Shown here: positions 1 to 64,000 of the stretch, in pieces | Layout of the letters: the number at the start of each line of letters is the position of its first letter | Numbering within the stretch: position 1 is the first letter of the stretch | Source: Candidatus Pelagibacter communis | Lineage (GTDB): Bacteria; Pseudomonadota; Alphaproteobacteria; Pelagibacterales; Pelagibacteraceae | Assembly: GCF_012932795.1 (NCBI RefSeq) | Contig: NZ_LANA01000001.1 | Coordinates: 1-64,000 of the forward strand | Reading direction: 5' to 3' | Length of the DNA stretch: 64,000 bases | The notes under the pieces: model-generated | Seen by the model: the letters and a program-made list of their open reading frames with translations, nothing else | Database searches by the model: none | Told to the model about the DNA's origin: nothing | Position numbers and translations under genes: made by a program

Positions 1-2
1 AA

Positions 3-1310
3 AGTGGAAAAAGAAATATTGATGGTGATCTATTAATTAAAGTTAGTAAAGAATTAAGAGTGGATCTATCTGATTTAACTAGTAAAGCTGATGTTAATTT
101 AGAAAATGATATTTCTGAACTTTTAGATGATCAATTATTTGAGGATCTGGATATATTAGGACCAGAAGTAAAAGATTTAGTAAATACAAATCCAAAAATT
201 GCAAAAGCGTTAATTAAATTAGGAGATAATTTTAAACAAAAAGATCATGATATAGTAAATAAAGTTGAAGATATTTCAGGAAAAAAAATTGATAGCAGAA
301 AAACAGCTTTTCCTGGAGAGGTAATATCAGATTTTCTTCAAGAAAATAAAAACTACTTTCCAAAACTTGAAGAATTTGCAGATAAAATTTTTAAAAAAGT
401 ACAAGTTAATAATAGAACTAGATATATTGCCCTATGTGATTTTTTAAAAAAAGAATACTCAATAATAGTTAGGGATATAATTCCTGAAGATGGAAAACCT
501 TTTTCGAAAATTTATGACAAAAATAAAAAAGAACTTTTATTAAGTGATTATAATACTTTAGAAACTAAAAAACTTCATGCCGCATCACAAATAGCACAAG
601 AAGGAGCTTCAAAAGAAATTTCCCAGTATTTATCTGATTTTAATTTTCCATCTAATGAATCTAAAAGACTTACTCAAGTTGCTTTATTAAATTATTGTGG
701 TGCTGCAATTTTAATGCCTTACAAATTATTCCATTCAGAATGTAAAGAATTAAAATATGACCTAGAGCTTCTTCAAAATACCTTCGCAACTTCTTTTGAG
801 CAAGTTGCTCATAGAGTGACTTGTCTTCAAGACCCGAAGTTACCCGGTATCCCATTTCATATGCTAAGAACTGATATTGCAGGTAATATTTCAAAAAGAT
901 TTTCATTATCTGGTATTGAAATTCCAAGATACGGTGGTGCCTGTCCAAGATGGAATGTTTATTCTGCTTTTACAAGACCTGGAGTAATCCAAGCTGCTGT
1001 GAGTAAAATGACTAATGGTGAGAAATATGTCTGTATTGCTAGAACTGTTGAAAAGGGAGTTGGTCGATATGGTTTGTCAAAAAGTATTTTATCAATAGGC
1101 TTAGGGTGTGAAGCAAAATATGCAAAAGAATTCGTATATACAGAAAATTTAGATATATCTGATAAAAAAACAGAAATACCTATCGGTGTATCCTGTAGAA
1201 CTTGTGATAGATTAGACTGCTCTCAAAGAGCATTTCCTCCATTACACAAAAAATTTGATATAGATATTAATTCTAGAGGGGTATCAGTTTATGTTAATGA
1301 TAGTAATTAA
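3..1310 (+). CDS. ScfR-type XRE regulator, 5' end outside window
   Basis: The frame is open from the left edge, so the gene begins outside the window; a GTG at 60 is only an internal codon. The first visible residues resemble the end of an XRE helix-turn-helix. The middle matches the degenerate IrrE/ImmA-like region of the ScfR (short-chain fatty acyl-CoA regulator) family, with no HExxH. The C-terminal part is DUF2083-like, with GACPRWNV near residue 295 and a cysteine cluster (CRTCDRLDC) near residues 380-390, counting from 60. Family members such as PccR and RamB sense acyl-CoAs and control propionate or acetate assimilation. It converges on lysR-acuI, whose product makes propionyl-CoA, which fits. 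The ligand is inferred, not seen. Confidence 0.8.
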   Translation, partial: SGKRNIDGDLLIKVSKELRVDLSDLTSKADVNLENDISELLDDQLFEDLDILGPEVKDLVNTNPKIAKALIKLGDNFKQKDHDIVNKVEDISGKKIDSRKTAFPGEVISDFLQENKNYFPKLEEFADKIFKKVQVNNRTRYIALCDFLKKEYSIIVRDIIPEDGKPFSKIYDKNKKELLLSDYNTLETKKLHAASQIAQEGASKEISQYLSDFNFPSNESKRLTQVALLNYCGAAILMPYKLFHSECKELKYDLELLQNTFATSFEQVAHRVTCLQDPKLPGIPFHMLRTDIAGNISKRFSLSGIEIPRYGGACPRWNVYSAFTRPGVIQAAVSKMTNGEKYVCIARTVEKGVGRYGLSKSILSIGLGCEAKYAKEFVYTENLDISDKKTEIPIGVSCRTCDRLDCSQRAFPPLHKKFDIDINSRGVSVYVNDSN

Positions 1311-1330
1311 CTTAAAAAATCTTTAATAAA

Positions 1331-2218
1331 TTATTTCCAATCACCTATTTTACTAAAAAGAAAATTTCTGAAAGCTGTAATTCTTGCGGTATTTTTTAAA
1401 GATTGGGGATAAACGAAATGAGCTTCTGTTATTGGTCCTTCTGAATTCGGAAGTACTTTTATGATATTATTTGAGTTTGATATTAAGTATTCAGGAAGTG
1501 CTGCAAGCCCAACACCCGCTTCTACCGCTAAAAGTAAACCCATAACACTATTTACCTTCATTACTGGTTTTCTTTTTTTTCCATCTTTAATTCCAAGTTT
1601 TAGAGCCCAATCTGGATCATAAACTGGTGATGGCGCTCCTTTACCAAATGAAATAAATTTATGTTTATTAAGATCTATAATAGTTTTGGGCATCCCATAT
1701 TTTTCTAAATATTTATTAGATCCATAAACATAGTATTTAATATCTACTAATTTTTTTTGAATATAATTAAGTTGTTTAGGTCTCCTCATAAAAATACCTA
1801 TATCCGCCTGTCTTGTACTTAGATCTAACTCTTTATCATCAAAAATTAATTCAATTTCAATTTCAGGGTTTAAAGTCATAAACTCTTGAATTCTAGGAGT
1901 TAACCAGTGAGTACCAAAACTTCTAACTGTCGTTATTGTTAATTTTCCAGTAGGTTTATTTTTTTGATCACCAAGTGATGTTTCGACTTCTTTTAGTTTG
2001 CTAATTACATCACGAGCTGTCTTAAAAACATACTCACCATTTTCGGTTAAAGTAAGACCTCTTGCGTGTCTCTCAAAGAGTTGCACTTTAAGATCTTGTT
2101 CTAATGATTGAATTTGCCTACTAATTGCAGATTGACTTAGGTTTAAATTTATCGTTGCATTAGTAAAACTGCCTGCTTCTGCAACTGCGTGGAATATTTT
2201 TAATTTATCCCAATCCAT
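1331..2218 (-). CDS. LysR-family transcriptional regulator
   Basis: A 295-residue LysR-type regulator of normal length. Residues 1-60 form the winged helix-turn-helix (MDWDKLKIFHAVAEAGSF, then SQSAISRQIQSLE), and the rest is the periplasmic-binding-like effector domain. It begins at the base after the stop codon of the upstream acuI-like gene, so the two are almost certainly cotranscribed. This is unlike the usual divergent LysR arrangement. The effector cannot be read from sequence; acrylate or an acyl-CoA precursor is a guess from the neighbour. Confidence 0.9.
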   Translation of the reverse strand: MDWDKLKIFHAVAEAGSFTNATINLNLSQSAISRQIQSLEQDLKVQLFERHARGLTLTENGEYVFKTARDVISKLKEVETSLGDQKNKPTGKLTITTVRSFGTHWLTPRIQEFMTLNPEIEIELIFDDKELDLSTRQADIGIFMRRPKQLNYIQKKLVDIKYYVYGSNKYLEKYGMPKTIIDLNKHKFISFGKGAPSPVYDPDWALKLGIKDGKKRKPVMKVNSVMGLLLAVEAGVGLAALPEYLISNSNNIIKVLPNSEGPITEAHFVYPQSLKNTARITAFRNFLFSKIGDWK

Positions 2219-3220
2219 TTATTTGTTAAGATCAACTATATATCTTCCAGATGTTTCACCTTTTAGCATTTTTGGATATATATCTATTAAATCTTCTAAG
2301 CTTACTGTTTTAATTGATTTTTCTAATTGTTCAAAATCAATAAGATCTTTAACTTCATTCCAAACAAATTCTCTTCTTTTTATTGATGCTGTAACAGAGT
2401 TTATGCCCCAAAGCTTAACACCTCTAATGATAAAAGGCATAACTGTAGTGTTTAATTTATAATCAGAAGCATTTCCACAAGCCGCAACAATTCCATTGTC
2501 TCTAGTTTGTGCAAGTGCATTAGCAAGTATCTTTCCACCAACAGTATCAACAACACCGTCCCATAGACCTTTATCTAATGGTCTAGCATCTTTATCTAAA
2601 TCTGTTTTATTTATTATATTTTTTGCACCCAATGATCTCAAGTACTCTTCATTTTCAGCTTTTCCAGTAACAGCTGTAACATCATAACCAAATTTATTTA
2701 AAATCATCACTGCAATACTTCCAACACCTCCAGAAGCACCAGTAACCAAAACATCTTTAACTTTTTCACCTAATAAAAGTTCTTCTCTTGCTTTAATTGC
2801 AAAAGAACATAGTAATGCTGTAAGTCCAGCAGTTCCTAAAATCATTGCTTGTTTAGATGTAATATCTTTTGGTCTTTTAACTAAAAAATCTCCATTAACT
2901 CTAGCAAACTGAGAATAACCACCAAAATAAATTTCTCCAACTCTCCAACCTGTAAGGATCACCTCGTCTCCTTTTACAAATTTAGAATTATCACTTTCTA
3001 AAACAGTTCCTGCAAAATCAATACCTGGAATATGAGGAAATTCTTTTACTAATTTCGCACCATTGTTTAAGATTAGAGCATCTTTATAATTCAAATCTGA
3101 ATAATCTACTTTAACAAGGACATCTCCGTGTTTTAAAAATGATTTGTCTACTGATTTTACTTCACGAATAAAATTTTCACCATCTTGACTTAATAACAAT
3201 GCTTTAAAGTTGTCTGACAT
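2219..3220 (-). CDS. acuI: Acryloyl-CoA reductase family (AcuI/YhdH) oxidoreductase
   Basis: A 333-residue zinc-free medium-chain dehydrogenase/reductase. It shows the AcuI/YhdH hallmarks YSDLNYKDALI, PHIPGIDFAGTV, GDEVILTGWRVGE and the NADPH-binding turn TGASGGVGSIAV. AcuI reduces acryloyl-CoA to propionyl-CoA with NADPH and so detoxifies the acrylate branch of DMSP breakdown. YhdH of E. coli has the same fold and activity, so assignment to this group is strong, but the physiological substrate is inferred. The gene leads a two-gene unit with lysR. The convergent acyl-CoA-sensing regulator supports a role feeding propionyl-CoA metabolism. Confidence 0.82.
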   Translation of the reverse strand: MSDNFKALLLSQDGENFIREVKSVDKSFLKHGDVLVKVDYSDLNYKDALILNNGAKLVKEFPHIPGIDFAGTVLESDNSKFVKGDEVILTGWRVGEIYFGGYSQFARVNGDFLVKRPKDITSKQAMILGTAGLTALLCSFAIKAREELLLGEKVKDVLVTGASGGVGSIAVMILNKFGYDVTAVTGKAENEEYLRSLGAKNIINKTDLDKDARPLDKGLWDGVVDTVGGKILANALAQTRDNGIVAACGNASDYKLNTTVMPFIIRGVKLWGINSVTASIKRREFVWNEVKDLIDFEQLEKSIKTVSLEDLIDIYPKMLKGETSGRYIVDLNK

Positions 3221-3242
3221 GTATTTTACCCTTTTAAAAAAA

Positions 3243-3851
3243 CTACTTACTTATATATGTTAGGTATCTATTTTGAACATTAAGATCATCTTTAAATTGA
3301 CCTAAAAAATAATTAGTAACTGTTGTTGCTTTCTCTTTTTTAATTCCTCTCATTGTCATACATTGGTGAGCAGCATCAATCGTAACCGCAACTCCTTTTG
3401 CATCCAGTGAAGTCATTAAAGCATTTGCAACTTGCATTGTAAGTCTTTCTTGTGTTTGAAGTCTTTTTGAAAAAACTTCGACAACTCTTGCAAGTTTACT
3501 TAAACCAACAACTCTTTCATTTGGAATGTAAGCAACATGGGCTGTTCCAACTATTGGTGCCATGTGATGTTCACAATGACTTGTGACTGAAATATTTTTT
3601 TCAACAACCATATCGTTATAACCTTCAACATCACCAAAGGTTTTACTTAAAATTTGTTCTGCATCCTGTGTATAACCAACGAAATATTCTTTAAAAGCTT
3701 TAATTACTCTTTTTGGTGTTTCTAATAATCCTTCTCTTTTAGAATCTTCGCCCATCCAAGTTAATATAGTTTTAACTGCTTCTTCAGCCTCTTGGTCTGA
3801 AACTTTATTTTCTTTTAAAACTTTTGCATCTGTGTCTTTAACTAATTTCAT
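3243..3851 (-). CDS. folE: GTP cyclohydrolase I
   Basis: A 202-residue type IA GTP cyclohydrolase, which converts GTP to dihydroneopterin triphosphate, the first step of folate synthesis. The zinc ligands are visible: C93 and H96 in SHCEHH and C164 in HQCMTMRG. The substrate-site segments RVVGLSKLARVVEVFSKRLQ and QERLT are also present. Length is normal. It is divergent from hisI across a gap of about 55 bases. Folate supply fits the folate-dependent demethylation enzymes elsewhere in the window. Confidence 0.96.
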   Translation of the reverse strand: MKLVKDTDAKVLKENKVSDQEAEEAVKTILTWMGEDSKREGLLETPKRVIKAFKEYFVGYTQDAEQILSKTFGDVEGYNDMVVEKNISVTSHCEHHMAPIVGTAHVAYIPNERVVGLSKLARVVEVFSKRLQTQERLTMQVANALMTSLDAKGVAVTIDAAHQCMTMRGIKKEKATTVTNYFLGQFKDDLNVQNRYLTYISK

Positions 3852-3907
3852 GTGGTCAGTTTATACAGTAAATCCTTGATTTTAAAATATTTATTATATT
3901 TGCATAT

Positions 3908-4396
3908 ATGCTACATAATTACCTACTTATGTTTAAAAAGAGAGAAAATATACTTGAAATTGAAGAGGGAAACTTGCTTTCTCCCCGATTTGATAATGAT
4001 GGTTTAATTCCAGTCATTACAATGTGTTCAAAAACCAAAGATGTTTTGATGCATGGTTATATGAATGTAGAGGCTCTTAAAAAAACTATTGAGACAAAAG
4101 AAGCTCATTACTTTAGCAGATCAAGACAACAAATTTGGCATAAAGGTAAAACTAGTGGCTTCACTCAAAAAGTAAGAGAAATTAGAATTGATGATGATCA
4201 AGACTCTGTATGGTTAACCGTTGATATTGGAGATGGCTCTAGTTGTCATGTAGGTTATAGATCTTGTTTTTATAGATCAATTCCATTAGGTCCAATCGAA
4301 AATGGTAGAGAAGTTGAGATGAAATTTGAGGAAAAAGAAAAATCTTTTGACCCTGAAATTATTTATAAAGGTCAACCCAATCCTACAAAAATTTAA
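3908..4396 (+). CDS. hisI: Phosphoribosyl-AMP cyclohydrolase
   Basis: A 162-residue stand-alone PR-AMP cyclohydrolase (third step of histidine synthesis) without a HisE domain. Family motifs are MNVEALKKTIET, the block around HYFSRSRQQIWHKG, and SSCHVGYRSCFYR near the end. Metal-site aspartates appear as IDDDQDS (about 94-100). Most homologues have Asp-Cys-Asp here, so the first of the three expected zinc cysteines is replaced by Asp96, while C113 and C120 remain. An alternative start at residue 8 (3929) is possible. It overlaps the next gene by one base (TAATG), so translation is likely coupled. Confidence 0.92.
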   Translation: MLHNYLLMFKKRENILEIEEGNLLSPRFDNDGLIPVITMCSKTKDVLMHGYMNVEALKKTIETKEAHYFSRSRQQIWHKGKTSGFTQKVREIRIDDDQDSVWLTVDIGDGSSCHVGYRSCFYRSIPLGPIENGREVEMKFEEKEKSFDPEIIYKGQPNPTKI

Positions 4397-4770
4397 TGAG
4401 CAAAAATCAAAAAAATGTTCTAGGTGAAGACCTCGAAGAATGTTCTAATGATCCTTTAACTGGATGGTACCGTGATGGCTGCTGTAGTACTGATGAAAAT
4501 GATCATGGTGTTCATACTGTTTGTGCAAAAGTTACTACTGAATTTTTAGAATGGTGTAAAAAAGCTGGTAATGATTTAATAACACCTCACCCAGAGTTTG
4601 GCTTCCCTGGTTTAAAAGATGGAGATGGTTGGTGTGTTTGTGCTAGTTGGTATACAAGAGCTGTTGATGCTGGAAAAGGTTGTCCTGTTTATTTAAAAAG
4701 AACACATGAAAAAACTTTGAAACTTGTTTCTATGGAAGTTTTAAAGAAAAACGCAATTGATTTATCTTAA
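4396..4770 (+). CDS. DUF2237 family protein
   Basis: A 124-residue cytoplasmic protein with the conserved DUF2237 pattern: NVLGEDLEECSNDPLTGWYR, DGCCSTDENDHGVHTVCAKV, FPGLKDGDGWCVCASWY. It has many conserved cysteines (in ECS, GCC, VCA, CVCA and GCP), which suggests metal or disulfide chemistry, but no activity is established for the family as far as I know. The start overlaps the hisI stop, so the two are one transcript. A histidine-related role is not implied by sequence. Confidence 0.85.
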   Translation: MSKNQKNVLGEDLEECSNDPLTGWYRDGCCSTDENDHGVHTVCAKVTTEFLEWCKKAGNDLITPHPEFGFPGLKDGDGWCVCASWYTRAVDAGKGCPVYLKRTHEKTLKLVSMEVLKKNAIDLS

Positions 4771-4830
4771 TCAATTGAAAAATAAAATGATTTACTTGAT
4801 AAACTCATTTTGAACTAATAAATATCAATA

Positions 4831-5679
4831 ATGGAAATTGTCACAAAAATAGCACCTTTAGGTTTAGCTTTAATAATGCTTGGACTTGGAATGAGCCTAA
4901 CGGTTAAAGATTTTACAAGAGTAGTTAAATTTCCAAAAGATTTTTTAGTTGGTTTTATTTGCCAGATGCTTGTTCTTCCAATTATTGCATTCTCTCTTAT
5001 TAAATTATTAAATACCCCACTTGAGCTAGCTTTAGGAGTGATGATAATTGCAGCTGCACCTGGAGGAGTAACATCAAATGTGCTCACTAAATTTGCAGAT
5101 GGAGATGTTGCTTTATCGATAACTCTTACAGCAATTATCAGCTTAGTAAGTGTTATATCTGTTCCTTTTATTATTTTTCTTTCAATTGATTTATTAAATA
5201 TTAATTATATTACAAAAGAATTCTCTATGATTGGCATTTCCTTAAAAATGTTTTTTATTGTCACTGTACCAGTTTTAATAGGAATGATTATTAGATATTT
5301 TGCTGAAAATTTAATTCTAAATAACGTTCGATTAATTCAGAGAATTTCAATAGCTTTATTTGTCCTAGTATTTATTGCTATCTATATTGAAGAATGGGAT
5401 AATATTTCAAGCTTTATAAAACAAGCTGGTTTAATTGCACTAATACTTAATATTGTAATGATGATTGTAGGTTTTTATGTTGCAAAATTTTTTACTTCAG
5501 GTGTTGCGCAACAAAGATGTATATCATTAGAGTGTGGTTTACAAAATGGAACTTTGGCAGTATTTGTTTCAACTCAATTATTCGATGAGATGGTTTATAT
5601 CGTACCTACAGCAGCTTACGCATTAGTGATGATGACAACTTCTTTGTTTTTTGTCTATATTGTAAAAAAGAGCAGCTAA
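4831..5679 (+). CDS. Bile acid:sodium symporter family (BASS) transporter
   Basis: A 282-residue integral membrane protein with about 9-10 hydrophobic segments. It has the BASS-family signature around AAAPGGVTSNVLTKFADGD and the later ECGLQNGTLAVF block, both part of the crossed-helix sodium and substrate sites. Bacterial relatives move organic anions such as pyruvate, pantoate or taurocholate, and the substrate here cannot be assigned. It is transcribed rightward and meets a leftward regulator gene three bases after its stop. Confidence 0.88.
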   Translation: MEIVTKIAPLGLALIMLGLGMSLTVKDFTRVVKFPKDFLVGFICQMLVLPIIAFSLIKLLNTPLELALGVMIIAAAPGGVTSNVLTKFADGDVALSITLTAIISLVSVISVPFIIFLSIDLLNINYITKEFSMIGISLKMFFIVTVPVLIGMIIRYFAENLILNNVRLIQRISIALFVLVFIAIYIEEWDNISSFIKQAGLIALILNIVMMIVGFYVAKFFTSGVAQQRCISLECGLQNGTLAVFVSTQLFDEMVYIVPTAAYALVMMTTSLFFVYIVKKSS

Positions 5680-5682
5680 AAC

Positions 5683-6654
5683 TTAATTATTTTTTATTAA
5701 ACATAAGTTATAAATACGTGCAGTAAATTTAGATAAATTATTTAAGGTCGTATGTTGTACTTTTAATAATTTATTTAAATGATTACCTGTTGAAGAATAA
5801 CATTTTTTCTTATCTATTTTTAAAAATTTTAATTTTACTAATCTATTTAATTTTCTAATAACTGTAGCTCTTGGGATTCCTGAAATATCTGAAATAGACA
5901 TTGCATTAATGCCTAAATTATCTTTTTGAGTAGAAAAGAAATACTTTTCTAAATAAAATTCTTTACTCATTTCAGTATTATCGTTTTTTTTTGAGTTTAG
6001 AGCATGGTTTGTTATACAAATACCATTAACATGGAAGGACTCTAAATCACCATAAACTTTTTTAAATTCTAATAACATAGGCATTTGCATTTCATAATAA
6101 AGTTTCCAAACAAATGAAAAATACTCCTTAGATGTTGCTGTTAATTTTTCACTACTGATTGGTTCTGCCATTAGCTTCGAATTAACACACATCTTTGAAA
6201 GAGTTGATAAAAATCTTGTTATTCTTTTCATCGTTTCTTGAGGTTTAATGTTTGGCCAAGTGTTTCTATCAATTATGATCTTTTTATCCATTCTTTTTAT
6301 TACACCCTCTTTTTCTAATTCATTGATTTTTCTTCTAGTAGTTTCTTTTGGTATATTAAGAGATTTAGATATTTCCATTACATTAATTAATTCTATTTCA
6401 ACATTAGTATGATTAAAATATTCTTCAAAATTTAGCATCACAAAGTTTTTTGAGTAAGTTTCAAATGTCTTCATCAATAAATACATAATGATCATAAATT
6501 TTTCATAATCATTAAAAGTTCTGTAAACACCATTGACCCATTCTAATTGTAATGGTGACCAAACAGGCATTATCGAAACAAAGTTTTTTTCTATTACTTC
6601 TCGTACATCCTCGCTGCGGATTTGCTTAGATATTTCAGGTAATAATTTAGACAT
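5683..6654 (-). CDS. Transcriptional regulator with two winged-helix domains
   Basis: About 323 residues from the ATG at 6654 (MSKLLPEIS). An upstream in-frame ATG at 6726 would add an unlikely leader that runs through the repeated operator-like sites. Two winged-helix segments are visible: MEISKSLNIPKETTRRKINELEKEGVI around residues 115-145, and ISDISGIPRATVIRKLNRLVK near residues 260-280. They resemble each other, as if duplicated. I recognise no named family and no ligand domain. It is divergent from a small membrane-protein gene, with direct repeats in the shared upstream region suggesting autoregulation. Confidence 0.65.
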   Translation of the reverse strand: MSKLLPEISKQIRSEDVREVIEKNFVSIMPVWSPLQLEWVNGVYRTFNDYEKFMIIMYLLMKTFETYSKNFVMLNFEEYFNHTNVEIELINVMEISKSLNIPKETTRRKINELEKEGVIKRMDKKIIIDRNTWPNIKPQETMKRITRFLSTLSKMCVNSKLMAEPISSEKLTATSKEYFSFVWKLYYEMQMPMLLEFKKVYGDLESFHVNGICITNHALNSKKNDNTEMSKEFYLEKYFFSTQKDNLGINAMSISDISGIPRATVIRKLNRLVKLKFLKIDKKKCYSSTGNHLNKLLKVQHTTLNNLSKFTARIYNLCLIKNN

Positions 6655-6664
6655 AGATTGTTTT

Positions 6665-6757
6665 AACCCAAAATGAACATAATTAAACTTAAAGTCAACC
6701 CAAAATGAACATCGTATTAATTGCACTATTGATAGTTTGATGGTTTTCTATGTTCAT
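6665..6757. promoter_or_regulatory. Repeated operator-like sites between divergent genes
   Basis: The 16-base sequence AACCCAAAATGAACAT occurs at 6665-6680 and again at 6697-6712. The copies are 32 bases apart, about three helical turns. The inverted half ATGTTCAT recurs at 6750-6757, overlapping the start of the 74-residue gene. The sites lie directly upstream of the two-domain regulator at 5683-6654, whose tandem winged helices could bind paired repeats. Binding is inferred. Confidence 0.5.
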
Positions 6758-6974
6758 GAGCGCTGAAAAAGTAGTTTCTAATAAAATAAATGATCTTCCT
6801 CCTTTAACGACCCCTAATAATAGTGAGGAAGTTTCATCATCAGGAAGAGTTGATATTAATATTCTTTTAAATAGAGCAAGAAAAGAAAAGGAAAAAGAAA
6901 CAAGAACTAACTTGGTTTTTGTAGGATTAACTTTATCTTTAATTTTTGTTGTAGGTCTAATATTATCTTTCTAA
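6750..6974 (+). CDS. Small tail-anchored membrane protein, unknown function
   Basis: A 74-residue protein with a polar, Ser/Asn-rich N-terminal half, a basic segment (NRARKEKEKETR) and one C-terminal hydrophobic helix (NLVFVGLTLSLIFVVGLILSF). This predicts a tail-anchored inner-membrane protein facing the cytoplasm. No family is recognised. It starts inside an operator-like half-site and is divergent from the two-winged-helix regulator, so it is the likely target of that regulator. Confidence 0.6.
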   Translation: MFMSAEKVVSNKINDLPPLTTPNNSEEVSSSGRVDINILLNRARKEKEKETRTNLVFVGLTLSLIFVVGLILSF

Positions 6975-6986
6975 AAGATATTTTTA

Positions 6987-8606
6987 TTACATATTTCCAT
7001 ATTTAGGTCCACCACTTCCTTCTGGGGTTACCCATGTAATATTTTGGGATGGTTCCTTGATATCACAAGTTTTGCAATGGATACAATTTTGTGAGTTAAT
7101 TACAAACTTATTTTTATCATTTTCTTTTTGAATTTCATATACACCTGCAGGACAATACCTTTGTGCAGGTTCATCAAATTTTTCTAATGTGTAGTCAATT
7201 GGTAAACTAGGATCTTTTAATTGTAAATGTACTGGCTGATTATCGGCGTGATTAGTTCCTGTTAAATAAACTGAGCTTGTTTTGTCAAACGTAATTATGT
7301 TATCTGGTTTCGGATAATCTATTTTTGGCATTTCGTTTGCTGGTTTTAAGGTTTCATAGTCAGCATGTTTGTGTTTTAGTGTAAAAGGTAGTTTTCCTTT
7401 AAATAAAATTTGATCAATTCCAGTAAATATTATTCCAAGAATTAAGCCCCAACTAAAGCTTGGTTTCACATTTCGTGCACTATACAACTCTTCATGTACC
7501 CAGCTTTTTTTAAACTTATTTTCATAAATAGATAAATCTTTATTCTCTTTTATATATTCAAATATTGTTTCTGCAGCAATCATTCCACTCTTCATTGCGG
7601 TATGAGATCCTTTAATCTTTGGCATATTTAATGTTCCTGCATCACAGCCAATTAATAAAGCCCCAGGCATAAACATTTTTGGTAAACTTTGAATTCCACC
7701 TTCAATTAACGCACGTGCTCCATAAGAAATACGTTTGCCACCCTCAATTATCTTTTTAATTGCTGGATGTGTTTTAAATCTTTGAAATTCATCAAATGGT
7801 GAAAGGTGTGGATTTTTATAATCAAGACCTATTACATATCCTAAAAAAATTTGTTTATTTTCAGCATGATATATAAAACTTCCACCATAGGTATTATTAT
7901 CTAATGGCCAGCCCGCTGTATGCATTACCATTCCTTCTTCATGGTTTTGTTCACTTATCTCCCAAATTTCTTTAAATCCAATTCCATATTGTTGAGGGTC
8001 TTTGCCTTTTGACAAATTAAATTTCTCAATTAATTGTTTTCCAAGATGTCCTCTACAACCTTCAGCAAACACTGTAACTTTTCCTAAAAGTTCAATACCG
8101 GATTCAAAGTTATCTTTTTTATCTCCATTCTTATCAATACCCATATCTTGGGTGGCTACACCTTTAACTGAACCATCTTCATTGTATAAAATTTCATTTG
8201 CTGGAAATCCTGGAAATATTTCAACACCTAAAGCCTCTGCTTGTTCTGCTAACCATCTACATAAATTTGCTAAGCTAATTATATAATTATTATGATTTTG
8301 CTGAACCGATGGTAGTAACCATGTGGGCCAACTTAAAGATTTTGATTTTCCTAAAAATAAGAATTTCTCTTTAGAAACTTTAGTTTTAATTGGTGAGCTA
8401 AGCTCTTTCCAATTAGGTATTAATTCATCTAAAGCTTTAGTTTCAAAGACATTACCACTTAATATGTGAGCACCTATCTCAGAAGCTTTTTCAAGTAAAC
8501 AAACATTTATTTCTGGGTCTAATTGTTTAAGTTTAATTGCTGCAGAAAGTCCTGAAGGACCACCACCAACGATTACCACATCATAATCCATTGCTTCTCT
8601 AGGCAT
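6987..8606 (-). CDS. etfD: Electron transfer flavoprotein-ubiquinone oxidoreductase
   Basis: A 539-residue ETF-QO, which passes electrons from reduced ETF to ubiquinone at the inner membrane. The N-terminal FAD motif is VVIVGGGPSGLSAAI. The C-terminal 4Fe-4S domain holds YCPAGVYE and CIHCKTCDI. Length and ending (GPKYGNM) are typical of bacterial and mitochondrial ETF-QO. It is the last gene of a leftward run dehydrogenase-etfB-etfA-etfD, which gives a complete route from demethylation to the quinone pool. Confidence 0.96.
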   Translation of the reverse strand: MPREAMDYDVVIVGGGPSGLSAAIKLKQLDPEINVCLLEKASEIGAHILSGNVFETKALDELIPNWKELSSPIKTKVSKEKFLFLGKSKSLSWPTWLLPSVQQNHNNYIISLANLCRWLAEQAEALGVEIFPGFPANEILYNEDGSVKGVATQDMGIDKNGDKKDNFESGIELLGKVTVFAEGCRGHLGKQLIEKFNLSKGKDPQQYGIGFKEIWEISEQNHEEGMVMHTAGWPLDNNTYGGSFIYHAENKQIFLGYVIGLDYKNPHLSPFDEFQRFKTHPAIKKIIEGGKRISYGARALIEGGIQSLPKMFMPGALLIGCDAGTLNMPKIKGSHTAMKSGMIAAETIFEYIKENKDLSIYENKFKKSWVHEELYSARNVKPSFSWGLILGIIFTGIDQILFKGKLPFTLKHKHADYETLKPANEMPKIDYPKPDNIITFDKTSSVYLTGTNHADNQPVHLQLKDPSLPIDYTLEKFDEPAQRYCPAGVYEIQKENDKNKFVINSQNCIHCKTCDIKEPSQNITWVTPEGSGGPKYGNM

Positions 8607-8629
8607 ATCTTGAATTTTTACAGCACTGG

Positions 8630-9583
8630 TTATTTTTGTATACTATTTAATTTGTTCAATTCTTCTAAGAATTGAGGTAACGCCTCAAATAAGTCAGCTT
8701 CCAGACCATAATCTGCGACACTAAATATTGGTGCTTCACCATCTTTATTTATAGCTACAATTATTTTGCTTTCTTTCATCCCAGCTAAGTGTTGAATTGC
8801 TCCTGAAATTCCAACTGCAATGTACAAATCAGGTACTACCACCTTACCAGTTTGACCAACTTGGTGTTCATTACTTATATACCCAGCATCAACTGCTGCA
8901 CGCGATGCACCAATTGCAGCATTTAATTTATCTGCAATATCGGTGATCAATTTAAAATTTTCTCCATTTTGCATTCCTCTGCCACCAGAAACCACAACTC
9001 TAGCTGTACCAAGTTCGGGTCTATCTGATTTAACCTCTTCTCTTTTAATAAATTTAGATAATGCAAACTCTTCTGTGGCATCTATTTTTTCTATTGGAGC
9101 AGATCCACCAGAAGTTTCACAAGGTTCAAAAGATGTTGGTCTAATTGTTATACATTTTTTTACATCAGTGCTTTTTACTGTTGCAAATGCATTGCCCGCA
9201 TAAATAGGTCTTAAAAATGTATCAGCTGATATCACTTTAGTAATGTCACTTACTTGGGATATATCTAAATTTGCTGCTATTCTTGGCATCAAATTTTTAC
9301 CAAATGTATTTGCAGAACTAACAATATGAGAATAATTTTCTGAAACTTTTACAACTAATGGTGAAAAGTTTTCTGCTAAGTAGTTTTCATAATGGGCAGC
9401 TTCAGCATGTAATACTTTTTTAACAGCTGGCATTTCAGATAATGATTTAGCAACATCTCCACAATTATTTCCAATTAGTATAACATGTACATCTCCATCC
9501 ATTTGTGATGCTGCAGTAATTGCATTTAATGTAAAGGGTCTTACTTCTTTATTATTATGCTCTGCTATTAATAGAACTGACAT
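8630..9583 (-). CDS. etfA: Electron transfer flavoprotein alpha subunit
   Basis: A 317-residue ETF alpha subunit. The C-terminal FAD-binding domain is clear: VVVSGGRGMQNGENF, GASRAAVDAGYISNEHQVGQ, VVPDLYIAVGISGAIQHLAG and IVAINKDGEAPIF. It forms a heterodimer with EtfB and carries electrons from the dimethylglycine/sarcosine dehydrogenase to ETF-QO. Its start is adjacent to the etfB stop, with one base shared, so the genes are cotranscribed. Confidence 0.97.
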   Translation of the reverse strand: MSVLLIAEHNNKEVRPFTLNAITAASQMDGDVHVILIGNNCGDVAKSLSEMPAVKKVLHAEAAHYENYLAENFSPLVVKVSENYSHIVSSANTFGKNLMPRIAANLDISQVSDITKVISADTFLRPIYAGNAFATVKSTDVKKCITIRPTSFEPCETSGGSAPIEKIDATEEFALSKFIKREEVKSDRPELGTARVVVSGGRGMQNGENFKLITDIADKLNAAIGASRAAVDAGYISNEHQVGQTGKVVVPDLYIAVGISGAIQHLAGMKESKIIVAINKDGEAPIFSVADYGLEADLFEALPQFLEELNKLNSIQK

Positions 9584-10332
9584 TATATTACCTTTGCCTC
9601 ATTTTTAAGTTTACTAACTAATTCAGCAACGCTTGCAACTTTAATTCCTGCTTTTCTTTTTGGGGGTTCTTCTACTTTAATTTGTTGAACTCTAGGTGTG
9701 GTATCAACTCCTAAGTCAGCGGCTGTTAAAATTTCCAAAGGTTTTTTTTTAGATTTCATAATATTTGGTAGTGAAGCATAACGTGGCTCATTTAATCTTA
9801 AATCACATGTCACAATAGCTGGTAGATTAATTTCAATTGTTTCTAATCCTTCGTCAATTTCTCTTGTCACTTCTAAAGTTTTGTCTTTTATTTCAATTTT
9901 TGATGCAAATGTTGCTTGAGGCCAATTCAATAAAGCACTTAACATTTGACCTGTTTGATTACAGTCATCGTCAATTGCTTGTTTGCCCATAAAAACTAAG
10001 TCTGGTTTTTCTTTTTCAACAATTTTTTGTAGTGCTTTTGCTACGGCTAATGGCTCAACAATTCCTTCGGTTTTGATTAAAATTCCTCTATCAGCACCAA
10101 CTGCCAAAGCTTTTCTGACAGTTTCTTGTGATTTTTCCTCACCCACTGTAATTGCAATAATCTCTGTCGCCTTACCTGCTTCTTTAATTTTTACTGCTTC
10201 CTCAATCGCATTATCATCTGGTGGATTGCTCGACATTTTTACATTATCAGTAACAACACCAGTTCCATCCTCTTTAACTCTGACTTGAACGTTGTAATCA
10301 ATTACTCTTTTAACAGCGACTAATATTTTCAT
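9583..10332 (-). CDS. etfB: Electron transfer flavoprotein beta subunit
   Basis: A 249-residue ETF beta subunit with the family signature segment [20 protein letters not shown], preceded by [17 protein letters not shown], plus the N-terminal [19 protein letters not shown]. Its first base overlaps the last base of the upstream dehydrogenase gene, which ties this ETF to that enzyme rather than to fatty-acid oxidation. Normal length. Confidence 0.97.
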
Positions 10333-12764
10333 TATGCTCTCAATAAATTATTTTCTGGGTCGTAAGGACTCTCATCTAATATAGTAGCATCGTACATTTT
10401 TCCTAAAATATCAATTTTCAATTTTTGACCAGTTGTCGCAACATCAGGATTCACCATTCCTAATGCAATCGATTTACCCAGTCTAAATCCAAAATCTCCT
10501 CCTGTTGCACGTCCAACAACTATGTCGTTTTCATAAATTGGATTGTTTCCTAAAACATCCGCATCTTCAACATTGTGAATTTCCATAGTAACCAGTTTAT
10601 TTTTAAAACCTTTTTCTCTCCACTTATTAAGTGCTTCTAAGCCAATAAAGTTTCCTTTATTAGGATGTATAAATCTATCTAGTCCAGATTCGTAAGGTGA
10701 ATATTCAATTGATAGCTCTGTTCCTACAAGTTTATAAGATTTTTCAAGTCTTAAACTATTCATTGCTCTAATTCCATAAGGCTTAAGACTTAAATCTTTT
10801 CCAACTTCCATTAATTTATCAAATATATGGTTTTGGTATTCAATTGGATGATGAAGCTCCCAACCTAATTCACCAACAAAGTTTACTCTCATAGCATTCA
10901 CTGGTGCATTTCCAACATTCACATTTTTTGCACTCAACCATTTAAAGTTTTCACCAGAAAAATCATCACTGGAAACTCTTGTCATTAATTCTCTAGCCTT
11001 TGGACCAGACACAACAAGCACACCCATACTATTAGTGAGATTTTCAAATTGAACTGTCCCATCATTTGGCATCCATTTTTGGATCCAATCATGGTCTAAT
11101 CTTTGGTTCGCTCCTGCAGAGACTAAATAGAAACTATCTGGTGCTTCTCTCATTATAGTAAATTCAGAATGTACTCCTCCTTTAGTATTAAGAGCATGAC
11201 ATAAACCAATTCTTCCTATTTTTTTTGGAAGTTTGTTTGCTACTAAATAATCTAAAAATTCTTCTGCACCAGATCCTTTAATTCTACATTTTGCAAATGC
11301 AGTCATATCTAAAAGACCCACATTTTCTTTTACATTTTTACATTCTTTTTTTATTGCTTCAAACCACTTGGATCTTCTAAAAGACCAATCATCTTTTTGT
11401 TCCATTCCATCTACTGCAAAAAAGTTAGGTCTCTCCCAACCAAATTTTTGACCAAAAACAGCCCCTAATGCTTTCATTCTATCATAACAAGGTGATGTTC
11501 TTAATTCTCTAGCAGCACCTCTTTCTTCATCTGGATAATGAACTTTAAATACATGGTTGTAAGCTTCTTCATTTTTTTCTTTTAAATAAGATTTTGTTGC
11601 ATAGTCACCAAACCTTCTAGGCTCAACACCAAGCATATCAATTGTTGGTTCTCCATCTACAATCCATTCTGCAAGTTGCCATCCAGCACCGCCTGCCGCA
11701 GTAATACCAAAGCTATGTCCTTCATTAATCCAAAAATTTTTAAGTCCCCACGCTGGTCCTACAATAGGATTACCATCTGGTGTGTAACAAATTGCTCCGT
11801 TATAAACTTTTTTTACACCAACTTCTCCAAAGGCTGGAACACGATGAATTGCACCCTCTATGTGTGGAGCAAGTCTATCAAGATCTTCTTGAAATAATTC
11901 GTACTCTGAGTCTTTTGATGGGCCGTCTACATAACAGGCTGGAGCACCATCTTCATATGGTCCTAATATTAATCCACCAGCTTCTTCTCTCATGTACCAT
12001 CTACTATCACTATCTCTTAAAACTCCCATCTCTGGTAAGCCTTCTTTTTTTCTTTTTAAAATATCTGGGTGTGCTTCTGTAACAATATATTGATGTTCAA
12101 CTGGAATAACCGGAATATCTAAACCAACCATTTTTCCAGTTTGTCTTGCAAAATTTCCTGAACAAGAAATAACATGTTCACATTCAATAGCTCCTTTATC
12201 AGTTTCAACAATCCACCCATCTTTAGTTTGTTTAATTCCAACTACAGCTGTATTTCTATAAATCTCTGCACCCATATTTCTTGCTCCAGTTGCCATTGCT
12301 TGTGTTAAGTCTGCAGGTTGAATATATCCATCTTCTGGGTGTTGTATTGCCCCAAGCAAATCTGAAGTATTACATAAAGGCCAAATTTCTTTTACTTGGT
12401 CTGGGGTTAAAAATTTTACATCAACACCAATTGTTTGCGCAACACCTGCATATTGATGATACTCATCCATTCTATCTTTAGTACTTGCTAGTCGAATATT
12501 TGACACAACACTGAAGCCAACATTTTGTCCTGTCTCTTCTTCTAATTTTTTATATAAATCAACTGCATATTTATGAAGCTGTCCGACTGAGTAGCTCATG
12601 TTAAATAATGGAAGCAATCCTGCTGCATGCCAAGTTGATCCTGATGTTAATTCTTTTCTCTCAACAAGAACAACATCTGATAAACCTTTTTTTGCTAAGT
12701 GATAAAGTGCACTAACTCCTACTACACCACCACCAACTACTACAACTTTTGCTTTAGATTTCAT
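10332..12764 (-). CDS. Dimethylglycine/sarcosine dehydrogenase, FAD-GcvT fusion
   Basis: An 810-residue two-part enzyme. Residues 1 to about 390 are a DAO-type FAD domain ([20 protein letters not shown]), with H46 in [12 protein letters not shown] at the position of the covalent FAD histidine in dimethylglycine dehydrogenase. Residues from about 430 onward are a GcvT-like folate domain. Such enzymes oxidatively demethylate dimethylglycine or sarcosine, give methylene-tetrahydrofolate and pass electrons to ETF, which is encoded immediately downstream. Sequence alone does not separate the two substrates. The leader holds an AACGAA/TTCGTT dyad. Confidence 0.88.
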
Positions 12765-12794
12765 TAGTGCGATTCCTACTATTTTTTTATTATT

Positions 12795-12812
12795 AACGAA
12801 ACAAAATTCGTT
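12795..12812. promoter_or_regulatory. Short dyad upstream of the dehydrogenase gene
   Basis: AACGAA and TTCGTT are separated by six bases, 31 bases before the start of the dimethylglycine/sarcosine dehydrogenase gene. No run of T follows on either strand, so a factor-independent terminator is unlikely. It could be an operator or a weak hairpin in the leader. Support is one short dyad only. Confidence 0.25.
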
Positions 12813-12823
12813 TAGTTGTTAAC

Positions 12824-13297
12824 TTAAATCGAAGATCCAAGAGGCATTGGCGAGGACACCATTGTGGTCAGCCAGCAATCCTTAAGAGGGCCATCTTTTA
12901 TATATTTTTCAACTGCCCACTTAAATTTATAATAAACCTTATTCTTATCAAGAACCGTTACTTCAAAAAGAGCCGTTAAATCATCAGATTTTATCTCCAC
13001 AACCTTATGATCCAAGTGATTAAGTAGCATCACATAAGACTTACCCTTAATCATAGTCTTAAAACGCTCTAATGGACCTGTATTTTTTTGATTATTTGGA
13101 TGCGCAAATTCCCAGGTCTGTTCAATTCCATTATCTTTTTTAGGGTTGTCATTCTGTTTTAGGCTTCTTAATTGAATTTGAACAACTAGAAAAGGTTCAA
13201 TCCCATTGTTAGGCTTCACTAACTCAGCATGAGATATTGATGAGGTAAATAAAATAATTAATGTTATCTTAAATATTAAGTGCTGTATTTTTGACAT
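12824..13297 (-). CDS. Exported DUF4864-like small protein
   Basis: About 157 residues from the ATG at 13297 (MSKIQHLIF). An upstream start at 13378 would bury a clear signal peptide, basic then hydrophobic (KITLIILFTSSISHA), with probable cleavage after SHA. The mature part (PFLVVQIQLRSLKQND, WEFAHPNNQ, FKTMIKGKSY) resembles DUF4864, whose members have an NTF2-like look. Function is unknown and the family match is from memory of its pattern. The start lies inside the end of the neighbouring flavodoxin-fold gene (29-base overlap). Confidence 0.65.
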   Translation of the reverse strand: MSKIQHLIFKITLIILFTSSISHAELVKPNNGIEPFLVVQIQLRSLKQNDNPKKDNGIEQTWEFAHPNNQKNTGPLERFKTMIKGKSYVMLLNHLDHKVVEIKSDDLTALFEVTVLDKNKVYYKFKWAVEKYIKDGPLKDCWLTTMVSSPMPLGSSI

Positions 13298-13844
13298 CTT
13301 CCAAAAATTGTTTTCTTTTATTATCACTAACAAACGGTACAGCAAAATATCTTCGGTAGACAATATTATAAATGCCACACATATGAAATACTCCCCTTTT
13401 TAACCTTCTAATTGGTAAGTTTAAAAAAAATGTTGTGATTGCCAATCTTGGAGATCCATAAGTACAAAATATAATTGCTTTTTTTTTATGTAAATTACCA
13501 ATTGGATATCCATAATTTCCCCATAACTGCTTAAACGTAAACGCCCAAGGCGGAGCTAAAACTTTATCTATCCATCCCTCAACTATAGCTGGCATTCTAA
13601 AATTCCAAATTGGAGCAATTAAAACAATTGTATCACAGTCTTCTATTCTTTTACGATGACTCAAAACATCTTCACCTGCTTCTTCACCTGCAAAAACCGG
13701 GTCAAATTTTTCTTTATATAGATCTACAGTATCAACCTTATTACCATTTTCTTCTGCTGTTTTGATAAATGTATCTCTTATGGCTGCATTAAAAGATTTA
13801 TCATCATAATGACCATATATAAGAAATATTTTTTTCATTTGCAT
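13269..13844 (-). CDS. Flavodoxin-fold NAD(P)H:quinone oxidoreductase family protein
   Basis: A 191-residue protein of the KefF/NQO1 flavodoxin-like group: KKIFLIYGHYDDKSFNAAI at the N terminus for FMN phosphate binding, then DTIVLIAPIWNFRMPAIVEGWIDKVL, the typical P-x-W-N-x-P substrate loop, and later FCTYGSPR. It is expected to carry out two-electron quinone or other NAD(P)H-dependent reduction in the cytoplasm. An alternative start is two codons downstream (13838). It is followed with overlap by the DUF4864-like gene. Confidence 0.85.
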   Translation of the reverse strand: MQMKKIFLIYGHYDDKSFNAAIRDTFIKTAEENGNKVDTVDLYKEKFDPVFAGEEAGEDVLSHRKRIEDCDTIVLIAPIWNFRMPAIVEGWIDKVLAPPWAFTFKQLWGNYGYPIGNLHKKKAIIFCTYGSPRLAITTFFLNLPIRRLKRGVFHMCGIYNIVYRRYFAVPFVSDNKRKQFLEDVKNTALNI

Positions 13845-13872
13845 ATTTTTAAACTAGTTTTATAAGAAAGCC

Positions 13873-14055
13873 ATGAAAAATTTTTATGTAATTGAAGGTG
13901 AACATACAAACCCTAACGAAATTGAAACAATATTAAAGGATACTAAAAAAAAACACGGTCCTTTTAAAGAGCAAGAAGCTAATCAGATAGCCAAAGCATT
14001 GATTCAAAAAAATATAGATGACTTTTACCATCGAGCATGGGTAATCAAAAACTAG
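13873..14055 (+). CDS. DUF4170-like small protein
   Basis: A 60-residue soluble protein beginning MKNFYVIEGEHTNPNEIETI and continuing KKKHGPFKEQEA. This pattern (short strand, GE-x-T, later GPF and an alanine-rich helix) resembles the alphaproteobacterial DUF4170 family, which has no assigned function. It is divergent from the flavodoxin-fold gene with a gap of under 30 bases. Confidence 0.6.
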   Translation: MKNFYVIEGEHTNPNEIETILKDTKKKHGPFKEQEANQIAKALIQKNIDDFYHRAWVIKN

Positions 14056-14123
14056 TTTTGTAAAACGATAAAAGCCAATTTACCCTTAAAATACTAATTA
14101 TTATTTTAATAAAAAATATTTTT

Positions 14124-14549
14124 CTAAATTATTCCAAATAATTTTTCAAACTCAATTTTACTACATTTGTTAGCAATGTAATAAATTTTATTTTTTAGAG
14201 CTATTTCTTTAGCTTTATTATTTTCAATGTTAAGTTGGAGCCACAAAACTTGTGCTCCAATTTCTTTAGTTTGATTAGCAATATCTATAGCCTCCTCACT
14301 TGGCCTAAAAACGTTTACAATATCTACTTTTTCTTTAATATCTAATAGAGTTCCGTGCACTCTTTCTCCATGTATTTTATCATTTATATATGCTGGGTTT
14401 ACGGGAATAACTTTATAACCAGATTTTTGTAAAAATTTCATTACTATATTTGAATCTTTTTCTTTTTTCTTGCTTGCCCCAACTAAAGCTATAACTCTTG
14501 AACTAATAAATAGTTCTTTAATCTTATCATCAATTACTTGTTCTTCCAT
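14124..14549 (-). CDS. CoA-binding domain protein (YccU type)
   Basis: A 141-residue single-domain CoA-binding Rossmann protein: VIALVGASKKKEKDSNIVMKF at the N terminus for nucleotide binding, then YKVIPVNPAYINDKIHGERV, the usual NP motif, and VDIVNVFRPSEEA. Family members bind CoA, but no enzymatic role is established. Its start overlaps the crotonase end by 16 bases, so it is the last gene of the kinase/nucleotidyltransferase/crotonase operon. Confidence 0.88.
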   Translation of the reverse strand: MEEQVIDDKIKELFISSRVIALVGASKKKEKDSNIVMKFLQKSGYKVIPVNPAYINDKIHGERVHGTLLDIKEKVDIVNVFRPSEEAIDIANQTKEIGAQVLWLQLNIENNKAKEIALKNKIYYIANKCSKIEFEKLFGII

Positions 14550-15319
14550 ACAGGTTTTCTTTTTTCTAGAAACGCAGATATTCCTTCTTTTGCATCTTTA
14601 GCCATCATATTTATTGTCATCATTTTACTAGTATAAGCATAGGCTTTTCTCAAAGGCATTTCTAATTGTTTATAAAAAGTTTGTTTACCTATTTTAATTG
14701 TCAGATTTGATTTTGAAGCAATAATTTTTGCAACTTTTAAAACTTCATTATCTAATTTTGATTTAGAAAAATGATCATTAATCAAGCCAATTTCTTTAGC
14801 ATAATTAGCTTTAATAGGTTCACCCGTTAAAAGCATCTTCATCATTTTTTTTCTGCTCACTTTTCTACTTACTGCAACCATAGGTGTACTACAAAATAAC
14901 CCAATATTTACACCTGGTGTTGCAAAAATTGCTTCGTTCGTACTGTAAGCTAAATCACAACTAGCCACTAGTTGACATCCTGCTGCAAATGCTGCTCCAT
15001 GAACTTTTGCTATTACTGGTTTTTTTCCTTCAACAATTTGAAGCATTAACTTTGAACAAAGATTAAAAAGTTTTTGATATTTAGCTTTTTTTTTTAATTC
15101 ATCAACTTCTTTTAAATTATGACCTGCACTAAAGCCCTTACCTGAACCTTCAATGATTATTACTTTGGTATTTTTATCACTATCTAATTTTTTAAATGCT
15201 TTAATTAAATGATCTAAATTTTTAAATGAAAGAGCATTATATGTTTTGGGCTCATCAATTATTATTGATTTAATATTGTTATTAATTTTTTTTATTTTAA
15301 TATTATTTAAGTTTGCCAT
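14534..15319 (-). CDS. Enoyl-CoA hydratase/isomerase family protein (crotonase)
   Basis: A 261-residue crotonase-fold protein. The oxyanion-hole segments are EGSGKGFSAGHNLKEVDEL and VHGAAFAAGCQLVASCDLAY. The residues usually acidic for hydration near the second loop read ATPGVNIGLFCSTPMVAVSR, with no Glu at the standard catalytic positions. A classical hydratase activity is therefore uncertain. It could be an isomerase, hydrolase or decarboxylase of the superfamily. It overlaps genes on both sides (17 bases upstream, 16 downstream), so the operon is translationally coupled. Confidence 0.88.
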   Translation of the reverse strand: MANLNNIKIKKINNNIKSIIIDEPKTYNALSFKNLDHLIKAFKKLDSDKNTKVIIIEGSGKGFSAGHNLKEVDELKKKAKYQKLFNLCSKLMLQIVEGKKPVIAKVHGAAFAAGCQLVASCDLAYSTNEAIFATPGVNIGLFCSTPMVAVSRKVSRKKMMKMLLTGEPIKANYAKEIGLINDHFSKSKLDNEVLKVAKIIASKSNLTIKIGKQTFYKQLEMPLRKAYAYTSKMMTINMMAKDAKEGISAFLEKRKPVWKNK

Positions 15320-15677
15320 CTTCTCTCATTTTAGCTCTAATTTTTGTTGCTGAGATTTCATGAATTTCTTTTGAAAGTTCAATTTCTTCAATTTTATAAC
15401 CAACACCTCTGCCATAACAAATATTAGTAATATTTGGTACTATCATAACTTTAAAACGACCTTCAAATTCTGGATTTAGCTTTTCTTCAATATTTTTTTT
15501 TACAGTTTCAAAATCAAAAGGATTATCATCAACACCCTGGACATCTCTTATTTGAATGCAAACTTGGCCTGTTTTTTTTATAATTTCTTTAAACAAAGTA
15601 TAATGACCCTCATGAAAAGGCTGCCATCTTCCTAACATTTGAGCTGTAGGTTTTTTATTATCCCATATGTAAGCCAT
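15303..15677 (-). CDS. Small nucleotidyltransferase (HxGH family)
   Basis: A 124-residue cytidylyltransferase-like protein. It has the nucleotide-binding GRWQPFHEGHYTLFKEI (HxGH = HEGH, near residues 22-25) and the C-terminal ISATKIR motif. It transfers a nucleotidyl group to a phosphorylated acceptor; the GRxQPFHxGH form recalls NMN adenylyltransferases, but the protein is shorter. The acceptor is unknown. It overlaps the APS-kinase-like gene by one base and the crotonase by 17 bases, so kinase and nucleotidyltransferase probably act in sequence to make an activated intermediate. Confidence 0.85.
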   Translation of the reverse strand: MAYIWDNKKPTAQMLGRWQPFHEGHYTLFKEIIKKTGQVCIQIRDVQGVDDNPFDFETVKKNIEEKLNPEFEGRFKVMIVPNITNICYGRGVGYKIEEIELSKEIHEISATKIRAKMREDGKLK

Positions 15678-16084
15678 TAATTAATCTCCTTAAATATTAT
15701 TGGTGCCCATTTTTTAGCATCTTGTGTTGTAACATGAAAGTCAAACTTATCAGGCTTTACAAACATCTTGTTAGTATCATCAAATCTACCTTCCTTAATA
15801 GTATCTACCCAAACTATATAATCTGCTGGAAATAAGCTTCTTGCTTCTGGTGTCGGGCAAATAAAATCTGCTACAACAAAACTACCTTGGTTTTTTAATT
15901 TTTTTGCAAATTCTGCCATTCTCTTCGCTTGTCTTTTTCTGCCTTCTTCAGAAAAATCCCAATCATTTGCTTCTTTCCTAACTTCATCAGCATTAAGTCT
16001 TTTTGCATCTATCATAGGTGCCAGTTCATTAGCTAAAGTTGTTTTGCCAGACCCTGGAAGGCCCATTATTAATATTATTTTCAT
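15677..16084 (-). CDS. Adenylylsulfate-kinase-like P-loop kinase
   Basis: About 135 residues from the ATG at 16084 (MKIILIMG); an upstream start at 16105 adds seven residues. Walker A is MGLPGSGKTTLANEL, followed by RLNADEVRKEAND and VVADFICPTPEARS, which parallel the DDxR and sulfate-site blocks of CysC. It is shorter than CysC (about 200) and has no ATP sulfurylase partner, so APS may not be its substrate. It is coupled to a nucleotidyltransferase downstream and lies 69 bases after the Rieske oxygenase gene. Confidence 0.82.
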   Translation of the reverse strand: MKIILIMGLPGSGKTTLANELAPMIDAKRLNADEVRKEANDWDFSEEGRKRQAKRMAEFAKKLKNQGSFVVADFICPTPEARSLFPADYIVWVDTIKEGRFDDTNKMFVKPDKFDFHVTTQDAKKWAPIIFKEIN

Positions 16085-16153
16085 AGTGTTTTTAACTTTC
16101 TGCACATATGGGTTAATTAATAAATAGCTTTATTATTACTAGAGTTATTGTAA

Positions 16154-17365
16154 TTAAGCTATTAAATTTGACGCAACCCATTTATGAAATTGGTGAGTTG
16201 GGCCATCCATTACAGGAGAGAAATTTCCACCATTATAAACTGGAGAATTTCTACCTTCTTGCATTCCTTCAATAACTTTAATGTCTTCTGACATAACATC
16301 TTTCCAAAATCTTACATTCTCTTTTCTCATACTTTCAAATTCTTTTCCGTTAGCACTATTTTCCCCAATATAATACATTGCTAGATGCTCTTTAGTTTCA
16401 TTAACTGAAATAGGCTCAAGCCAAAATGTATAGAAATGATCAATGTGCAAACCAATCATAACATTTGGAAATAAAGCAATATATTCTGATTTTTTATTTA
16501 AATCTTTTGGCCAATTTTTAAAATTATCAAATGATTTATTACCTTTTATTAATTTTTCATATTTTTTGCTTCCCTGGCCTGCAAATCTATTTGGTAAACC
16601 TTGAATATGATAATGATCACTTATATTTGATACTTTGTTTAATTCTGGGTGTATTGTTGGCAAATGATAACTTTCACAATAATTTTCGATTGCAAACTTC
16701 CAATTACTTTTCACATCTAAACTAAAATGTCCATGATCTCTAGAATATACTAATAAATGTTGGTCTTTCTTAGTAATAAATTTTGACCATCTATCCTCTA
16801 ATGGCTTAACATATTCCTTAAACTCTACTTCGTTGTTATTAATATTAACAAATATTATATCCATCCAAACATTTGACCTAACTTCTTTTAAATTACTTTT
16901 AGATTTATCAAATTTTTCTAATGTATGAATATTTAGGCCTCCAATATGAGGTGTGGCTACTAATTTACCTTCAAAATCATATGACCATGAATGATAAGGA
17001 CATCTTAAAACATTTTTTAGGTAACAAGGCTCACTCAGAAGTTTAAAACCTCTATGGCTACAAACGTTATGAAATACTCTTACCTTGTTCTCCTTGTCTC
17101 TTAAAATAATCAAGGGGATCCCTAGTAGGTTGTATGGCTTTGCATCTCCAGGGTTTGGAACTGAGCTTCCTACACCTATAACAGTCCATTTATCCTTAAA
17201 AACGTTCTCTCTCTCGATCATTAGGTACTGTGAACTTGTATAGCACTCATTGGGAAGGCCATTAGCCTGCTCAATTGGTTGATTAACTGCCTTAATTTTT
17301 TCTATATCCAAGATCTCTTTTAGATTAAGATTTTTGGAATTTTCAGCCATCCAAAAAGTTATCAT
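16154..17365 (-). CDS. Rieske ring-hydroxylating-type oxygenase alpha subunit
   Basis: About 403 residues from the ATG at 17365; a TTG at 17386 and an ATG at 17350 are alternatives. The N-terminal Rieske centre is CSHRG...CPYHSW (C102, H104, C122, H125). The catalytic domain shows NYCESYHLPTIHPEL with iron ligands H234 and H239 and a later Asp near FWKDVMSED. Overall shape resembles choline or glycine betaine monooxygenases (CMO/GbcA). A betaine or related quaternary-amine substrate fits the nearby dimethylglycine dehydrogenase, but is inferred. No dedicated reductase gene lies beside it. Confidence 0.85.
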   Translation of the reverse strand: MITFWMAENSKNLNLKEILDIEKIKAVNQPIEQANGLPNECYTSSQYLMIERENVFKDKWTVIGVGSSVPNPGDAKPYNLLGIPLIILRDKENKVRVFHNVCSHRGFKLLSEPCYLKNVLRCPYHSWSYDFEGKLVATPHIGGLNIHTLEKFDKSKSNLKEVRSNVWMDIIFVNINNNEVEFKEYVKPLEDRWSKFITKKDQHLLVYSRDHGHFSLDVKSNWKFAIENYCESYHLPTIHPELNKVSNISDHYHIQGLPNRFAGQGSKKYEKLIKGNKSFDNFKNWPKDLNKKSEYIALFPNVMIGLHIDHFYTFWLEPISVNETKEHLAMYYIGENSANGKEFESMRKENVRFWKDVMSEDIKVIEGMQEGRNSPVYNGGNFSPVMDGPTHQFHKWVASNLIA

Positions 17366-17451
17366 GGGTATATTTTTTGACAACAAATTTCGTTATCCAC
17401 AAGATGGAATTTCTTTGACAGCTTTTTTAAAAAAGATAATGATCGGGAAAA

Positions 17452-18180
17452 ATGAATTTTTCACTTGAGGTAGGACCTCATACAGATCTTGATACACTAC
17501 CTCCTGTTAAGGATGTTTATATTACTATGCTGCCAGGGGGAGACTATAAAGAGACAGCTCAAAAATCAGGGGATTTAGTAAAAAAAGGATTTAATCCTGT
17601 TCCACATTTTCCAGCAAGATCAATTGCAGATGAAACTCAGCTTAAAGATTATATTTCAAGGTGTAAAGATGTGGGTGCAAAACAAGCATTAGTAATTGGA
17701 GGAAGTAGAGATCCAATTGGAAAATTTGATAGTTCAATTCAAATTTTAGAAACAGGATTTTTTGACGGAATTAAAATAGGAATAGCAGGACACCCTGAAG
17801 GTAGTCCAGATATGTCCGATACAGAATTAGAAAAGGCTATGATAGATAAAAAACCTTATGCAGACTATATAGTAACTCAGTGGTTATTAGATAGTCAACC
17901 TATTGTAGATTTCATTTCTAAGCAGTCAGTACCAGTGCATGTAGGAATCACTGGGCCAATGAAAATATCTAGCTTAATAAAATTTGCTAATATTGTAGGG
18001 GCAAAAAATTCCATTAACTTTCTTAAGTCTAATTTTAGTAAGGCATTAGATTTATTGAAACCTAAAGACCCTAATGAATTAATTGGGAAAGTGAAAGAGT
18101 TTACTGGTAACTTCCACATTTATACATTCGGCGGCTTGAAGGAAACTAACAAGTGGTTGAAGGAGAACGGTTATGTCTAA
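17452..18180 (+). CDS. MetF-like methylenetetrahydrofolate reductase family protein
   Basis: A 242-residue TIM-barrel protein related to MetF: an N-terminal EVGPHTDLDTLPPVKD block, VTQWLLDSQPIVDFI and PVHVGITGPMKI. It is shorter than E. coli MetF (about 296). It overlaps the following GcvT-like demethylase by eight bases. This suggests it reoxidises methyl-tetrahydrofolate made by that enzyme to methylene-tetrahydrofolate, the reverse of the biosynthetic direction. That direction is inferred from context. Confidence 0.82.
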   Translation: MNFSLEVGPHTDLDTLPPVKDVYITMLPGGDYKETAQKSGDLVKKGFNPVPHFPARSIADETQLKDYISRCKDVGAKQALVIGGSRDPIGKFDSSIQILETGFFDGIKIGIAGHPEGSPDMSDTELEKAMIDKKPYADYIVTQWLLDSQPIVDFISKQSVPVHVGITGPMKISSLIKFANIVGAKNSINFLKSNFSKALDLLKPKDPNELIGKVKEFTGNFHIYTFGGLKETNKWLKENGYV

Positions 18181-19531
18181 AGAATTTGACTATACTAAAC
18201 TAAAGCATGCTACTTCTGTAGATCAATCAGATCGAGAAGTACCATATAACTTAAGACAAAGTGGACCAACAAAAGTTGAAATGTTAATTTCAACAAGAGT
18301 AAGAAAATCTCCATACTGGCATCTATCAATGGAAGCTGGTTGTTGGAGAGCAACTGTTTACAATCGTATTTATCATCCAAGAGGTTACGTAAAACCAGAA
18401 GATGGTGGAGCGATGGTTGAATACGAAGCGATTAAAAATCATGTTACTATGTGGAATGTTGCTGTTGAAAGACAAATTAGAGTTAAAGGTCCTGATGCAG
18501 AAAAATTTACTGACTACGTAATAACTAGAGATGCAACTAAAATCTCACCTATGAGAGCAAGATATGTAATTTTATGTAATGCTTATGGTGGTGTTTTAAA
18601 CGATCCTATTCTTCTTAGAATTTCAAAAGATGAATTTTGGTTCTCATTATCAGACTCTGATATTGGAATGTATCTTCAGGGTGTTAACGCTGATGGGAGA
18701 TTTAATTGTACTGTTGAAGAAATTGATGTTTGTCCGGTACAAATTCAAGGACCTAAATCAAAAGCTTTAATGAAAGATCTTTGTGGAGATCAGCTTGATT
18801 TTGACAATATGCCTTTCTATGGTTTAGCTGAGGTTAAAATTGGTGGAAGAAGTTGTGTTATCTCACAATCTGGTTTCTCAGGTGAGGCTGGTTATGAAAT
18901 CTACTTAAGAGAAGCAACTAAATATGCTGATGATATGTGGAACGCAGTTCTTGAGGCAGGAAAAAAACATAGCTTAATGGTTATCGCTCCTGCTCACCAT
19001 AGAAGAATTCAAGCAGGAATTCTTTCTTGGGGACAAGATATGGACGCACAACATAATCCTTTTCAGTGTAACCTTGGCTATCAAGTATCATTATCTGGTA
19101 AAGGCGAGTGGAATAAAAAAGCTGACTATGTTGGTAAAGCTGCACTAGAGAAGATGGGTGCAGAACTTAAGGATGGTAAAAAACCTTACAAACTTCAGTT
19201 AGTAGGTCTTGAATTGGGTGGAAAACCAATTGAGGAATATGCTCCAGATTTTTGGCTAGTGTCAGCTGAAAGTGGTGGAGATCCTGTAGGATTTATCACA
19301 TCACCTTGGTATCACCCTGAAAAAGGTCAAAATATTGCAATGGGATATGTGCCATTTGATGGAACATTAAATGCCAATGGTTTCCCAAAAGCTAAAGTTG
19401 GAACTAAATATAAAGTTCACTTACCAGCTAAATATTCTGATACACCAGGAACGCCTGTTGATGCAGTGGTAGTGGATATTCCATTTACAGAATCTTATAA
19501 CGCAAATACAAGAGAAGTCGTTAAAGGTTAA
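18173..19531 (+). CDS. GcvT-family folate-dependent demethylase (DmdA-related)
   Basis: A 452-residue stand-alone GcvT-fold protein, longer than DmdA or GcvT (about 365-370). Motifs include RVRKSPYWHLSMEAGCWR, a TVYN segment like DmdA, GFSGEAGYEIYLREA, HRRIQAGILSWGQDM and the final FTESYNANTREVVK. GcvT-fold enzymes of this kind move methyl groups from S-, N- or O-methyl substrates to tetrahydrofolate. The coupled MetF-like gene supports methyl-folate as product. The substrate is not readable: DMSP, a methylated amine or an aromatic ether are possible. A GC-rich hairpin follows the stop. Confidence 0.85.
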   Translation: MSKEFDYTKLKHATSVDQSDREVPYNLRQSGPTKVEMLISTRVRKSPYWHLSMEAGCWRATVYNRIYHPRGYVKPEDGGAMVEYEAIKNHVTMWNVAVERQIRVKGPDAEKFTDYVITRDATKISPMRARYVILCNAYGGVLNDPILLRISKDEFWFSLSDSDIGMYLQGVNADGRFNCTVEEIDVCPVQIQGPKSKALMKDLCGDQLDFDNMPFYGLAEVKIGGRSCVISQSGFSGEAGYEIYLREATKYADDMWNAVLEAGKKHSLMVIAPAHHRRIQAGILSWGQDMDAQHNPFQCNLGYQVSLSGKGEWNKKADYVGKAALEKMGAELKDGKKPYKLQLVGLELGGKPIEEYAPDFWLVSAESGGDPVGFITSPWYHPEKGQNIAMGYVPFDGTLNANGFPKAKVGTKYKVHLPAKYSDTPGTPVDAVVVDIPFTESYNANTREVVKG

Positions 19532-19542
19532 ATTAATTACTT

Positions 19543-19564
19543 GGGGGAGATTAACTTCTCCCCC
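19543..19564 (+). terminator. GC-rich hairpin after the demethylase gene
   Basis: GGGGGAGA (19543-19550) and TCTCCCCC (19557-19564) form a perfect 8-bp stem with a six-base loop, 11 bases after the stop. It is the most GC-rich element in this AT-rich window. There is no T-run after it; CATTAATAATG follows and contains the next start codon. It could be a terminator, an mRNA-stabilising stem or a block to read-through into the small membrane-protein genes. Confidence 0.55.
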
Positions 19565-19572
19565 CATTAATA

Positions 19573-19683
19573 ATGACAAAATCATTTCTAATAGCTGTTT
19601 GCATAATAATTATAATTGCTTTAATATTCTTTCCACTATTAGTTTCTTATAAAGCGCAGAAAAATAGTAAAAAAAACAAATAA
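19573..19683 (+). CDS. 36-residue single-helix membrane peptide
   Basis: A short reading frame: MTKSFLIAVCIIIIIALIFF, then PLLVSYKAQKNSKKNK. It has one transmembrane helix flanked by a basic C-terminal tail, the form of many small inner-membrane proteins. The stop shares a base with the start of the Yip1-like gene (TAATG), which indicates translational coupling and supports it being real. Function unknown. Confidence 0.5.
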   Translation: MTKSFLIAVCIIIIIALIFFPLLVSYKAQKNSKKNK

Positions 19684-20228
19684 TGTTTGGTCAATTTTTA
19701 AATATAATTGTTCGGTCTATTAAATTAGATAAAACTCTTTACAAAGATAATAAAAACTTTGGTGAGGCTGCAATATATTTTTCAGGTCTTATAATGATAT
19801 TAGATGGCATAGCAGGTGCCATTGCAGCAAATACTGTTATTAAAACTGCCGTTGCAATGTCTGGTTTAACAGCAATTCTTACATGGTTTGTTTGGGGACT
19901 TTTTATTTATGTGATCGGTGTAAAATTATTTCCAGATAAAGAAACAAAAGTTCCATTTAAAAAAGTATTGACGGCTGTAGGATATGCTCATGCGCCAGGT
20001 CTTTTAAGGTTTTTTGCTGTAACTCCAGATTTAATGATCCCAATAATATTTCTAACTCAATTTTGGATATTTGCAGGATTAATCATTTCAACAAAACAGG
20101 TTTTAAGTTTAAACTCTAATTTTAAATCATTTGGAATAGTCTTTTTAGCTTTTTTGATAATTGCTTTTCTTTCAATATCATTTGTGATGAGCAAAATGAA
20201 TGCTTTGCCTATAAGTAATATTAGTTAA
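19683..20228 (+). CDS. Yip1-domain membrane protein
   Basis: A 181-residue integral membrane protein with about five hydrophobic segments. The arrangement (GEAAIYFSGLIM, then WFVWGLFIYVIG, then KKVLTAVGYAHAPGLLRFF) matches bacterial YIP1-family proteins, where the conserved GYA-x-AP stretch precedes a membrane helix. No function is established for bacterial members. It is translationally coupled to the 36-residue membrane peptide and converges on the small CxxC protein gene. Confidence 0.75.
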   Translation: MFGQFLNIIVRSIKLDKTLYKDNKNFGEAAIYFSGLIMILDGIAGAIAANTVIKTAVAMSGLTAILTWFVWGLFIYVIGVKLFPDKETKVPFKKVLTAVGYAHAPGLLRFFAVTPDLMIPIIFLTQFWIFAGLIISTKQVLSLNSNFKSFGIVFLAFLIIAFLSISFVMSKMNALPISNIS

Positions 20229-20395
20229 ATCGGAAATATAGTTTTTGAAAGTTTGCAAGAATTACAGGTTTTAAATCCTGTTAAAATTAAATTTTGAGAA
20301 ACACTCGGGTCCTCTTTTTTGCACTCTTCACAAAAATCATCTAATTGAAGAACTTCTTCATCATTATTAGTTTGATCATCATAGTCTTTAGTCAT
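20225..20395 (-). CDS. Small CxxC protein, possible zinc ribbon
   Basis: About 56 residues from the ATG at 20395 (MTKDYDDQ). It has an acidic N terminus and two cysteine pairs, FCEECKK and TCNSCKL, about 30 residues apart, which could bind one zinc. The start overlaps the end of the DUF3726 gene by eight bases, so it is the last member of the dipeptidase-like/unknown/DUF3726 operon. No family recognised. Confidence 0.65.
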   Translation of the reverse strand: MTKDYDDQTNNDEEVLQLDDFCEECKKEDPSVSQNLILTGFKTCNSCKLSKTIFPI

Positions 20396-20999
20396 TATCA
20401 GTAAGACCAGCGCCTGCTCCACCTTGTTTTAGGCTTTCATTTTCCTCAACAAAAGTTTCTTCAGAAAGCTTATAAAGTTCATTCCATTCTTTTTCTTCAA
20501 AAGAATCTCTGTTTTCTAAAACTTTTAGGTAAATATTTTCAGCAGTTTCGATAATTTCGTTTTTAATGTAATTAGAATAAATATTGTTATTAAAGTTTAA
20601 TAAAAACTCCCTGTCATCCATTTTTAGAAATATTCTTTTACCAATCACTTCAGCTGCCCTACTTACAAATGGTAAGAAAAGTAATGGATATGAGACTTTT
20701 TTAAAAGTTATCTCTTTTAAAGTTTCTAAAGTTTTAATCTGATCTAAAAAGTTTACCCCTGCAATTATCGGACAATATTCATTTTTATTAGCCTCATTAT
20801 CTTGCTTTATAATACTAATATTCTCTAACCTTAACTCTTTTTTTTTCTTAAAAAAACTATTTAAGTTTTTAATTCCAGGTAAGCTAAAAATCTCAAGTAG
20901 TCTTATATTTTTTCCAATCTCCTCTGCAATCCCCCATGAATATCCAGCAGCCTTACTCGATCTTTTAGAAACTGTATCTATTTCACTTAATGATCTCAT
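20388..20999 (-). CDS. DUF3726 family protein
   Basis: A 203-residue protein whose N terminus shows the DUF3726 signature: MRSLSEIDTVSKRSSKAAGY, then SWGIAEEIGKNIRLLE. The rest is mixed alpha/beta with an acidic C terminus (EENESLKQGGAGAGL). No function is known to me. It begins five bases after the 550-residue unknown protein gene and overlaps the small CxxC protein gene, so the products are probably made together and may form a complex. Confidence 0.78.
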   Translation of the reverse strand: MRSLSEIDTVSKRSSKAAGYSWGIAEEIGKNIRLLEIFSLPGIKNLNSFFKKKKELRLENISIIKQDNEANKNEYCPIIAGVNFLDQIKTLETLKEITFKKVSYPLLFLPFVSRAAEVIGKRIFLKMDDREFLLNFNNNIYSNYIKNEIIETAENIYLKVLENRDSFEEKEWNELYKLSEETFVEENESLKQGGAGAGLTDND

Positions 21000-21004
21000 G
21001 TTGA

Positions 21005-22657
21005 CTAATTATAAACCCAATGCTCATCATAGTTTTTTAATTGCTCTGGTAAGGGTGCTCCTTGAAACATGCATATTCTTAACCATTTATCAGAACGTGG
21101 ATCAAATTTTAATGCTCCAAAAAATGATAACTTTAATCTCAGCATATCAATGGGCATTATTTTTTGGCCAATGGTATTATCTTGTATTTCAGAATATGGA
21201 AATTTCTCTACTATAAATGCTCTTCTAACAACGTGTCTTAATTCATTATTAGTTGATAAAAATCTAGCTATTGTCCAGCTATTTTTAGTCACTAATAACA
21301 ATTCATAAAGTTTTTTAACATCCCTTGCAATTGCTAGAGGTTGTTCTAACTCAGCGCCTACTTCATCAAATCTATTTGCTAGTCTTGGTTCTTCTTTATT
21401 TTTTGAGATAAACCAAAAATTTAAATTATTTTCGTCTTTGGCAAAATCTATCATTAAGATATCTGGATATTTTTTTTCTAAAATCAGCTTCAATTCTTCT
21501 ACTGTTCGCTCAGTTGGAATATTAAAATATCTTTCTTCTTCAGAACTCATTTCTTTAATTAACGGAGACGTTATATCATCATATGGCTCCATCATCATTG
21601 AGACAACATATTCAATGCACTCCTCACAGTATTCTTTTTCTAAAAAGAGATATAATTCATTAAAAGCATAATCTTGCTCAAAATTAAAATTATTATCTAA
21701 GTAGTCAATAAATTGATTAAGATCTTTTAATAAAAATTTAATCTTATTTATTTGATATTCGCTTTCTGTATTCCAAGAAGTGATATTCTTTATTGATTTT
21801 TTTAAACATTCTAAAAATAAGTTTTTATCTTTCTCTGATATTGTTTTTATCTCTCTTATCTTTTTTAAAGAAATTTCCCTTGCTGAAATCCAATTATTTA
21901 AAAGAGTTGGATGGTTAACAATAAATGGTGCCATTCCTAGACCCGTAGAATTTCCTATTCCTAAGCTTTTACAAATATTTATATCAAGGTTTACAGCTTT
22001 TTTGGGGTTCTTGCTTTTTGCAACGTGATTAACCTGATCAAAAGTAAATTGCCTAACCAAATAAACTAGCATCATTTCCAATCTAAAAGGGCCATATATT
22101 TCTTCTCGGTCTTTAATTCTAAACCTATCAGCTAAGCCAAATTTACCTGATCCATAAACTGCTGTGGTTCTATACAAATAACCAACACTAGATAGTAAAT
22201 CATTATCAGGCTGCTTACCTTCACTTAAACATTCAACTACATGATTGAAAACTCTAACTGATTTATTAGCTCTTGAAAGGGTTAACTCTTTATATGAAAG
22301 TCTTCCAAACTCTTGTTTAGGTACTTCGTTTTTTAATCTTTCAATATCTTGTTTTTTTGGAACACCATCAAAAAGTGTAAAGGCTGCATCCCATTTAGTA
22401 GCAATAACTCTATCTGATCTTTCACTTTCATCCAATTCGTTTGCAAAACAAATTAATGAATACACTCTATTTTTTTTATTAAATGAATAAACTGCTATAC
22501 CATAACCATGTTCGTTTAATTCAAATAAATCTCTTTTATAATCCCAGTCTTTAAACTCTTTTAAAAAACTTCTTAAAAATGAAAGTTTAGATTGATGAAA
22601 AGACCCTAGTCTAGATAGCTTCATTACTACATTAGGATTTCTTAAGGAGATATTCAT
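21005..22657 (-). CDS. Conserved 550-residue protein of unknown function
   Basis: I do not recognise a named family. It is soluble, with no signal peptide or membrane segment. Sequence blocks that look conserved are GYLYRTTAVYGSGKFG (159-174), the segment LGIGNSTGLGMAPFIVNHP (232-250), EKEYCEECIEYVV with a CEEC pair in the middle, and a C-terminal block RHVVRRAFIVEKFPYSEI followed by FDPRSDKWLR. Glycine-rich loops at about 168 and 233-241 could bind a phosphate or nucleotide, but no Walker or Rossmann pattern is clear. Its start overlaps the dipeptidase-like gene stop by four bases. Confidence 0.8.
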   Translation of the reverse strand: MNISLRNPNVVMKLSRLGSFHQSKLSFLRSFLKEFKDWDYKRDLFELNEHGYGIAVYSFNKKNRVYSLICFANELDESERSDRVIATKWDAAFTLFDGVPKKQDIERLKNEVPKQEFGRLSYKELTLSRANKSVRVFNHVVECLSEGKQPDNDLLSSVGYLYRTTAVYGSGKFGLADRFRIKDREEIYGPFRLEMMLVYLVRQFTFDQVNHVAKSKNPKKAVNLDINICKSLGIGNSTGLGMAPFIVNHPTLLNNWISAREISLKKIREIKTISEKDKNLFLECLKKSIKNITSWNTESEYQINKIKFLLKDLNQFIDYLDNNFNFEQDYAFNELYLFLEKEYCEECIEYVVSMMMEPYDDITSPLIKEMSSEEERYFNIPTERTVEELKLILEKKYPDILMIDFAKDENNLNFWFISKNKEEPRLANRFDEVGAELEQPLAIARDVKKLYELLLVTKNSWTIARFLSTNNELRHVVRRAFIVEKFPYSEIQDNTIGQKIMPIDMLRLKLSFFGALKFDPRSDKWLRICMFQGAPLPEQLKNYDEHWVYN

Positions 22658-23625
22658 TGGTTCATTTCTTTGTAAAAATTGTACCAGTTGTTTCCAAGAA
22701 TTCCATTAACTTCACTTTCTGAAAAACCAACTTTCTTAAATCCTGACTCTAAGTTTTCAAATCCTCTTGAATCTAAAAACCAATCAGGTTGTTTTGGAAA
22801 ACCCGGTCTGTTTTTTGATCCTTCTCCATAATTTTTACTTTTAGTCCAAGTACCATTTCTCATCCACTCAACAATAGTATCTGGTTGGTTTAAACAAAGA
22901 TCTGAACCAATTCCTATTTTTTCAACTCCCATAATCTCAGCTGTCTTAGCGGTCATTTCACAAAAACTTTCTAAAGAACAGTCTGTTCCATCTTTTAAAT
23001 GATGAGGGTATAAAGACAGACCCAACATTCCTTTATGTTCCGATAAAATTTTTAATAGTTCGTTTGACTTGTTTCTCTTAGCTGGATGCCAAAATGATGG
23101 GTTTGCATGAGTTACTGCAATCGGTTTTTCACTTATCTCAATTGCATCAATTGTACTTTTTTCTGCTGAATGAGACATATCTATTACAAGGCCTAGTCTA
23201 TTCATTTCTTTAATCACCTCTCTACCAAATTTAGTAACTCCACTATCTATTTTTTCATAACATCCTGTCGCTAGTAAGGATTGATTGTTATACGTAAGCT
23301 GCATAAACCTACATCCTAAATCGTAAACTTTTTCAACTAATCCAATATCGTCTTCTATAGGTGAGCAATTTTGAAAACCAAAAAAAACTGCAGTTTTATT
23401 TTCAGATTTAGCTTTTTCAATATCTTTAAAACTTTTACCGTGAAAAATTAAGTCAGAGTTTTCTGAAAAGTGATTTTCCCAATTTTTTATTACCATCTTC
23501 AATTCATCAAAATCTTCGTGATAAACAATTGTTACATGTATCGCATCAAGTCCTGCTTCTCTGTTGATCTCAAATATTTTTCTTGACCAATTGCAATACT
23601 GTAAATTATCTATTTTAAAATTCAT
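22654..23625 (-). CDS. M19 membrane-dipeptidase homologue lacking part of the metal site
   Basis: A 323-residue amidohydrolase-fold protein of peptidase family M19. It keeps DMSH (H152), THAN (H173) and GIGSDL (D242), which correspond to the H198, H219 and D288 of renal dipeptidase. The N-terminal HxD is absent (IDNLQYCNWS instead) and the bridging Glu is replaced by Gln85 in FFGFQNCSPIED. A binuclear zinc site therefore looks incomplete, and activity may differ from dipeptide hydrolysis. Length is below the usual 350-400. It leads the operon with the 550-residue, DUF3726 and CxxC proteins. Confidence 0.85.
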   Translation of the reverse strand: MNFKIDNLQYCNWSRKIFEINREAGLDAIHVTIVYHEDFDELKMVIKNWENHFSENSDLIFHGKSFKDIEKAKSENKTAVFFGFQNCSPIEDDIGLVEKVYDLGCRFMQLTYNNQSLLATGCYEKIDSGVTKFGREVIKEMNRLGLVIDMSHSAEKSTIDAIEISEKPIAVTHANPSFWHPAKRNKSNELLKILSEHKGMLGLSLYPHHLKDGTDCSLESFCEMTAKTAEIMGVEKIGIGSDLCLNQPDTIVEWMRNGTWTKSKNYGEGSKNRPGFPKQPDWFLDSRGFENLESGFKKVGFSESEVNGILGNNWYNFYKEMNQ

Positions 23626-23641
23626 AAATATTTATAACAAA

Positions 23642-24499
23642 TTATTTTTTTAGAATCTTTATAAAAATATACTTAAAAAATAGCATAGGTCTTAATAACA
23701 AGAATATCAGTAAAGAATAAAATCTTTTCAAAAAAGCAGCCCCATACCCATTTTCGTTGGTCAAATTTCTTAAAAATTTTGGTATTGGTTGGAATGTTAT
23801 AAAATTTTTTTGTTGTGGAGATTTAAAAAATTCTTGGTAATTAAGTTCATTATTTTTAAAAAATAAATATTCTCCATAATTATTAAAGCCGACTCTGAAT
23901 GGTTCGCATATTGAATAAACATTATGCATATCTAAAGGTTTGTATAAGTTGTTATTAAAATCTTTTTTTATAAAAATTAAATTTCCAATTGTTGCTTTTA
24001 TTAATTCATAGTTTTTACTTTTAGCAAAATTGTCTATCGCAAGATAACTACTTCCTATATTTCTATCCGTGTTATCTTCAAAGTTTGTATCAAATGGTAT
24101 TGTTCCATTGTACTCTATTATGATTACTTTCGGCTCTAGGACATTTAAACTTTTCCATATCAGTAAATCTGCACCATCGACATCAATAGACATGACGTCT
24201 ATTTTTTTTATACTATTTTCTAAAATGAGCTTATTTATATTATTTAACTTATAGTCAATTTTTTCGTTCAAGGTAATTATATTTTCATCTTTTTTATAAT
24301 TATTTTCGAGCTCTTTATATTTTTTTTGATCTAGCTCTACAAAACACCCCGACCAATTATTTTCATATAACAGTCTACAATTACTTAAATGAATTCCATC
24401 CCATGCACCAAATTCAAAAAAGAAACAATTCTTTTCTTTTTTTTCATTAAAAATGTTTAGTAAAAATTTATCTTCTTGATGTTGTGAATAACTATTCAT
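23642..24499 (-). CDS. FkbM-family methyltransferase
   Basis: A 285-residue protein starting MNSYSQHQEDKFLLNIF. It has an AdoMet-binding region FFFEFGAWDGIHLSNCRLLY, then CFVELDQKKYKELENNY and IDVMSIDVDGADLLIWKSL, which is the FkbM pattern. Such enzymes often O-methylate sugars in surface polysaccharides. The C terminus carries a hydrophobic, basic stretch (LLIFLLLRPMLFFKYIFIK) that may anchor it to the membrane. It is separated by 16 bases from the dipeptidase-like gene. Confidence 0.8.
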   Translation of the reverse strand: MNSYSQHQEDKFLLNIFNEKKEKNCFFFEFGAWDGIHLSNCRLLYENNWSGCFVELDQKKYKELENNYKKDENIITLNEKIDYKLNNINKLILENSIKKIDVMSIDVDGADLLIWKSLNVLEPKVIIIEYNGTIPFDTNFEDNTDRNIGSSYLAIDNFAKSKNYELIKATIGNLIFIKKDFNNNLYKPLDMHNVYSICEPFRVGFNNYGEYLFFKNNELNYQEFFKSPQQKNFITFQPIPKFLRNLTNENGYGAAFLKRFYSLLIFLLLRPMLFFKYIFIKILKK

Positions 24500-24622
24500 T
24501 ATTTATATATAACATTTCATTAATGATATTTAATTTAATTCTATGAAATAAATCATCTATTTTATTGAATTATAAGCTTTAATTTGAAATAACCCTATAG
24601 GTGATAAAAAAATTAACGCCTA

Positions 24623-25114
24623 ATGCCTAAAAATAAATCTAATAAAGTTTCTATTATTATGGGAAGTCAATCTGACTTTAAAACTATGATATTATGCCAA
24701 CAAATACTTAAAAAATTAAATATAAAATTTGAGACAAAGATTATTTCTGCACATAGAACACCTAATAGAATGTATCAATATGCTAAAAATATCGAAAAAA
24801 ATAATATCAAGGTTGTTATAGCTGGAGCAGGTGGAGCAGCACACTTACCGGGAATGATTTCAGCATTAACTTCACTTCCAGTTTTGGGGGTTCCTATTGA
24901 AAGTAAAAAACTTAGAGGACTTGATAGTCTATTATCAATCGCACAAATGCCAAAAGGAATACCTGTTGGAACATTAGCTATTGGAGAAGATGGTGCAATT
25001 AATGCTGCTTTATTAGCGGCATCTATTATTGGCTTACATGATATTTCAGTTAAAAAAAGATTAAATCAATTTAGATTAAGTCAAAGTAAATCTGTTAAGA
25101 AAAAACCAAAATAG
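24623..25114 (+). CDS. purE: N5-carboxyaminoimidazole ribonucleotide mutase
   Basis: A 163-residue class I PurE, which converts N5-CAIR to CAIR in purine synthesis. Signature: IIMGSQSDFKTM, ISAHRTPNRMYQYA, IAGAGGAAHLPGMISALT and PVLGVPIESK. It is followed nine bases later by purK, the usual partner. A perfect CCTATAGG palindrome lies in the leader at 24594-24601. Confidence 0.97.
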   Translation: MPKNKSNKVSIIMGSQSDFKTMILCQQILKKLNIKFETKIISAHRTPNRMYQYAKNIEKNNIKVVIAGAGGAAHLPGMISALTSLPVLGVPIESKKLRGLDSLLSIAQMPKGIPVGTLAIGEDGAINAALLAASIIGLHDISVKKRLNQFRLSQSKSVKKKPK

Positions 25115-25123
25115 TTTTTAAGT

Positions 25124-26170
25124 ATGTCTAAACCAATCCTTGGAATTATCGGTGGAGGCCAGTTAGGTAGTATGCTTGCTATGGCAGCACATAAATTAGA
25201 AATTAAAACTGTTATTTTTTGTGACGATATAGAAGCACCAGCTCAGAAGTTTGCTAATGATTTTGTTTATGGTGAATATAATGATCATAATAAAATTTTA
25301 GAATTTATAAACAAAGTTGATGTAATCACTTATGAATTTGAAAATATTCCATATAAAACTCTAAATGAAATTAATAAAACAAAACCTGTTTTACCGAAAC
25401 CCTCAATAAACAGAATAATTCAACACAGATTGGCTGAAAAAGACTTTATCAATAATTTAAATATAAGAACAACAAGATATATTTCTATTAAAAAAAGATC
25501 TGAAATGAACTCTGTACAAGATCTACTACCTGCCTTACTAAAAACTGTCACTTTAGGGTATGATGGCAAAGGACAATACCCCATTAATAGTTTAGAAAAA
25601 TTAGACTCAATTAATATTGACTATTCAAAAGGCTATATTTTAGAAAAATTAGTTAAACTAAAAAAAGAAATTTCAATAATCATAACAAGATTCGAAAATC
25701 AAAAATATGAAATTTACGAACCTATTGAAAATATTCATGAAAATCAGATTTTAAGGAATTCAAAAATTCCAGCTGAAATTAGTGATAAAATTTTCAAACA
25801 ATCTAAACTATGGGCAACTCAAATTGCTGAAGAATTAAAATACGTTGGAACTTTATGTGTTGAATTTTTTATTGATAGAAATGATAATCTTTATGTAAAT
25901 GAAATAGCGCCAAGAGTTCATAATTCAGGACACTTAACGATTAATGCCTTTAACATAAGTCAATTTGAAAATCATATAAGAGCTGTTTGTAGACTAGAAC
26001 AAATTCCAATAAAAAAATTGTCTAATGCTAAGATGACAAATATCATTGGCAAAGAAATTATAAGTTATAGAAATAAACAGTATACTGAAAATGAATTTTT
26101 CTTTGATTATTCAAAGAAAGAAATTAAACAAAAAAGAAAAATGGGCCATTTAACAACGCTCCTTAGTTAA
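25124..26170 (+). CDS. purK: N5-carboxyaminoimidazole ribonucleotide synthase
   Basis: A 348-residue ATP-grasp enzyme that uses ATP and bicarbonate to make N5-CAIR from AIR. Evidence: LGIIGGGQLGSMLAMAAHKL, VDVITYEFENIPYKTL, KTVTLGYDGKGQYPI, and NEIAPRVHNSGHLTINA with the ATP-grasp catalytic residues. It forms an operon with purE. Length is typical. Confidence 0.96.
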   Translation: MSKPILGIIGGGQLGSMLAMAAHKLEIKTVIFCDDIEAPAQKFANDFVYGEYNDHNKILEFINKVDVITYEFENIPYKTLNEINKTKPVLPKPSINRIIQHRLAEKDFINNLNIRTTRYISIKKRSEMNSVQDLLPALLKTVTLGYDGKGQYPINSLEKLDSINIDYSKGYILEKLVKLKKEISIIITRFENQKYEIYEPIENIHENQILRNSKIPAEISDKIFKQSKLWATQIAEELKYVGTLCVEFFIDRNDNLYVNEIAPRVHNSGHLTINAFNISQFENHIRAVCRLEQIPIKKLSNAKMTNIIGKEIISYRNKQYTENEFFFDYSKKEIKQKRKMGHLTTLLS

Positions 26171-26181
26171 ATATTTTAAAA

Positions 26182-26649
26182 ATGTTAAAATCAATAGAAG
26201 ATAATTTCGACGATCCAGAGGTACATTCGCTTCTCATCAAGCATTTTATTGAGTTAAGATCTGTATCACCTGAAGATAGTTGTCACGTACTAGATATAGA
26301 TGGGTTAAAAAATCCTTCTATTAAATTTTGGAGCCTATGGGATGGAAATCATCTTATGGGAATTGGTGCATTAAAGTTTCTTGATAAAGAACATGGTGAG
26401 TTTAAGTCAATAAGAGTTAATGATAAATTTAGAGGCAAGGGAAACGGCTTAAAGGTAATAAATCACTTAATTAATGAGGCAAAAAAAATCAATATTAAAA
26501 GATTAAGTCTAGAAACTGGTGCAGGTGACTTCTTTTTAGCTGCTAGAAAACTGTTCAATAAATCTGGGTTTGAAACCTGTAAGCCTTTTTCTCATTATAG
26601 GAATAATATCAATTCTGTTTATATGACTATGCTAATTAACAACAAATAA
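26182..26649 (+). CDS. GNAT-family N-acetyltransferase
   Basis: A 155-residue acetyltransferase. The acetyl-CoA loop is FRGKGNGLKVINHLI, preceded by GALKFLDKEHGEFKSIRV and followed by LSLETGAGDFFLAARKLFNK and GFETCKPFSHY. This is the pattern of small GNAT proteins with unknown acceptors. It follows purK by 11 bases and is probably cotranscribed. Confidence 0.88.
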   Translation: MLKSIEDNFDDPEVHSLLIKHFIELRSVSPEDSCHVLDIDGLKNPSIKFWSLWDGNHLMGIGALKFLDKEHGEFKSIRVNDKFRGKGNGLKVINHLINEAKKINIKRLSLETGAGDFFLAARKLFNKSGFETCKPFSHYRNNINSVYMTMLINNK

Positions 26650-26767
26650 GTCTTTAATTATTCAATATTGTAAATTTAGTTGACAAAACCCTATAAAATC
26701 TAAACAAAGCGATAATTACTTAATTATAAGTAATAAATGTAACATAACAAAAAGTAAGAAGATAAAT

Positions 26768-26974
26768 ATGAGTCTACAAGGAAAAGTAAAATGGTTCAAT
26801 CCAACTAAAGGTTTTGGTTTTATTGAAAGAGAAGATAAAGAAAAAGATGTATTCGTTCACGTTTCAGCTGTAAGAGATGCTGGCATGAACGGTTTGGATG
26901 AAGGTCAAGCTTTGACTTTTGATGTTGAAGATGGTCCAAAAGGTCCTTCAGCAGTAAACTTAAAAACTGCATAA
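26768..26974 (+). CDS. cspA: Cold-shock domain protein
   Basis: A 68-residue single CSD protein with RNP1 (KGFGFIER) and RNP2 (DVFVHVSAV) motifs. It binds single-stranded nucleic acid and acts as an RNA chaperone. SAR11 genomes carry few such genes. The gap upstream (26650-26767) holds the leader and promoter. I could not define a well-spaced -35/-10 pair there. Confidence 0.96.
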
Positions 26975-27055
26975 TATTCACACTTTCTATTGGCTGAGAT
27001 TTTTTAATTAATTTAATTTTTTAATTATTTAGCTAAATATTTTAGCCAATACCAA

Positions 27056-27814
27056 TCAGATTTTTTTTAGGAATTTTTCCACAATTAGATTAAACTCAAT
27101 AGGCTTCTCTAAGTGAACATTGTGTGAGCATCCTTTAATTATTTTTAAATCACTATTTGAAATATTATTATTTAGAGTTTCTACTTGATTAAAATTATAA
27201 GCTCTGTCTTGATCTCCCCAAATTATTAATGTTTCATTTTTAATGTTTTTTAAATTTTTAACACCATTCCAATTTTTCATAGCAACTAATCCATTATCTG
27301 TAGCTTCTATAGAAGTTTGCTTTCCAGCTTGTTCACACAAGTAAAAATACCTTGCCCTTTCTCCTTCCATAAACCAAGTTTTTGCTATCCTGTAGGCAGT
27401 ATCTTTCAATCCATAGACTTTTAGTTTTTTTCTAGATTGATCAATAGTTTCAAATCGACCAGGTATATTTCCTCTTGGACCAGTACCATAACAAATTAAT
27501 TTTAAAATTTTGTCACCTGCTATTTTTGCTATTTCCTGTACAATCATTCCACCCATTGAATGACCTAATAAATTAAAATATTTTATTTCTTTTTTTTCTA
27601 ACAAATCTAGTATTGCTTTAGCCATACATTCGATCGAATTACATGAATTCACATTATTACTATTTCCAAAACCAGGTAAAGCTGGAGCTATAACCCTAAA
27701 ATTGTCTTTAAAAAATTCTATTTGTGGACTCCACATAGCTGATGAGCCTAAAAAACCATGAACTAAAACTAAAGGAATTCCATTACCTATATCTTCAGCA
27801 AATATATCTTGCAT
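27056..27814 (-). CDS. Alpha/beta hydrolase
   Basis: A 252-residue alpha/beta hydrolase: oxyanion region LVLVHGFLGSSAMWSPQ, nucleophile elbow NLLGHSMGGMIVQEI (Ser near residue 95), later WGDQDRAYN with the acid, and CSHNVHLEKPIEF with the catalytic His. The substrate is unknown; relatives include carboxylesterases and C-C bond hydrolases. It converges on the cold-shock gene and is divergent from the cupin gene. Confidence 0.9.
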   Translation of the reverse strand: MQDIFAEDIGNGIPLVLVHGFLGSSAMWSPQIEFFKDNFRVIAPALPGFGNSNNVNSCNSIECMAKAILDLLEKKEIKYFNLLGHSMGGMIVQEIAKIAGDKILKLICYGTGPRGNIPGRFETIDQSRKKLKVYGLKDTAYRIAKTWFMEGERARYFYLCEQAGKQTSIEATDNGLVAMKNWNGVKNLKNIKNETLIIWGDQDRAYNFNQVETLNNNISNSDLKIIKGCSHNVHLEKPIEFNLIVEKFLKKI

Positions 27815-27851
27815 ATTTATTATTTATTTATAATCATTAAATATAACAACT

Positions 27852-28199
27852 ATGACAAAAAGAAAAATAACTAATCCATATGATGTTGAGTTTATTCCAT
27901 TTGATAACTATGGAGCAGTCGTGCCAGGTATGAGTTGGTATAAAATTAGCTATAACAAAGAAAAAGGTGGACAAGGCACGTATGTTTTAAAAATGGAACC
28001 AGGCGCAAGAAGTTTACCTCATAAACATACTGGTTTTGAGGAATTTTTTATGTTAGATGGAGAATTAATTGATCCAGATGGAAAAATTTTTAAAAAAGGT
28101 GACTTTATATCTTTTGAACCAGAGTCAGAGCACTCATCACATACGATAAATGGTTGCTTGGTTTTAGTATTCATGAGAGGTATAAATCAACCTCTATAA
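27852..28199 (+). CDS. Cupin-domain protein
   Basis: A 115-residue single cupin: LPHKHTGFEEFFMLDGELIDPDG holds the first motif (G-x-H-x-H with the downstream Glu), and FEPESEHSSHTINGC holds the second with the fourth metal-ligand His. This resembles ChrR-type or anti-sigma cupins and small dioxygenase-like cupins. Function unknown. It probably begins a unit with the racemase 47 bases downstream. Confidence 0.85.
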   Translation: MTKRKITNPYDVEFIPFDNYGAVVPGMSWYKISYNKEKGGQGTYVLKMEPGARSLPHKHTGFEEFFMLDGELIDPDGKIFKKGDFISFEPESEHSSHTINGCLVLVFMRGINQPL

Positions 28200-28246
28200 T
28201 AAAACACAAAACAAATTTTTAACAATATTTAAAAGTATCAATAATC

Positions 28247-28993
28247 ATGATTGGAATTTTAGGCGGAATGGGTACGCAAGCAGGACTTGATTTTTGTAAT
28301 AAACTTGCCATGCTTTATAGAGGCAAGATTGATCAAGAATATCCTCTTTTCATACTCTACAATAAATCAAACATACCAGGAAGACCTGAGTCAATTGGAG
28401 TTCAAACTAGAAAGTTTTCAGATCTACCAAGAAGTGTAAAAAATAATAATAAATATAATAAAGTTCTAAAAAGCTTACTTGAGGGTTGTAGGTCACTCGA
28501 AAAAAGTGGCTGCAAATTTATTGTCATACCCTGTAATACTGCTCATTACTGGTATGATGATTTAAAAAAAAAGATTAAAATTCCAATCATAAATATGCCT
28601 AAAGAAGTATTTTTATATACAAAAAAAATTTGTAAAAAAAATTCAAAAATTGGACTCTTAGCTACAGAAGGTACTTTAAAAACAAAAATTTATGAAAATC
28701 AGTTTAAGAAAGAATATAAATTCATCACTCCTCCACATGACTTACAAATTAAATCTGTTAACAAAACTATCAAACATGTGAAGATGGGAAATATAAAATT
28801 GGCTGAAAAATCTATTCAACCAAGTATAAAATATTTAATAAGAAATAATTGTAAAAAAATTATATTAGGTTGTACGGAACTGCCTATTGCAATTTTTGCA
28901 TTTAAATCCTTAAAAAATGTAAAAATATCAAAATTATATTTAGACCCAAATTTAATATTGGCTAATTCATCTATGGTAAAATATAGAAAATAA
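28247..28993 (+). CDS. Aspartate/glutamate racemase family protein
   Basis: A 248-residue cofactor-independent racemase: MIGILGGMGTQAGLDFCNK at the N terminus and the two catalytic cysteines in FIVIPCNTAHYWYDDL and ILGCTELPIAI. Length fits aspartate racemase rather than MurI (about 270). It may make D-aspartate or act on a related amino acid. The unknown 146-residue gene follows after one base. Confidence 0.87.
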   Translation: MIGILGGMGTQAGLDFCNKLAMLYRGKIDQEYPLFILYNKSNIPGRPESIGVQTRKFSDLPRSVKNNNKYNKVLKSLLEGCRSLEKSGCKFIVIPCNTAHYWYDDLKKKIKIPIINMPKEVFLYTKKICKKNSKIGLLATEGTLKTKIYENQFKKEYKFITPPHDLQIKSVNKTIKHVKMGNIKLAEKSIQPSIKYLIRNNCKKIILGCTELPIAIFAFKSLKNVKISKLYLDPNLILANSSMVKYRK

Positions 28994-28994
28994 G

Positions 28995-29435
28995 ATGCTA
29001 GCCAAAACTAAAAAACCATACGTTATATATATGGCAGAAGTTATATATAGAGAGATAGTTAAAATAAAAAAAAATAATCCAAATATTTCAAATATTGATG
29101 CTATTGAAGGTTTTATAGGAACACCCATCTATGAAAACATAAGTAGTGGTAAATTTCATGATACTTGGTTTCAAGATTTAAAGAATAACAAATTTACTGA
29201 TAAAAAAACAGGGGAAAAAATTCCTGACGAAACTATTAAACTTTTACAAATACAAAAAGATATAACAGTAAAACAATTTATAAAATATCCAAAATTATAT
29301 TATACAAAGAGCTCTTTTCCTCTTGAAATTTCACAACGAGCATTCGATCACTTATGGAGAATTTGTGAGAGCTATGAACTTTGGTGCAAAGAAGCTGGAC
29401 GATCTGAAAAAATAATTTTAAAAATTATTGATTAA
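28995..29435 (+). CDS. Unknown 146-residue protein
   Basis: I do not recognise this family. It is basic, soluble and mostly helical, with TPIYENISSGKFHDTWFQD in the middle and a Trp/Cys-rich C-terminal helix (HLWRICESYELWCKEAG). It directly follows the racemase gene and its stop overlaps the end of ndk on the other strand by four bases. Its coupling to the racemase is the only functional clue. Confidence 0.65.
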   Translation: MLAKTKKPYVIYMAEVIYREIVKIKKNNPNISNIDAIEGFIGTPIYENISSGKFHDTWFQDLKNNKFTDKKTGEKIPDETIKLLQIQKDITVKQFIKYPKLYYTKSSFPLEISQRAFDHLWRICESYELWCKEAGRSEKIILKIID

Positions 29436-29842
29436 TCTTTAAAAAAAAAATTAATCTCTATTTTAGCATTTTCAACACTGTCGGACCCGTGTACAGAATT
29501 TTTATCAATAGAAATTCCATATTTTTTTCTTATGGTGCCTTCTGCTGCTTCTTCTGGTTTAGTTGCTCCCATTAAATCTCTATTACCTAGTACTGCACCT
29601 TCTTTTTCTAATACCATAACAACTATTGGTCCTGATGATAAATATGCACATAAATCGCTATAAAATGGCTTTGTTTCATGAACTTTATAAAATTGTTCTG
29701 CTTCAGATTTAGTTATTTGGATTTTCTTATTTTTTAAAATATTGAAACCTTTATCTTTAAACATTTCCTTAATTTCATTTTCTAAATTTCTTTCTACAGC
29801 ATCTGGCTTAATAATTGATAGTGTCTGTTCTATATTACTCAT
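29432..29842 (-). CDS. ndk: Nucleoside diphosphate kinase
   Basis: A 136-residue Ndk of normal length: [20 protein letters not shown] at the N terminus, [20 protein letters not shown], and the phosphorylated histidine in [12 protein letters not shown]. It balances NTP pools by transferring the gamma phosphate of ATP. Its start overlaps the pepA end by eight bases. Confidence 0.97.
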
Positions 29843-31292
29843 AATTATCCTCTATTAGTTTGTTTAATAATCTAACTCCATAACCAGTTGCTCCACCTGA
29901 ATTTAAAGCTCCACCATATTTTGAAAAAGCCATACCAGCAATATCTAGATGAGCCCAAGGTGTCTCTTTTAGAATAAATCTTTGTAAAAATTGTGCTGCA
30001 GTTGTTGACCCAGCTCCACCAACATAATTTATATTTTGCATGTCAGCATTTTTTGAGTCTATAAGTTTATCAAAGTTTTTATGTAGAGGCATTCTCCATA
30101 ATTTTTCATCAACTTTTTCACCAGCATTTAATAGTTGTTTTGATAACTTTTCATCATTTGAAAACAGTCCAGCATATTCAGAGCCTAATGAAACTATTAT
30201 AGCACCAGTTAAAGTTGCCAAATCAACAATAAATTTCGGCTTAAATTTCTTCTCTGTAAATGTTAAAGCATCAGCTAAAACCAATCTTCCCTCTGCATCT
30301 GTATTTAATATTTCTATTGTTTTGCCACTATAAGATTTTACGATATCGCCAGGTCTTTGAGCGTTACCACCTGGCATATTTTCTACAAGTCCCACAACTC
30401 CAACTGCATTAATTTTTGCTTTCCTTAATGCTAAATTTTTCATTAAACCAACTACTGTAGCTGAGCCAGCCATATCATAAGTCATATCTTCCATAAATTT
30501 TGCCGGTTTCAATGAAATACCACCAGTATCAAAACAAACTCCTTTACCAACAAATGCTACTGGTTTAGAATTATTTTTAACACCATTCCACTCCATTGTT
30601 ACTAGGTATGATCCCCTTATACTTCCTTGGCCTACACCCAACAAAGCATTCATTCCCAATTTTTGTAGTTTTTTATCGTCATAAATATTTATTTTCAAAC
30701 CATATTTTCTTAAAGAATTTAATCTTTTTGCATACTCATCTGGATGTAAAATATTTCCTGGTTCTGAAACAAGATCTCTTGCAAAAAAAGTTCCCTCTTC
30801 TAAAGCTTTAAATCTTAATTTATTTTGAGCAGAAATTTTATTTTTACTTCCAATAACTTTTACAGAAATGACTCTTTTATTTTTTACCGATTTATAGATA
30901 TTAAATTCATAAGATTTTAATTTTAATCCATGTAAAAAATATCCTACAAAATTTTCAATTTTACTATTTATAGTATCTGAGTTTACAAAATAATCATTTT
31001 TCTTATCATAATTTATATGTCCATGAAATTTAGCACCTAAACTTTCTATGTCAGAAGTATTTAAATCTTTCTTAATAGATATTAAAAATATGGTTTTTTT
31101 TGAATTAATTTCAAAAAAAAGTAAGTTTTTTTTTAAATCACTAGTAATTAATAGGTCAGATATGTAAGAAAATTCAGTATTTGAAATATATTTTTTTAAA
31201 CTTGTAATATTAAATTTTTCATCGGTAAATAAGACAAGATTGGCTGATGTTTTATTGCTTAAATTGTTTAAATAACTAATTTTAATAGACAT
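29835..31292 (-). CDS. pepA: Leucyl aminopeptidase
   Basis: About 485 residues from the ATG at 31292 ([10 protein letters not shown]). The longer frame to 31457 crosses the divergent lptF gene start and adds a non-homologous leader. The M17 catalytic domain shows [18 protein letters not shown], the active-site [14 protein letters not shown] and the metal and lysine residues of the family. It is divergent from lptF, a standard alphaproteobacterial arrangement. Confidence 0.95.
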
Positions 31293-31353
31293 AAATTTTA
31301 AATACACTCCATACGTGTTTGGTGTTATATAAGGATAAATATTAACAATTTCA

Positions 31354-32484
31354 ATGAAAAAATTAATTTTTAAAAATTTAGCTAAAAACTTCTTAGGATT
31401 TTTTCTAATTACATCGATAAGTATGACTATAATAGTTTGGGTTATCCAGGCAGTCAATTTACTAGAATTTGTCTCAGAGGATGGCCATAGCTTTAAAGTA
31501 TATTTTATGTTTTCAATTTTAAACTTACCTAAAATTTTTAGTAAAATATTGCCATTTATGTTTTTTATCTCACTATTTTATATCTTATCGAAATATGAAG
31601 AAAAAAATGAATTACTTATTTTTTGGTTAAGTGGTATTCACAAAATGGAGTTTTTGAAAAACTTAATGATTTATTCATTATTTTTTTTATTTTTTCAAAT
31701 TTTTTTAACAACTTATTTTGTTCCAAAAACTCAAGATATGGCAAGATCTTATATAAGAGGATCAACAATGGATTATTTTCCAAATTTAGTAAAAGAAAAA
31801 AAATTTATAGATGCGATTTCTAATATTACTATTTATATTGAAAATAAAGATCAAAATGGAATGTTAAATAATATTTTTTTAAAAGAAAAAAACAGTAAGA
31901 CTGATGCGAAGTATCACAAAAATATTTATGCAAAAAAAGGTTATATTAAGAAAAAGGGGACAGAGCATTGGCTAATTATGAATGATGGAAAAATTATTAA
32001 CTATAAAGATAATCAATCAACTATTATTAGCTTTGAAGAAACTCAAATAAATCTTTCAACTTACTCATCTAAAACTACGACATTTCCAAAAATTAAAGAG
32101 ATGAAGACAATAACTCTTTTGAGCTGTATTAAAGCGCTTCACTTGAATAAACCTTATATGTCTGAAGATAGATTCTTAACATGTAAGGATAATGTCAACA
32201 TATCTGTTTCAACTGAAGTTTTGCGGAGACTGTATTTACCTTTTTATCTACCTGTATTAGCTTTAGTAATTGGATTTTTATCTTTAACTTCAAAAGATAA
32301 GATTAATTATAAAAGATTTAAATTAAATGTTTTTTTTATCTGTGCAATTATAATAGTTATTTCTGAAATGAGTTTAAGCTTACCGATAACTTCCTCTAAA
32401 AATATCTTGGCATTTTTTCTAATACCAATAACATTATTTATAATATCCATTTTTCTATTCAAAAAAAAAGTCAAACATAATTAG
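31354..32484 (+). CDS. lptF: LPS export permease LptF
   Basis: A 376-residue YjgP/YjgQ-family permease, with an N-terminal pair of membrane helices, a periplasmic beta-jellyroll-like domain in the middle and about four C-terminal helices. With LptG and the LptB ATPase it extracts LPS from the inner membrane. It is followed by lptG (4-base gap) and lptD, which fixes the assignment as the first of the pair. Confidence 0.9.
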
Positions 32485-32488
32485 TCAA

Positions 32489-33571
32489 ATGTATTTTAAA
32501 TTATATCAAAAAAATCTAGTTTATATATTTCTTAAAGTTTTATCTGAGATAACAATTATATTTTTTTCGTTGATCTTTATAATGGGCTTAATAGAAGAAA
32601 TTGCTTTCTTTAGAGAGCTTAATGAAAACTTTTTTTATCCAATATTATTAACGTTATTTAAATCTCCAACAATATTATACGACATTTTCCCTTTTATTTT
32701 TATTATATCCACACAATTTTTTTTTATTAAAATAATTGAAAATAATGAATTATCACTATTCAAAACTATAGGAATAAGTAACTTAAAAATTGTATGGTTA
32801 TTGATTGTCACATCCTTTGTATTATCTTTAATAATCAATATCATATTTTATAATTTTTCTGCTCAATTAAAGTATCAATACCTGGTTTTAAAAAATAATT
32901 TTTCTACAGATAATAAATATCTTGCTGTAATTAATCAAAATGGTTTATGGATAAGAGATCTAGACAAAGATAAAGTTAAAATTATTAATTCTTCCCGATT
33001 AAAGGGTAATTTTATAGAAGATGTAGAGATAACAGAATTTGATAAAGATTTTAATTTAATAAAAACAATACATTCTAAAAGAATTGATATTTCAAAAAAT
33101 GATTGGATAATTACAAATGCTGAAATATTAAAGGATAACAATACAACTTTTATTGATTATGATTTTATTTACAATACAAATTTCAACTCTGAAAAAATTC
33201 GTAACTATTTTTCTGATTTAAAGTCACTGTCTATATTTGAATTATATGATGCAAAAAAAAATTATCAAAAACTTGGGTATTCTACAAACGACATAGAAGT
33301 TCATCTTTTTAAATTTTATACTTATCCATTCTATCTTACAATAATGACATTATTTTCTTGCGTTATAATGCTAAACTTAAAATATAATAGACCTAAAATA
33401 TTTCATATAATTTTGGGTGTGATGGTTTCTGTGATTATCTATTACATAAATTTATTTTCTAATGTTTTAGGTCAATCTCTTGATTTTTCTGGTGAATTAT
33501 CAGCATTACTACCTATGGTGATTATTAGCTTATCTTGTTGTATAGGGTTAATTAAAATAAATGAAAAATAA
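32489..33571 (+). CDS. lptG: LPS export permease LptG
   Basis: A 360-residue partner of LptF with the same layout: helices at the N terminus (ITIIFFSLIFIMGLIEEIAFF), a periplasmic domain and C-terminal helices. Position between lptF and lptD supports LptG. Its last 11 bases overlap the lptD start, suggesting coordinated production of transporter and outer-membrane translocon. Confidence 0.9.
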   Translation: MYFKLYQKNLVYIFLKVLSEITIIFFSLIFIMGLIEEIAFFRELNENFFYPILLTLFKSPTILYDIFPFIFIISTQFFFIKIIENNELSLFKTIGISNLKIVWLLIVTSFVLSLIINIIFYNFSAQLKYQYLVLKNNFSTDNKYLAVINQNGLWIRDLDKDKVKIINSSRLKGNFIEDVEITEFDKDFNLIKTIHSKRIDISKNDWIITNAEILKDNNTTFIDYDFIYNTNFNSEKIRNYFSDLKSLSIFELYDAKKNYQKLGYSTNDIEVHLFKFYTYPFYLTIMTLFSCVIMLNLKYNRPKIFHIILGVMVSVIIYYINLFSNVLGQSLDFSGELSALLPMVIISLSCCIGLIKINEK

Positions 33572-35966
33572 AAAAAGACTACTCTATTTAATCTGTTTAA
33601 TTTTTTTTATTAGTTTTGAAAAAACACTTGGGGATCAGTTCAATTTTGAAGCAAAAGAAATTCAAACACAAAATAATGGTAATTTAATTAATGCAAAAAA
33701 TGGTATTAAGATTACTACAGATAATGGTATTAAAATACTAGCTGATAATTTTATATATAATAAAGATAATGAAACTTTGTTTATTAAAGGTAACGTAGAA
33801 ATAAATGATTATAAAAATGATCTAAAAATTTTTGGTCAACAATTTACTTACAATAGAAATGAAAAAGAAATATTTACAGATCAGGATGTAAAATTTATAT
33901 ATAAAAATAGGTATAATCTTGATGCTAAGGAATTAAATTATTCTATTGATGATAAAAAAATTACTTCAGATAAAAATATATTGTTAGTAGATGATCTAAA
34001 TAATTCTATTAAATCTGATAACTTATATTTTTTAATTTCTGATGATATTATCAAGCTTAAAAATCTAATTTATACAGATGCTATTGGAAATAAACATACC
34101 ATTAATCAAGCAATAATAAATACATACAATAATGAGTTAATTGGAAAAGATTTAGAAATTAATTTTGATAAAAAAACTTTTGGAAATAATAAAAATGATC
34201 CAAGATTAAAGGGTAATGCAATTTTTTCTACAAAAAATAAAACCAAAATAACAAAAGGAGTTTTTACAACTTGTAAAAAAAATGATACATGCCCGCCCTG
34301 GGCAATCTCAGCCAAAGAAATAGTTCATGATAAAACTAAAAAAACTATAAATTATAAAAATGCTGTCTTAAAATTGTATGACAAGCCCGTATTTTATTTT
34401 CCAAAATTTTTTCACCCAGACCCAACTGTAAAAAGACAATCTGGGTTTTTGATTCCTTCTTTTGCAGATAACAGTAATACAGGTTTACATCTATCAATTC
34501 CTTACTTTAAAGTTATTTCTGGTAGTAAAGATTTTACTTTTAAACCAAGGTTTTATTCTGATGAAACGATGCTCATTAATACTGAATTTAGATCTGTTAG
34601 TAAAAACTCTAAAAAAATAGCAGATGTTAGCTTTAAAAACAATAAATCAGGCACAAAAAATGGTAATTCTGAAAAACATATCTTTTATAATTTTAAAACT
34701 GTCAATTTAAATAATTCTTTATTTGAAGATAGTGAAGTTGAATTTAATTTACAAAAAGTAAGCAACGATCGTTATTTAAAAATTTATGATATAGACTCGC
34801 CCCTGATAACCAGTACATCGACTATGCACTCGTATGTTGATTTTAATGGAATGAATGAAGATTCTAATTTTAAAGTAAGTGCAGAAATTTTTGAAGATAC
34901 CACAAAAGATTACAGTGATAGATATGAATATATTTTACCAAGTGTTGAAATTGATAAAATTATTAATTTAAAAAAAGAACTTAATGGTGTTTTATCATTA
35001 AATACTACTGGGCTTATAAAACAGTATCAAACAAATATTACAGAAAAAAGTGTTATAAACAACCTTAATTATGAGTCCTACTCAATATTTGCAAATAATG
35101 GTGTTGTAAGTGATTACTCTCTAATTTTAAAAAATGTTAATAGAGACTCTAAAAATTCAAATACTTATAAAAATAGAAAAGAATTAGAATTTTTAAGTGC
35201 AGGAATGTTTACATTAAGTTATCCATTAAAAAAAATAGAAGAAAATTTTAAAAAATTTTTTACACCCAAAATGTCATTTAGATACAGCCCAAACAATACA
35301 AATAACATGTCACTAGATGACAATAGAATTGATGTGAATAATGTTTTTTCATTAGGAAGACTATCATCAAATGATAATGTGGAAAGTGGAGCTTCAATTA
35401 CAATAGGCTCAGATTATTTAATAAAAGATAGTGCTGACAGCGATATTCTTAAACTAGGGCTTGCAACAGTGTTCAGAGATAAGGAAAATAAAGATCTACC
35501 GATTAAAAGTACATTGGATCAAAAATCATCTAATATTTTTGGTAACATAGAATTTAAACCCAGTAAGTTTTTTAATATAGAATATGATTTTTCTTTGGAT
35601 AACGACTTTGAAAGATCTACATACGATCATATCAAAACAGAACTTTATATAAACAATTTTGTAAATTCATTTGAGTTCTTAGAAGAAACAGGTCCTCTAG
35701 GTAACCAGGGTTATTGGAACAATAAGTCAACTTTTAATTTTAGCAGTCAAAATTCGATATCATTTAACAAAAGAAGAAATACAAAGACAAATTTAACTGA
35801 ATTTTATAATTTAATTTATCAATATGAAAATGATTGTTTAACAGCTGCAATTGAATACAATAAAAATTTTTATAATGATCAAGAATTAAAACCTGCAGAG
35901 GAATTATTCTTTTCGTTAACAATCGTTCCTTTCACAAAAGTTAATAGTACAAATATGAATAAGTAA
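33561..35966 (+). CDS. lptD: LPS assembly protein LptD
   Basis: An 801-residue outer-membrane LPS translocon. A signal peptide (KKRLLYLICLIFFISFEKTLG) is followed by an OstA-like periplasmic domain (NFIYNKDNETLFIKGNVEIN and similar repeats up to about residue 190) and a large beta-barrel. FTTCKKNDTCPPWAI is a typical cysteine-containing junction. Disulfide pairing cannot be judged. It overlaps lptG and is followed after one base by a surA-like gene, the usual alphaproteobacterial order. Confidence 0.92.
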   Translation: MKNKKRLLYLICLIFFISFEKTLGDQFNFEAKEIQTQNNGNLINAKNGIKITTDNGIKILADNFIYNKDNETLFIKGNVEINDYKNDLKIFGQQFTYNRNEKEIFTDQDVKFIYKNRYNLDAKELNYSIDDKKITSDKNILLVDDLNNSIKSDNLYFLISDDIIKLKNLIYTDAIGNKHTINQAIINTYNNELIGKDLEINFDKKTFGNNKNDPRLKGNAIFSTKNKTKITKGVFTTCKKNDTCPPWAISAKEIVHDKTKKTINYKNAVLKLYDKPVFYFPKFFHPDPTVKRQSGFLIPSFADNSNTGLHLSIPYFKVISGSKDFTFKPRFYSDETMLINTEFRSVSKNSKKIADVSFKNNKSGTKNGNSEKHIFYNFKTVNLNNSLFEDSEVEFNLQKVSNDRYLKIYDIDSPLITSTSTMHSYVDFNGMNEDSNFKVSAEIFEDTTKDYSDRYEYILPSVEIDKIINLKKELNGVLSLNTTGLIKQYQTNITEKSVINNLNYESYSIFANNGVVSDYSLILKNVNRDSKNSNTYKNRKELEFLSAGMFTLSYPLKKIEENFKKFFTPKMSFRYSPNNTNNMSLDDNRIDVNNVFSLGRLSSNDNVESGASITIGSDYLIKDSADSDILKLGLATVFRDKENKDLPIKSTLDQKSSNIFGNIEFKPSKFFNIEYDFSLDNDFERSTYDHIKTELYINNFVNSFEFLEETGPLGNQGYWNNKSTFNFSSQNSISFNKRRNTKTNLTEFYNLIYQYENDCLTAAIEYNKNFYNDQELKPAEELFFSLTIVPFTKVNSTNMNK

Positions 35967-35967
35967 A

Positions 35968-36900
35968 ATGAAAAACAAAAATTTAAATATTTTATTTATT
36001 TTATTTTTCTTAATATGTTTTAAATCTGTGAACAGTGAAAATAAATCTAGTATAGTAATTAAAATTAACAATAAGATTATTACAAATATAGATGTCCAAA
36101 ATGAAAAAAAATATTTAATAGCTATAAATCAAAATTTAAAATCTTTAGATAAAGATGAAATGTATAATATTGCAAAAAATTCATTAATAAGAGAAAGAAT
36201 AAAGAAAAATGAATTGGAAAAACATTACAACTTAAATATTAATTCAAAATATATGGACAGTTTAATAAAAGACTTTTACATGAGATTGAAATTTCAAAGC
36301 AAAGAAGACTTTGATGTCTATTTATCCAACAACAACATAGGTTTGAATGAAATTAAAAGCAAATTAAATATCGAAACAATATGGAATGAGCTAATATTTA
36401 ATAAATACAAAGATAAAGTAGAGATCGATGAAGAAAAAATTAAAAATAAAATTAACACACTTGTTTCAAAAGAAGAAAAAGAGTCGTATTTAATTTCTGA
36501 AATTATTTTTTCAGCAAATACAAAAGAAGAAATTTTAATCAATCATAAAAAAATATTGAAAAGTATCGATGCAATTGGTTTTAGCGACACTGCAAATATT
36601 TATAGTGAAGCAGAAACCTCTAAATTTGGTGGAGAAATTGGATGGATCGATACCTCTCAATTTTCAGAGAAAATTTTTAAAAAATTAAAAAGTCTTAAAA
36701 CTGGTGAAATTACAGATTTAATTAATGTTCCAGGTGGTTTCCTAATATTAAAAATAGTAGACAAAAAACTAACAAAAATTAAAATTGACAAAAAAAATGA
36801 ATTTAATCAATTAATCACATATGAAAAAAACAGGCAACTTAATGAATTTTCAGCAATATATTTTCAAAAAATTAAAAAAAATTCAATTATAAATGAATAA
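35968..36900 (+). CDS. surA: SurA-like periplasmic peptidyl-prolyl isomerase
   Basis: A 310-residue exported chaperone: signal peptide in residues 1-24 (NLNILFILFFLICFKSVNS), a SurA N-terminal helical domain with NKIITNIDVQNEKKYLI, then one parvulin PPIase domain (ISEIIFSANTKEE, FGGEIGWIDTSQF, VPGGFLILKIVDK). E. coli SurA has two parvulin domains; a single one is common in alphaproteobacteria. It sits between lptD and pdxA. Confidence 0.88.
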   Translation: MKNKNLNILFILFFLICFKSVNSENKSSIVIKINNKIITNIDVQNEKKYLIAINQNLKSLDKDEMYNIAKNSLIRERIKKNELEKHYNLNINSKYMDSLIKDFYMRLKFQSKEDFDVYLSNNNIGLNEIKSKLNIETIWNELIFNKYKDKVEIDEEKIKNKINTLVSKEEKESYLISEIIFSANTKEEILINHKKILKSIDAIGFSDTANIYSEAETSKFGGEIGWIDTSQFSEKIFKKLKSLKTGEITDLINVPGGFLILKIVDKKLTKIKIDKKNEFNQLITYEKNRQLNEFSAIYFQKIKKNSIINE

Positions 36901-37858
36901 TAGTCCAATCCTAGTTGTTTCAGGTGAACCATTTAGCGTATTTATTGAAATTTTTTTAAAGTGTTTGAAAAAAAATAAATTTAAAAAAAAAATTATTCTA
37001 ATTGTTTCTAAAAAACTTTTTATGAAGCAAATGAAATCATTGGGTTTTAATTTTGATATAAACTCAATAGATATTAACAATATTAATGAGCAAAATTTAT
37101 ACAAAAAAAAAATTAATATAATTGATGTCAATTTTGTATTCAAAAATAGTTTTGAAAGGATTACAAATAAATCAAATAAATATATCAATGAATGCTTTGT
37201 TGTTGCTTTAAAGCTTCTTGAAACCAAAAAATTTTCAGGTTTGATAAATGGTCCTATATCCAAAAAAAATTTTTTAAAAGGTAAGTTTTTAGGCATTACA
37301 GAATATCTGGCAGAAAAAACTAAAAAAAAAAATGAAGTTGCAATGTTAATTTACAATAAAAAATTATCTGTGAGTCCTATCACTACCCATCTGCCATTAA
37401 AAGATGTTCATAAAAATTTATCTAAAAAAAAAATTATTAAGCATATTTTTTTAATCAACCAATTTTACAAAAAACACTTTAAAAAGAATGCTAAAATTGC
37501 AATAACTGGATTGAATCCACATTGTGAAAGTAATTTCAAAAATAGTGAGGAAAAAAGATATATTAAACCAGCAATTAACACTCTAATTAAAAAGAATTAT
37601 AAAATTAAAGGTCCTTTTCCTGCAGATACAATCTTTATGAAAGAACAATCTAAAAATTATGATGTAATTGTGGGCATGTATCATGACCAAGTACTAGCAC
37701 CAATGAAGACTTTATTTGACTTTGATGCGATTAATATAACTTTAGGCCTCCCTTTTATTAGAATTTCACCAGATCATGGACCTAACCATATTATGCTTGG
37801 TAAAAATTTATCTAATCCAAAGAGCTTAATACAAGCTTTAAAGTTTTTAGATAAATAA
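36893..37858 (+). CDS. pdxA: 4-hydroxythreonine-4-phosphate dehydrogenase
   Basis: A 321-residue PdxA of pyridoxal phosphate synthesis. The family signature is visible: SGLINGPISKKNFL, ITTHLPLKDV, ITGLNPHCES, the metal-binding VGMYHDQVLAPMKTL and ISPDHGPNHIMLGK. It overlaps surA by eight bases and abuts rsmA, the standard surA-pdxA-rsmA order. Confidence 0.95.
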   Translation: MNNSPILVVSGEPFSVFIEIFLKCLKKNKFKKKIILIVSKKLFMKQMKSLGFNFDINSIDINNINEQNLYKKKINIIDVNFVFKNSFERITNKSNKYINECFVVALKLLETKKFSGLINGPISKKNFLKGKFLGITEYLAEKTKKKNEVAMLIYNKKLSVSPITTHLPLKDVHKNLSKKKIIKHIFLINQFYKKHFKKNAKIAITGLNPHCESNFKNSEEKRYIKPAINTLIKKNYKIKGPFPADTIFMKEQSKNYDVIVGMYHDQVLAPMKTLFDFDAINITLGLPFIRISPDHGPNHIMLGKNLSNPKSLIQALKFLDK

Positions 37859-38647
37859 ATGTTTATTAAACCAAAAAAAAGTTTGGGTCAAAATTTTTTA
37901 ATAGATCGTACTGTTTTAGAGCAGATAATTGATACAGTTGAAATTACAAATAAAGAAGTTTTAGAAATAGGTCCTGGTAGTGGAAATTTAACCGCTTATA
38001 TATTAAAAAAAAAACCAAAGAAAATTTATGTAATCGAAAAAGATAATGATCTAGTATTATTATTAAAAGATAAATTTACTAGCGAAATCGATATTATTAA
38101 CGAAGATGTTTTAAAGGTACCAGAAGATGAAATTTCTGATGAAAAACTAATTGTATTCGGAAACTTACCTTATAATATTTCAACTGAAATTCTTTCAAAA
38201 TGGATAATAAATCTTAATAAAAATTTTTGGTTTGAGAGTTTAGTTTTAATGTTTCAAAAAGAAGTTGCTGAAAGAATTATTGCAGAGTCAAATACCTCAA
38301 AATATGGGAGATTATCTATTCTATCTGTTTGGAAAATGAACATAAAAAAAATAATAGATATTAAACCGCATAGCTTTTCACCACGTCCAAAAATTGACAG
38401 TACCCTCCTACTATTTACCCCAAGAGTAAATTTTTTTGAATTAAAAGATCCTAAGAATCTTGAAATGATCACAAGAGTTTTTTTTAACCAACGAAGAAAA
38501 ATGCTTAAAAAGCCTTTTAACCAAATATTTAGAGATGCTAAAAAAATTGCTGAAAAATTTAATATAGACTTAAATCTCAGACCACAAAATCTAACACCTG
38601 AGATTTACTTTAAGCTTGTTAAAGAATACGAAAGTTTAAATTGTTAA
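37859..38647 (+). CDS. rsmA: 16S rRNA dimethyladenosine transferase
   Basis: A 262-residue KsgA/RsmA that dimethylates the two adenines of the 16S 3' hairpin. Motifs: [34 protein letters not shown] for AdoMet and [13 protein letters not shown] with the catalytic NLPY. It directly follows pdxA. The 3' end overlaps gmk on the opposite strand by 12 bases. Confidence 0.97.
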
Positions 38648-39268
38648 TTTATTAACATGCTTTCTAATATACTCTTTATCATAGTCTTTTGAACCATTTT
38701 TCATTTCTGCATCAATTAATTTGTTAATCTTAGAATAACATTCGTCAAGATTATCATTAATTATGACATAGTCATAATTAATCCAATGCAAGACATCTCT
38801 ACTGAATTCTTTCATACGTTCTGCTACAATCAATTTATCTTTCATATCCCTATTGGAAAGTCTGTCAAATAAAACTTCTTTGCTTGGCGGAAGTATAAAA
38901 AAAGTAATCAATTTATAATTTAATTTTTTATTTTTAATTTGATCAGCTCCTTGCCAATCAATATCAAATATTACGTTCTCACCTTTTTCTAATTTCTCTA
39001 TGACAGGTGTTCTTGTTGTTCCATAAAAGTGATTAAAAACTTTTGCATATTCTAGAAATTCTTCATTTTTAATAAGAGTCTCAAATTTTGGATGGCTAAC
39101 AAAATAATAATCTGTGTCAGCAACTTCGCTTGGTCTTGCTTTACGAGTAGTGTGTGATATTGAAATTTGAAATTTTTTATTTTTTGAAAGAAGTTTTACT
39201 AATGTTGTTTTACCTGCCCCAGATGGGGATGATAAAATTACCATTATCCCATCTTTTTTTTTGGACAT
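38636..39268 (-). CDS. gmk: Guanylate kinase
   Basis: A 210-residue guanylate kinase, converting GMP to GDP. Walker A is [18 protein letters not shown], followed by [20 protein letters not shown] for GMP binding and [15 protein letters not shown]. It is placed after acpP at the end of the fatty-acid gene run, ten bases downstream, and is likely cotranscribed with it. Confidence 0.97.
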
Positions 39269-39278
39269 TTAAATAGAT

Positions 39279-39518
39279 TTAATTTGCCTTGCCTTCAATA
39301 AACTTAATTGCATCACCAACGGTAAGGATTTTTTCAGCTTGACTGTCTGAAATCTCAGATCCAAACTCCTCTTCAAAGGCCATTACCAATTCAACTGTAT
39401 CTAAACTGTCAGCTCCAAGGTCATCAATGAAACTCGAGTCCTCTTGAACTTTTGCTTCATCAATCCCTAAATGGTCTGCAACAATTTTTTTAACTTTGCT
39501 TGAAATATCATCTGACAT
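39279..39518 (-). CDS. acpP: Acyl carrier protein
   Basis: A 79-residue acidic acyl carrier protein. The phosphopantetheine serine sits in [21 protein letters not shown] good ribosome site (AAAAGGAAC) precedes the ATG. A TTGACA/TAATAA promoter-like pair overlaps the end of fabG, which suggests extra transcription for this highly used protein. No fabF follows; gmk does instead. Confidence 0.98.
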
Positions 39519-39543
39519 ATTGTTCCTTTTTAGTTATATTTCG

Positions 39544-39571
39544 TTATTAGTTTAAAAAGTGACTTTGTCAA
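39544..39571 (-). promoter_or_regulatory. Candidate sigma-70 promoter for acpP
   Basis: On the minus strand TTGACA (39571-39566, overlapping the fabG stop codon) is followed after 16 bases by TAATAA (39549-39544), then about 25 bases to the acpP ATG. The -35 is perfect and the -10 is near consensus. An internal promoter would allow acpP to be expressed above fabD-fabG. Confidence 0.45.
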
Positions 39572-40305
39572 CCCAAATACATGCCTCCATTTACATGTAA
39601 TGTCTCGCCATTTATATAGTCTGATTGATCAGAGCTTAAAAAAACCACTGCATTTGCTATATCTTCTGGTTTGCCCAATCTATTAGATGGAATTTTAGCA
39701 ATTATTAATTCTTTGTGCTTTTCGTCAATTTGATCTGTCATTGCAGTGCTTATAAATCCAGGTGATATGCAATTAACATTTATGTTTTTTTTAGCATACT
39801 CTATTGCTAAACTTTTTGACATAGCAACAATTCCTGCTTTTGAAGCTGTATAGTTTGCCTGACCAGCATTTCCTGTATGTCCAACTACAGAAGTAATATT
39901 GATAATTTTTCCACATTTATTTTTAAGCATTTTTTTTATAGAAAATTTGCACATTAAAAAAGTTGAGGTCAAATTTATATCTATAACCTTTGTCCACTCC
40001 TCTAAATTCATTCTAATTGTTAAATTATCTTTTGTGATACCAGCATTGTTAATTATACAATCAAGTGATCCACCTAAACTTTCTGTTGCATTGTTTATAA
40101 ATTCTTCAATCTTTTCGTGTTGGGAGATATCAAATTTAAGTATCTCAATATTGTTAAATTTTGACTTTAATTCTTCAAGTTTTTCAATTCTTGTACCAGT
40201 TGCTAAAATATTAGCACCATTTTTGTGTAGCTTTTCAACTATCGACTGGCCAATTCCACCTGATGCACCTGTGATTATAATTCTTTTATTTTTTAAGCTA
40301 GTCAT
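39568..40305 (-). CDS. fabG: 3-oxoacyl-[acyl-carrier-protein] reductase
   Basis: A 245-residue SDR reductase of fatty-acid elongation. TGASGGIGQSIVEKL is the NADPH loop, NNAGITKDN the structural motif, and ITSVVGHTGNAGQANYTASKAG supplies the Ser, Tyr and Lys of the catalytic site. Ending (NGETLHVNGGMYLG) is typical FabG. It overlaps fabD by eight bases. Confidence 0.96.
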   Translation of the reverse strand: MTSLKNKRIIITGASGGIGQSIVEKLHKNGANILATGTRIEKLEELKSKFNNIEILKFDISQHEKIEEFINNATESLGGSLDCIINNAGITKDNLTIRMNLEEWTKVIDINLTSTFLMCKFSIKKMLKNKCGKIINITSVVGHTGNAGQANYTASKAGIVAMSKSLAIEYAKKNINVNCISPGFISTAMTDQIDEKHKELIIAKIPSNRLGKPEDIANAVVFLSSDQSDYINGETLHVNGGMYLG

Positions 40306-41230
40306 TAATATTAATTAACTTTATATCTTCTTCTGTGTTTATTGCACTAACTTTTACACTTTTGTCTATTCTCTTTATTAAACCTGACAAAACTTTACCT
40401 GGTCCTATTTCAATAAATTGATTTACACCTTTATTCATCATTAACAAAACACTTTCTCTCCAACGAACTCTACTTTCGATTTGCTGAACTAATAAATCTT
40501 TTAATTCATTCGAATTTATTATTTCTTTTCCAGTTACATTAGAAATTAAAATATTTTTAGGCTCTTTAAAATCTAATTTTGCTATCTCTTCGCGCATTAT
40601 AAGTGTTGCTTTGTTCATTAATTTACAATGAAATGGTGCACTTACAGGAAGTTTAATATTTTTAATATTTGCAGACTTAAGGTCAACCATCATTTTTTCT
40701 AAATCCTGCATATTTCCACTTAGTACTATTTGACCTAAAGAATTGTCATTAGCAATATAGCACTCATAATTATTTTTATTTTCATTTATAATTTTTTCTA
40801 CAGTTTCAATTTCAGAGCCTAACACCGCAACCATTCCACCCACTCCTTTGGGCACCGAACTTTGCATGGCCTTTCCTCTTATCTTTAATATCTTTAAAGT
40901 ATCTGAAAATGATAGCGCTTCAGCTGAGGCTAGTGCTGAATATTCACCAAGCGAATGTCCCGCAAAAAAACTTGCTTTATTTAGATTAATGTTAAATTCT
41001 TTTTTAATCAGTTTAAATATTAAGTAACTTATTAAAAATATAGCCGGCTGAGTATTTTCTGTTAAATCTAGATCCTCTTTAGGCCCTTTAAGAATAAGAT
41101 TTGACAATGAAAAACCTAATGTGTCGTCTGCTTCATTGAATAATTCACGGACTAGAGAGTATTTTTCATGAAAGTCCTTACCCATACCAACTAATTGTGA
41201 GCCCTGACCTGGAAAAATAACAGAAAACAT
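40298..41230 (-). CDS. fabD: Malonyl-CoA:ACP transacylase
   Basis: A 310-residue FabD: VIFPGQGSQLVGMGKDF at the N terminus, the serine nucleophile in FAGHSLGEYSALASAEAL (near residue 92), and the later histidine in VSAPFHCKLM. It transfers malonyl from CoA to ACP. It leads the leftward fabD-fabG-acpP-gmk run and is divergent from rpsF. Confidence 0.97.
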   Translation of the reverse strand: MFSVIFPGQGSQLVGMGKDFHEKYSLVRELFNEADDTLGFSLSNLILKGPKEDLDLTENTQPAIFLISYLIFKLIKKEFNINLNKASFFAGHSLGEYSALASAEALSFSDTLKILKIRGKAMQSSVPKGVGGMVAVLGSEIETVEKIINENKNNYECYIANDNSLGQIVLSGNMQDLEKMMVDLKSANIKNIKLPVSAPFHCKLMNKATLIMREEIAKLDFKEPKNILISNVTGKEIINSNELKDLLVQQIESRVRWRESVLLMMNKGVNQFIEIGPGKVLSGLIKRIDKSVKVSAINTEEDIKLININD

Positions 41231-41275
41231 TTAATTATTTAAATTTTATAATGGTTTTAAGTGTTGTAATTCAAT

Positions 41276-41284
41276 TGTTATAAT
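41276..41284 (+). promoter_or_regulatory. Extended -10 promoter candidate for rpsF
   Basis: TGT followed by TATAAT (41279-41284) forms an extended -10 element 32 bases before the rpsF ATG. No good -35 is visible at 17 bases, which is common with an extended -10. This would drive the rpsF-rpsR-rplI ribosomal operon. Confidence 0.45.
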
Positions 41285-41316
41285 AGTATATCCTCAATTT
41301 TTATTAAAGAACAATT

Positions 41317-41682
41317 ATGAATTTATACGAACATACGATTGTAGCAAGACAAGACACAAGTCCAGCTCAAATTAAACAATTAACAGAAAAATATTCTAAA
41401 ATTGTTGAGAAAAATGAAGGTGAAATAGTTCAAACTGAAAAATGGGGGCTATTAAATTTAGCCTATGATATAAAAAAAAATAGAAAAGGAAGCTACATAC
41501 ACTTCAAAATAAAGGGTTCAGGAAAAATTATTGCAGAATTAGAAAAAAATGAAATTATCGATAAAAACCTTTTGAGATATATGACTGTTAAAGTTAAAAA
41601 GTTTGATTTAGAGGCAAAATATTTTTTAAAAAAAGAAGAATTTGAAAAGAAAGAATATAAGAAAGATTATAATAAAGGTTAA
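41317..41682 (+). CDS. rpsF: 30S ribosomal protein S6
   Basis: A 121-residue S6: [19 protein letters not shown] at the N terminus and [20 protein letters not shown] in the core, with a Lys/Glu-rich C-terminal tail. It binds S18 in the 30S platform. It starts the conserved rpsF-rpsR-rplI run followed by dnaB. Confidence 0.97.
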
Positions 41683-41684
41683 TT

Positions 41685-41960
41685 ATGCCATCAAAAAAAA
41701 GAGTTGGAAATAAAAGAGGTAACCAAAGCAATTTTGCAAAACTAAGTATATTTCAACCAAACAAATATAAATTTAAAAAATCGTGCCCATTGTCATTAAA
41801 GGGCGCCCCAGAGGTCGATTATAAAAATATAAAATTACTCAAAAAATATATGTCTGAAAATGGTAAAATTTTACCTTCAAGAATTACAAATGTTTGTCAA
41901 AAGAAACAAAGAGAATTGTCTCTTTCTATTAAAAGAGCTAGAAACTTAGCGTTGATATAA
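41685..41960 (+). CDS. rpsR: 30S ribosomal protein S18
   Basis: A 91-residue S18 with an N-terminal basic extension. The core [12 protein letters not shown]-type region appears as [20 protein letters not shown], followed by [27 protein letters not shown]. It lies two bases after rpsF and directly before rplI. Confidence 0.96.
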
Positions 41961-42419
41961 ATGAAAGTTATACTTTTAGAAAATTTAAGAAGAATTGGCT
42001 CAATAGGAGAAGTCATAGATGTAAAAAGAGGTTTTGCAAGAAATTATTTAATTTCAAATAAAAAAGCTCTTTATGCTTCTAAAGAAAATATTGCTGAAGT
42101 TGAAAAAATTAAAACTGAATTAGGAAAAAAAGATGCTGACAAAAAAAAGGAAGCAAAAAAAATTTCAGAACAAATAAATAATAAAGAGTTTGCAATTAAA
42201 AAGTTAAGTACCGAAAATAAAGAGCTTTACGGTTCTGTTAAACCAACAGAAATTTCAAAATTGATACAAGAAAATGAAAAATTAGATATTAAACCATCAA
42301 TGATTCAACCTTTAACTGAAATTAAATCACTTGGAAAATTTAAAGTAAAAATTATTTTACACTCCGAAATAGAATCAGAAATTACAATCAATGTAATTAC
42401 GTCAGAAACTATTCAATAA
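41961..42419 (+). CDS. rplI: 50S ribosomal protein L9
   Basis: A 152-residue L9: MKVILLENLRRIGSIGEVID, then VKRGFARNYLISNKKALYAS is the rRNA-binding N domain, followed by the long connecting helix rich in Lys/Glu/Ala and a C domain. It ends the ribosomal run; dnaB follows after 68 bases. Confidence 0.97.
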   Translation: MKVILLENLRRIGSIGEVIDVKRGFARNYLISNKKALYASKENIAEVEKIKTELGKKDADKKKEAKKISEQINNKEFAIKKLSTENKELYGSVKPTEISKLIQENEKLDIKPSMIQPLTEIKSLGKFKVKIILHSEIESEITINVITSETIQ

Positions 42420-42487
42420 TTATACAATTTTTTCCCCAACATAAATTTGCTATTTTCTTAAATTTTATTTTAAGTTAAAATTTATTA

Positions 42488-43903
42488 ATGGATAATAATC
42501 TAAGCATTGTTAAAGACACCTTTAAAGAACTTCCTAATAATATCGAAGCTGAACAAGCTGTAATTGGATCGATATTAGTTCAAAATGAAATATTTGATGA
42601 AATAAATACTATTATTTCTAGCGTGAACTTTTACGATCCCATGCATCAAAGTATTTTTTCAGCAATCGAAAGTCTGATTTATAAAGGCATGCTTGCAAAC
42701 CCAATCACTTTAAAAAATTATTTTGAAAATGAAAAAGATGAATTAAATGTACCTGAATATTTAGTTAAAGTTACAAAATTTTCTACGCCGACGAGACAAG
42801 CAATAGAATATTCAAGAATTATTTATGATATGTTTGTAAGAAGAGAATTAATTAAAATATCTGAAAATACAATTGATGCTGCAAAACTAAATACTCTTGA
42901 TGCTAATGGACAAAATATAATCGAAAATTCAGAGAGATTGTTATTTGATCTTGCTGAAAAAGGGTCTTTCAATTCTTCTTTGGTTAAATTTGATGAAGCT
43001 ATGAAACTAACGATAGAAATGGCAAAAACTGCTTACCAAAATGAAGAGGGGATTGTAGGTGTACCGACGGGTCTGACCGACTTAGATGATAGACTTGGAG
43101 GTCTTCATAACTCTGATCTCATTATTATCGCAGGTCGTCCTTCAATGGGAAAAACCGCTCTGGCAACTAACATAGCCTTTCATGCTGCTGAAAAACTTCT
43201 TCAAAATGGAAAAAAATCTTCAATAGCTTTTTTTTCATTAGAAATGTCATCAGAACAATTGTCAACTAGAATTTTGGCAGAACAAGCTAGAATTAAATCA
43301 AATGATATAAGAAGAGGAAAAATTTCTGATGAACAATTTGATAAATTTATAGAAACATCAAAAAATATATCTGAACTTCCTTTGTTTATAGATGAAACTC
43401 CAGCCATCAGTATTGCTGCAATGAGTAACCGGGCAAGAAGAATTAAAAGATTGTGGGGTTTGGAAATGATTATTGTAGATTATATTCAATTAATGACAGG
43501 CTCTATTAATAATAGAGATGGAAGAGTTCAGGAAATTTCACAAATAACCCAAGGTCTCAAAGCAATCGCCAAAGAGTTAAGAGTTCCAGTCGTGGCATTG
43601 TCTCAGTTGTCTCGAGCTGTAGAACAAAGAGATGATCATAAACCCCAATTATCAGATTTAAGAGAGTCAGGTTCGATAGAGCAAGATGCTGATGTTGTAA
43701 TGTTTGTTTATAGAGCAGCCTATTATTTGCAAAGAAAAGAACCACAGGCCGCAACTGTTGAACATGCTGAATGGCAAGCAAAAATGAGTGAGATCGCACA
43801 TTTGGCCCAAATTATGATTGCTAAACAAAGACACGGCCCAATAGGGAATATTGACTTAGAGTTTGAAGAAATGTTTACTAAATTTAAAGATTTACAGAAA
43901 TAA
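42488..43903 (+). CDS. dnaB: Replicative DNA helicase
   Basis: A 471-residue DnaB. The N-terminal domain begins LPNNIEAEQAVIGSIL. Walker A is AGRPSMGKTALATNIAF, Walker B MIIVDYIQLMTG, and QLSRAVEQRDDHKPQLSDLR includes the arginine-finger region. No intein is present, and length is normal. The gene position after rplI is standard. Confidence 0.97.
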   Translation: MDNNLSIVKDTFKELPNNIEAEQAVIGSILVQNEIFDEINTIISSVNFYDPMHQSIFSAIESLIYKGMLANPITLKNYFENEKDELNVPEYLVKVTKFSTPTRQAIEYSRIIYDMFVRRELIKISENTIDAAKLNTLDANGQNIIENSERLLFDLAEKGSFNSSLVKFDEAMKLTIEMAKTAYQNEEGIVGVPTGLTDLDDRLGGLHNSDLIIIAGRPSMGKTALATNIAFHAAEKLLQNGKKSSIAFFSLEMSSEQLSTRILAEQARIKSNDIRRGKISDEQFDKFIETSKNISELPLFIDETPAISIAAMSNRARRIKRLWGLEMIIVDYIQLMTGSINNRDGRVQEISQITQGLKAIAKELRVPVVALSQLSRAVEQRDDHKPQLSDLRESGSIEQDADVVMFVYRAAYYLQRKEPQAATVEHAEWQAKMSEIAHLAQIMIAKQRHGPIGNIDLEFEEMFTKFKDLQK

Positions 43904-43946
43904 TAAAGATACTCAAATTAATTATTATCTAATATAAATAGTATTA

Positions 43947-46331
43947 ATGTTATCTCATTTTTATGAAAACGCTGTCTTAAAAAATCCTAAGTCAATTTTT
44001 ATACTACTTTTAATTACATTATTAAGTTTTGGTTATTTCTCTAAAGACTTTAGATTGGATGCTTCTTCTGATACCCTGTTAATTGAAGGAGACCCAGATC
44101 TTGAATATTTAAAAGAAATTACCCAGAGGTATGGCTCAAAAGAATTTTTAGTTTTAACCTACACTCCTAATGAGGGAATGATTTCGGAATCTTCAATTAA
44201 CAACCTTTTAAGTTTGAAGTATAAAATTCAAAGTTTAGACTGGGTTCATAGTGTTATTACATTATTAGATATTCCCTTACTCAACAACTCTGAAGCTCCT
44301 TTACAAGAAAGATTAGAAAGCTTTAAAACATTAAAAGATAAAAATGTCGACACAGAAAGAGGATTTAAAGAAATACTCGATAGCCCAGTCTTTAGAAATT
44401 TTGTTATTAGTGAAGACGGTAAAACAAGCGGTATAATTGTTTATATCAAAAAAGATGAATTAAAAGATGTTAAGAATAAGACAGAAAAGGAAATAGAATT
44501 ATTTAAAGAAACTCTAAAGAAAAAAAATCATGAAAACATTAATCAAATAAGAGAAGTAATTAAAAGTTACAAAGATATTGGAAGAGTTTATTTGGGGGGT
44601 ATTCCAATGATTGCTGATGACATGATGTCATTTATTAAAAGCGATATAATTGTTTTTGGTTTAGGTGTTCTTCTCTTTATAATTGTAACACTATGGTTTA
44701 TATTTAAAAAAGTAATTTGGATTATAGTACCAATCAGCAGTTGCTTCTTTTCAGTTGTAATTATGGTGGGTCTTCTTGGTCTTTTAGGTTGGAAAGTTAC
44801 TGTTATTTCATCAAACTTTATTGCGCTAATGCTAATTTTAACTATGGCAATGAATATTCATATGAGTACTCGTTTTTTACAATTAAGAAGTGACTTTCCA
44901 AGCTTGGATAACTTTGAAATTATTTCGATGACAACTAAAAAAATGTTTTGGCCAATTATTTATACAGTTCTTACAACTGTATGTGCTTTCTTATCTTTAA
45001 TTTTTAGTGGTATTAAACCCATTATAGATTTTGGTTGGATGATGACACTTGGTTTAATTACATCTTTTGTAATCACATTCAGTCTACTTCCTACGCTTTT
45101 AGGGTTCATGTCTAGTAATAATATAAAGATTAAAGAAGAAAATGACTCAAAAATTACTTATTTTTTTGGAAAAATTGCTACAAATAATAAAAATTCTATT
45201 TTTATAATTACCACACTAGTTATTATCTTAAGTGTTATTGGTATAAGTCGCCTTGAAGTGGAGAATAGTTTTATAAATTACTTTAATAAAAATACCGAAA
45301 TATATAAAGGCATGAAGCTTATAGATGAAAATTTAGGTGGCACTACTCCTTTAGAAGTTATTTTAAAATTTTCGGATAATGTAGAAGTAAAGACAGATGA
45401 AGATGATGAATTTGAAGACTGGGAAGATAGTGAAAGTCAAGATGATGAAAAATATTGGTTTACAAAAGATAAGATTGATAAAATTCAAGCAGTTCACAAC
45501 TATTTAGACAGTTTACCAGCTGTTGGAAAAGTTTTATCTTTTAGTTCTATTATAGAAGTTGCAACTCAATTAAATAACAATAAACCCTTAGGAACACTAG
45601 AAATGGGTGTTCTTTATTCAAAAATTCCTGAAAGTATAAAAAAAGATATTATAAATCCTTATATTTCTATCAAGGATAACGAAGCTAGAATAAGCTTAAG
45701 AATTATAGATTCTCAAGATGGTTTACGGAGAAATGATTTAATAAATCAAATAAATTACGACTTAGAAAATAAATTAAAATTAAATAAAGAAGAGTTTAAA
45801 CTTGCTGGTGTTTTAATTCTATTTAACAATTTACTTCAAAGTCTTTTTAAATCTCAAATATTGACATTGGGACTAGTAATGATTGGGATTTTTGTGATGT
45901 TTATAATTTTATTTAGAAACATTAAGCTATCTTTAATTGGAGTAGTACCAAACTTCATTGCTGCTTTTTTTATTTTAGGAATTATTGGCCTACTAGGAAT
46001 ACCTTTGGATATGATGACTATTACAATAGCAGCAATTACTATTGGTATTGCAGTAGATAACAGTATTCACTATATCTACAGATTCAAAGAAGAGTTTTCA
46101 AAAAACAAAAACTATAACGAAACCTTAAAAACTTGTCATTCTACTGTTGGTGTTGCAATACTTAATACATCTATCACAATTGTATTTGGTTTTTCTATTC
46201 TTGTTTTTTCAAAATTTATACCCACTATCTATTTTGGTATATTTACAGGTATAGCAATGTTACTTGCTATGATTTCTGTTTTAACTCTTCTTCCTTCTCT
46301 TATTTTAATAAGTAAACCCTTCGGGAAATAA
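43947..46331 (+). CDS. MMPL/RND-superfamily exporter
   Basis: A 794-residue RND protein in two halves, each with one membrane helix, a periplasmic loop and about five more helices (second-half cores VDNSIHYIYRFKEEF and ITIVFGFSILVF). It lacks the size of AcrB-type pumps and belongs to the MMPL/predicted lipid exporter group. An unusually acidic stretch (DEDDEFEDWEDSESQDDEKYW region, near residues 490-510) lies in the second periplasmic loop. The cargo, possibly a lipid, is not known. Confidence 0.85.
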   Translation: MLSHFYENAVLKNPKSIFILLLITLLSFGYFSKDFRLDASSDTLLIEGDPDLEYLKEITQRYGSKEFLVLTYTPNEGMISESSINNLLSLKYKIQSLDWVHSVITLLDIPLLNNSEAPLQERLESFKTLKDKNVDTERGFKEILDSPVFRNFVISEDGKTSGIIVYIKKDELKDVKNKTEKEIELFKETLKKKNHENINQIREVIKSYKDIGRVYLGGIPMIADDMMSFIKSDIIVFGLGVLLFIIVTLWFIFKKVIWIIVPISSCFFSVVIMVGLLGLLGWKVTVISSNFIALMLILTMAMNIHMSTRFLQLRSDFPSLDNFEIISMTTKKMFWPIIYTVLTTVCAFLSLIFSGIKPIIDFGWMMTLGLITSFVITFSLLPTLLGFMSSNNIKIKEENDSKITYFFGKIATNNKNSIFIITTLVIILSVIGISRLEVENSFINYFNKNTEIYKGMKLIDENLGGTTPLEVILKFSDNVEVKTDEDDEFEDWEDSESQDDEKYWFTKDKIDKIQAVHNYLDSLPAVGKVLSFSSIIEVATQLNNNKPLGTLEMGVLYSKIPESIKKDIINPYISIKDNEARISLRIIDSQDGLRRNDLINQINYDLENKLKLNKEEFKLAGVLILFNNLLQSLFKSQILTLGLVMIGIFVMFIILFRNIKLSLIGVVPNFIAAFFILGIIGLLGIPLDMMTITIAAITIGIAVDNSIHYIYRFKEEFSKNKNYNETLKTCHSTVGVAILNTSITIVFGFSILVFSKFIPTIYFGIFTGIAMLLAMISVLTLLPSLILISKPFGK

Positions 46332-46338
46332 AATTAAC

Positions 46339-46884
46339 ATGCTTGATGCTTTAAAGGACTTTTATGAAGCAATCTCAGTTATAGATTTAATATTTTTAAT
46401 CATCACTATTTTATCTGTGATTAAATGTTATAATAAAGGATTTATTTTAAGTCTACTCTCAGCTTCAAAATGGCTTTTAGCTTACGTTATAACGCTAATT
46501 TTATTTCCTAAAATCAAACCTTATTTTAAAAATATAATTGATAGCGAATATTTACTTGATGTAACATTGGGAGTGACTATTTTTGTTTTAGTGGTCTTTA
46601 TAATATTAGTTGTAAACAAAGGAATAAGTAGAACAATTAATTTTGTTGGACTTGGAAGGCTTGATTCTATCTTTGGGTTATTTTTTGGTTTTATTAGGAG
46701 TTATGTAATTTGTGTTTGTTTATTTTCTGCAGTAGATATTGTCTATAATTATAGTAAATGGCCAATTAATACCAACAAATCATACAGCTTTCCATACATA
46801 GAAAAAGGTAGTATTTATCTAATAAAAGTTTTTCCTAATGAAAAAACATATCAGGATTCTAAAGAAAAAATTGAAGATCTATAA
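46339..46884 (+). CDS. cvpA: CvpA family membrane protein
   Basis: A 181-residue protein with four hydrophobic helices. The first resembles CvpA (SVIDLIFLIITILSVIKCYN, then KGF and SLLSASKW), and GLGRLDSIFGLFFGFIRSYV matches the family's core. CvpA is tied to purF and colicin V in enterobacteria. Here too it precedes and overlaps purF, which supports the name. Confidence 0.88.
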   Translation: MLDALKDFYEAISVIDLIFLIITILSVIKCYNKGFILSLLSASKWLLAYVITLILFPKIKPYFKNIIDSEYLLDVTLGVTIFVLVVFIILVVNKGISRTINFVGLGRLDSIFGLFFGFIRSYVICVCLFSAVDIVYNYSKWPINTNKSYSFPYIEKGSIYLIKVFPNEKTYQDSKEKIEDL

Positions 46885-48319
46885 TCCAAAAATTAAGGAA
46901 GAATGTGGTGTATTTGGCATAAGCAATAATGCTGATGCTGCTGCCTTAACTGCTCTAGGTCTTCATGCACTTCAACATAGAGGTCAGGAAGGATGTGGGA
47001 TTGTATCATTTGATGGAAAAAAATATCATTCAGAAAAAAGATTTGGTTTGGTTGGAGATAACTTTAATAAAGAGAGGGTTTTAAAAAATCTTCTTGGAAA
47101 CCATGCAATAGGTCACAACAGATACAGCACAACAGGTGAAAATACCCTTAGAAATATTCAGCCCTTTTTTGCAGATACTAACGCTGGTGGTATTGGTGTT
47201 GCACACAATGGAAATTTAACCAACTCTGTTACTCTTAGAAATAAGCTAGTTGAAGATGGTGCTATTTTTTACACAACTTCAGATACTGAAACAATTGTTC
47301 AGTTAATTGCTAAATCAAAAAGAAATAAAACTGTTGATAAAGTTATTGATGCAATATTTCAAATTCAAGGTGGCTACGCATTAGTTATGCTTACACAGAG
47401 CACTTTAATAGGTGTTAGAGACCCATATGGAATAAGACCTTTGGTTATAGGTAAGATAAAAGATAGTTATGTTTTTGCTTCAGAAACTTGTGCTTTAGAT
47501 ATTATAGGTGCGAAATATATAAGAGATGTTGAAAATGGTGAAGTTGTTTTGATTGAAAATAATGAGTTAAGGAGTTTCAAACCCTTCCCTGTCAGAAAAG
47601 TTAGGCCCTGTGTTTTTGAGTATATTTATTTTGCAAGACCAGATAGCTTGATAAATGGAAAGTCTGCTTATGAACATAGAAAAAATTTAGGAATTGAACT
47701 TGCTAAAGAAAACAAAATTAGTGCAGACATAGTAGTACCTGTACCAGACTCAGGAAATGCTGCAGCACTTGGATTTGCTCAACACTTAGGAATTAATTTT
47801 GAATTAGGTTTAATTAGAAACCATTATGTTGGACGAACTTTTATAGAACCCAGTCAAAAAATTAGAAGTTTAGGTGTAAAGTTAAAACTAAATGCTAATC
47901 AGTCTACAATCAAAAATAAAAGAATAATTTTGATAGATGACTCTTTAGTGAGAGGAACAACTTCTTATAAAATTGTTAAAATGCTTTATGATGCTGGTGC
48001 AAAGGAAGTTCATGTAAAAATTGCTTGTCCTGAAATAAGATACCCAGACTTTTATGGGGTGGATACGCCAACAAAAAAAGAGCTATTAGCTGCTAACAAA
48101 ACTAATGATGAAATTTGTGAATACATTGGCGCTAGATCTTTAGATTTTTTATCACTTGAAGGTCTGTATAGAGCAATAGGCTTTGAAAAACGTAACAACA
48201 CTTACCCTCAATTAACTGACCATTATTTTACAGGAGATTACCCTGTAAAACCAATTGATGAATTGGGTGATGATAAGATAACTCAACTATCATTATTAAG
48301 TACAGCTTCAGGAAATTAA
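46838..48319 (+). CDS. purF: Amidophosphoribosyltransferase
   Basis: PurF starts purine synthesis from PRPP and glutamine. The catalytic cysteine is in KEECGVFGI. An in-frame TTG at 46871 would place exactly 11 residues before it, like the cleaved propeptide of Bacillus PurF; the ATG at 46838 gives 22. The PRTase loop is IILIDDSLVRGTTSYKI. The Fe-S cysteines of the Bacillus type are mostly lost: RPCVFEYIYF keeps one, but YPDFYG has Asp for Cys and DHYFTGDYP replaces the CxxCFTG ending. It overlaps cvpA by 47 bases. Confidence 0.95.
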   Translation: MKKHIRILKKKLKIYNPKIKEECGVFGISNNADAAALTALGLHALQHRGQEGCGIVSFDGKKYHSEKRFGLVGDNFNKERVLKNLLGNHAIGHNRYSTTGENTLRNIQPFFADTNAGGIGVAHNGNLTNSVTLRNKLVEDGAIFYTTSDTETIVQLIAKSKRNKTVDKVIDAIFQIQGGYALVMLTQSTLIGVRDPYGIRPLVIGKIKDSYVFASETCALDIIGAKYIRDVENGEVVLIENNELRSFKPFPVRKVRPCVFEYIYFARPDSLINGKSAYEHRKNLGIELAKENKISADIVVPVPDSGNAAALGFAQHLGINFELGLIRNHYVGRTFIEPSQKIRSLGVKLKLNANQSTIKNKRIILIDDSLVRGTTSYKIVKMLYDAGAKEVHVKIACPEIRYPDFYGVDTPTKKELLAANKTNDEICEYIGARSLDFLSLEGLYRAIGFEKRNNTYPQLTDHYFTGDYPVKPIDELGDDKITQLSLLSTASGN

Positions 48320-48322
48320 AAT

Positions 48323-48342
48323 AAACAAAGTAAAGTTTGTTT
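48323..48342 (+). terminator. Weak AT-rich hairpin after purF
   Basis: AAACAAA and TTTGTTT form a 7-bp stem with a six-base loop, four bases after the purF stop. The stem has one GC pair and no clear T-run follows, so it may be weak or incidental. It lies between purF and gshA. Confidence 0.25.
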
Positions 48343-48384
48343 AAATGACTTTAAAATAATCATTATATCACTATATATAAATCA

Positions 48385-49680
48385 ATGATTACTCATAAGG
48401 AACAAATAATTAATTACTTCAAATCTGGCATCAGAGAGACTAAAGATTTCAAAATTGGTATCGAACATGAAAAATTTTTATTTGATCAAAATAAAGATAA
48501 ACGAGTCGATTATTCAATAATTCTTAAAATGTTCAAAGGTTTATATGAATTTGGCTGGAAACCTATTTTAGAAAATAAGAATGTAATTGGTCTTAAAAAA
48601 AGTGGTAAAAGTATTACTCTGGAACCTGGAAATCAAATTGAACTTTCTGGAGATCAATTAAACAACATTCATGAAGCGTGCTCTGAAGCTCAAAATTACT
48701 TATTTGAAATTAAACAAGTTATAAAAAGATTGGATTTAAAAATAGTAAGTGCTGGATTTGATCCAATTTCTAAAATTTCAGAAGTTCCTAATAATCCAAA
48801 ACAAAGATATGAAGTAATGACAAAAGATATGCCTAATGGTGGTGAATTAAGTTTAGACATGATGTACCGAACTTGTGGGACACAACTTAATGTAGATTAC
48901 AGTTCTGAAAAAGACTTTGTTAAAAAGTTTAAGGTAGCAAATTCTATTGTCCCTATTTCAATTGCTTTATTTGCAAACTCATCAATTGTAGAAAAAAAAA
49001 ATAGTGGCTATCTCTCTTATAGGTCTAAAGTTTGGCAAAATACATCTAGAGGCGGGTTGCCTGAAGCTTTTTTTGAAAATATGAATTTTGAAAAATATGC
49101 AGATTTTGCAATAAATTTCCCAATATTATTTATTCAAAAAGATAAAGAATATATTTCTGGAAAAAAATATTTATTTTCAGATTTTATGAATGGTAAAATT
49201 AAAGAATTAGAAAATAAACTACCTACTGAAAATGATTTGACCACTCACTTAAGTACAATCTTTACAGAAAATAGACTAAAAAAATACATAGAACTTAGAT
49301 CAATGGATGCATGTGGGTGGGAATGTTTGTGTTCTGGACCTGCTTTCAATACTGGAATTTTATATGGAAACTTAGATGAAGCATATGATCTAATTTCTAA
49401 ATGGGATAAAAATAAGATTATAAATGCATATCTTGAAGCTCCAAAAAAAGGTTTCAATACAGAATTGATGGGTAAAGATTTATTCTATTGGACATCGATA
49501 CTATTAGAAATTTCAAAAAAAGGCTTAGAAAGTAGAGATATAATTGGTAAAGGTGGATATAACGAAACACATTACTTGGGTCATTTAGAAAAAATAATTG
49601 ATAATAAAACAACAAACGCAGATCATATGATTAGTGAATTTTCTAAAAATGAAAATTTAAATGATTTATATGATAAATAA
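48385..49680 (+). CDS. gshA: Glutamate-cysteine ligase
   Basis: A 431-residue glutamate-cysteine ligase of the plant/alphaproteobacterial type: KIGIEHEKFLFDQNKDKRV, LEPGNQIELSGDQLNNIHEA, MMYRTCGTQLNVDY and ELRSMDACGWECLCSGPAF. It catalyses the first step of glutathione synthesis. The gene is immediately followed, with a small overlap, by gshB. Confidence 0.94.
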   Translation: MITHKEQIINYFKSGIRETKDFKIGIEHEKFLFDQNKDKRVDYSIILKMFKGLYEFGWKPILENKNVIGLKKSGKSITLEPGNQIELSGDQLNNIHEACSEAQNYLFEIKQVIKRLDLKIVSAGFDPISKISEVPNNPKQRYEVMTKDMPNGGELSLDMMYRTCGTQLNVDYSSEKDFVKKFKVANSIVPISIALFANSSIVEKKNSGYLSYRSKVWQNTSRGGLPEAFFENMNFEKYADFAINFPILFIQKDKEYISGKKYLFSDFMNGKIKELENKLPTENDLTTHLSTIFTENRLKKYIELRSMDACGWECLCSGPAFNTGILYGNLDEAYDLISKWDKNKIINAYLEAPKKGFNTELMGKDLFYWTSILLEISKKGLESRDIIGKGGYNETHYLGHLEKIIDNKTTNADHMISEFSKNENLNDLYDK

Positions 49681-50596
49681 AATAATTGCTATCCAAGGAA
49701 ATCATCCTTCAAAGTTAAACCCTACTACAGATACGAGTGTTTTTCTGGCCCATGAGATTCAGAATAAAAAGTACAAAATATTTTATTATGATCCTAAAGA
49801 TCTATCGATAATTAATTCTAAAGTTATCGCCAAAGGATTTTTTATCAAGTTTAATTATAGTCAAAAAAAGTTCTTTAAGATATTAAAAAAACAGAAATTA
49901 GATCTTTCGAATTGTAAATATATCCTAATTCGTCAAGATCCTCCTTTTAATCTTGAGTATATTTCAACAACTTACATTTTAGATACTATCAAAGATAAGG
50001 TTAAAATTATTAACAATCCCACATCAATAAGAAATATCTCTGAAAAACTTTATTCTGCTAAATATCAAAAGTTTATGCCTAGAACTATTTTCACTCAAAA
50101 TATTGATGAAATTAAAAAATTTTTTAAAACTCATAAAAAAGTAATTATAAAGCCTATTCACAGCTATAGTGGTAACGATATTCACTTATTAGATAGTTTA
50201 AATTTAAGATTTATTAAAAAATTTATTAAGAAACATGATCACATTATGTGTCAAAAATATTTATACAAAATTAGTAAAGGAGATAAACGAGTTTTTTTAA
50301 TCAATGGAAAAGTATGTGGTGCAATATCAAGAGTTCCTAAAAAAGGATCTTTTTTAAGCAATATGAGCAAAGGTGCTAAACCAATTAATATTGAATTAAC
50401 TAATATAGAAAAAAGGATATCAATTTTAATTGCAAAAAACTTAAAAAAAGAAAATATTTTTTTTGCAGGTATTGATTTTATTGATCAAAAACTTAATGGG
50501 GATATTAATGTCACCTCACCTACTGGATTAAAAACATTATTTGATTTATCTGGGATCAATCTTGCTAAAGTTTTCTGGAAAGAATTAAGGGCTTGA
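49670..50596 (+). CDS. gshB: Glutathione synthetase
   Basis: About 308 residues from the ATG at 49670; another in-frame ATG lies at 49661. ATP-grasp features: QDPPFNLEYISTTYILD, NNPTSIRNISEKLYSAKY, KVIIKPIHSYSGNDIHLLDS and FAGIDFIDQKLNGDINVTSP. The N-terminal domain matches GshB. It overlaps gshA by up to 20 bases, giving a two-gene glutathione operon. Confidence 0.94.
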   Translation: MINKIIAIQGNHPSKLNPTTDTSVFLAHEIQNKKYKIFYYDPKDLSIINSKVIAKGFFIKFNYSQKKFFKILKKQKLDLSNCKYILIRQDPPFNLEYISTTYILDTIKDKVKIINNPTSIRNISEKLYSAKYQKFMPRTIFTQNIDEIKKFFKTHKKVIIKPIHSYSGNDIHLLDSLNLRFIKKFIKKHDHIMCQKYLYKISKGDKRVFLINGKVCGAISRVPKKGSFLSNMSKGAKPINIELTNIEKRISILIAKNLKKENIFFAGIDFIDQKLNGDINVTSPTGLKTLFDLSGINLAKVFWKELRA

Positions 50597-51453
50597 AAAA
50601 TTTAACTGAACAACAAAAAGGGTCTTTATTAGCATTCGTTGCAGTAATGTTTATCACTCCAGATTCTTTATTTATTAGACTTTCTAATGTCGACACCTGG
50701 GGGCTAGTTTTTTATAGAGGAGTAATTCCTTTTATTACAGTTTTTCTAGGAATGTTAATAATTTATAAATTAAACTTCTTTAAGATGCTTTTTTCAAGTG
50801 GGTATCATGGGCTGCTTTATATAGGAACCTTTTCAGTAACGAACATCACCTTCGTTGTTTCTATACAAAATACAAATGTTGCAAATACATTGGTCATGAT
50901 TGCTATGGCACCTATGTTATCTGCTTTTCTTGGTGCTTTATTTTTAAAGGAATTACCTGATAGAAAGACTTGGATCACAATATTTATAACTTTTACAGCT
51001 GCAATATATATATTCTATGACTCAATACAAATTGGCAATTTTTATGGTGATGTTTTGGGCTTAGTAACTGCCCTAGGTTTAGCTGTTGGTGCTGTTACTA
51101 TTAGATCTGCTAAGGATAGAAATCTAATTCCTGCAGCTGTTGTTGGGAAATTAATTGTAGCTCTATTTGCGCTGCTATTTATTGAAAGTTTTGCTTTAAC
51201 AAATGGTGATTTAATCATTGTCCCTTTAATGTGTATTATGTGTGTTGCTATACCTTTTGTATTAGTAACTATAGCTCCAAGATTTATTCCTGCTGCAGAA
51301 GTAAACTTATTTTTCTTATTAGAGACAATTATTGGACCTATATGGGTATGGTTAATCATTAAGGAGCAGCCTAGTCTTGAAACTATCCAGGGTGGGGTTG
51401 TAATTATTACTGCTATAGCAATTCACTCTTTCATCAAATTAAAAAATTCTTAA
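50593..51453 (+). CDS. DMT-family (EamA) permease
   Basis: A 286-residue ten-helix transporter with two EamA repeats (VNTLVMIAMAPMLSAFLGAL-like segment in the first half, FIPAAEVNLFFLLETIIGPI in the second). A TTG codon at 50593, overlapping the gshB stop, is the start. The substrate is unknown. It resembles the other DMT gene at 58851, so the two are paralogues. Confidence 0.88.
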   Translation: MKNLTEQQKGSLLAFVAVMFITPDSLFIRLSNVDTWGLVFYRGVIPFITVFLGMLIIYKLNFFKMLFSSGYHGLLYIGTFSVTNITFVVSIQNTNVANTLVMIAMAPMLSAFLGALFLKELPDRKTWITIFITFTAAIYIFYDSIQIGNFYGDVLGLVTALGLAVGAVTIRSAKDRNLIPAAVVGKLIVALFALLFIESFALTNGDLIIVPLMCIMCVAIPFVLVTIAPRFIPAAEVNLFFLLETIIGPIWVWLIIKEQPSLETIQGGVVIITAIAIHSFIKLKNS

Positions 51454-51474
51454 ATCTGTCATAATAAAGACTTG

Positions 51475-51495
51475 ATTTGCAAGTAAATCGCAAAT
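51475..51495. promoter_or_regulatory. Dyad upstream of the MFS gene
   Basis: ATTTGC (51475-51480) and GCAAAT (51490-51495) are separated by nine bases and lie 17 bases before the MFS start. It may be an operator or the end of the upstream unit. Evidence is limited to the inverted repeat. Confidence 0.25.
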
Positions 51496-51511
51496 AGATA
51501 CGGTCAATTTT

Positions 51512-52789
51512 ATGAATAAAGTTTTAAAAAATTCCTGGGCATTATTTTTAGGTATGGGTTTTTTAATGATGGCCTATGGATATCAGAGTTCACTCCTAGG
51601 GGTAAGAGCAGTGCGAGAAGAATTTAGTCTAGCATCCACTGGTTTTATGATGTCAGGGTATTTTGTTGGGTACTTTATTGGCACAACATCAATTACTGGT
51701 CTTATATCTCGTGTTGGTCATATCCGAGTTTTTGCAGCTTTTGCATCTTTAGCTTCTTTAGTCATCTTGGTTCACTCCGTTTTTATTAATCCATATATCT
51801 GGTTTATACTAAGAGTTTTAACCGGAATAAGTATGGTTTGTATTTATACTGTTGCTGAGAGTTGGTTAAATGATAGGTCCAACAATAAAAATAGGGGAAG
51901 TGTTTTGTCTATCTATATGGTTGTTTTATATGGCTCAATGGGTATAGGAATGTTTTTATTAAATTTTAGCAATCCTATAAATTATGAACCTTTCATATTA
52001 ATTTCAATCATTACATCTATTGCTCTTATACCAATTTTATTAACTAAAAAAAAACCACCTACATTTAAAAAGATTAAAGGTATGCCTTTAAAAGAACTTT
52101 ATGAGACTTCACCTTTTGGTGTGGTAAGCGCATTTTTTTATGGAACTATTCAATCAGCACTCTTCACATTGTTAGCAGTTTATTCAGCATCGATGAATTT
52201 TACTATATTCCAGATATCACTTGTAACTTTTCTACTAGCAATTTCTGGTGCTATTTCACAATATCCTATTGGAAAACTTTCTGATAAATACGACAGAAGA
52301 AAAGTAATAGTAATTTCAACTTTTGGTGCATGTATTTTTGCTTTGTTTGCTATTTTGGCATCAGGTCAAATGTATTTACCTGGTGAACTTGCTACAAGCA
52401 AAATATGGTTTTTTATTTTTTTAATTTGTTTTTCTATTTGTAGCTTACCAATGTTTTCTTTAATTTGTGCTCATACAAATGATTATATTCCAAAAGAAAA
52501 ATTTGTAGCAGCAGGAGCTGGAATACAGTTTACATTTGGTGTGGGTGCAATGGGTGGCCCATTTCTTTGTTCTATTTTTATGAACATAGTTGGTTCAAAT
52601 GGTTTTTTTGTATTCTTACTTTTCTTTCATGGTCTAATCGGGGTATTTGGTATTTATAGAATGAACATAAGGGAAACAGTTGAAAATCCAGATTCTCAAT
52701 TCGTTGCTATGCCTTCAACTATTACACCAGCTGGAATTGAATTAAACCCTACAACAGAGCCTATTGAAGAGACAAAAAAACCAGAATAG
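51512..52789 (+). CDS. MFS transporter (YcaD-like)
   Basis: A 425-residue twelve-helix major facilitator. It shows GMGFLMMAYGYQSSLLGVRA in helix 1, SVLSIYMVVLYGSMGIGMF, the loop motif GKLSDKYDRRKVI between halves, and a polar proline/threonine-rich C-terminal tail. This matches the YcaD group of putative drug or metabolite transporters. The substrate is unknown. Confidence 0.88.
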   Translation: MNKVLKNSWALFLGMGFLMMAYGYQSSLLGVRAVREEFSLASTGFMMSGYFVGYFIGTTSITGLISRVGHIRVFAAFASLASLVILVHSVFINPYIWFILRVLTGISMVCIYTVAESWLNDRSNNKNRGSVLSIYMVVLYGSMGIGMFLLNFSNPINYEPFILISIITSIALIPILLTKKKPPTFKKIKGMPLKELYETSPFGVVSAFFYGTIQSALFTLLAVYSASMNFTIFQISLVTFLLAISGAISQYPIGKLSDKYDRRKVIVISTFGACIFALFAILASGQMYLPGELATSKIWFFIFLICFSICSLPMFSLICAHTNDYIPKEKFVAAGAGIQFTFGVGAMGGPFLCSIFMNIVGSNGFFVFLLFFHGLIGVFGIYRMNIRETVENPDSQFVAMPSTITPAGIELNPTTEPIEETKKPE

Positions 52790-52806
52790 ACTCTATCAAA
52801 TAATCT

Positions 52807-53988
52807 TTAAGCATGCTGACCTGCCACATAACCAGAGGACCAGGCCCATTGAAAATTATAACCACCTAAATGACCAGTTACATCAACTACTTCACCAACA
52901 AAGAATAATCCAGGATGTTTCTTCGACATCATTGTTTTAGAGGAAATTTCATTAGTGTCGATACCTCCTAAGGTAACTTCTGCTGTTCTATAACCTTCAG
53001 ATCCTGTTGGTTTTATTTCCCAAGTATTAATTGAGTCACTTAATCGATCTAATATTTTGTTTGATATTTCACATATGTTTCCACTAACATTATTTTCATT
53101 ACAAATTATATGAGCCAACCGTTTAGGGAGAAGCTCTGAAATAATAATATTTATATCTTGCTTGGGATTAATATTTTTTTTATCATTTATGAACTTAGCA
53201 ACATCCAGTTTTGGGGACAAATTAATTCTAATATTCTCTCCTAATTTCCAGTAAGAAGAAATTTGTAATATAGATGGTCCACTTAATCCCCTATGAGTAA
53301 ATAACATTCCTTCTTCAAAGAATACTTTTTTGAATGAAACAACAGTTTCAATAGATAATCCTGTAAGCTTTTTACATATAGAAAGTATTTTTTCATTAAA
53401 AGTTAAGGGAACTAATGCTGGTAATGTTTCAACAACTTTTAAATTAAATTTTTTTGCAACATCATAGCCAAATTGTGTTGCTCCAATCTTAGGGATGGAT
53501 AAACCTCCTGTAGCAATAATCAATGATTCGCTTAAATATTTATCAGAATCAACTGTAATAAAGTATTTATCATCTTTTTTATCAATATCTTTAATTTTCA
53601 TATCTTTTTTTAAAATTACATTTGCTTCTTTACATTCTAGCAACAACATTTCGATAACCTGTTGTGCACTCTCATCACAGAAAAGTTGACCTAATTTTTT
53701 TTCATGAAATTTTATATTATGTTTTTTTATTAATCTTATAAAATCATTTTGAGTATATTGTTTTAAGGCAGAAATTATAAAATTTGGATTTTTTGAAATA
53801 AACTTGTCTGGATGTGTGTGAATATTTGTAAAATTACATCTACCACCTCCAGATATTCTAATTTTTTCACCTATTTTTTTTGCATGATCTACTAAAAGTA
53901 CTTTTCGTCCACGTTTGCCAGCTTCTATAGCACTCATCATTCCAGCTGCACCCGCTCCAACTATAATAACATCATATTTTTCTGTCAT
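52807..53988 (-). CDS. HI0933-family flavoprotein (YhiN-like)
   Basis: About 393 residues from the ATG at 53988 (MTEKYDVIIVGAGAAGMM). The longer frame to 54057 overlaps slyX and adds a non-homologous leader. Motifs: GEKIRISGGGRCNFTN, LIIATGGLSIPKIGATQFGY and GGYNFQWAWSSGYVAG. Family members are FAD proteins of unclear function. It probably follows slyX on the same transcript. Confidence 0.92.
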   Translation of the reverse strand: MTEKYDVIIVGAGAAGMMSAIEAGKRGRKVLLVDHAKKIGEKIRISGGGRCNFTNIHTHPDKFISKNPNFIISALKQYTQNDFIRLIKKHNIKFHEKKLGQLFCDESAQQVIEMLLLECKEANVILKKDMKIKDIDKKDDKYFITVDSDKYLSESLIIATGGLSIPKIGATQFGYDVAKKFNLKVVETLPALVPLTFNEKILSICKKLTGLSIETVVSFKKVFFEEGMLFTHRGLSGPSILQISSYWKLGENIRINLSPKLDVAKFINDKKNINPKQDINIIISELLPKRLAHIICNENNVSGNICEISNKILDRLSDSINTWEIKPTGSEGYRTAEVTLGGIDTNEISSKTMMSKKHPGLFFVGEVVDVTGHLGGYNFQWAWSSGYVAGQHA

Positions 53989-54004
53989 GAATATTGATAA
54001 TTGG

Positions 54005-54211
54005 TTAATAGTGGGGTGGTTTTTTATCTTCCATAACCACACCTGCTTCATTACCAATTTCTAAGTCATTAATTCTTTTTTCAAAATTTAAGAATTGTTT
54101 TTTTAAAACTGATATTTCTTTTTGTTGACAGTACAGCTCATTGCTCATCTGTGACATTTCATTTTGAAGAAAAGCTACTTGTTCCTCCAATCTTTTTATT
54201 AAATTTTTCAT
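54005..54211 (-). CDS. slyX: SlyX family protein
   Basis: A 68-residue coiled-coil protein: KRLEEQVAFLQNEMSQMSNE, then a second helix and the conserved C-terminal KPPHY of SlyX. Function is not known in any organism I can name. It lies just upstream of the HI0933-type flavoprotein gene. Confidence 0.85.
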   Translation of the reverse strand: MKNLIKRLEEQVAFLQNEMSQMSNELYCQQKEISVLKKQFLNFEKRINDLEIGNEAGVVMEDKKPPHY

Positions 54212-54285
54212 TTTTTTTGATAAATTATAGTTAGTTTTGAGTAAAGAAAACCTCTATTAACTATGGAATATCACATAGTAAACTG

Positions 54286-54309
54286 GTGATTGTTATGAAT
54301 AATAATCAC
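54286..54309. repeat. Near-perfect palindrome in a divergent intergenic region
   Basis: GTGATTGTTAT and ATAATAATCAC flank a two-base centre with one mismatch (24 bases in all). A second dyad, ACTATG and CATAGT, lies at 54260-54265 and 54274-54279. The region 54212-54383 is the largest intergenic gap in the window and separates slyX from the coiled-coil gene. Operator, hairpin or short RNA are all possible. Confidence 0.4.
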
Positions 54310-54383
54310 TCATAAGTTGTAACTCATTTTAGACACATATAAAAAAATAAATAAAATTTTATAGTTGTCTATTTCGTGAGATT

Positions 54384-55214
54384 TTGATGGAATTAAATTT
54401 ATATAAAATGATTAAAAATAAAAAAAAAAAAACAAAAACAAATAAGCCAAAGAAAATAGGTTTATTATTAAATAAAGTTTACGATAATTTTAAAAAAAAA
54501 CAAAAAAATAATGAAAAAAAAGAGATTAAACTTAGAGAAGATCAAATCAAAAAAGGATTAGAAAAAATCAAGTTAAAAGAAAAAGAATTGAAGGTTAAAG
54601 AAGAAGAAAATAAGAAAAAAGATGATTTTTATAGAAGAAAAGATGAAGAGTTGAGAAAAAAAGATCAGCAACTTCAATTAAAAGACGATGATTTGAGAGT
54701 TAAAGATGTAGAATTCAAAATTAAAGATAAAGAACAATTTTTAAAACAAGACGAATTAAGATTTAAAAATGAACAATTAAAAAAGGGTGAAACTGGTTTA
54801 AAAATAAAAGGAGATGAGCTCAATAAATTACAGAAAGAGCTTAAAAAAATAGAAATTCAATTAAATTTAACCAAAGAAGAACAGTCAAGAAAAGATATTA
54901 ATCTTAAGATAAGAGAAGAAGATCAAAAAAAGAAAGATCAAAAAGAATTGAAAAAGAAACTTAAGGAACAAAAGCTAAAAGATCAGGATGAAGAATTAAA
55001 AAAAGATTTAGAGGCAAAAAGAATAAAAGAATGGGAAGATAGATTTGATGAAGAGCAGAAACTTAGATTAGAAGAAGAAAAATTAAAAGATAATAGAATA
55101 AAACAAAGAGCACGATTAAGGCAAGTTATAGAAGAACAAGGTGATAAAAGTTTACAAGATGAATTAATTTCTAAACTTGAAGCTTTTGAAGTTGACAAAT
55201 CTAAAGAAAATTAA
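54384..55214 (+). CDS. Highly charged coiled-coil protein
   Basis: A 276-residue protein, about two-fifths Lys and Glu. Residues 84 to about 167 read as heptads on an xxKDxxL theme (RRKDEEL, RKKDQQL, QLKDDDL and so on), predicting one long coiled coil. There is no signal peptide or membrane segment. The N terminus is very basic (NKKKKTKTNKPKK), as in a nucleic-acid- or membrane-binding tail. No family is recognised; structural or nucleoid roles are guesses. It is followed 18 bases later by a small conserved protein. Confidence 0.7.
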   Translation: MMELNLYKMIKNKKKKTKTNKPKKIGLLLNKVYDNFKKKQKNNEKKEIKLREDQIKKGLEKIKLKEKELKVKEEENKKKDDFYRRKDEELRKKDQQLQLKDDDLRVKDVEFKIKDKEQFLKQDELRFKNEQLKKGETGLKIKGDELNKLQKELKKIEIQLNLTKEEQSRKDINLKIREEDQKKKDQKELKKKLKEQKLKDQDEELKKDLEAKRIKEWEDRFDEEQKLRLEEEKLKDNRIKQRARLRQVIEEQGDKSLQDELISKLEAFEVDKSKEN

Positions 55215-55232
55215 AAAACAATTTTAGTTAAG

Positions 55233-55460
55233 GTGAACAAAGAAAACGCAAGTAAACTGTGGAAAACGATACAGGAAGCTGGCGATTATTTACTAAGTGG
55301 ATTACCCGACCACCCAAATCATCCTAAGGGCCGTAACCCATACGCTCATGTTGCAATATGTGTCAAAGAGAAGTTTGGTAACTCTTATAAAGATATCCCT
55401 GATGAAAAATTTAATGAAGTTTTAAAATATATTCAATTTCTTAAAGAAAATCCAAGCTAG
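55233..55460 (+). CDS. Small conserved protein of unknown function
   Basis: A 75-residue soluble protein starting at GTG, with an AAGG ribosome site just before it. It contains GLPDHPNHPKGRNPYAHVAI and KEKFGNSYKDIPDEKFNEVL, which look like a conserved compact helical domain with several Pro and His residues. No family recognised. It may be cotranscribed with the coiled-coil gene and converges on the threonine aldolase. Confidence 0.7.
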   Translation: MNKENASKLWKTIQEAGDYLLSGLPDHPNHPKGRNPYAHVAICVKEKFGNSYKDIPDEKFNEVLKYIQFLKENPS

Positions 55461-56506
55461 CTTTTAGAAAGAGTTTCTAAAAGTTGATCAACATCACTCT
55501 CTTTGGTGTTCCAAGCAGCTACAAGTCTTACCGCTTTTCCATCTAGCTCTTCTTGATTCATTTTATAACCTTCTGAATTCAGATGCTTAATAATAGGTTT
55601 TGGAAATTTAGCAAATACTTCATTAGCTTCAGTTGGATAAGCTAATTCAATATTTGAATTTGATTTTAAGCCTTCACTTAATTTTTTTCCCATCTTATTT
55701 GCATGTTTTGCATTTCTTAACCAAATATCATTTGATATATAAGCCTCTAGTTGAGCTGAAACAAATCTCATCTTTGAAAGCAAATGGCCTGATCTTTTCA
55801 TTAAGAAAGGAAGGTTTCCTACTAATTCTGGTTTAAAAAATATAATCGCTTCTGCAGCAATACATCCATTTTTTGTAGCACCAAAAGATAAAACATCTAT
55901 TCCTGACTTCCATGTCATTTCAGCAGGAGTTGCACCAAGTGAGACTAATGCGTTAGCAAATCTTGCCCCGTCCATATGCATTTTTAGATTATGTTTATGT
56001 GCAGTTTCAGATATAGCTGTAATTTCATCTAACTGATAAACTTCACCTGTTTCACATAATTGAGTAATACTCACTACAGAAGGTTGTGTGTGGTGTACGA
56101 TACCAGCTCCCCCAATATTTTCGGATAACTCTTCTGGTGTAAATTTTCCATTAATTCCATTTAAAGGTACAAGTTTTGCACCCCCTGTATAAAATTCAGG
56201 AGCTCCACATTCATCTGTATTGATGTGTGAATGTTTGTGACAATAAATACTTCCAAAAACTGGTGTCATTGCTGATAAAGCTAAAGCATTTGCGGCTGTA
56301 CCTGACGCAGTTGGATAAACAATTACATCTTTTTCAAAAATTTCAGAAAACTTATTTTGTAAGTTCGTTGACCACTCATCATTACCATATGGAGTGCTGT
56401 CTCCTTCATTAGCTTTTATGATTGCATCTAAAACTTCAGGACATGCACCCGCTACATTATCAGAGGCAAATTTAACACGCTCTCGTTTTGTTTTAATTTT
56501 TGCCAT
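55457..56506 (-). CDS. ltaE: Low-specificity L-threonine aldolase
   Basis: A 349-residue PLP enzyme: FASDNVAGACPEVLDAI at the N terminus, LKMHMDGARFANALV with the PLP-binding Asp, and VLSFGATKNGCIAAEAI with the PLP lysine. It cleaves threonine or allo-threonine to glycine and acetaldehyde. SAR11 cells need glycine or a precursor, so glycine production fits. It is the last gene of a four-gene operon with the amidinotransferase and creatinase (two-base gap). Confidence 0.93.
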   Translation of the reverse strand: MAKIKTKRERVKFASDNVAGACPEVLDAIIKANEGDSTPYGNDEWSTNLQNKFSEIFEKDVIVYPTASGTAANALALSAMTPVFGSIYCHKHSHINTDECGAPEFYTGGAKLVPLNGINGKFTPEELSENIGGAGIVHHTQPSVVSITQLCETGEVYQLDEITAISETAHKHNLKMHMDGARFANALVSLGATPAEMTWKSGIDVLSFGATKNGCIAAEAIIFFKPELVGNLPFLMKRSGHLLSKMRFVSAQLEAYISNDIWLRNAKHANKMGKKLSEGLKSNSNIELAYPTEANEVFAKFPKPIIKHLNSEGYKMNQEELDGKAVRLVAAWNTKESDVDQLLETLSKS

Positions 56507-56508
56507 AA

Positions 56509-57624
56509 CTATTGTTTTGGAAAGTAATCTTTTAACTCCCCTTCTCTATAAACATCTGCTGTGCAGCAGTGTAATCCTCCACCAAATGCATAAGCATCTC
56601 TCATGTCTACTGGGATAACTTCCATTCCTAATCTATCCAATTGATCAGCTTGATATACTTCACTTTTTTCAACACAAACTGTTTTTGGATCTAACACTAA
56701 AACATTCATCGAAAGCCAAGTTGAAGAATAACATAATGGTGGTGGCTCATTGTGTGCTGGTTGTGCACTATCAATAATTTCCCATCCATTATTTTCAAAA
56801 AGTTTTCTTTGTTCTTTTGGAAGTTTTCTTTGGGGGTTGTTAATGATCAAACCCTCTTTAATTGGTGTAAACGTTGCATCTATATGAATTGGATAAGGAT
56901 CACCTGGAAAATTGACCGCATGAACTCTATGATCTTTGTAATGTCTTTTAAGCCAATCAATCCCTTTTAAGTTTGTAGTAAAACCATGTTGAACAACTAA
57001 ATCCTTACCAAATCTTAAAACATCAGCAGCATCAAATAAAGGTTCTTCTTCTGTGGTTACAAAAAATTTATCTTCGGTCCATTTTAGTCTTTTTTGAATT
57101 CCTATTTTGTCAGATAGATAATCTTTTCTATAATCTGCATCAGTTAATCTTGGCTTTGGAGCTGACTCATGTTTCATATTAGGATCATCATCATAATATT
57201 TTTTTAATAAAGGCCTATAACAAAGATACTCAAACCATCTACATCTATAGCTCATCGTAGCCTCTAAAATTTCATTTCCTACTGTTAATAAAACATCTCT
57301 TGGAGGCATACATCCAAACATTGTGTCTGCTTCCCAATCTGGTGTTGAAGTTTTTTGATTAAAATTAATTGGGTCTGGTCTGTCTACTTTAATACCTCTT
57401 TTAATTAATATGTTGGAAAAATTATCAAGCAATTGATTTGCTTTATCAACTGTATCTTTTGTTCTTGGTCCAAATTGACCACGCATATCTGAGTCTTCTG
57501 GAACCTTGGCGTCTAATGCTGGTTCCGGTGCAGGAATACAAGTTCCATCTGCTTTACCAACAATTACATGTTTTAAAGGATCCCATTCATTCCAACTATT
57601 AACTATAGTTTTTATTTTACTCAT
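56509..57624 (-). CDS. gatM: Glycine amidinotransferase (AGAT) family enzyme
   Basis: A 371-residue amidinotransferase closely following animal GATM. The catalytic Cys353 is in GGGLHCCTADV, with H247 and D249 in PIHIDATF and D198 in FDAADVLRFG. Blocks RPDPINFNQKTSTPDWE and TMSYRCRWFEYLCYRP also match. It makes guanidinoacetate and ornithine from glycine and arginine, and the reaction is reversible. Paired with creatinase and threonine aldolase, either guanidinoacetate formation or its use as a glycine source is possible. Bacterial relatives may use other acceptors. Confidence 0.88.
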   Translation of the reverse strand: MSKIKTIVNSWNEWDPLKHVIVGKADGTCIPAPEPALDAKVPEDSDMRGQFGPRTKDTVDKANQLLDNFSNILIKRGIKVDRPDPINFNQKTSTPDWEADTMFGCMPPRDVLLTVGNEILEATMSYRCRWFEYLCYRPLLKKYYDDDPNMKHESAPKPRLTDADYRKDYLSDKIGIQKRLKWTEDKFFVTTEEEPLFDAADVLRFGKDLVVQHGFTTNLKGIDWLKRHYKDHRVHAVNFPGDPYPIHIDATFTPIKEGLIINNPQRKLPKEQRKLFENNGWEIIDSAQPAHNEPPPLCYSSTWLSMNVLVLDPKTVCVEKSEVYQADQLDRLGMEVIPVDMRDAYAFGGGLHCCTADVYREGELKDYFPKQ

Positions 57625-57627
57625 AAT

Positions 57628-58845
57628 TTATGATTTAATAATATTGTGTTCTGGACCAAAAGGAAATTTGGTAATATTTTCTACACTATCTTTTCCTAAA
57701 ACTAATATATCATGCTCCCTATAACCACCTGCTCCTGGAGTGCCTTCAGGTATCATGATCATTGGTTCCATAGAAACAACCATATTCTCCTCTAAAACAG
57801 TGTCAACATCCTCTCGCAATTCTAATCCAGCTTCTCTTCCGTAAAAATGAGATAATACACCAAATGAGTGACCATATCCAAATGTTCGGTAGTGGAGATA
57901 ACCAAGTTCCGCAAAAAGTTCATTTAATTCATGACAAATATTGGAACATTTTACACCTGGTTTAATTAATTCCAAACCTCTTTTATGAACTTTAATATTT
58001 GCTTCCCAAGCTTTCAAGGATGCATCATCGACGTTATCAATAAAAAGAGTTCTCTCAAGAGCCGTATAATACCCAGAAATCATAGGGAATGTATTCAAAG
58101 ATAGAATATCTCCTGATTTTAGTTTTCTATTAGTTTTTGGGTTATGTGCACCATCTGTATTCAGTCCTGATTGAAACCAAACCCAGGTATCCATGTATTC
58201 TGCATTAGGATATGTTTTTGCAATTTCACGTTCCATTTTATCTCTTCCTGCTATTGCAATTTCAAGCTCACTTTCTCCAACCTTAATATGTTTTTTTATT
58301 TCCTCGCCTCCAAGATCAGCTATTCTTGCTCCATTTTTAATAATTTTTATTTCTTCAGCTGACTTAATCATTCTAAGTTGCATCAAACTCTTTGACACAT
58401 CACTGAAGATTGAAAATGTAAAAATAGAAATTAGTTTTTCTTTAATGTCTAAAGTTACATGATCGTTCTCAATACCAATGTTTTTTGGTGGTTCATCTCT
58501 ACCTACAATTGAAACTATTGCTTTTAAAAAATTATCTCTTTTCCAATCAGTAAATATCACATTATCACAATGCGATCTTCTCCAAGGTTGACTGGCATCT
58601 ATATTAGCTGAAATTGTTGAGATTTTATCAGAAGTTACAACACAACCATAAGGTCTTCCAAAAGAACAATAGATAAAGCCTGTGTAATAAGCAATATTAT
58701 GCATTGAAGTTAAAATAACCATATCTAGATTATTTTTACTCATTATGATTCTTAAATTATTTAATCTTCTTTGGTATTCTTGATCTGTAAAAGGAAGTTT
58801 TGCTTTATCGCCATTTTTGAGAGTAAAAAAATCTGGTCTTTCCAT
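57628..58845 (-). CDS. Creatinase (creatine amidinohydrolase)
   Basis: A 405-residue M24-fold enzyme matching Pseudomonas creatinase along its length. Counterparts of its active-site residues are present: F62 and R64 in CSFGRPY, H234 in TDGAHNP (H232), E264 in ALERTLF (E262), R337 in FYGREAG (R335) and E360 in VSMEPMI (E358). Aminopeptidase metal ligands are absent, as in creatinase. It hydrolyses creatine to sarcosine and urea. A guanidinoacetate-type substrate is possible given the amidinotransferase three bases downstream. A DMT permease lies five bases upstream. Confidence 0.92.
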   Translation of the reverse strand: MERPDFFTLKNGDKAKLPFTDQEYQRRLNNLRIIMSKNNLDMVILTSMHNIAYYTGFIYCSFGRPYGCVVTSDKISTISANIDASQPWRRSHCDNVIFTDWKRDNFLKAIVSIVGRDEPPKNIGIENDHVTLDIKEKLISIFTFSIFSDVSKSLMQLRMIKSAEEIKIIKNGARIADLGGEEIKKHIKVGESELEIAIAGRDKMEREIAKTYPNAEYMDTWVWFQSGLNTDGAHNPKTNRKLKSGDILSLNTFPMISGYYTALERTLFIDNVDDASLKAWEANIKVHKRGLELIKPGVKCSNICHELNELFAELGYLHYRTFGYGHSFGVLSHFYGREAGLELREDVDTVLEENMVVSMEPMIMIPEGTPGAGGYREHDILVLGKDSVENITKFPFGPEHNIIKS

Positions 58846-58850
58846 CTTAA

Positions 58851-59756
58851 TTAATTTAATGCAATGAATCTTCTATTGGTTTTAATAGTAAGACTATAAT
58901 AAATAATAGACATGAAAAGAAAGAAACCACCTATAATAGTATTAGTTGAAGGTATTTCATTAATTCCTAAAAATGGTACCCACACCCAAAAAATTCCACC
59001 AATAACTTCCATTAGTGATAGTAAGGTAAGCTCTGCTGCTGGTATAGCTTTTGACCCTATGGAATATAAAATCAAACCCATACAGACTAAAGTTCCATGA
59101 AAAGAAAATAAAGCACTATTATAACTCGTTGATAAAAAAACCATATCATTACTTAAAATAATTATTACTGAAACTGCAACACAAAAAAATCCAGCAAAAG
59201 CAACTGTAGTAAATTTTGGTGTTTCTTTTCTCCATCTTAAGGTTACTGAAAAAACTGAAAAACCAATTGATGAAATCATTCCAAATACAAGACCTAGTAG
59301 AGAGCTTTTTTGAGTATTCCCCAAAGCTATAATTACAATCCCAACAGTTGCAATAATAATTGCTACCCAAACATTAATTGATATTCTTTCTTTCAAAAAT
59401 AAAAAACCTAATAACGCAGTAAAAAATGGCATTGCTGCCAAACAAAGTAAAGTAATAGCAGCACTTGTATTGGTAATTGAATATATAAATGTGATCATAG
59501 CAACCCCAAGTCCAGTACCACCAATAATACCTGATATTCCTATTCTAAAATAATTTTTATAAAAATTTTTTCCTTCTTCAAAAAAAAGATACAAGTTAAT
59601 TACTAAAAAAATTGTTAATCCACGAGCAAAAATATACTGCCAAGGAACTAAATTTGGATCGTTCATATATCTAACTACTAAAGGACCAAAAGACCAAATT
59701 ATACCAGCCATTAAAACAACAGGTATGGCTATTTTATCGTTTTTTAATTCAATCAT
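58851..59756 (-). CDS. DMT-family (EamA) permease of the creatinase operon
   Basis: A 301-residue ten-helix EamA transporter (MAGIIWSFGPLVVRYMNDPN, AMPFFTALLGFLFLKERI, IPAAELTLLSLMEVIGGIFW). It opens the leftward creatinase-amidinotransferase-threonine aldolase unit. Import of creatine, export of a product, or an unrelated amino-acid role are all possible; sequence does not decide. Confidence 0.88.
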   Translation of the reverse strand: MIELKNDKIAIPVVLMAGIIWSFGPLVVRYMNDPNLVPWQYIFARGLTIFLVINLYLFFEEGKNFYKNYFRIGISGIIGGTGLGVAMITFIYSITNTSAAITLLCLAAMPFFTALLGFLFLKERISINVWVAIIIATVGIVIIALGNTQKSSLLGLVFGMISSIGFSVFSVTLRWRKETPKFTTVAFAGFFCVAVSVIIILSNDMVFLSTSYNSALFSFHGTLVCMGLILYSIGSKAIPAAELTLLSLMEVIGGIFWVWVPFLGINEIPSTNTIIGGFFLFMSIIYYSLTIKTNRRFIALN

Positions 59757-59807
59757 TATTAGATATTTAATGCTAATTATTTTGCACTACAATAAAAATA
59801 GCTCTAT

Positions 59808-61052
59808 TCAAAAAAAATTTTTGTTTGGTCCAATGGCAGAAAAGCAATCAATTAACTCTCCTTTTTTAAATTTAGACTGTCCATCTTTAAATAGACCCCA
59901 TACATTTGACTGAACAAATGATTTAATTTTGAAGGATTCTTGACCTTTTAAAACCTCCAGTTCTAATTTTCCATCTTTGGTTGAAGTTAGTCTTGCTTTT
60001 AAAAATCGAATTATTTCTTTATTTTTAGAGTAATCATTTTTCAGTTTAGCTTTAAATGGTTTTTCAGCCTTAACACCTAGAATATTAAGGAGATAAGGAT
60101 AAACAAAAAATCTAAAACAAGCTGAAGATGAAATAGGATTTCCAGGAAGGCCAAATATTGCTTTTTCAAAACCTTTTAATTTTGCAAATAGAATTGGTTT
60201 GCCTGGTCTTATTAAAACTCCTTTAAAAAAATTAGATAAATTTAACTTTTTAACAACGTATGGAACAAAGTCGTATTTTCCAGCGGAAACAGCTCCAGAA
60301 GTAATTATAATATCTATTTTTGATTTAATACTTTTCTCTATTTGCTTTTTAAAAAGTTTTGTGTCTTTATCTCTTAAAATTCCACCATCAATAAAATTAA
60401 ACATAAAATTTTTAGATAGTGAATTTATGTAATGACTGTTAGAATTTCTAACTTTCCAATTAACAATTTTTTTATTATTAGAAATTTCATTTCCAGTTGA
60501 AAAAAATAAAATATTTGGTTTTTTTTTAACTTTTATCTTTGTAACTCCTAATGTTTTAAAAGCCAAAACATGTGCTGATTGGATGATTGATCCTTTTTTT
60601 ATTATTAAATCTTTCTTTTTATAATCAGAGCCTGCAAATCTTATATGTTGGTTTTTTTTTATTTTTTTGTTTATTTGAATATATTTTTTATCTCTATTAA
60701 AAATTATTTTTTCAATAGGAATGATTGTGTCAAAGCCTCTAGGTATAAGTGCACCAGTCATCACTTCAACTGTTACATTCTTTTTAATTTTATTTATTAT
60801 TGGGTTATCTCCAGCAGATATAGTTTTTAAAATTTTGAAGTTTTGAGAGTTTTTTTTATTTAACTTGTTTGTTTCGTTAGAATTAATGGCAAATCCATCG
60901 AATGCAGCATTTGTAGCTGCTGGATAATTTACAGTTGAATAGATATCTGATACATTAATTCTATTTAATGCCTTTGATGATTTTATAATTTCATCTTGAA
61001 TTTTAATTTTTGATTTTATTAAAATTTTCTTAGCTTTTTTATAATTAATCAT
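59808..61052 (-). CDS. moeA: Molybdopterin molybdotransferase
   Basis: A 414-residue MoeA: NYPAATNAAFDGFAINSNET at the N terminus, MTGALIPRGFDTIIPIEKI, the catalytic region TSGAVSAGKYDFVPYVV and GLPGNPISSSACF. It inserts molybdate into adenylated molybdopterin. It is paired with mobA one base upstream, and the formate dehydrogenase genes lie divergently, giving a reason for the cofactor. Confidence 0.94.
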   Translation of the reverse strand: MINYKKAKKILIKSKIKIQDEIIKSSKALNRINVSDIYSTVNYPAATNAAFDGFAINSNETNKLNKKNSQNFKILKTISAGDNPIINKIKKNVTVEVMTGALIPRGFDTIIPIEKIIFNRDKKYIQINKKIKKNQHIRFAGSDYKKKDLIIKKGSIIQSAHVLAFKTLGVTKIKVKKKPNILFFSTGNEISNNKKIVNWKVRNSNSHYINSLSKNFMFNFIDGGILRDKDTKLFKKQIEKSIKSKIDIIITSGAVSAGKYDFVPYVVKKLNLSNFFKGVLIRPGKPILFAKLKGFEKAIFGLPGNPISSSACFRFFVYPYLLNILGVKAEKPFKAKLKNDYSKNKEIIRFLKARLTSTKDGKLELEVLKGQESFKIKSFVQSNVWGLFKDGQSKFKKGELIDCFSAIGPNKNFF

Positions 61053-61053
61053 T

Positions 61054-61665
61054 TTAATTTTTTTTTAGTATTTTTTTTGCTTCTTCTAAATCTTCTTTGG
61101 TATTTATATTAAAAAAAGGATCAAATTTTTTAGGCTCTATATCAATTGTTTTTACTCCTATTTTATTTGCCCAATCCTCTACTTTCCTAAAATTATTATT
61201 AATCAAATCATTTTCTAATGGTTTTAATAATTTAATTGACCATAAACCAAAAATATTGTGCCTTTTATTGTTTGATTTAATAAAATAGAGCAAGCTACCT
61301 TTCGTTTTAATTCTTTTTTGATATTCATCAATAATTGAGATTTCAAAAAAGGGTGTGTCTGATGGAAATGTTGCAATCCATTGATACGATTTTTGATTTT
61401 CTTTAACCCATTTCATTGCACTTAAAACCCCTGCTAATGGTCCAAAGTCATCAAAACAATCAGGAATTATTGTTACATTTTTTATTTTTTTTGTATCTAA
61501 ACTGAGGCTTGAGACAATAAGTATCTCTTCATATCTATTACTAATTTTTGATAAAACATGCTCTAACAATGTTTTATCACCAAGTTTTGTCTGGTTTTTA
61601 TCTTCACCAAATCTCTTTGATTTTCCGCCCGCTAGCACAACAGCTAAAATATTGTTATCTTCCAT
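61054..61665 (-). CDS. mobA: Molybdenum cofactor guanylyltransferase
   Basis: About 203 residues from the ATG at 61665 (MEDNN); an upstream ATG at 61683 adds six. The nucleotidyltransferase signature is LAVVLAGGKSKRFGEDKNQ, with PDCFDDFGPLAGVLSAMKW and ATFPSDTPFF carrying the metal-binding residues. It adds GMP to Mo-molybdopterin for the bis-MGD cofactor used by formate dehydrogenase. Divergent from the NifU-like gene. Confidence 0.93.
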   Translation of the reverse strand: MEDNNILAVVLAGGKSKRFGEDKNQTKLGDKTLLEHVLSKISNRYEEILIVSSLSLDTKKIKNVTIIPDCFDDFGPLAGVLSAMKWVKENQKSYQWIATFPSDTPFFEISIIDEYQKRIKTKGSLLYFIKSNNKRHNIFGLWSIKLLKPLENDLINNNFRKVEDWANKIGVKTIDIEPKKFDPFFNINTKEDLEEAKKILKKN

Positions 61666-61707
61666 AAATAAAATATAAAACATTAATCTCTTAATTAAAG
61701 AATTATA

Positions 61708-62118
61708 ATGGACTTAAAAATTTTAGAAATTGCATCTGACACAAAAAACCACAAAATAGTTAAAAATCATACACACCAATCGAAAAATAAGAACCCCTTA
61801 TGTGGTGATGAAATGGAAATTAGCTTAATAGTTAAAGACAATATAGTTCAAGATATAGGATATCAATGCAGATCATGTGTATATTGCCAAGCTTCTGTTA
61901 GTTTACTTTCAAAGTGGGTTATGCAAGCACCAATAGAAAAAATTTCAGATTTTGTCTCAAATGCTGAGTTTTTCTTTGATGAAAATTTTGAACAATTAAA
62001 AAAAATTAATATAAAAGATTTGAAAGTTTTTAAAAAAATAATGAATCCAGAAAATATTTCTAGAAAAGAATGTTTATTGCTTCCTTTTAAAACTCTTTCA
62101 AAAGCCCTAAAACTTTAA
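61708..62118 (+). CDS. NifU/IscU-like iron-sulfur scaffold protein
   Basis: A 136-residue IscU/SufU-fold protein with the three cluster cysteines recognisable: NPLCGDEMEI, CRSCVYCQASVS and RKECLLLPFKTL. It resembles the NifU-like scaffolds that stand outside isc and suf operons. Placement beside mobA, HPP and fdhD suggests it serves the formate dehydrogenase Fe-S clusters; that is an inference from context. Confidence 0.85.
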   Translation: MDLKILEIASDTKNHKIVKNHTHQSKNKNPLCGDEMEISLIVKDNIVQDIGYQCRSCVYCQASVSLLSKWVMQAPIEKISDFVSNAEFFFDENFEQLKKINIKDLKVFKKIMNPENISRKECLLLPFKTLSKALKL

Positions 62119-62147
62119 ACTAACAATAAAAATAAAAATAAAAAAAT

Positions 62148-62633
62148 ATGATAAATACGATAAAAGAAAACTTTAACAGAGCTCTATATGCTTTAATATT
62201 TTCAATAATCACAATTGGTACCCTTTCATTCTTAAGTTTTGAAACTCCTTATGGATTGTTTTTAGCTGGATCATTTGGGTCTTCTATGGTTTTACTTTTT
62301 GGATATCCAGAAAGTCCTTTTGCTCAACCCAAAAATGTTTTCTTTGGACACCTAGTGACATCTGTAGTTGGTGTGTTAGTTTTAATGTTTCTTCCAGTTG
62401 ATCAATTTTTACAAATAGCTATCGCTGTAGGTCTTGGTATTTTTGTAATGATACTTCTTGGTGTAACCCACCCACCAGCAGGTGGAAATCCTATAGTTAT
62501 AATTCTAGGTGCAGTTTCTTATGATTTTTTACTAAACCCAATTATTTTTGGTTCAATAATAATAATTGTTTATGCAGTTATTCTAAATCGTTTCATTTTA
62601 AAGAAAAACTACCCAAGTAGTTGGAAAAAATAA
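62148..62633 (+). CDS. HPP family membrane protein
   Basis: A 161-residue four-to-five-helix protein with the HPP-family blocks FLAGSFGSSMVLLFGYPESP, QPKNVFFGHLV and VTHPPAGGNPIVI. Some plant HPP proteins move nitrite. Small bacterial ones are unassigned, and a monovalent anion such as formate or nitrite would suit the location. It sits between the NifU-like and fdhD genes. Confidence 0.85.
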   Translation: MINTIKENFNRALYALIFSIITIGTLSFLSFETPYGLFLAGSFGSSMVLLFGYPESPFAQPKNVFFGHLVTSVVGVLVLMFLPVDQFLQIAIAVGLGIFVMILLGVTHPPAGGNPIVIILGAVSYDFLLNPIIFGSIIIIVYAVILNRFILKKNYPSSWKK

Positions 62634-62650
62634 TCTTTTCCTTGTTTCAA

Positions 62651-62680
62651 ATTTAGCCAGTTTAAATATACTGGCTAAAT
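62651..62680. promoter_or_regulatory. Perfect 10-bp dyad over the fdhD start codon
   Basis: ATTTAGCCAG (62651-62660) and CTGGCTAAAT (62671-62680) are exact reverse complements around a ten-base AT-rich centre. The right arm includes the first two bases of the fdhD ATG. As RNA it would fold into a hairpin hiding the start codon. As DNA it looks like an operator. No Shine-Dalgarno sequence is visible between it and the ATG. Confidence 0.6.
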
Positions 62681-63521
62681 GAATTCTAATTATAAAATCA
62701 TAAAATTTAGATCTAATAACTCGAAAGAGGTTAGTGATCAAATATCCATTGAAGAGCCATTGGAAATAATACTCAAATATAAAGATAAAGAAAATTGGAT
62801 AGAAAATACTATATCCATTACGATGAGAACACCTGGGGATGATGAGGATTTAGTTACTGGCTTTCTTTTTAATGAAAGAGTAATTGAAAAAATTAGCCAT
62901 ATAGAAAATATTGTAGCTAGTGGTGAACCTGTTGGACAATATAAATTACAAAATAAAGTTATTATTACAATAAACAATTCAGAGAATATAGACATCGATA
63001 AAATTAAAAGAAATTTTTTGACTAATTCATCATGTGGTGTGTGCGGAAAAACTTCTCTCGAATCTTTAGAAATTATTAAGAAAGATAAAATATTGAAATC
63101 TATACCTAAAATACATCATGAAATTGTAATGAAATCTCCAGATATATTAAAACAAAAGCAATCTGAGTTTTCAAAAACTGGTGGAATTCATGCCAGCGGG
63201 TTATTTAGGGCTAATGGAGAAATTATTGCTGTAAAAGAAGATGTAGGCCGACATAATGCCTTAGACAAACTAATTGGATTCGTTTTAAAACAAAATTTAC
63301 TTGATAATAGCTCTCAATTTCTAACCTGCTCTGGCCGACTTAATTTTGATTTAGTTCAAAAAGCTCTTATGGCTAATATAGGTGTCTTAATTGGTGTGGG
63401 TGCGCCAACCAGTCTCGCTATAGATTTAGCTAATAAGTTTGACATGACATTAGTTGGCTTTGTAAAAGAAGGTAGCTTTAATATTTATAGTAATAGTGAA
63501 AGAATTATAATAAAAAAATAA
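62679..63521 (+). CDS. fdhD: Formate dehydrogenase accessory sulfurtransferase FdhD
   Basis: A 280-residue FdhD, which carries sulfur from cysteine desulfurase to the Mo-bis-MGD cofactor of formate dehydrogenase. Motifs: MRTPGDDEDLVTGFLFNE, the active cysteine loop SSCGVCGKTSLE, GGIHASGLFRANG and EDVGRHNALDKLIG. The ATG is embedded in a perfect dyad with no clear ribosome site. The formate dehydrogenase subunit follows 20 bases later. Confidence 0.96.
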   Translation: MNSNYKIIKFRSNNSKEVSDQISIEEPLEIILKYKDKENWIENTISITMRTPGDDEDLVTGFLFNERVIEKISHIENIVASGEPVGQYKLQNKVIITINNSENIDIDKIKRNFLTNSSCGVCGKTSLESLEIIKKDKILKSIPKIHHEIVMKSPDILKQKQSEFSKTGGIHASGLFRANGEIIAVKEDVGRHNALDKLIGFVLKQNLLDNSSQFLTCSGRLNFDLVQKALMANIGVLIGVGAPTSLAIDLANKFDMTLVGFVKEGSFNIYSNSERIIIKK

Positions 63522-63541
63522 AAATTTTAATAGGGTAAATT

Positions 63542-64000
63542 GTGTCAAAAAATATCAGTAACTTATCAGGAAGAATTGGTCTTAAAAAAAACCTGTTTGA
63601 AAAAATTTCTGAGAGATCTTTAAATTCTAAAGACTCTAGTGGTATCAAAGAAATAGCTAATGAATACCACATGGGTATATCTACTATTCATGGTGCAGAG
63701 AGTTTTTATGAATTTTTAAGACCATCTCATAGAGCAAAAAAAGCTTTTGTCTGTAATGGAAGTGCTTGTATGTGTTCTGGAACACAGGAACCTTTAAAGA
63801 AAAAATTAAAAGAAAAACTAGGTGATGATAAAGTTGGTGAGATGTTCTGTCTTGGCCACTGTTATGAAAATAAAGCGTTTCACTATGATGGTGAAAACTA
63901 TGCTGGCAATGATATTGATAAAATTGATGAGATAATCAAAGGAGAAGAGATTACACAGGAAAAATTTTTCTCAAAAAGTTTTGCTTCAACAAGTTTTTTA
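63542..64000 (+). CDS. NuoE-like start of formate dehydrogenase subunit, truncated by window
   Basis: From the GTG at 63542 an uninterrupted frame of 153 codons runs to the right edge. An alpha-helical N terminus leads to a NuoE-type 2Fe-2S thioredoxin fold with cysteines in CNGSACMCSG and CLGHCYEN. This matches the N-terminal part of NAD-linked formate dehydrogenase beta subunits, which fuse NuoE and NuoF, or a separate gamma subunit. The window ends before this can be told. fdhD immediately upstream supports formate dehydrogenase. Confidence 0.8.
   Translation, partial: MSKNISNLSGRIGLKKNLFEKISERSLNSKDSSGIKEIANEYHMGISTIHGAESFYEFLRPSHRAKKAFVCNGSACMCSGTQEPLKKKLKEKLGDDKVGEMFCLGHCYENKAFHYDGENYAGNDIDKIDEIIKGEEITQEKFFSKSFASTSFL

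Follow-up and report, generated by a model that had tools for sequence, protein, structure and literature searches.

The window analysed here, a stretch of 64,000 nucleotides from Candidatus Pelagibacter communis (contig NZ_LANA01000001.1), carries on its minus strand, at 55457-59756, a compact cluster of four genes in the order EamA permease, creatinase, amidinotransferase and threonine aldolase. An earlier note on this DNA had described four minus-strand genes 2-5 bases apart, and both the order and the intergenic gaps (5, 3 and 2 bases, in gene order) were confirmed. The features of the region are as follows:

55457-56506, minus strand: L-threonine aldolase type enzyme, 349 aa, accessory gene; PF01212 at 200 bits
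56509-57624, minus strand: amidinotransferase of the AGAT family, 371 aa; Pfam ADI at 24.1 bits against a cut-off of 22.8
57628-58845, minus strand: creatinase (creatine amidinohydrolase), 405 aa, accessory gene; PF00557 and PF01321 above cut-off
58851-59756, minus strand: EamA permease, 301 aa; PF00892 at 59.9 bits against a cut-off of 28.2
59808-61052, minus strand: moeA, 51 bases upstream of the EamA gene on the same strand
61054-61683, minus strand: mobA, upstream of moeA, in a formate dehydrogenase neighbourhood
62679-63521, plus strand: fdhD

The moeA and mobA genes upstream on the same strand had not been mentioned in the earlier note; moeA possibly belongs to the same transcript as the four-gene cluster. 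A promoter and terminator scan gave a number of sites not above that in shuffled sequence, and no NCBIfam model reached its cut-off for any of the four cluster proteins.

By its two domains and its close identity to solved creatinases, the creatinase is a member of that family. It matches the solved creatine amidinohydrolases 7yto, 1chm and 1kp0 with E values of 8e-160 to 9e-148 and shares 57% of its residues with 1chm across an alignment of 398 positions. Every creatine-site residue tested is kept (F62, R64, H234, E264, R337 and E360), and these positions are conserved in 35-36 of the 36 collected creatinase ORFs, some genomes being counted twice. They correspond to the creatine-site residues F62, R64, H232, E262, R335 and E358 in P. 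putida numbering. Judged from these residues, creatine is a strong candidate for the substrate. The same six residues are found in the known bacterial route of creatine degradation by creatinase and sarcosine oxidase, from which the solved structures come, and sarcosine-oxidase-alpha genes are present in the genome. Unlike that system, the window creatinase has no creatininase or sarcosine oxidase among its neighbour genes and is instead linked to an AGAT-type amidinotransferase and an EamA permease.

The solved relative of the amidinotransferase is the human L-arginine:glycine amidinotransferase (AGAT; E 3e-86), with 45% identity over 351 aligned positions (vertebrate structures 1jdw and 1jdx). 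It shares every catalytic and arginine-side residue that was tested, namely D110, D198, H247, D249, R266, S300, S301 and C353, so that the active-site residues named in the earlier note for this enzyme (C353, H247, D198) and for the creatinase are all present. Their human counterparts are the catalytic Cys-His-Asp and arginine-side residues C407, H303, D254, D170, D305, R322, S354 and S355. Next to the active-site His, the human N300 and M302 are replaced by Y244 and I246, at positions said to bear on substrate choice. The resulting motif, DPYPIHIDA in place of the human DPNPMHIDA, occurs in 117 of 126 collected AGAT-like ORFs (some genomes twice). The reverse AGAT reaction with guanidinoacetate is plausible, and these two substitutions leave it unproven. 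The enzyme is filed as an AGAT-type amidinotransferase, not as a proven AGAT, with glycine as a putative amidino acceptor.

The closest solved chains to the threonine aldolase are 1v72, 7yvr, 9l9g and 5vye, of which 1v72 (named ‘Aldolase’), 7yvr and 5vye count as L-threonine aldolases. The low-specificity enzyme 4lnj is far more distant than 1v72, 7yvr and 5vye, and the low-specificity L-threonine aldolase model PRK10534.1 (an NCBIfam equivalog) scored 34.6 bits, below its cut-off of 312. The motif SFGATKNG contains Lys212, from its setting the probable PLP lysine. For the EamA permease, a protein of the drug/metabolite transporter (DMT) family, no solved relative was found by sequence. In 27 of 30 chosen genus loci an EamA gene lies directly 5' of the creatinase or amidinotransferase gene, and the three exceptions carry an amidinotransferase paralogue that is 75% identical.

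The amidinotransferase is a near-constant gene of the genus, being present in 72 of the 76 genus genomes searched. The creatinase was found in 44 of 247 family genomes, including 28 of the 76 in the genus. In all 32 family genomes with both genes they adjoin on the same strand, with match ends at most 23 bases apart, and this adjacency is therefore beyond chance. A close amidinotransferase was not found in 12 of the 44 creatinase genomes, some of them fragmentary, and 44 of the 72 amidinotransferase-bearing genus genomes lack the creatinase. Of the 37 family genomes with the threonine aldolase, 34 have it as the next gene 3' of the amidinotransferase. The three enzymes stand side by side in 14 of the 247 family genomes, so the cluster is not unique to this genome, and the outcome that the earlier note had named as refuting its proposal, adjacency of the four genes in this genome alone, did not arise.

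The idea that the four genes form one system was not upheld by the same data. Among the 72 amidinotransferase-bearing genus genomes, the creatinase is present in 28 and an adjacent aldolase in 34, and the two occur together in 14 against 13.2 expected (Fisher p 0.81, a descriptive value as the genomes are related). Creatinase and aldolase thus join the amidinotransferase core independently. When the two accessory genes are mapped on a tree of 121 amidinotransferase genes that share the DPYPIHIDA motif, the creatinase comes or goes at least 10 times and the aldolase at least 9 times; loci cut by contig ends count as absent here, some genomes appear twice, and the 7 independent pairs on supported branches are a number too small for a test. 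Only two of the four genes are a near-fixed pair.

In other SAR11 genera, the amidinotransferase, the creatinase or both head an operon that continues with an EutA-like gene, a DoeA-like M24 gene and a Pot-type ABC importer. This arrangement was observed at loci L090-L093, L095, L101-L104, L133 and L136, the operon being cut by contig ends at L095, L133 and L136. The binding protein of the importer has binders of polyamines, GABA and opines among its relatives, and the predicted structure of the PotD-like protein has a mean pLDDT of 46. A related order was found at L239 (amidinotransferase, agmatinase-family hydrolase, M24, PotA, PotD, PotB), while at L121 the amidinotransferase is followed by genes of the EutA, EutB and EutC types. 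The EutA-like and DoeA-like genes recall ectoine utilisation (EutABC, DoeA/EutD); they are absent from the window operon. The SAR11 genes at L091 scored 193.3 against 318 (EutA-like) and 464.8 against 613 (DoeA-like), below the NCBIfam equivalog cut-offs, and are probably related enzymes for another substrate.

The exchange of amidinotransferase and creatinase as head gene before an ABC importer favours a catabolic use of the amidinotransferase. The earlier note had kept a biosynthetic AGAT as the alternative, and we keep it as a rival that we judge unlikely. The enzyme would then convert glycine, partly supplied by the threonine aldolase, and arginine to guanidinoacetate and ornithine, EamA would export the product, and the creatinase would be an extra gene that deals with scavenged creatine. 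In favour of this reading, exporters are common among EamA proteins, and the aldolase, which can supply glycine, goes with the amidinotransferase and not with the creatinase. An EamA gene is also the immediate 3' neighbour of the amidinotransferase paralogue at L097 and at L099, the one at L099 being confirmed by a further scan, and one lies some 3 kb from a Photobacterium relative. Such a pathway is harder to reconcile with an amidinotransferase at the head of importer operons, it gives no clear reason for a creatinase between exporter and synthase, and it would spend glycine in SAR11, an odd use for cells reportedly short of glycine and dependent on outside glycine or serine precursors.

Outside the SAR11 family, within the class, the creatinase was present in 4 of 5 genomes with this amidinotransferase clade versus 39 of 375 without it (Fisher p 7e-4), a comparison that involves only two genera. 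In one of these outside genomes, G623, the two genes are adjacent and point away from each other, with about 300 bases between them. Among 22 named non-SAR11 amidinotransferase loci, several of them incomplete, none had a creatinase within 6 kb and only two had a Pot importer. The varied neighbour genes of these non-SAR11 clade members are consistent with another amine partner, such as taurine, beta-alanine, GABA or an ethanolamine derivative, in which case the locus would handle a different guanidino compound and glycine would be incidental. The widespread DPYPIHIDA motif points the same way, as does one paralogue that sits with TauD-like, HD-oxygenase and choline-dehydrogenase-like genes. 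Given the retention of all catalytic and arginine-side residues tested and the close creatinase coupling within SAR11, we regard this alternative as unlikely too, if slightly less so than the biosynthetic one.

With respect to glycine and nitrogen metabolism, genome G000 contains two matches to SoxA (sarcosine-oxidase-alpha) above cut-off, and urease was detected in none of 12 genomes. Glycine riboswitches are present elsewhere in these genomes, and none was found at the locus in the 12, the nearest lying 14-29 kb from the amidinotransferase gene; a glycine riboswitch at this locus was accordingly rejected. Ornithine cyclodeaminase was set aside as an ornithine sink, with a match in 3 of 12 genomes, above cut-off in one and none in G000. 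The earlier suggestion that each enzyme can end in glycine or sarcosine holds in part: a route from creatine through sarcosine to glycine appears feasible with the SoxA-type genes, and the reverse AGAT step is plausible, with Y244 and I246 counting against it. Which SAR11 sox operon encodes sarcosine oxidase has been called unclear (PMC3160333).

A further arrangement would account for the creatinase-amidinotransferase adjacency without a third enzyme. Here the amidinotransferase would use arginine and glycine to form guanidinoacetate, which the creatinase homologue would then hydrolyse, returning the glycine and releasing urea; the net conversion would be of arginine to ornithine and urea. 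We consider this arginase-like cycle very improbable, as the creatinase keeps its creatine-site residues, G000 already has two agmatinase-family hydrolases, and the creatinase is missing from so many amidinotransferase-bearing genus genomes (44 of 72).

The earlier note knew of no description of this gene set as one system; a literature search for amidinotransferase with SAR11 found no paper. A step from creatine to glycine in SAR11 is already in print: in the available part of Thompson et al. 2013 (PMC3686209), a SAR11 ‘Creatinase’ cluster is placed in a glycine betaine/creatine to glycine pathway and is listed as core in subgroup 1a. The proposal, as set out in that part of the paper, contains no amidinotransferase, aldolase or operon, and its ‘Creatinase’ may be another M24 protein, the window creatinase being in 28 of 76 genus genomes.

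Taken together, the cluster probably serves to degrade creatine and similar compounds rich in nitrogen to building blocks such as glycine. We tentatively prefer, at a little short of an even chance, a modular locus for guanidino-compound use and glycine supply with EamA and the AGAT-type amidinotransferase as its core. Accessory genes would slot around this core, the creatinase between EamA and amidinotransferase and the threonine aldolase after the amidinotransferase. The creatinase would convert creatine to sarcosine and urea, and an enzyme of the sarcosine-oxidase type from another part of the genome, suggested by the alpha-subunit genes, would carry sarcosine on to glycine. The amidinotransferase would move an amidino group between ornithine and a guanidino acid, the likeliest being guanidinoacetate or a compound much like it. 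Its likeliest direction would be the consumption of an imported guanidino compound to yield arginine and a free amine (glycine if the compound is guanidinoacetate). In a cell with no detectable urease, the nitrogens of the guanidino group would by such a transfer stay in arginine and escape loss as urea. The aldolase, going by its family, would produce glycine and acetaldehyde from threonine, and EamA may carry one of these small molecules. The more specific version, an AGAT-family enzyme run backwards as a catabolic ‘amidino salvage’ with creatinase and threonine aldolase as plug-in glycine suppliers, is possible and distinctly more doubtful.

The modular reading is supported by the complete adjacency in 32 genomes, the importer operons, the L239 order, the 4 of 5 genomes outside SAR11, the SoxA matches and the aldolase position 3' of the amidinotransferase (34 of 37). 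Against it stand the 0 of 22 and 2 of 22 non-SAR11 loci, the 12 creatinase genomes in which no close amidinotransferase was found, the independence of creatinase and aldolase, and the unclear sox operon; a simple glycine salvage is further opposed by N300Y and M302I, the lack of a glycine riboswitch at the locus and the frequent exporter role of EamA proteins.

Should the locus supply the cell with glycine and arginine out of creatine and guanidino acids, it would tie the growth of SAR11, one of the commonest kinds of cell in the ocean, to compounds that animals and plankton release, and would provide a gene marker for that flux. It would also represent a catabolic use of the AGAT-type enzyme family, which is known for biosynthesis. 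With the amidinotransferase present in 72 of 76 genus genomes, the direction in which it runs matters for our picture of how a major organism lives.

The operon runs from the permease to the aldolase and comprises the following features:

58851-59756, minus strand, EamA permease, 301 aa (Pfam EamA)
57628-58845, minus strand, creatinase, 405 aa (Pfam Creatinase_N and Peptidase_M24; solved creatine amidinohydrolases)
56509-57624, minus strand, amidinotransferase, 371 aa (weak Pfam arginine-deiminase/amidinotransferase match, 24.1 bits, cut-off 22.8; human AGAT)
55457-56506, minus strand, threonine aldolase type, 349 aa (Pfam Beta_elim_lyase; L-threonine aldolases 7yvr and 5vye, "Aldolase" 1v72)

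In the ORF scan, the successive gaps were 5, 3 and 2 bases, bearing out the earlier note's four minus-strand genes 2-5 bases apart, and moeA and mobA lie upstream of EamA on the same strand, 51 bases off. None of the four ORFs met a cut-off in the NCBIfam profile scan, and a sequence search found no solved relative of the permease; for the other three, solved relatives provide better naming than Pfam or NCBIfam. Convergent to the operon, a Lys/Glu-rich protein without a family match is encoded at 54384-55214 (counting the window, 13 of the 41 loci read hold relatives), and a small plus-strand open frame of ~77 codons (55227-55460), convergent with the aldolase gene, overlaps its stop codon. 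No RNA family reached the gathering score anywhere in the window.

In the printed alignments, the creatinase shares 57.3% identity with 1chm over 398 positions (its chain index is one below literature numbering), and the amidinotransferase shares 45.0% with human AGAT over 351. All the residues named in the earlier note were found. Creatinase F62, R64, H234, E264, R337 and E360, read directly on the window protein, are each kept in 35-36 of the 36 creatinase ORFs collected. Amidinotransferase D110, D198, H247, D249, R266, S300, S301 and C353 correspond to human D170, D254, H303, D305, R322, S354, S355 and C407, and the DPYPIHIDA motif occurs in 117 of 126 AGAT-like ORFs from the collected loci (some genomes are in the set twice). 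The aldolase carries an SFGATKNG motif with K212, probably the PLP lysine. The amidinotransferase differs from human AGAT at Y244 (N300) and I246 (M302), beside the active-site His, so glycine is a possible rather than a settled amine partner; use of another amine partner is a somewhat unlikely reading.

Among 247 genomes of the SAR11 family Pelagibacteraceae (E <= 0.001), the amidinotransferase matched in 85, including G006, with a 34%-identical relative only, and fragments in G011 and G016. Of these, 72 belong to the window's genus, where 4 of 76 genomes (G137, G200, G202, G232) gave no match. True creatinases, at no less than 59% identity (matches ranking after them, at 27% and below, were other M24 proteins and were dropped), are present in 44 family genomes, 28 of them in the genus. 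The amidinotransferase clade accompanies 32 of the 44, always as a same-strand neighbour, no more than 23 bases separating the ends of the two matches; creatinase comes first in 30, and the order is reversed in G010 and G118. It was not found in G006, G020, G038, G042, G068, G077, G087, G096, G104, G121, G122 and G130, some of which hold contig-end fragments. Threonine aldolase was detected in 37 of the 247 genomes, every one in the genus, and immediately follows the amidinotransferase gene in 34 (exceptions: G149 and partial genes in G214 and G232). The earlier note took adjacency in this genome only as grounds against a single system; the co-occurrence search instead returned the three enzymes together in 14 of the 247, against 13.2 expected if creatinase and aldolase joined the amidinotransferase independently (Fisher p 0.81, 72 genomes). 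The gene set is therefore real and recurring, yet not a unit: the single system proposed stands as to recurrence and falls as to unity. Its core is EamA plus amidinotransferase, with creatinase and aldolase as accessories.

We read 41 loci, the window and 40 chosen stretches. EamA lies directly 5' of creatinase or amidinotransferase in 27 of 30 genus loci; the exceptions, L096, L097 and L099, hold an amidinotransferase paralogue, 75-76% identical, with other neighbours. This second type, located elsewhere, belongs to G149, G078 and G083, respectively; on its 3' side, L097 and L099 have a further EamA gene, and TauD-like, PhnZ/TmpB-like HD oxygenase and choline-dehydrogenase-like genes are also beside it. 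A forward, biosynthetic amidinotransferase, the earlier note's alternative, would suit EamA as the usual partner, with an EamA gene also found close to the paralogue as well as in Photobacterium, and an aldolase, a glycine source, that goes with the amidinotransferase and not with creatinase; we consider it unlikely.

In most genus loci, the block adjoins formate oxidation genes. Some have an fdh-type set that includes fdhD, mobA and moeA, others an NAD formate dehydrogenase encoded by a single gene (660 bits against a cut-off of 329); across L066-L089 the two alternate between genomes on the upstream side of EamA. In other SAR11 genera, operons are headed by amidinotransferase (L091, L092, L093, L095), creatinase (L101-L104, L136) or both (L090, L133), followed by an EutA-like gene; contigs that reach further show a DoeA-like M24 gene next and then a Pot-type ABC importer. 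The L094 stretch stops right after the amidinotransferase, and in L100 EamA precedes creatinase with no amidinotransferase present. The EutA-like (193, cut-off 318) and DoeA-like (465, cut-off 613) genes score beneath both NCBIfam cut-offs and are thus relatives of the ectoine utilisation enzymes, not those enzymes themselves. The importer binding protein has its best solved relatives in 8jv1, which is named spermidine/putrescine-binding, in a GABA sensor, and in proteins that bind polyamines, agropine or mannopine.

In the class Alphaproteobacteria, 12 of 385 genomes carry the amidinotransferase (E <= 1e-20), five of them close ones beyond the family (62-78%; G546, G623, G609, G532, G406). 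Creatinase occurs in four of these five against 39 of the 375 other genomes beyond the family (Fisher p 7e-4, though just two genera supply the four); the two genes are divergent with ~300 bases between in G623 and on separate contigs in G546, G609 and G532. In G406 (L121), EutA, EutB and EutC type genes follow the amidinotransferase. Among the best 80 of 570 relatives in a wider genome scan, none of 22 loci without a Pelagibacter name has creatinase within 6 kb (several end at contig ends), and two, L231 from Filomicrobium and L239, have Pot importer genes; L239 also holds a hydrolase of the agmatinase family, together with an M24 gene that is 24% identical to the DoeA-like one. On a Photobacterium plasmid, a 56% relative lies downstream of an AraC-type regulator, a sodium:solute symporter and an EamA gene. 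Viral contigs (L139-L218, 80 retained of 90 loci) carry AGAT-like genes, distant at 25-33% identity in 79 loci and at 56% in one; such genes also occur in Campylobacter, Enterococcus and Synechococcus phage records.

The importer operons, in which amidinotransferase and creatinase occupy the same place, the hydrolase company in L239 and the genome-level company with creatinase outside SAR11 favour a catabolic amidinotransferase. We tentatively prefer, at just short of even confidence, a guanidino-compound/glycine locus whose amidinotransferase would run towards arginine. Its firmest step, judged from sequence, would be creatinase converting creatine to sarcosine and urea, and sarcosine would then yield glycine. 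The glycine-salvage reading is partly supported, as a recurring modular SAR11 locus and not a fixed unit.

In 12 chosen genomes, SoxA exceeded its cut-off in all, with two copies in the window's genome (SoxA subunit only); PMC3160333 regards the assignment of the SAR11 sox operons to sarcosine oxidase or N-methylglutamate dehydrogenase as unclear. An arginase-like cycle is very improbable; the arginase family is present in all 12, the two members in the window's genome both above the agmatinase cut-off, and ornithine cyclodeaminase passed its cut-off in one, not the window's. Urease alpha was found in 0 of 12 (the control matched in 4 of 14). In L302 (G000:C2:14000-23500), within the window's genome, where no urease was detected, an agmatinase-family gene lies by aldehyde dehydrogenase, NCS1-type permease, ureidoglycolate lyase and allantoicase genes. 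Glycine riboswitches occur in all 12 genomes, never at the amidinotransferase locus; the nearest is 13.8-28.7 kb from that gene, so the locus is not under this switch, though in the same wider region. In the window's genome, a tandem riboswitch (G000:C1:79938-80095) precedes a GcvT-like gene, 22.3 kb away. G002 falls within the same 14-29 kb although its amidinotransferase sits in another operon.

Creatine in seawater is the subject of Wawrik 2017, and SAR11 is reported to depend on outside glycine or serine precursors (Tripp 2009). The earlier note knew of no description of the gene set as one system; part of it, creatine to glycine, was already suggested in PMC3686209, which lists a SAR11 "Creatinase" cluster and reports genes turning glycine betaine and creatine into glycine as over-represented in the Red Sea. 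Within open-licence literature, this paper alone pairs Pelagibacter with creatinase, PMC11812461 is the second to pair SAR11 with it, and none was found pairing amidinotransferase or glycine amidinotransferase with SAR11, which does not prove novelty. PMC3160333 describes the sarcosine oxidases of SAR11 and its fdh-mobA-moeA region, with no occurrence of the string "creatin"; PMC11366302 proposes creatine use for one AEGEAN169 clade, and PMC11360552 reports a viral guanidinoacetate N-methyltransferase.
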